From Periconia sp. R9002 (taxonomy: Eukaryota > Ascomycota > Dothideomycetes > Pleosporales > Periconiaceae): a DNA stretch of 12,097 nt. The notes under the pieces were generated by a model that saw only the letters and a list, made by a program, of their open reading frames with translations, was not told the DNA's origin and made no database searches. Positions 1 to 12,097 of the stretch are shown here, piece after piece. Every line of letters begins with the position of its first letter. Positions within the stretch are counted from its first letter, which is position 1. The stretch covers positions 1-12,097 of the forward strand of contig JAMAHW010000244.1 in the NCBI GenBank assembly GCA_023627715.1, in the 5' to 3' direction. A program made the translations under genes and the position numbers.

Positions 1-68
1 ATTCATTCCACCACGTTTTAAGAATATCAAATCCTTCTCTATGTTTTCATCCAAGACTACTATCGCGA

Positions 69-119
69 CAAGGTCAGGGCAGGAACGGGTCGGCCATTCT
101 CGCAGCTGGTGGTGGCAAC
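69..119 (-). promoter_or_regulatory. Upstream module copy A (first box only)
   Basis: Read on the minus strand this contains the box GGCCGACCCG followed by CCTGCCCTGACCTTG, preceded by GTTGCCACCACCAG. The same box occurs at 4582, 6610, 8940 (minus) and 10050. In the other copies a second box and a TATAAC element follow 130-330 bp further on; here they would fall left of base 1. By analogy this copy belongs to a leftward-transcribed gene outside the window. The box is seen directly; the promoter role is inference. Confidence 0.5.
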
Positions 120-381
120 TGTTAACGCCGTGCCACTTCCGTGCCGTGACTCACCACTATAATACCTGCTTACTACACTGTCTACTTATATTTAATAATA
201 AAGTCCGATGCACATTAGAGTGCAAGGACATAAAGAACATAACCAGTGGTACCTCACGCGTGATGTACCTCCTTGAACTTTCGCCACCAGCGCCCTTTTG
301 AGAGCGGCTCTAGTCTGAGTGGACTGCTCTCTAGGGAGCCAGGATTAGGCAGATGGGTACCGTGGTCCATAACTTCACATC
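69..381 (+). repeat. Left arm of long inverted repeat flanking the NLR gene
   Basis: This stretch matches the reverse complement of 4294-4608. The outer 120 bp are close to identical, including about 45 bp around CGTGCCACTTCCGTGCCGTG. Further in the arms are patchier but still share CTTGAACTTTCGCCACCAG and GGCAGATGG. All differences I could count in the outer 120 bp are transitions, which fits repeat-induced point mutation or similar C-to-T decay. The inner end of the arm runs into the stop codon of the NLR gene. A further identical 15-mer, CTTGTCGAGCAGCAG, lies at 411-425 and, inverted, at 4257-4271. Confidence 0.85.
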
Positions 382-3300
382 TCCGCGTGGAGTGCGTTGA
401 CGTCGGCGCCCTTGTCGAGCAGCAGTTTCACAATCGCCTCGTGGCCTTCAGATAAAGCCGCCTGGAGTGCGTTGCCGTAGTATCCACCCTGCGCGTTTAC
501 GTCGGCGCCCTTGTCGAGCAGCAGTTTTACAATCGCCTCGTGACCTTCAGATGAAGCCATGTAGAGTGCGTTGCCGTAGCGTCCACCCTGCGCGTTGACG
601 TCAGCTCTTTGGTCTGCAATCTCTTTTATCACATCTAGTAAGCCCCCAAGCGCGGCGTAATACAAAGCTGGAGCTGGCTTCCCTTTCGGATTGTCTGGTC
701 GATCTAACCATGGCGTGTCTGGTCTATGGAGACTATAGCAGATGTTGTACGAGATCTCCCGGTAACAGAACAGTTGCTTAATGAGTTCCAGCAATTTACT
801 GTCGTTATCTTTGGCCTCTGCAGCATTCGCCATCCAATATCGTGCTGAATACTGCGCAAAAGGGTAGCGCTGTACGACATCGTGGACTGGAAGCTCCTCA
901 TTGAAGTGTAGTAAATATGCCAGGCATGTCTGCGCGATTGCTGCTCTAGCAGTAGGCTCTTCGAAATTTGGCGCAACGTCGCTATCCAGCCGACTGGATG
1001 TCAGATACTCCTTAACGGAGAAATGTGCTAACTGAACCGCCACATAGCTGCCATTGTTTCTTTCTAAATGCCCCGGGATCGATACCACAACAACTAGACT
1101 CGAGCAATAGCGCGTGATTTCTCGAGAGTCAGGCATCCTGTACTTTGGACAAAAGAGCGGGTCTCCATTTGGGTCCACGGCTATTGCGTCAACAACCTCT
1201 TCGACTTTTAACGGGCGCTCAGAAAACGCCACCAGCTGAAGAATAAGGGTAGCAATCTTCCTGTGCTCGGGAGGGATAGCATGCAAAATCCTATTATAAG
1301 TTTCGTCTAACGTTTTTGGGAGGGAGACTAGCGCGTGCTGTAGGGTGCGATAGTCGAGACAGTTTGCTAGAGCATCTATTTGGCATGCAGCCCATCGGAA
1401 CCTATTCCAATTTCGATTACTATATGATAATTTAGAAAAAGCGGGAGTACTACTCACATTCCGTTAGCTTTTTGCATAAGTGCCCCTTCAATCTCATCCT
1501 GGATATCTGGGTGCTGTTGCCATCTCTTCAAACCGTCACTCTTCCTAACTTGAGCGTGGATGTATGCATTTATGTCGCCAGTGACAAGAGCACTCTCTAG
1601 GGGGATTACATTCTCTACGGAGATTATGTCGTTCAACTTCGATTGAATGTCCTGCTCCGGCCGACTTGTCACTAGGAGATGTATGTGCCGCTGCTTTGAG
1701 CCTATCAGATCTTCTATCCATGAGAGCAGGCCTTCGCTGTGTGAGCCTGCCCGTGTACTACACTCATCTAGAGCATCTAGCACAATGTATATGTTGTCCA
1801 AAGAATCTATCATCCTCGAGAAAACCTGGCAGAGCGATTCGCACCTTGGCTGACGACGTCCGTCTTCACAAGAGGAATAGAGCGAATCCACAAACGTCCG
1901 CGTATCTTCATACTTGTGGTAAACCTGGCTCACGAGAGAACGTATCATTTTGTCAAGCTTCCGCTTGTAGGAATCGCTAAAGTCGAAGTAGAAGTATAGC
2001 AAAGTTGGAGAGGGTAGAATAGTTTTCAGATCCTCAATGAGAGTGGAACTGAGGATGGTCTTGCCGCACCCGGGTATGCCCTGAATCCACAACGTAGAGT
2101 TTCGCGGCATCTTCCATTGAGCATATACATCCGATTGAAGGAACCAGAGCCCGGTGCCTTCGTGACGTTGTTGTAGAGCTTTGTTGTAGTTTATTGATGG
2201 ATCCGGTGGCGATAGCCAGCACTCGATGTCTTTCTGTCTCTGATTGAACGACATGTCTTGCACGGTAGACCTGGTGCCTTTGATATCGTAACGTATTTCA
2301 TTTACATCTTCTTGAACTTGTTGGGTGTCAACAAACTAATCATTGAATCTACTAGAAAGATGAACTAACCAGACAAGAGGAGATCACCAATCTTTTTCTC
2401 AGCTTCAATCTTGGTAGGAGCGATTCTACAGAGAACATCCTTTGCGTATGCGGCTGCTGCCATCGCTGCATAGCCTTGCCATTCCTTGTTCTTATGGGTG
2501 TCAGAGTAGTCGCAGATGCCGCGAATGACCAGACAGGGGAAATCATTCATCAATCCAGCAGCTTCCATCTCAAAGCAGAGAACGTCGTTTTGTCTAGCGA
2601 ATTTGTCACGAAGTAGAGCATCCTTCATCACCTTATTTGCGGAAGCCACTGTGCCGTAATGAACTGCCGGATTATCGTCTTCTTGGGTCCTTACGTTTCG
2701 CAAGACAAGCTTGGAAGGATTATTGTCACAAGTTTCGGCACAGGTCGCGTCATCACCGTCAGGATGCTTATATGTACTCAGATAGAGCTTATCCGTTTCC
2801 AGTTCTGGCCGCTTGAATTCCTTTCTCAGACGTGGAAACTTCTCCAGAACGCTGTTGAGGGCCTCTTCTAATCGATGGCCATGTAGTTTGTATTGTGCTT
2901 CGAGGTCACCGACTGCTGCTTCTAGAAATGTCGGTGGCTGATTCAAGTGCCCTGTGACTTTGAATTCTTTGCCCTGGATTGCTTTGCCAAAGTCGTATTG
3001 AAGCACGCCGCCCTCTCTATCGTGAGGTATGCTGACAACAATATCACCTAGACGGATGTCGTGCTTCGAATTCGGGGCGCCGCCGCCGATGCCGACCATT
3101 AATCCGATTCTGATGTTGGGGAAGGTGCGGAGCATATCTCTCGCGACGCCTGCCGCAGATGTAGTGCCGTACCTACCCTTTGGCAGGGCGGCGATGACAA
3201 CATTATGCTTGCCTATTTCGCCAAGTGTGTAGTTGTTGTTGTCATTTTGAGGGATGGAATCTGGTGGGCTGTGGGTTGCGTCGAGGAACGCTTGGGCGGC

Positions 3301-3465
3301 GACGTACTCGGTGGTGATGGCGCAGATCCAACCAACGGTATATTCGCCGTTTTCAAGCTTCTGCTGAGATAAAGCCGGTCGGTCACCTTTCAAATCAAGT
3401 TTCGCTTTCTTTGCATCTCTAGAAAAGATACCGTCATCTTCGCAAGCAGTTCGTTTCGTAGACAT
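375..3465 (-). CDS. NLR-like protein: PNP-type domain, NACHT ATPase, ankyrin repeats (3 exons)
   Basis: Exons 3465-2370, 2316-1458 and 1401-375 join in frame to a 993-residue protein. The introns are 53 and 56 nt, with donors GTTAGT and GTGAGT. An in-frame TAA directly before the ATG fixes the start. Residues 43-345 look like the nucleoside phosphorylase domain of fungal NLRs (GWICAITTEY, MVGIGGGAP, CFEMEAAGLMNDFP, RGICDYSDTHKNKEWQGYAA). The NACHT part has Walker A GIPGCGKT (445-452), Walker B IYIVLDALDEC (541-551) and LLVTSRPEQD (579-588). The post-NACHT helical region follows (LPKTLDETYNRIL, about 679). Ankyrin units start near residue 896. Such proteins are thought to sense ligands through their repeats, oligomerise through NACHT and act through the N-terminal domain in incompatibility or immunity. 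The acceptor of intron 1 (CAAG) is the least certain junction. The ankyrin array is short and ends abruptly. Confidence 0.9.
393..590 (-). repeat. Two near-identical 99-bp ankyrin-coding units
   Basis: The plus-strand 99-bp period is clear: GTCGGCGCCC recurs at 402 and 501, and the 15-mer CTTGTCGAGCAGCAG at 411 and 510. Each unit encodes 33 residues built on SEGHEAIVKLLLDKGADVNA. The units differ mainly at a few residues around YGNAL (R/Y and YMAS/QAAL). High DNA identity between units with changes concentrated at a few codons is the pattern described for rapidly evolving NLR repeats. A third, more diverged ankyrin unit precedes them (PALYYAALGGLLDVIKEIAD). Confidence 0.85.
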
Positions 3466-3493
3466 TTAGGCGTCGTAGGGAAAGCGGGTGCCA

Positions 3494-3517
3494 CGCCCAA
3501 GAAAGTATGCTTGGGCG
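3494..3517. promoter_or_regulatory. 8-bp inverted repeat just upstream of the NLR start
   Basis: CGCCCAAG, an 8-nt spacer, then CTTGGGCG form a perfect inverted repeat 29-52 bp ahead of the NLR ATG. On the minus strand it is framed by two direct copies of CCGCTTTCCC. It could be a dimeric transcription-factor site or a hairpin in the 5' leader. No binding factor can be named from sequence alone. Confidence 0.35.
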
Positions 3518-4235
3518 GGGGAAAGCGGCAGACTTGTCTTGACAGCTAAATCATTAAGCACGGTGAGCAAAGTACAAAAAAAGAATGTATATTAACGCTT
3601 GAAAGAGAAAAAATGAAAGACAGCAAGTCCAAGCAGCTGGAGCAGGTCGAGGTGGTTGATGAAAGCCTCTTGAAGCCAGACAGCTCCCACAAGGCTGAGA
3701 ACTCTTGGCCAGCTCAGCCGAGGCGGTTTGCGCACTACCCCAATCAGCCTTGGGTTGCGCCGCGCATCGTACAACTGAACCTCCCGCCTATGGGAATCGG
3801 TGCCCGTTCAATGTCTCTTGTCCTCGCCAATTTAGCCAACAGTTATCTGCTATCGCTCAGTCTTGGTGCTGGCTGCCATCGGCTGCCGCAAGGTCTCGCA
3901 GGTCGAGTCGTCAGGTATAGCGCGCTGCACCTTATACCAAGCACGACCGTCTTGATTGAATTCTTGGAGCCCTTGAGCCGATCGAGGACTACTAGGGCAG
4001 TCTCCCCAACCCTTTGAGGTTAAGCGCTGTCGAGTTCTAAAAATGCCCATAAGCGAGCACATCACGTGACCTTTACTGATGCATCTCTTTGCTGCTTCTC
4101 CTCAACTCGCGCCACTGCTATCGCTATCGTAGAATGGATAGGGCAACGCTCATCCTATGCTACTCTACCAAATGGCTTCATCTGGCTGTACCACGACTCG
4201 GCCTAGACCATCCGACAACTCATGTATGTCTAGAT
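3518..4235. other. Intergenic region upstream of the NLR gene
   Basis: This is about 700 bp without a gene I can support. A 134-codon open frame (3613-4017, +) starts in an A-rich context after a TATATTAACG-like sequence. It has no recognisable domain and competing frames are open on the minus strand, so I leave it as unsupported. A palindromic E-box-like site TCACGTGA lies at 4062-4069. The NLR promoter should be at the left end of this stretch. None of the shared upstream modules occurs here. Confidence 0.4.
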
Positions 4236-4313
4236 CATCAGCGTTCGCTCGAGCAGCTGCTGCTCGACAAGCCATTAGCCATTCAAGGCGTAAACCAAAG
4301 CATGAAGTTGTAG
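4236..4313 (+). pseudogene. Decayed ankyrin C-terminal fragment at the inner edge of the right repeat arm
   Basis: One plus-strand frame reads HQRSLEQLLLDK and ends with stop TAG at 4311-4313. The intact NLR reads GHEAIVKLLLDK before its own stop. The 15 nt encoding LLLDK are identical, CTGCTGCTCGACAAG at 4257-4271. The distance from there to the stop differs by only two codons, and homology of the inverted-repeat arms begins again right at the stop. I read this as the eroded 3' end of a second NLR copy lying in opposite orientation to the intact gene. No NACHT or PNP remnant is recognisable further upstream, so the evidence is one short match in a meaningful position. Confidence 0.4.
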
Positions 4314-4608
4314 ACGACAGCTTCCATCTGCCACATTCTGGCTCACTAGAGATGAGGTTGCCCGGAGCAGAATTACCCTTAAAAGAATACTGGTGGCGAA
4401 AGTTCAAGAACAAGGTACACGGGATATAAGGTACCACTAGCCTTTATTTGCTTGCACTATAATGTACATTGGACTTCATCATTAAATACAACTAGACAGT
4501 GTAGTAAGCAGGTATCATAGTAGTGAGTCACGGCACGGAAGTGGCACGGCGTCAACGGTTGCCACTACCAACTGCGAGAATGGCCGACCCGTTCCTGCCC
4601 TGACCTTG
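4294..4608 (-). repeat. Right arm of long inverted repeat flanking the NLR gene
   Basis: This is the reverse complement of 69-381, matching over about 300 bp with small gaps and best over 4490-4608. Its outer 50 bp (4559-4608) are the first box of upstream module B. Outside 4608 the similarity to the left arm stops, but similarity to the module upstream of the HET gene continues. The arm is therefore made of an NLR 3' flank joined to the start of a module. Confidence 0.85.
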
Positions 4609-4920
4609 CGTTGATGGCGATATTTCATCGATTTGGTGAAGAACGGCAGGAAGGCTCCTGGCAAAGATGGCTGATGGTTACACGTAAGGGTAGAAGTTGT
4701 TGGTACGAGGTGTGGTAAGAGCTTGTATAGGCTCCCTGGTATGCACTGCATTCGTACTAGAGAGCCACATTAGGACTCACTGTCAGACCCACTGCGGGAG
4801 CCAAAATACGGTTCGTGGGGATCAGAATAAGCTCCCGGGCTGCAACGGCTGTTTGGTATGGTTTCTAGGGTTTTTGCGTCTAGTGTAGTCTTGGCGGTGC
4901 GTCTGATAACGTGATATAAC
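4559..4920 (+). promoter_or_regulatory. Upstream module copy B, ahead of the IFI6/27-like gene
   Basis: Elements in order are: GTTGCCACTACCA; GGCCGACCCG (4582-4591) with CTGACCTTGCG; ATCGATTTGGTG; AGGTGTGGTAAGAGC (4708-4722); GAGCCACATTAGGACTC (4762-4778); box 2 GACCCACTGCGGGAGCCAAAA (from 4786); GCTCCC (4831-4836) inverted to GGGAGC; and ATATAAC at 4914-4920. Copy E has the same elements in the same order, and the 15-mer and 17-mer are identical. ATATAAC lies 126 nt before the ATG at 5040. The layout fits a core promoter with upstream control elements. That role is inferred. Confidence 0.6.
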
Positions 4921-5039
4921 GATAAAACAGGTTACGCCTTATCGTCTATCAGTGCAACAGAGTCACAGCCTCCAACTACTTTTCTCCACCTCGCCAACAG
5001 GTTATACATTTGTTAGCGTCGGAATTACTCGCGACCATC

Positions 5040-5655
5040 ATGGCTCTTTTCCGTCAGGCTGGCAACTGGATCGTCCAACATCCGTTTAAATCCGCTGCAG
5101 TTGTAATTGCTCTAACTTTACTTGCTGTGGCTACAGTTGCTGTACTTGTACTTGCTACGATTGTACTTGCTGCAATCGTCTTTGCTGCGCCTATTACTAT
5201 ACCTGCAGCCTCGGTCGTGCTAGGCCTTGCAGGATTCGCGGGCCTGGGTATCGCGGGTATTACTGCTTGTATGTGAATATCTCCCTGATGTACAGTACTA
5301 AGTCTGCTAAAATTCTCTGTACCAAGCTTCTGCTGCTGCTATTTTCGTAGCAGGCGTAGGGCATGTATTCGCTAGAATTACATCTACCGTATTTGAGAGT
5401 GCGGGTGCTAGGGGTGCTATCATTGTTGTTGTCAATGCTGTCGCTCGTGGAATTGCCGCCGTTATAACTACAACTGGTGCAGCTATTTCATCTCATATCC
5501 AGACCAAGTACGACTGTGAACGCGAGGGTCAAGACGGTGTTGGATACAAAGACCAAGAAGACAAACAGTGTGAGACATCAGATGAGGGGAGACACCAAGG
5601 CAAAAATGACATCCAGGAGAAAGAAGGCAACAAGAAAGAGCAAGCAAAGCTTTAA
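5040..5655 (+). CDS. IFI6/IFI27 (ISG12)-like small membrane protein (2 exons)
   Basis: Exons 5040-5268 and 5327-5655 join across a 58-nt intron with donor GTATGT and acceptor CAAG. The product has 185 residues. Without splicing the frame would stop at once (ATG TGA). After splicing, residues 18-75 form a very hydrophobic Ala/Val/Leu-rich stretch, probably two membrane helices, ending GLAGFAGLGIAGITA. Then come SSAAAIFVAGVGHVFARITS and TVFESAGARGA (97-107), which match the small-residue-rich core of the Ifi-6-16 family. A second hydrophobic segment and a charged hydrophilic tail (from about 140) follow. Animal members are interferon-induced proteins of mitochondrial or ER membranes that modulate apoptosis; fungal homologues exist but are little studied. 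The ATG has a good context (ATCATGG). Upstream module B lies directly ahead. Confidence 0.75.
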
Positions 5656-5852
5656 TTGCGGTCAGCTTCTCTATTAGAGTGGCCTAACTCAGCGTCCGAT
5701 CCAACCAAGCGATTCACGAATTCGGTTTCTTGAGGAATATGGTGGAAGTTTCTTGCCTCTTGGAACATCACAGTGGTAGCTTCAACAGATTCCGGAGTGG
5801 TCAGACTCCGAACTGATTTGCCAAAAAGAAAGGCCGTGGTTGTATCCATCAT
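5652..5852 (-). pseudogene. Cytochrome P450-like fragment (CYP52-type resemblance)
   Basis: The minus-strand frame begins MMDTTTAFLFGKSVRSL and continues to EATTVMFQEARNF. This resembles the segment DTATEFLFGESVxSL...FAEAFxxAQ found in the middle of fungal CYP52/CYP63-like P450s. No oxygen-binding helix, ExxR or haem-binding Cys motif is present, and nothing P450-like can be followed on either side. It is therefore at best a relic of about 40 codons. Its stop overlaps the end of the convergent IFI6/27-like gene. The call rests on motif recollection only. Confidence 0.4.
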
Positions 5853-6605
5853 GTGACAGGAGGCAATCAGCGGTCAAACATCGGAATAGCCTTTTGGATA
5901 AACAGCGCTTGATGGTTACACAAAATCTTGCAATTGCCAAACCGGGCTAGCCTTGACGGTATTGCTATCTTTTGCTCCTTACCTTGTCTTTCAACACACA
6001 ACTACTAACTACCTTGACACTTATTACCTGTCTTCTTCTTGTCTGCTGTCACACACGCCACTCACTATCAACATGGAATTCTTCAGTCAAATACTATGTC
6101 CCTAAACCGTACCACTGAGGAAGGGTTAGGTTGCCCTGACAGTTATTCCCATTCGCATAAGCCCTGTTCTATTTCCCCTACTCATATGCTCATTTATTAA
6201 GAAAGAAATGGTTCCAAGCATGGGCATATTGTATGCCAACGATCAGCTGTTGCGTATATGGCTAACGTTAATCTTGCTTTTACGTAAAAAGATCACGTTT
6301 GTGGTGATGAAGCCGTGGGCTGATGGAAGAATGTACATTGTGCGTCTGCCTAAAACATAGTTTTTTTAGTCACAAAAATACTGGCCTAGCTGCTACGAAT
6401 TATCCTAAAGCCGAAGAACTAATGTCGCTTTCTTTATTTACCAACTAGTAAAGGTGCCCAAAGAAGATATGCAGGTGTTCGAGTTGATTTATGGCTGCAT
6501 CAAGTACAAAAAGTACATCTAAAGTACTTGAAGCAGCGTTAGCCTAGCCATGTTATCATCATGGTAGTGGGACATTTACTGGGATCTCAACACTAGTGTC
6601 CGTCA
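5853..6605. other. Gene-poor stretch
   Basis: No supported gene. Around 5990-6072 there is a pyrimidine-rich leader-like sequence ending CACTATCAACATGG, which looks like a fungal translation start. The frame closes after nine codons, so this may be the 5' end of a lost gene. The rest is AT-rich, including the inverted repeat CAAGTAC (6501-6507) with GTACTTG (6524-6530) around a third AAGTAC. Confidence 0.4.
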
Positions 6606-6830
6606 GCATGGCTGACCCGCAACGGCACTGACCTTGCGCGAGAGGCGCTCGCTTTTCTATCGTATGAAAGAGCAGACATCGTGAAGCTTGGTTATGATAT
6701 CTCCCCATAGTTTTTACGAGTTGGTGGTGGCGTTAGAGTCGAGCGTGACCAGGCATCTGGTGCTAGATCAGTACCCACTACAGGAACCAAATCAGGCCTC
6801 GCGGCTAGCTAGGCACAATCCATATATAAC
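6606..6830 (+). promoter_or_regulatory. Upstream module copy C
   Basis: The first box has one base changed, GGCTGACCCG (6610-6619), with CTGACCTTGCG at 6628-6638. The second box is GTACCCACTACAGGAACCAAA (6771-6791). TATATAAC ends at 6830. The order and spacing agree with copies B and E although the spacers have diverged. Only a weak candidate gene lies downstream, so this copy may be orphaned. Confidence 0.45.
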
Positions 6831-6886
6831 ATGGGTGTCAAACAGGTTGCTCGACGACTAGTATCGCCCTAGTTCCATTGTCCTCA

Positions 6887-7166
6887 ATGTCTCGTCGTAT
6901 GTATTCATCCTTCCTCCCTCTTTCTCTTTCTGGTAGACTTCAGCACTTCGGATCTCGGTGTTGGTGGATATAACGGTGCAGGTGCGAGAGTAGCCATAAA
7001 GCGACCAGATAGCCGCACCAAGTTTTCGAAACTGCAAATCCATTGGATTATGGCTAAAATTTCCTTTATGCAAGGGTACACATTTGGGGCATGTCGATTA
7101 GGGTTGGTGCTCTGCCAAGGTTCACCTCATACCTCAACCTCACTTGAGGTAGATCATCTATTGTAA
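6887..7166 (+). CDS. Candidate small gene downstream of module C (2 exons, weak)
   Basis: ATGTCTCGTC (6887-6896) is followed by GTATGT, a perfect fungal donor. A pyrimidine-rich stretch ends in TAG at 6936, giving a 40-nt intron. Splicing there opens a frame to TAA at 7164-7166 and a 79-residue product containing GVGGYNGAGARVAIKRP and a CRLGLVLCQG segment. I recognise no family. The ATG lies about 57 nt after the TATATAAC of module C. Against it: the intron is very short with no clear branch site, the frame could be open by chance, and a minus-strand frame overlaps it. Treat it as a prompt for transcript evidence. Confidence 0.22.
7131..7150. repeat. 7-bp inverted repeat between the candidate gene and the nuclease-like gene
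   Basis: ACCTCAA (7131-7137), spacer CCTCAC, then TTGAGGT (7144-7150). It lies where two convergent transcripts would end. It may be a chance hairpin or part of 3' processing signals. Confidence 0.25.
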
Positions 7167-7225
7167 AAAGCAACATTGATATGAAGCTACGAACATAGCA
7201 GAAAGATTTTGGTAGGCTGTCTCAT

Positions 7226-8501
7226 TTATGCATTATTGCCCTTCCGTTTCTTCTTCACCGGCTCCGATGCTACCGATGTAGGTGTCGCCGGCGTTTGGAA
7301 CTGGATCCAGGGCCGTGAATCTAACGAAGTCTCTGAACGGGCAGCTGTACTCTCAGGCACATGTTGAGATTGACGTCTGTTTATCGCAAAGGCCGGAAGA
7401 GCCGCTTTGATGGACTGCAAACGTTCTCCAACAGCATAATCTAAGATGTTCCATAACATCTGTCGTGCCAGTTCTACCTCAGCCTCTTTTCGCAACGAGA
7501 ACTCGTACACTAACTCCATATGATGTATGTCCTGCTCCCTCCAATGTACGAATATGTTCCCGTTCAACAGATCGCAGGTGAGAGAGAAATGACAAGTCTC
7601 AACAGCGTTCGGCTCGTATTCACGCCCGCGTGAGACGCTGTAGAATTCGTGAAGATGATTCACAATGACGGCCCCGTCGCGACCGGCTTGATTGTGTGCG
7701 TGAGAGTGGTTCTGATTCGAGTTGGGAGACTTCCATTGCGAGGTAAGGAAGGGGAAATGCAGGTACGGGGTGAGACGATACCTGCATATAACGTCAGTTG
7801 CGTGCGAGAGACATGCGCGGCCGGATGACCTACCCGTCAAGCACCTCGTCTTCGGCTGGCAAAAAGGCCATCTGGCTCGGAGGTACCGCGTTCTCCGCAT
7901 CTCCCCGTGTCACATACCCAATCGCCGTGTCAGGTCTAGGTTGTGAGAGATCTCCCCAAGTCTTTGTGACGTTCGCATTGGCCGCTTGTGGAAGAAACGA
8001 TCGCGCCAAGTTTATCTCGTCCTTTGAGTATATAAGAGGTATGCCAGGCACTCTATCATCCGCCTCAGCCTCCCCCCGAAAGAGGAGATACGGCTCGACC
8101 TGCTTGATGCCACCGCGCTCGTTCTGTTGTGCCGCAATCCGTCTCTTTTCCACGACCTTTTTGGCATTCGGCGATGGTGGATTTGATCGGGGTTTACGGA
8201 TTACGTCCCGAAGATGTTGTTCTAGTTTCTTAGGATATGTGCATCCCTTGTCAATCAAGATATTGTATGCACCAAGCTTGTTACGATTGTCGAGATTCGA
8301 CCGACTTGGAGACGACGTTCGAGACATAGTGGAAAAGGACGTCTGACTCTCAAGGAGCCGGATGTTGTCTTCTGTGAGCGGCAAAACTTGGCTCGACTCT
8401 GACAGAGACGGTGTAGAGATAGAGACTGCACATCGTTTTGCGGGAGGGAGCTGGGATGTGCCGGGCGCACAGCTTCCAGAGAGGGCGCGCTTTCTTGGCA
8501 T
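7226..8501 (-). CDS. DUF7924-type, PD-(D/E)XK nuclease-like nuclear protein (2 exons)
   Basis: Exons 8501-7834 and 7781-7226 join across a 52-nt intron (donor GTAGGT, acceptor TGCAG) to 407 residues. The N-terminal 120 residues are Ser/Pro-rich and basic (MPRKRAL, AKRC), probably disordered. The core runs from QPRPDTAIGY (187-196) across the junction to PFLTSQWKSP (233-242), QAGRDGAVIVNHLHEFY (254-270), CHFSLTCDLL and NIFVHWREQD. This layout recalls a fungal family I know as DUF7924, with a restriction-endonuclease-like D...ExK core. Here the ExK position reads Q238-W-K240, so catalytic activity is doubtful. The C-terminus holds PVKKKRKG (397-404), a strong nuclear localisation signal. An upstream in-frame extension to 8606 is possible, but the start at 8501 resembles known family starts. 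Module D lies upstream. The family name is from memory. Confidence 0.7.
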
Positions 8502-8565
8502 AGAGCGACAGTACCTGTACGATGTCGTGCAAGGTAAAACGGTGAAAGTGTAGTACAGGTGTTGA

Positions 8566-8589
8566 ACGAAGTTGCACGAAGTTGCACGA
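8566..8589. repeat. Short tandem repeat in the leader of the nuclease-like gene
   Basis: ACGAAGTTGC is repeated directly, followed by a partial third unit (ACGAG): a 10-bp period about 65-90 bp ahead of the ATG. It is probably replication slippage. No function is evident. Confidence 0.5.
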
Positions 8590-8763
8590 GGATTGTCGCG
8601 ATGCAACTAGAGTTCCGAAGCGAGTTAGGCGCCTTGGTTGACTCAGCGACAGCGATGCCCAATTATGTCAGCTTGCGATCCGCCGAACGCTGATGTTGCC
8701 CAGCCAAGAACTGCCCCAGTGATTTAAGATCGCCCCGTTTAGCTCCTGCATCCTTAGTGTGGG

Positions 8764-8965
8764 GTTAAATGCAGGACAAGTGTTGGTTCCCGCGTCGTGG
8801 GTCGTGTTTCTAGCAACCGGCAGGATTTGCACCCAAACTGCAATGCAGCGGTCACCGACTATAAACAACCCTCGTGCTCTCTTCATTCACGTAAGAAAAA
8901 TAGACACCCCTTCGGCAAGGTTGTGGCAGGAGCGGGTCGGCCATTTTTCTGTAGTTGGTGGCAAC
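8764..8965 (-). promoter_or_regulatory. Upstream module copy D, ahead of the nuclease-like gene
   Basis: Read on the minus strand: GTTGCCACCAACT, then GGCCGACCCG (8940-8931) with CTCCTGCCACAACCTTGCC. 127 bp later comes ACGACCCACGACGCGGGAACC (8803-8783), then CATTTAAC (8771-8764) in the TATA position. The spacing between boxes is shorter than in B and E, and the B/E-specific 15-mer and 17-mer are absent. What is shared is the two boxes and their order. The ATG lies 262 nt beyond CATTTAAC. A short upstream frame starts at ATG 8750 (minus) and closes after 27 codons. Confidence 0.5.
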
Positions 8966-8996
8966 GCATCGTACTGTCTCACATAGGCTGCGCGTC

Positions 8997-9014
8997 ATGC
9001 TGATTGGTCAGCAT
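8997..9014 (-). promoter_or_regulatory. CCAAT box inside a 7-bp inverted repeat
   Basis: ATGCTGA, spacer TTGG, TCAGCAT is a perfect inverted repeat. On the minus strand it reads ATGCTGACCAATCAGCAT, holding a canonical CCAATCA element about 30 bp upstream of module D. CCAAT elements are bound by the Hap/CBC complex in fungi. Function here is inferred. Confidence 0.35.
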
Positions 9015-9344
9015 AATGCTGTGTCCTTCGCACAATATACAACTTGCTGCTTTACAGACGATTAAGCTACTGTGCAACTAGTAATAGGGCAAAATAGCAT
9101 CAATAATTGATACCGTTTATTCGTAATCAGATGGAATAACAAAAGCCTCAAATGTCATTATTCTTGCTGGAGTGGATTGAGTAGCTACATGTTGCTCGTC
9201 CCTGCTGGCATTTAAGGCCAAGTTTCTGAGTGAGTCTTTCAATCCTCATTTCATGCCGACCACTCTACGTGTGTTGATAACCATTAGATCAATAATATGC
9301 CCTTTTGCTGATTCCTGGGCTTTTAGACATCTTTATAGCCGCAA
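9015..9344. other. Intergenic stretch, nothing recognised
   Basis: About 330 bp between module D and the small orphan gene. I see no gene, repeat or module copy. It should contain the 3' end of the minus-strand small gene. Confidence 0.4.
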
Positions 9345-9615
9345 CTAACCGTCTTTTGTAGTTTCTTTGGTACACTTCTGAGTGGAACCAAACAATTAAC
9401 AAATGAACGCAAGCTCTGACGCAGTATGCACTCACCATCTGCTTATTGGAGCGCTTATCGGACGGATCGAATAGAGCTGCGATCTTTGATATGGTATCCA
9501 AGTCCGCTGAATCGAATGGTTTCTCGGTTGCGGCAAGGAAGTCTTTAATTTCTTTCTCTGTGATTTTTCCCATTATTTTATTGAGCTCAGCATCACTAGG
9601 AGGACAGCGCGACAT
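9345..9615 (-). CDS. Small hypothetical protein (2 exons)
   Basis: Exons 9615-9436 and 9377-9345 flank a 58-nt intron with donor GTGAGT and acceptor CACTCAG. The predicted product has 70 residues, starting MSRCPPSDAELNKIMGKI and continuing as a charged, helix-prone sequence (TEKEIKDFLAATEKPFD, DLDTISKIAALFDPSDK). I recognise no domain, and there is no signal peptide or membrane segment. The consensus splice sites and protein-like composition favour a real or recently real gene. A second possible donor (GTTAGT) near the stop could give an alternative C-terminus through a 35-nt intron, which is implausibly short. It may be the 5' part of a truncated gene. Confidence 0.4.
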
Positions 9616-10026
9616 CTTGAAGCTGGCTGTGCGAAGTCAATTCTTATGGAGCGGATAGGTTAAGGCGAATAACAACGGGATGAAATGCAGGTGGTGGAAA
9701 GATGGCAACAACTGTGAACGGGCAAAGACTGAACTCGTGCGGGGGCCTCTTCACGTGAGCAGGATATCGGCAGGCAATCATCGAATCACATTACCCATAA
9801 CTGAACTTGCTCGGAATCACGTTGTATCAAGGGAGTTGATTGGGTATTTTAAAACCGCGAATATATTACGAAGAGGTCATTTGCTCCGCAGAGGTGCCAT
9901 TGCGAATATGCCTCTATAACGCGTATTATTAATGATAATTTAGTGGGAATTTAAATGTGTCTAAGTGCGGACGTACGCTTGTTTCCACATGATATTAGAC
10001 CGTTATCAAAGCAATTAAGGGCTGAA
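9616..10026. other. Intergenic region upstream of module E
   Basis: No gene supported. It contains a TCACGTGA palindrome at 9751-9758, the same 8-mer as at 4062-4069, and an AT-rich stretch at 9920-9960. The sequence just before module E is not similar to that before module B, so the B/E similarity starts sharply at TTGCCACCA. Confidence 0.4.
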
Positions 10027-10327
10027 TTGCCACCACCAGCAGGGAGGGCGGCCGACCCGTACTGGCCCTGACTTTGCGTCAATGGCAACACTTTATCGAT
10101 TTGGTGGGGAAGCGCTGAATGTTTGCGTGCAAAGAAAGCTGATGACAATACATGTGAGAGTAACACTTGTTGTTACTACAAGGTGTGGTAAGAGCGTCCG
10201 TCGGTTGTTGGTCTGGAATCGAGCCACATTAGGACTCGTTGTCCGATCCACAACGGGAGCCAAACAACGGGTTGGTTGTGGGGATCAGATTAGGCTCCCG
10301 GCTCTTCATTATATACTAGTATATAAC
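10027..10327 (+). promoter_or_regulatory. Upstream module copy E, ahead of the HET gene
   Basis: Elements in order are: TTGCCACCACCAG; GGCCGACCCG (10050-10059) with CCCTGACTTTGCG; ATCGATTTGGTG; AGGTGTGGTAAGAGC (10181-10195); GAGCCACATTAGGACTC (10221-10237); box 2 CGATCCACAACGGGAGCCAAA (from 10244); GGCTCCC (10293-10299) inverted to GGGAGCC (10255-10261); and ATATAAC (10321-10327). Element order and content match copy B throughout. ATATAAC lies 123 nt before the first ATG of the HET frame (10444). Confidence 0.6.
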
Positions 10328-10362
10328 GGATTTATCCGAGTGTGTGAGCTTGCTGCGGGGAT

Positions 10363-10416
10363 ATGGTATCTATCCAGGCAGAGATCTACGCCATACCGAT
10401 GCCTGTGTGCCTTTAG
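10363..10416 (+). other. Possible upstream open reading frame in the HET leader
   Basis: ATG at 10363, with a second in-frame ATG at 10399, ends at TAG 10414-10416. If transcription starts about 30 nt after the TATAAC at 10321-10327, this 17-codon frame would lie at the very 5' end of the mRNA and could dampen translation. The actual transcription start is unknown. Confidence 0.25.
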
Positions 10417-10566
10417 GCGTGCCCCGCCCTAAGCTTCCTTCTCATGGAGTTTGGCCGCTACTTACATTCATTTCTGTCCACATACTTCTTATTATCGCCC
10501 CTACTTGCCACGTTAGTTCATCTGCTAGAACAACACTTGGAACGCCAAAGCGTCGCTTCTATTATC

Positions 10567-11787
10567 ATGGCGGATCGACCAGATATGCAAGAGCACTTGT
10601 ACCCTGCTCGACCGCTTTCTGAAAACTCCATCCGTCTTCTCATCCTCCAGCCAGGATCATTCGATGAACCTATCCGCAGCCAGCTCAAACAAGTCTCCCT
10701 TACCGATGGGAATGCCTACGAAGCTCTCTCATATGTCTGGGGGAATCCTTGTGATACTTTGCCCATATATCTCAACGGGGTGGAGTACTGTATCACCAGG
10801 AATCTGGAATGCGCACTACGGTATTTGCGGCATAAAGATTCGCCAAGTGTTCTCTGGATCGATGCCGTCTGTATTAATCAAAAGAGCGAAGAAGAGAAAT
10901 CAGATCAAGTGTCGAAAATGGGTGAGATTTACAGCAAGGCCATGAAAGTTCATGCGTGGCTGGGAAAAGCCGGCTTCCACACCGACCTCGTCTTTACCGT
11001 ATTGCTGAAATTCAGGGATTGCAAGAAGGAAGGAAAACACCCGACTTCTTCCGACACTGCCGAACAACTATCTCTCTATCAGCAACTATTTCACGATATT
11101 TATCAGGACGAAGCTGGCAGTTTACCTGATCGGTGTGAGTGGCAAGATCAAACATTACACGAAGAATTCAACTGGCTACGACCCTTATATGAACGGTGTT
11201 ACTGGCAACGTGTCTGGATTGTTCAAGAGCTAGTCCTGGCAAAAGCGGTGATTGTCCACTGTGGCGACAAATCTATTGATTTCGACGACATATATGGGCT
11301 TAGCCCTGATTGGGGCTCATTCGAACAGGGGTTTGATATGACGGGCTATAATACAGTGAAACAGCATACGAAAGGGTGGAACACCATCAGAACCATCCAT
11401 GGGCATCGCTCAAGAAGGAAAGTAGTGGAATGGAAGATGGATGGAGAGGGTCTCTATTCGATGAACATCAAAATGTCAGAGAAGGGCGATGTTGCGGTGT
11501 TGGATGAAGTGATTAGGATATACGCCCGGCACCACGAATGCAGTTGCCTCAAAGACAAAGTCTACGGCTTCCGTGAGCTGATTTCTCGGTGGAAAGAAGA
11601 GCTTGTGGTGGATTACAAGAAGTCTGACCTCGAAGTCTTCCTGGATGTTGCGAGGCTTGGTTTATTTGACTCTAAACAGCACGGTGGATGGAGCGTAGCC
11701 TCTTGCTTATGGTCAGCAATGGGGTTGAACAGCAGGGGAAACTTTGATGACTGCATGCGGCAATATATGCCTAAGGCTGGTTTGTAG
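10567..11787 (+). CDS. HET-domain protein (heterokaryon incompatibility family)
   Basis: A 406-residue, apparently single-exon frame. Residues 21-135 carry the classic HET signature: IRLLILQPG, YEALSYVWG (51-59), LWIDAVCINQ (96-105), QVSKMGEIYSKAMKVHAWLG (114-133). RVWIVQELVLAKAVIVHCGD follows (215-234). HET domains are TIR-like and mediate programmed cell death in vegetative incompatibility, often downstream of NLRs. I chose ATG 10567 for its context (ATCATGG) and because about 20 residues before IRLL is usual. An in-frame ATG at 10444 would add 41 residues with a hydrophobic stretch, and its distance from the TATAAC matches module B, so it remains possible. The protein is shorter than many HET proteins and stops soon after LEVFLDVARLGLF; the usual C-terminal part appears missing or displaced. 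Confidence 0.88.
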   Translation: MADRPDMQEHLYPARPLSENSIRLLILQPGSFDEPIRSQLKQVSLTDGNAYEALSYVWGNPCDTLPIYLNGVEYCITRNLECALRYLRHKDSPSVLWIDAVCINQKSEEEKSDQVSKMGEIYSKAMKVHAWLGKAGFHTDLVFTVLLKFRDCKKEGKHPTSSDTAEQLSLYQQLFHDIYQDEAGSLPDRCEWQDQTLHEEFNWLRPLYERCYWQRVWIVQELVLAKAVIVHCGDKSIDFDDIYGLSPDWGSFEQGFDMTGYNTVKQHTKGWNTIRTIHGHRSRRKVVEWKMDGEGLYSMNIKMSEKGDVAVLDEVIRIYARHHECSCLKDKVYGFRELISRWKEELVVDYKKSDLEVFLDVARLGLFDSKQHGGWSVASCLWSAMGLNSRGNFDDCMRQYMPKAGL

Positions 11788-12097
11788 AACGAATGAATCC
11801 GGTTTTATTGGCCACCCTCATCTATGGAGTCTAAGACTCCAGACTCTCAACACAATGCTTATTTGTATGGATGCAGCAAAGCTTTGCTCATCTACTAACG
11901 CGATGATATCACCGTTCATAGTCACGACTGGTGAGATAACGGATGTTTCTATACACTTCTCCTCGAAGTAAAAAATGGATCGCCTTCGTTGGTTGTTAGA
12001 GAGGCGTTGAGGTTTTCTACAACAAATAGTATCTATGATGATAGTGTTGGTTGTTGCCAAGTATTACGAATGACTTCCCGCGGTGGAAGCTCTAACC
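11788..12097. other. 3' flank of the HET gene; possible frame-shifted HET tail
   Basis: Another plus frame (open 11744-11971) reads CRTNESGFIGHPHLW, faintly like the (F)xTxxGyxGxgP motif near the end of many HET proteins. An open frame also exists on the minus strand (12060-11818). Neither is convincing alone. A GTTTGT at 11780-11785 could be a donor, but no clear acceptor restores a HET-like tail. Confidence 0.25.

Follow-up and report, generated by a model that had tools for sequence, protein, structure and literature searches.

Gene-carrying TIR transposons (Pack-type) and Starships have inverted termini around unrelated cargo, and Starships carry accessory genes. The units described here share inverted termini and unrelated cargo with both, but they show no target duplication, are almost always joined to other units, and are a few kb long. 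The R64 shufflon (Rci/sfx) is a bacterial system with a 31-nt site, one locus and a known recombinase; in the part of the source cited here, its site is asymmetric, with a conserved and a variable arm round a short core, and site directions alternate between gene segments (PMC11852207), as in our arrays. In contrast, the fungal site is 60 nt, occurs in 100+ places, and separates whole genes, and no enzyme for it came to light among the ORFs and the recombinase family scanned. The conserved recombination junction element of Pneumocystis msg-I is 33 bp in the coding start of one gene family with one expression site, and is thought to be a recombination point; the cited portion of that article states that no site-specific recombinase has been found in Pneumocystis (PMC10622565). 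Both are short conserved elements ahead of genes, and the msg-I family is subtelomeric; however, the element studied here is intergenic, lies between unrelated genes and has its switch fixed at one end. For Helitron2/Helentron, the sections cited place the 3' inverted repeat 38-51 bp (PMC5148889) or 38-60 bp (PMC4067079) from the 3' end. A literature search outside subscription journals found no recognised description of joints such as those reported below.

Core copies in the window and in the genome

In this study, we analysed a window of 12,097 nucleotides from Periconia sp. R9002 (contig JAMAHW010000244.1). A sequence-only reading had proposed that one composite promoter, comprising box 1, box 2 and a TATAAC-like element, was copied in front of unrelated genes at four places (B to E) and might give a shared regulon with putative Zn2Cys6 binding. 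Box 1 consists of GGCCGACCCG with a CTGACCTTGCG-like tail. It is real at all four places, since each gave a significant profile match (B 4559-4609, C 6591-6637, D 8964-8915 on the minus strand, E 10027-10077), but a fifth copy, A (118-69, minus strand), had been overlooked. The arm of copy A at 69-235 is 91% complementary to 4442-4608. As shown in Table 1, the window holds five copies of box 1 as a 50-nt core with GACCTTG as its end. We call the side that carries the core left (L) and the opposite side right (R).

The box-1 pattern with at most three mismatches gave 104 matches in the 42.9-Mb genome and none with a reversed control, so box 1 is beyond chance. A genome blastn search with window positions 4559-4920 gave 43 matches. 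Loci were picked at first by similarity to B, E and A and later by the box-1 pattern, for which 100 of the 104 matches were listed and 67 of these 100 were newly fetched at about 720 nt or less each. Because of this selection, cores with more than three mismatches are under-sampled; three such cores surfaced later.

Table 1. Cores, units, intervals and joints in the 12,097-nt window
Feature	Position	Strand	Details
Right flank of core A (start of next unit)	1..68	minus	runs off contig
Core A	69..118	minus	joint after base 69 on minus strand; profile E 1.2e-15; inverted partner of 4559-4608
L..L interval	69..4608		inverted arms (91% over 167 nt)
Core B	4559..4608	plus	joint after 4608; profile match
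R..L unit, cores B to C	4609..6636	plus	B-family promoter block; small hydrophobic ORF 5010-5276
Core C	6587..6636	plus	joint after 6636; profile match from model position 5, 6591-6637
R..R interval, cores C to D	6637..8915		DUF7924 gene on minus strand, 7226-8606
Core D	8915..8964	minus	profile match
L..L interval, cores D to E	8916..10076		1,161 bp, shortest of 29
Core E	10027..10076	plus	joint after 10076; profile match
Unit after core E	10077..11992	plus	B-family promoter block; HET gene (likely ATG 10567, stop 11787)
Head-to-head joint of two right-type starts	11976..12007		ATCGCCTTCGTTG-GTTG-TTAGAGAGGCGTT; left half as inverted start is a by-eye reading

Several of these segments recur elsewhere. 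The whole unit at 4609-6636 was found at 97% on contig C224 between other neighbours, and its first 0.9 kb is present on C162 too. Adjoining core B, positions 4155-4609 are 76% like the end region of a C161 locus that has a TPR/NB-ARC-type gene. Window positions 1-91 are 96% identical to C160:175-265, the match stopping inside core A, and positions 11993-12097 are 98% identical to DNA that follows a core on C14. The minus strand of the interval from A to B encodes, at about 3465-375, a PNP - NACHT - ankyrin protein.

A fixed switch between independent flanks

We compared the flanks of 110 cores. At 85% identity or more, 16 pairs shared the left flank, 18 the right flank and none both; some of the pairs counted are related to each other and do not represent independent events. 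At the majority of shifted control positions, sharing pairs continued through. The switch falls at the terminal CTTG and is not distributed across the core: the whole core is kept in left-sharing pairs, and none of it in right-sharing pairs. Where cores have a right flank in common, their left flanks are unrelated; a 1.77-kb unit occurs at three loci, flanked by six different left ends. R..R and R..L units both recur with exact ends. In 72 of 110 cases, the left box begins at a distance of 48-49 nt from the joint, and box geometry is constant on either side. Each joint has the layout of an asymmetric site, with a conserved arm, a short invariant centre and a variable arm, and nearly all joints are L-R. 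Pairing of boxes across the joint showed no association (Fisher p 1.0, 58 joints with both boxes). These results indicate that the repeated motif is half of an exact breakpoint joining immune-type gene blocks in new combinations.

Two other explanations bear on this pattern. Ordinary ectopic homologous recombination at 50-nt repeats scattered through subtelomere-like DNA would suit the placement of 77 of the 100 listed matches on contigs shorter than 60 kb, with several others near contig ends. However, it predicts switches spread over the core, and they were observed at the core end, with the core kept whole or not at all, which makes this explanation decidedly improbable. An assembly artefact, in which short reads were misjoined at the 50-nt repeat, may be suspected from the starts of contigs C238 and C193, which share exactly 77 nt with other contigs, presumably a sign of assembly on a k=77 graph. 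Since the core, besides being imperfect, does not reach 77 nt, no merging of graph paths is expected at it; the assembly kept units at 95-97% separate, and box geometry is fixed on both sides of the joint. We give an artefact scarcely any probability.

The promoter-like elements were examined as well. Box 2 (CGGGAACCAAA) was readable at B, C, D and E as proposed, but it is not universal: with at most one mismatch it occurred in 20/100 right flanks, 0/108 left flanks and 0/100 shuffled right flanks, and with at most two mismatches in 34, 0 and 2, respectively. B, C and E each carry an exact TATAAC, whereas D has TTTAAC only. The sequence sharing between B and E held up (118 nt aligned at 74%, with more ungapped blocks at 84-92%), as did the placement of the elements ahead of genes and the recurrence of one promoter-like family. 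This block recurs within a single family of right flanks. The genes behind B-like right flanks differ, namely the IFI6-like and HET genes of the window, a HET gene on C161, and a 455-aa ORF with no Pfam match (C161/C204). A promoter module copied ahead of accessory genes as a regulon would account for the recurring B-family right flanks and for the enrichment of box 2 in right flanks. However, none of the 34 flank-sharing pairs at 85% or more shares both sides, and the same right flank follows unrelated left flanks; box 1 and the promoter are inherited separately, and the single copied module is therefore wrong. Box 1 goes with the left-hand unit, and the promoter with the right-hand one. Promoter copying as the whole story was dropped, and a copied promoter module forming a regulon is now highly improbable. 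The pattern suggests that DNA was cut and joined, and not that one promoter was simply copied.

Orientation of the cores and nature of the units

Core orientation alternated in 51/69 neighbouring pairs (p 9e-5), yielding L..L and R..R units, and in 51/72 (p 5e-4) with the three later-found cores added; 18/69 neighbours faced the same way. Inverted 50-nt cores end every L..L interval by definition, and longer inverted arms occur in part of them only: arms were alike beyond the core in 9/28 L..L intervals, compared with 3% of 600 random pairs, and without such similarity in 19/28, and those of the D-E interval were not alike (score 19). R..R arms were alike in 1/22, compared with 4.8% at random. 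Right-type starts also stand head to head, separated by CTTG, CAAG or GTTG, and these R-R joints look as an emptied site would look. The R'-CTTG-R pattern is near noise (74 matches, 34 in the control), and visual inspection left C142:50730, C243:379 and C162:34436 as the only ones that seem real.

Our tentative preference, which stops short of probable, is for mobile, DNA-transposon-like gene units with precise ends. The recurring module would be the joint of two adjoining units, with box 1 and its GACCTTG end as the outer end of one, the promoter block, whose GGCR box lies 7 nt inside, as the start of the other, and cutting and joining at one fixed point, the terminal CTTG. L..L intervals would most likely be transposon-like segments with inverted 50-nt ends and, in some, longer inverted arms. 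They may enter with a near-absolute preference for dyad sites (ATCGCCTCC..GGAGGCGAT) located where accessory genes have their 5' ends, and such entry would let arrays of L..L and R..R units with HET/NLR-type genes accumulate. DNA movement, a dedicated enzyme, the transposase class, the order of events and any effect on expression are inferences in this model. That the copies bound a mobile element, a possibility raised earlier against the copied promoter, was borne out in part, but in none of 29 L..L intervals did the ends carry a perfect 3-10 nt direct repeat that would mark a target-site duplication; 2 nt were common to both ends in 8/29. Also against transposon-like units are the 19 intervals without arm similarity beyond the core, the recurring R..R units with exact ends, which need repeated entries at the same sites, and the 44/65 match ends that lie away from a joint ("at a joint" being -35 to +16, a span chosen after the first alignments were viewed). 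In the DNA examined, complete L..L units were never encountered a second time, and the scanned L..L units, in which ORFs were selected by length from part of the units, yielded no transposase.

End-to-end rolling-circle elements of the Helitron2/Helentron type, each carrying a gene, with the core as 3' end and the GGCR box as 5' inverted repeat, were a reading we took up on the distance match in the cited part of PMC5148889. The box at 48-49 nt in 72/110 fits, and likeness extends to putative asymmetric terminal inverted repeats at similar distances, absent target duplication, tandem arrangement and self-insertion, as far as the cited sections describe them (PMC5148889, PMC3627910, PMC4067079). 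The single Helitron Rep gene in the genome lies on C151, 3.4 kb from a core. However, a profile search placed no core in the 3 kb that follow this gene and none up to 27,000 on C151, and the scanned final 501 nt of the gene are single copy; an autonomous copy bounded by these ends was not found. RNAalifold gave zero consensus pairs and no conserved 3' hairpin over 109 joints, and R..R units have two right-type ends and no 3' end. Given the R..R units, the alternating cores and a Rep gene that is not linked to them, we now consider this reading improbable.

Site-specific recombination is the more serious contender to the transposon-like units. L-CTTG-R would be an asymmetric recombination site, and a recombinase would invert and exchange segments between sites; loss of segments between same-facing sites would leave the alternation. 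The arms and short centre resemble sfx sites as given in the cited part of PMC11852207. A conserved site with a single fixed point of exchange, the alternation (51/69), exact ends in both R..R and R..L exchanges, and joints that are almost all L-R also agree. Against it are the same-facing neighbours (18/69) and two features that it does not predict, namely inverted arms in L..L units and joints of the R-R and L-L kinds. DUF3435, the one recombinase family searched, gave 5 matches at 3 loci, two of them broken by stops. We consider shufflon- or integron-like cassettes possible, though unlikely. The specific form, a fungal system of more than 100 asymmetric sites between immune-receptor-type genes (HET, NLR, CHAT, SesA) with a dedicated recombinase that reshuffles them as discrete cassettes at one fixed point for nonself recognition, seems rather doubtful. 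Starship captains were also considered and set aside; captain-type DUF3435 matches were few and mostly broken.

Gene cargo and its meaning

Among the ORFs scanned from core-bearing loci, again selected by length from part of the units, 16/30 were HET, NLR-type, ANK/TPR, CHAT or SesA. In the window, the HET label was upheld by Pfam (10444-11787, E 8.7e-30). The gene called nuclease-like matched DUF7924 (E 1.8e-14), a domain of unknown function, and the IFI6/27-like label had no Pfam support at E<=1. In the HET frame opened by ATG 10444, the alignment of homologue P0001 begins at residue 35 and that of Periconia digitata protein P0002 at residue 72 (its own residue 29), so ATG 10567 is the likelier predicted start. 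The near-equal TATAAC-to-ATG distances reported for B and E (126 and about 123 nt) require ATG 10444; with 10567, the E distance is about 245 nt.

Fungi have to build and diversify HET and NLR repertoires that change rapidly. HET/NLR-type genes in units joined at a fixed point, in more than 100 places in one genome, offer a concrete, testable mechanism, and the core provides a DNA tag by which similar arrays can be sought in other places. These results also suggest caution, as repeated upstream motifs in accessory regions can be the ends of units and not regulatory boxes.

Copies of the core and their anatomy

The sequence-only reading had described four copies of box 1, a repeat of about 50 nt ending in GACCTTG (here, the core). 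All four were confirmed, and a fifth copy (A) was found. In the 42.9-Mb genome, the box-1 pattern gave 104 matches, compared with 0 for the reversed control; among the matches listed (100 of the 104), 77 of 100 places lay on contigs of less than 60 kb. The host belongs to the Pleosporales: a 992-aa piece of its second-largest RNA polymerase III subunit matches Periconia digitata best (94% identity). With a profile made from the copies, 110 cores were detected across 172 kb of fetched loci, and 111 across 200 kb. We call the point just after the terminal CTTG the joint, the core side the left flank (L), and the promoter side the right flank (R). A YGCCA box began 48-49 nt ahead of the joint in 72 of the 110 cores, ACCTTG formed the final six bases in 80, and a GGCR box stood 7 nt past the joint in 60. 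The two boxes were not associated at the 58 joints where both were read (Fisher p 1.0), and no conserved fold was found at joints. An isolated core was present on C6, an 810-kb contig of the same assembly (C numbers denote such contigs). It stood alone in the 10 kb of sequence examined around 321,556, and the AT-rich DNA after it held no recognised unit. At 347,500, C6 also carries a 93% copy of the window's DUF7924 gene.

Box 2 (at most 1 mismatch) occurred in 20/100 right flanks versus 0/108 left flanks, and thus characterises only a subset of right flanks. It had been proposed that one composite promoter module (box 1, box 2 and TATAAC) was copied ahead of unrelated genes, giving a regulon. 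The promoter part holds for one right-flank family; a single module does not follow, nor does a regulon follow from this promoter-like family. The near-equal TATAAC-to-ATG distances depend on a doubtful start codon.

Coordinates of cores, units, joints and candidate genes
Feature	Contig	Position	Strand
Core A	window	118-69	minus
Core B	window	4559-4608	plus
Core C	window	6587-6636	plus
Core D	window	8964-8915	minus
Core E	window	10027-10076	plus
Isolated core	C6	321508-321556	
L..L interval with similar arms	window	69-4608	
Match over the recurring unit (4609-6636), both ends within cores	window	4580-6647	
Counterpart of that match, 97%	C224	2922-4983	
Head-to-head right-type joint	C142	near 36703	
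Head-to-head right-type joint	C142	near 50745	
Head-to-head right-type joint	C243	near 393	
Head-to-head right-type joint	C162	34436	
Head-to-head right-type joint	window	near 11993	
L-L joint	C161	near 34287	
Second left end, TATTAGCTAGCACG..(AC)nG	C155	1-80	
Second left end	C142	52476-52400	minus
Second left end	C158	21322-21237	minus
Shared contig start	C238	1-77	
Shared contig start	C193	1-77	
Helitron Rep gene (L123)	C151	17078-23818	
DUF3435 match (Starship captain-type)	C165	8691-9643	
DUF3435 match	C212	13649-14023	
DUF3435 match	C26	55418-56384	
99-nt tandem repeats	window	394-614	
15-nt tandem periodicity	window	5094-5187	

Separate inheritance of the two flanks

We compared 300 nt to the left and 350 nt to the right of the terminal CTTG for all copies pairwise. 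At an identity of at least 85%, 16 pairs shared the left flank, 18 the right and 0 both; at least 75% gave 90, 72 and 0. The same kind of test was run at shifted positions (at least 85%). In this series, the joint itself gave 18 pairs left only, 20 right only and 0 both. At +100, +150 and +200, 5, 2 and 1 pairs were left only, and 15, 15 and 14 were shared on both sides. At -200, 8 pairs were shared on both sides and 0 on one; at -150 and -100, 3 and 8 were right only, with 8 on both sides each time. No control position approached zero pairs on both sides. The weakest was -100, where half of the pairs stopped (25/38 at an identity of at least 80%), which shows that shared left flanks are often short.

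Base by base, left-sharing pairs were 95% identical over the last five bases ahead of the joint and dropped immediately past it (0.38 over the first five bases versus 0.37 for unrelated pairs). Right-sharing pairs were no more similar than unrelated pairs inside the core (e.g. 0.73 versus 0.74 at -10 to -6), and reached 0.73 versus 0.37 past CTTG (ungapped). The core therefore stays attached to the left unit, with switching limited to a few bases. Recombination using the 50-nt core as homology would have scattered the switches across the core, whereas they were confined to those few bases. These results indicate that the switch point is very probably fixed and the flanks inherited apart.

Whole units also recurred. 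One window unit was found on C224 with both ends within cores and different neighbours. C161, C204 and C138 each carry a copy (95-97%) of a 1.77-kb unit that contains a 455-aa ORF and has a right-type start at each end. Six different left ends adjoin these copies; the sixth core (C138 near 25,276) was recognised by eye only. Joint-to-joint blocks were common to C243 and C142, and to C142 and C104. Of the match ends that did not coincide with the edge of a segment, 21/65 fell in the joint span, which is 2.9% of the sequence; the other 44/65 lay away from it, so units also diverge and break internally. A whole-window search (matches of at least 92%) gave 13 ends once those at the edge of a contig or of the window were set aside; six of them fell at joints (4580 twice, 6647, 4607, 91 and 11993) and seven elsewhere (5517, 7413, 8407, 4859, 5542, 4306 and 10362).

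Orientation, joints and possible mechanisms

Neighbouring cores faced in opposite directions in 51/69 pairs (p 9e-5), and in 39/46 of those at most 6 kb apart (p 2e-6). Seven pairs at this spacing faced the same way: two of them conceal a degenerate core (C219 near 7574, E 0.13; C138), and two others are one unit at two places. Three later-found cores (C243:2553, C243:4878 and C153:3312) were oriented like their left neighbours; when they were counted, alternation was 51/72 (p 5e-4), and 41/51 within 6 kb (p 1e-5). Alternating cores enclose either L..L or R..R intervals, named by their ends. Arms were similar past the core (score at least 40) in 9/28 L..L intervals versus 3% of 600 random pairs, two of the 28 (C243 and C153) being later seen to hold further cores. 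The value for R..R intervals was 1/22 versus 4.8% for random pairs. Perfect direct repeats of 3-10 nt were found at the ends of 0/29 L..L intervals.

Right-type starts also occurred head to head, separated by CTTG, CAAG or GTTG, and directly after a second kind of left end, which also terminates two contigs. One L-L joint was found. The starts of C238 and C193 have exactly 77 nt in common with other contigs, as expected from k=77 graph assembly.

What the data ask for is a sequence-specific cut-and-join at CTTG, which a putative enzyme would carry out. A transposon-like process would account for the inverted arms, the alternation and the footprint-like R'-CTTG-R joints. However, it leaves the missing target duplication unexplained and does not easily explain the exact recurrence of R..R units, and we hold it tentatively, at a little under an even chance. 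A shufflon-like process with a putative recombinase would fit the asymmetric site, the alternation and the exchange of both unit kinds, but it leaves the inverted arms and the R-R and L-L joints unexplained; we consider it less likely than the transposon-like process.

A single Helitron Rep gene (PF14214, DUF6570), with a PIF1 helicase in the next frame, was found in the genome. The Rep gene lies 3.4 kb past a core on the same contig; no core followed it up to 27,000. The DUF3435 loci on C165 and C212 are interrupted by stops, and the C26 pieces are without stops. C165 and C26 also hold cores.

Genes carried by the units

The window encodes PNP, NACHT/NPHP3_N, ANK, HET and DUF7924 domains. The ankyrin part of its NLR gene contains near-identical 99-nt tandem repeats (two copies, 90%), which resemble fast-evolving repeat domains, and the 15-nt periodicity lies in a small hydrophobic ORF previously described as IFI6-like. 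We scanned 30 ORFs, picked by length from core-bearing loci, some of which may not belong to a unit delimited at both ends. F-box, DUF7924 (below cut-off), DUF7580, 3'-5' exonuclease and alcohol dehydrogenase domains were found, and some ORFs, such as the 455-aa ORF, had no domain match. HET, NACHT or NB-ARC with ANK or TPR, ANK or TPR alone, HET-ANK, HET-NACHT-ANK, CHAT or SesA were found in 16/30, with one NB-ARC match at the curated cut-off and one below. HET and NLR genes are of the nonself-recognition type in fungi.
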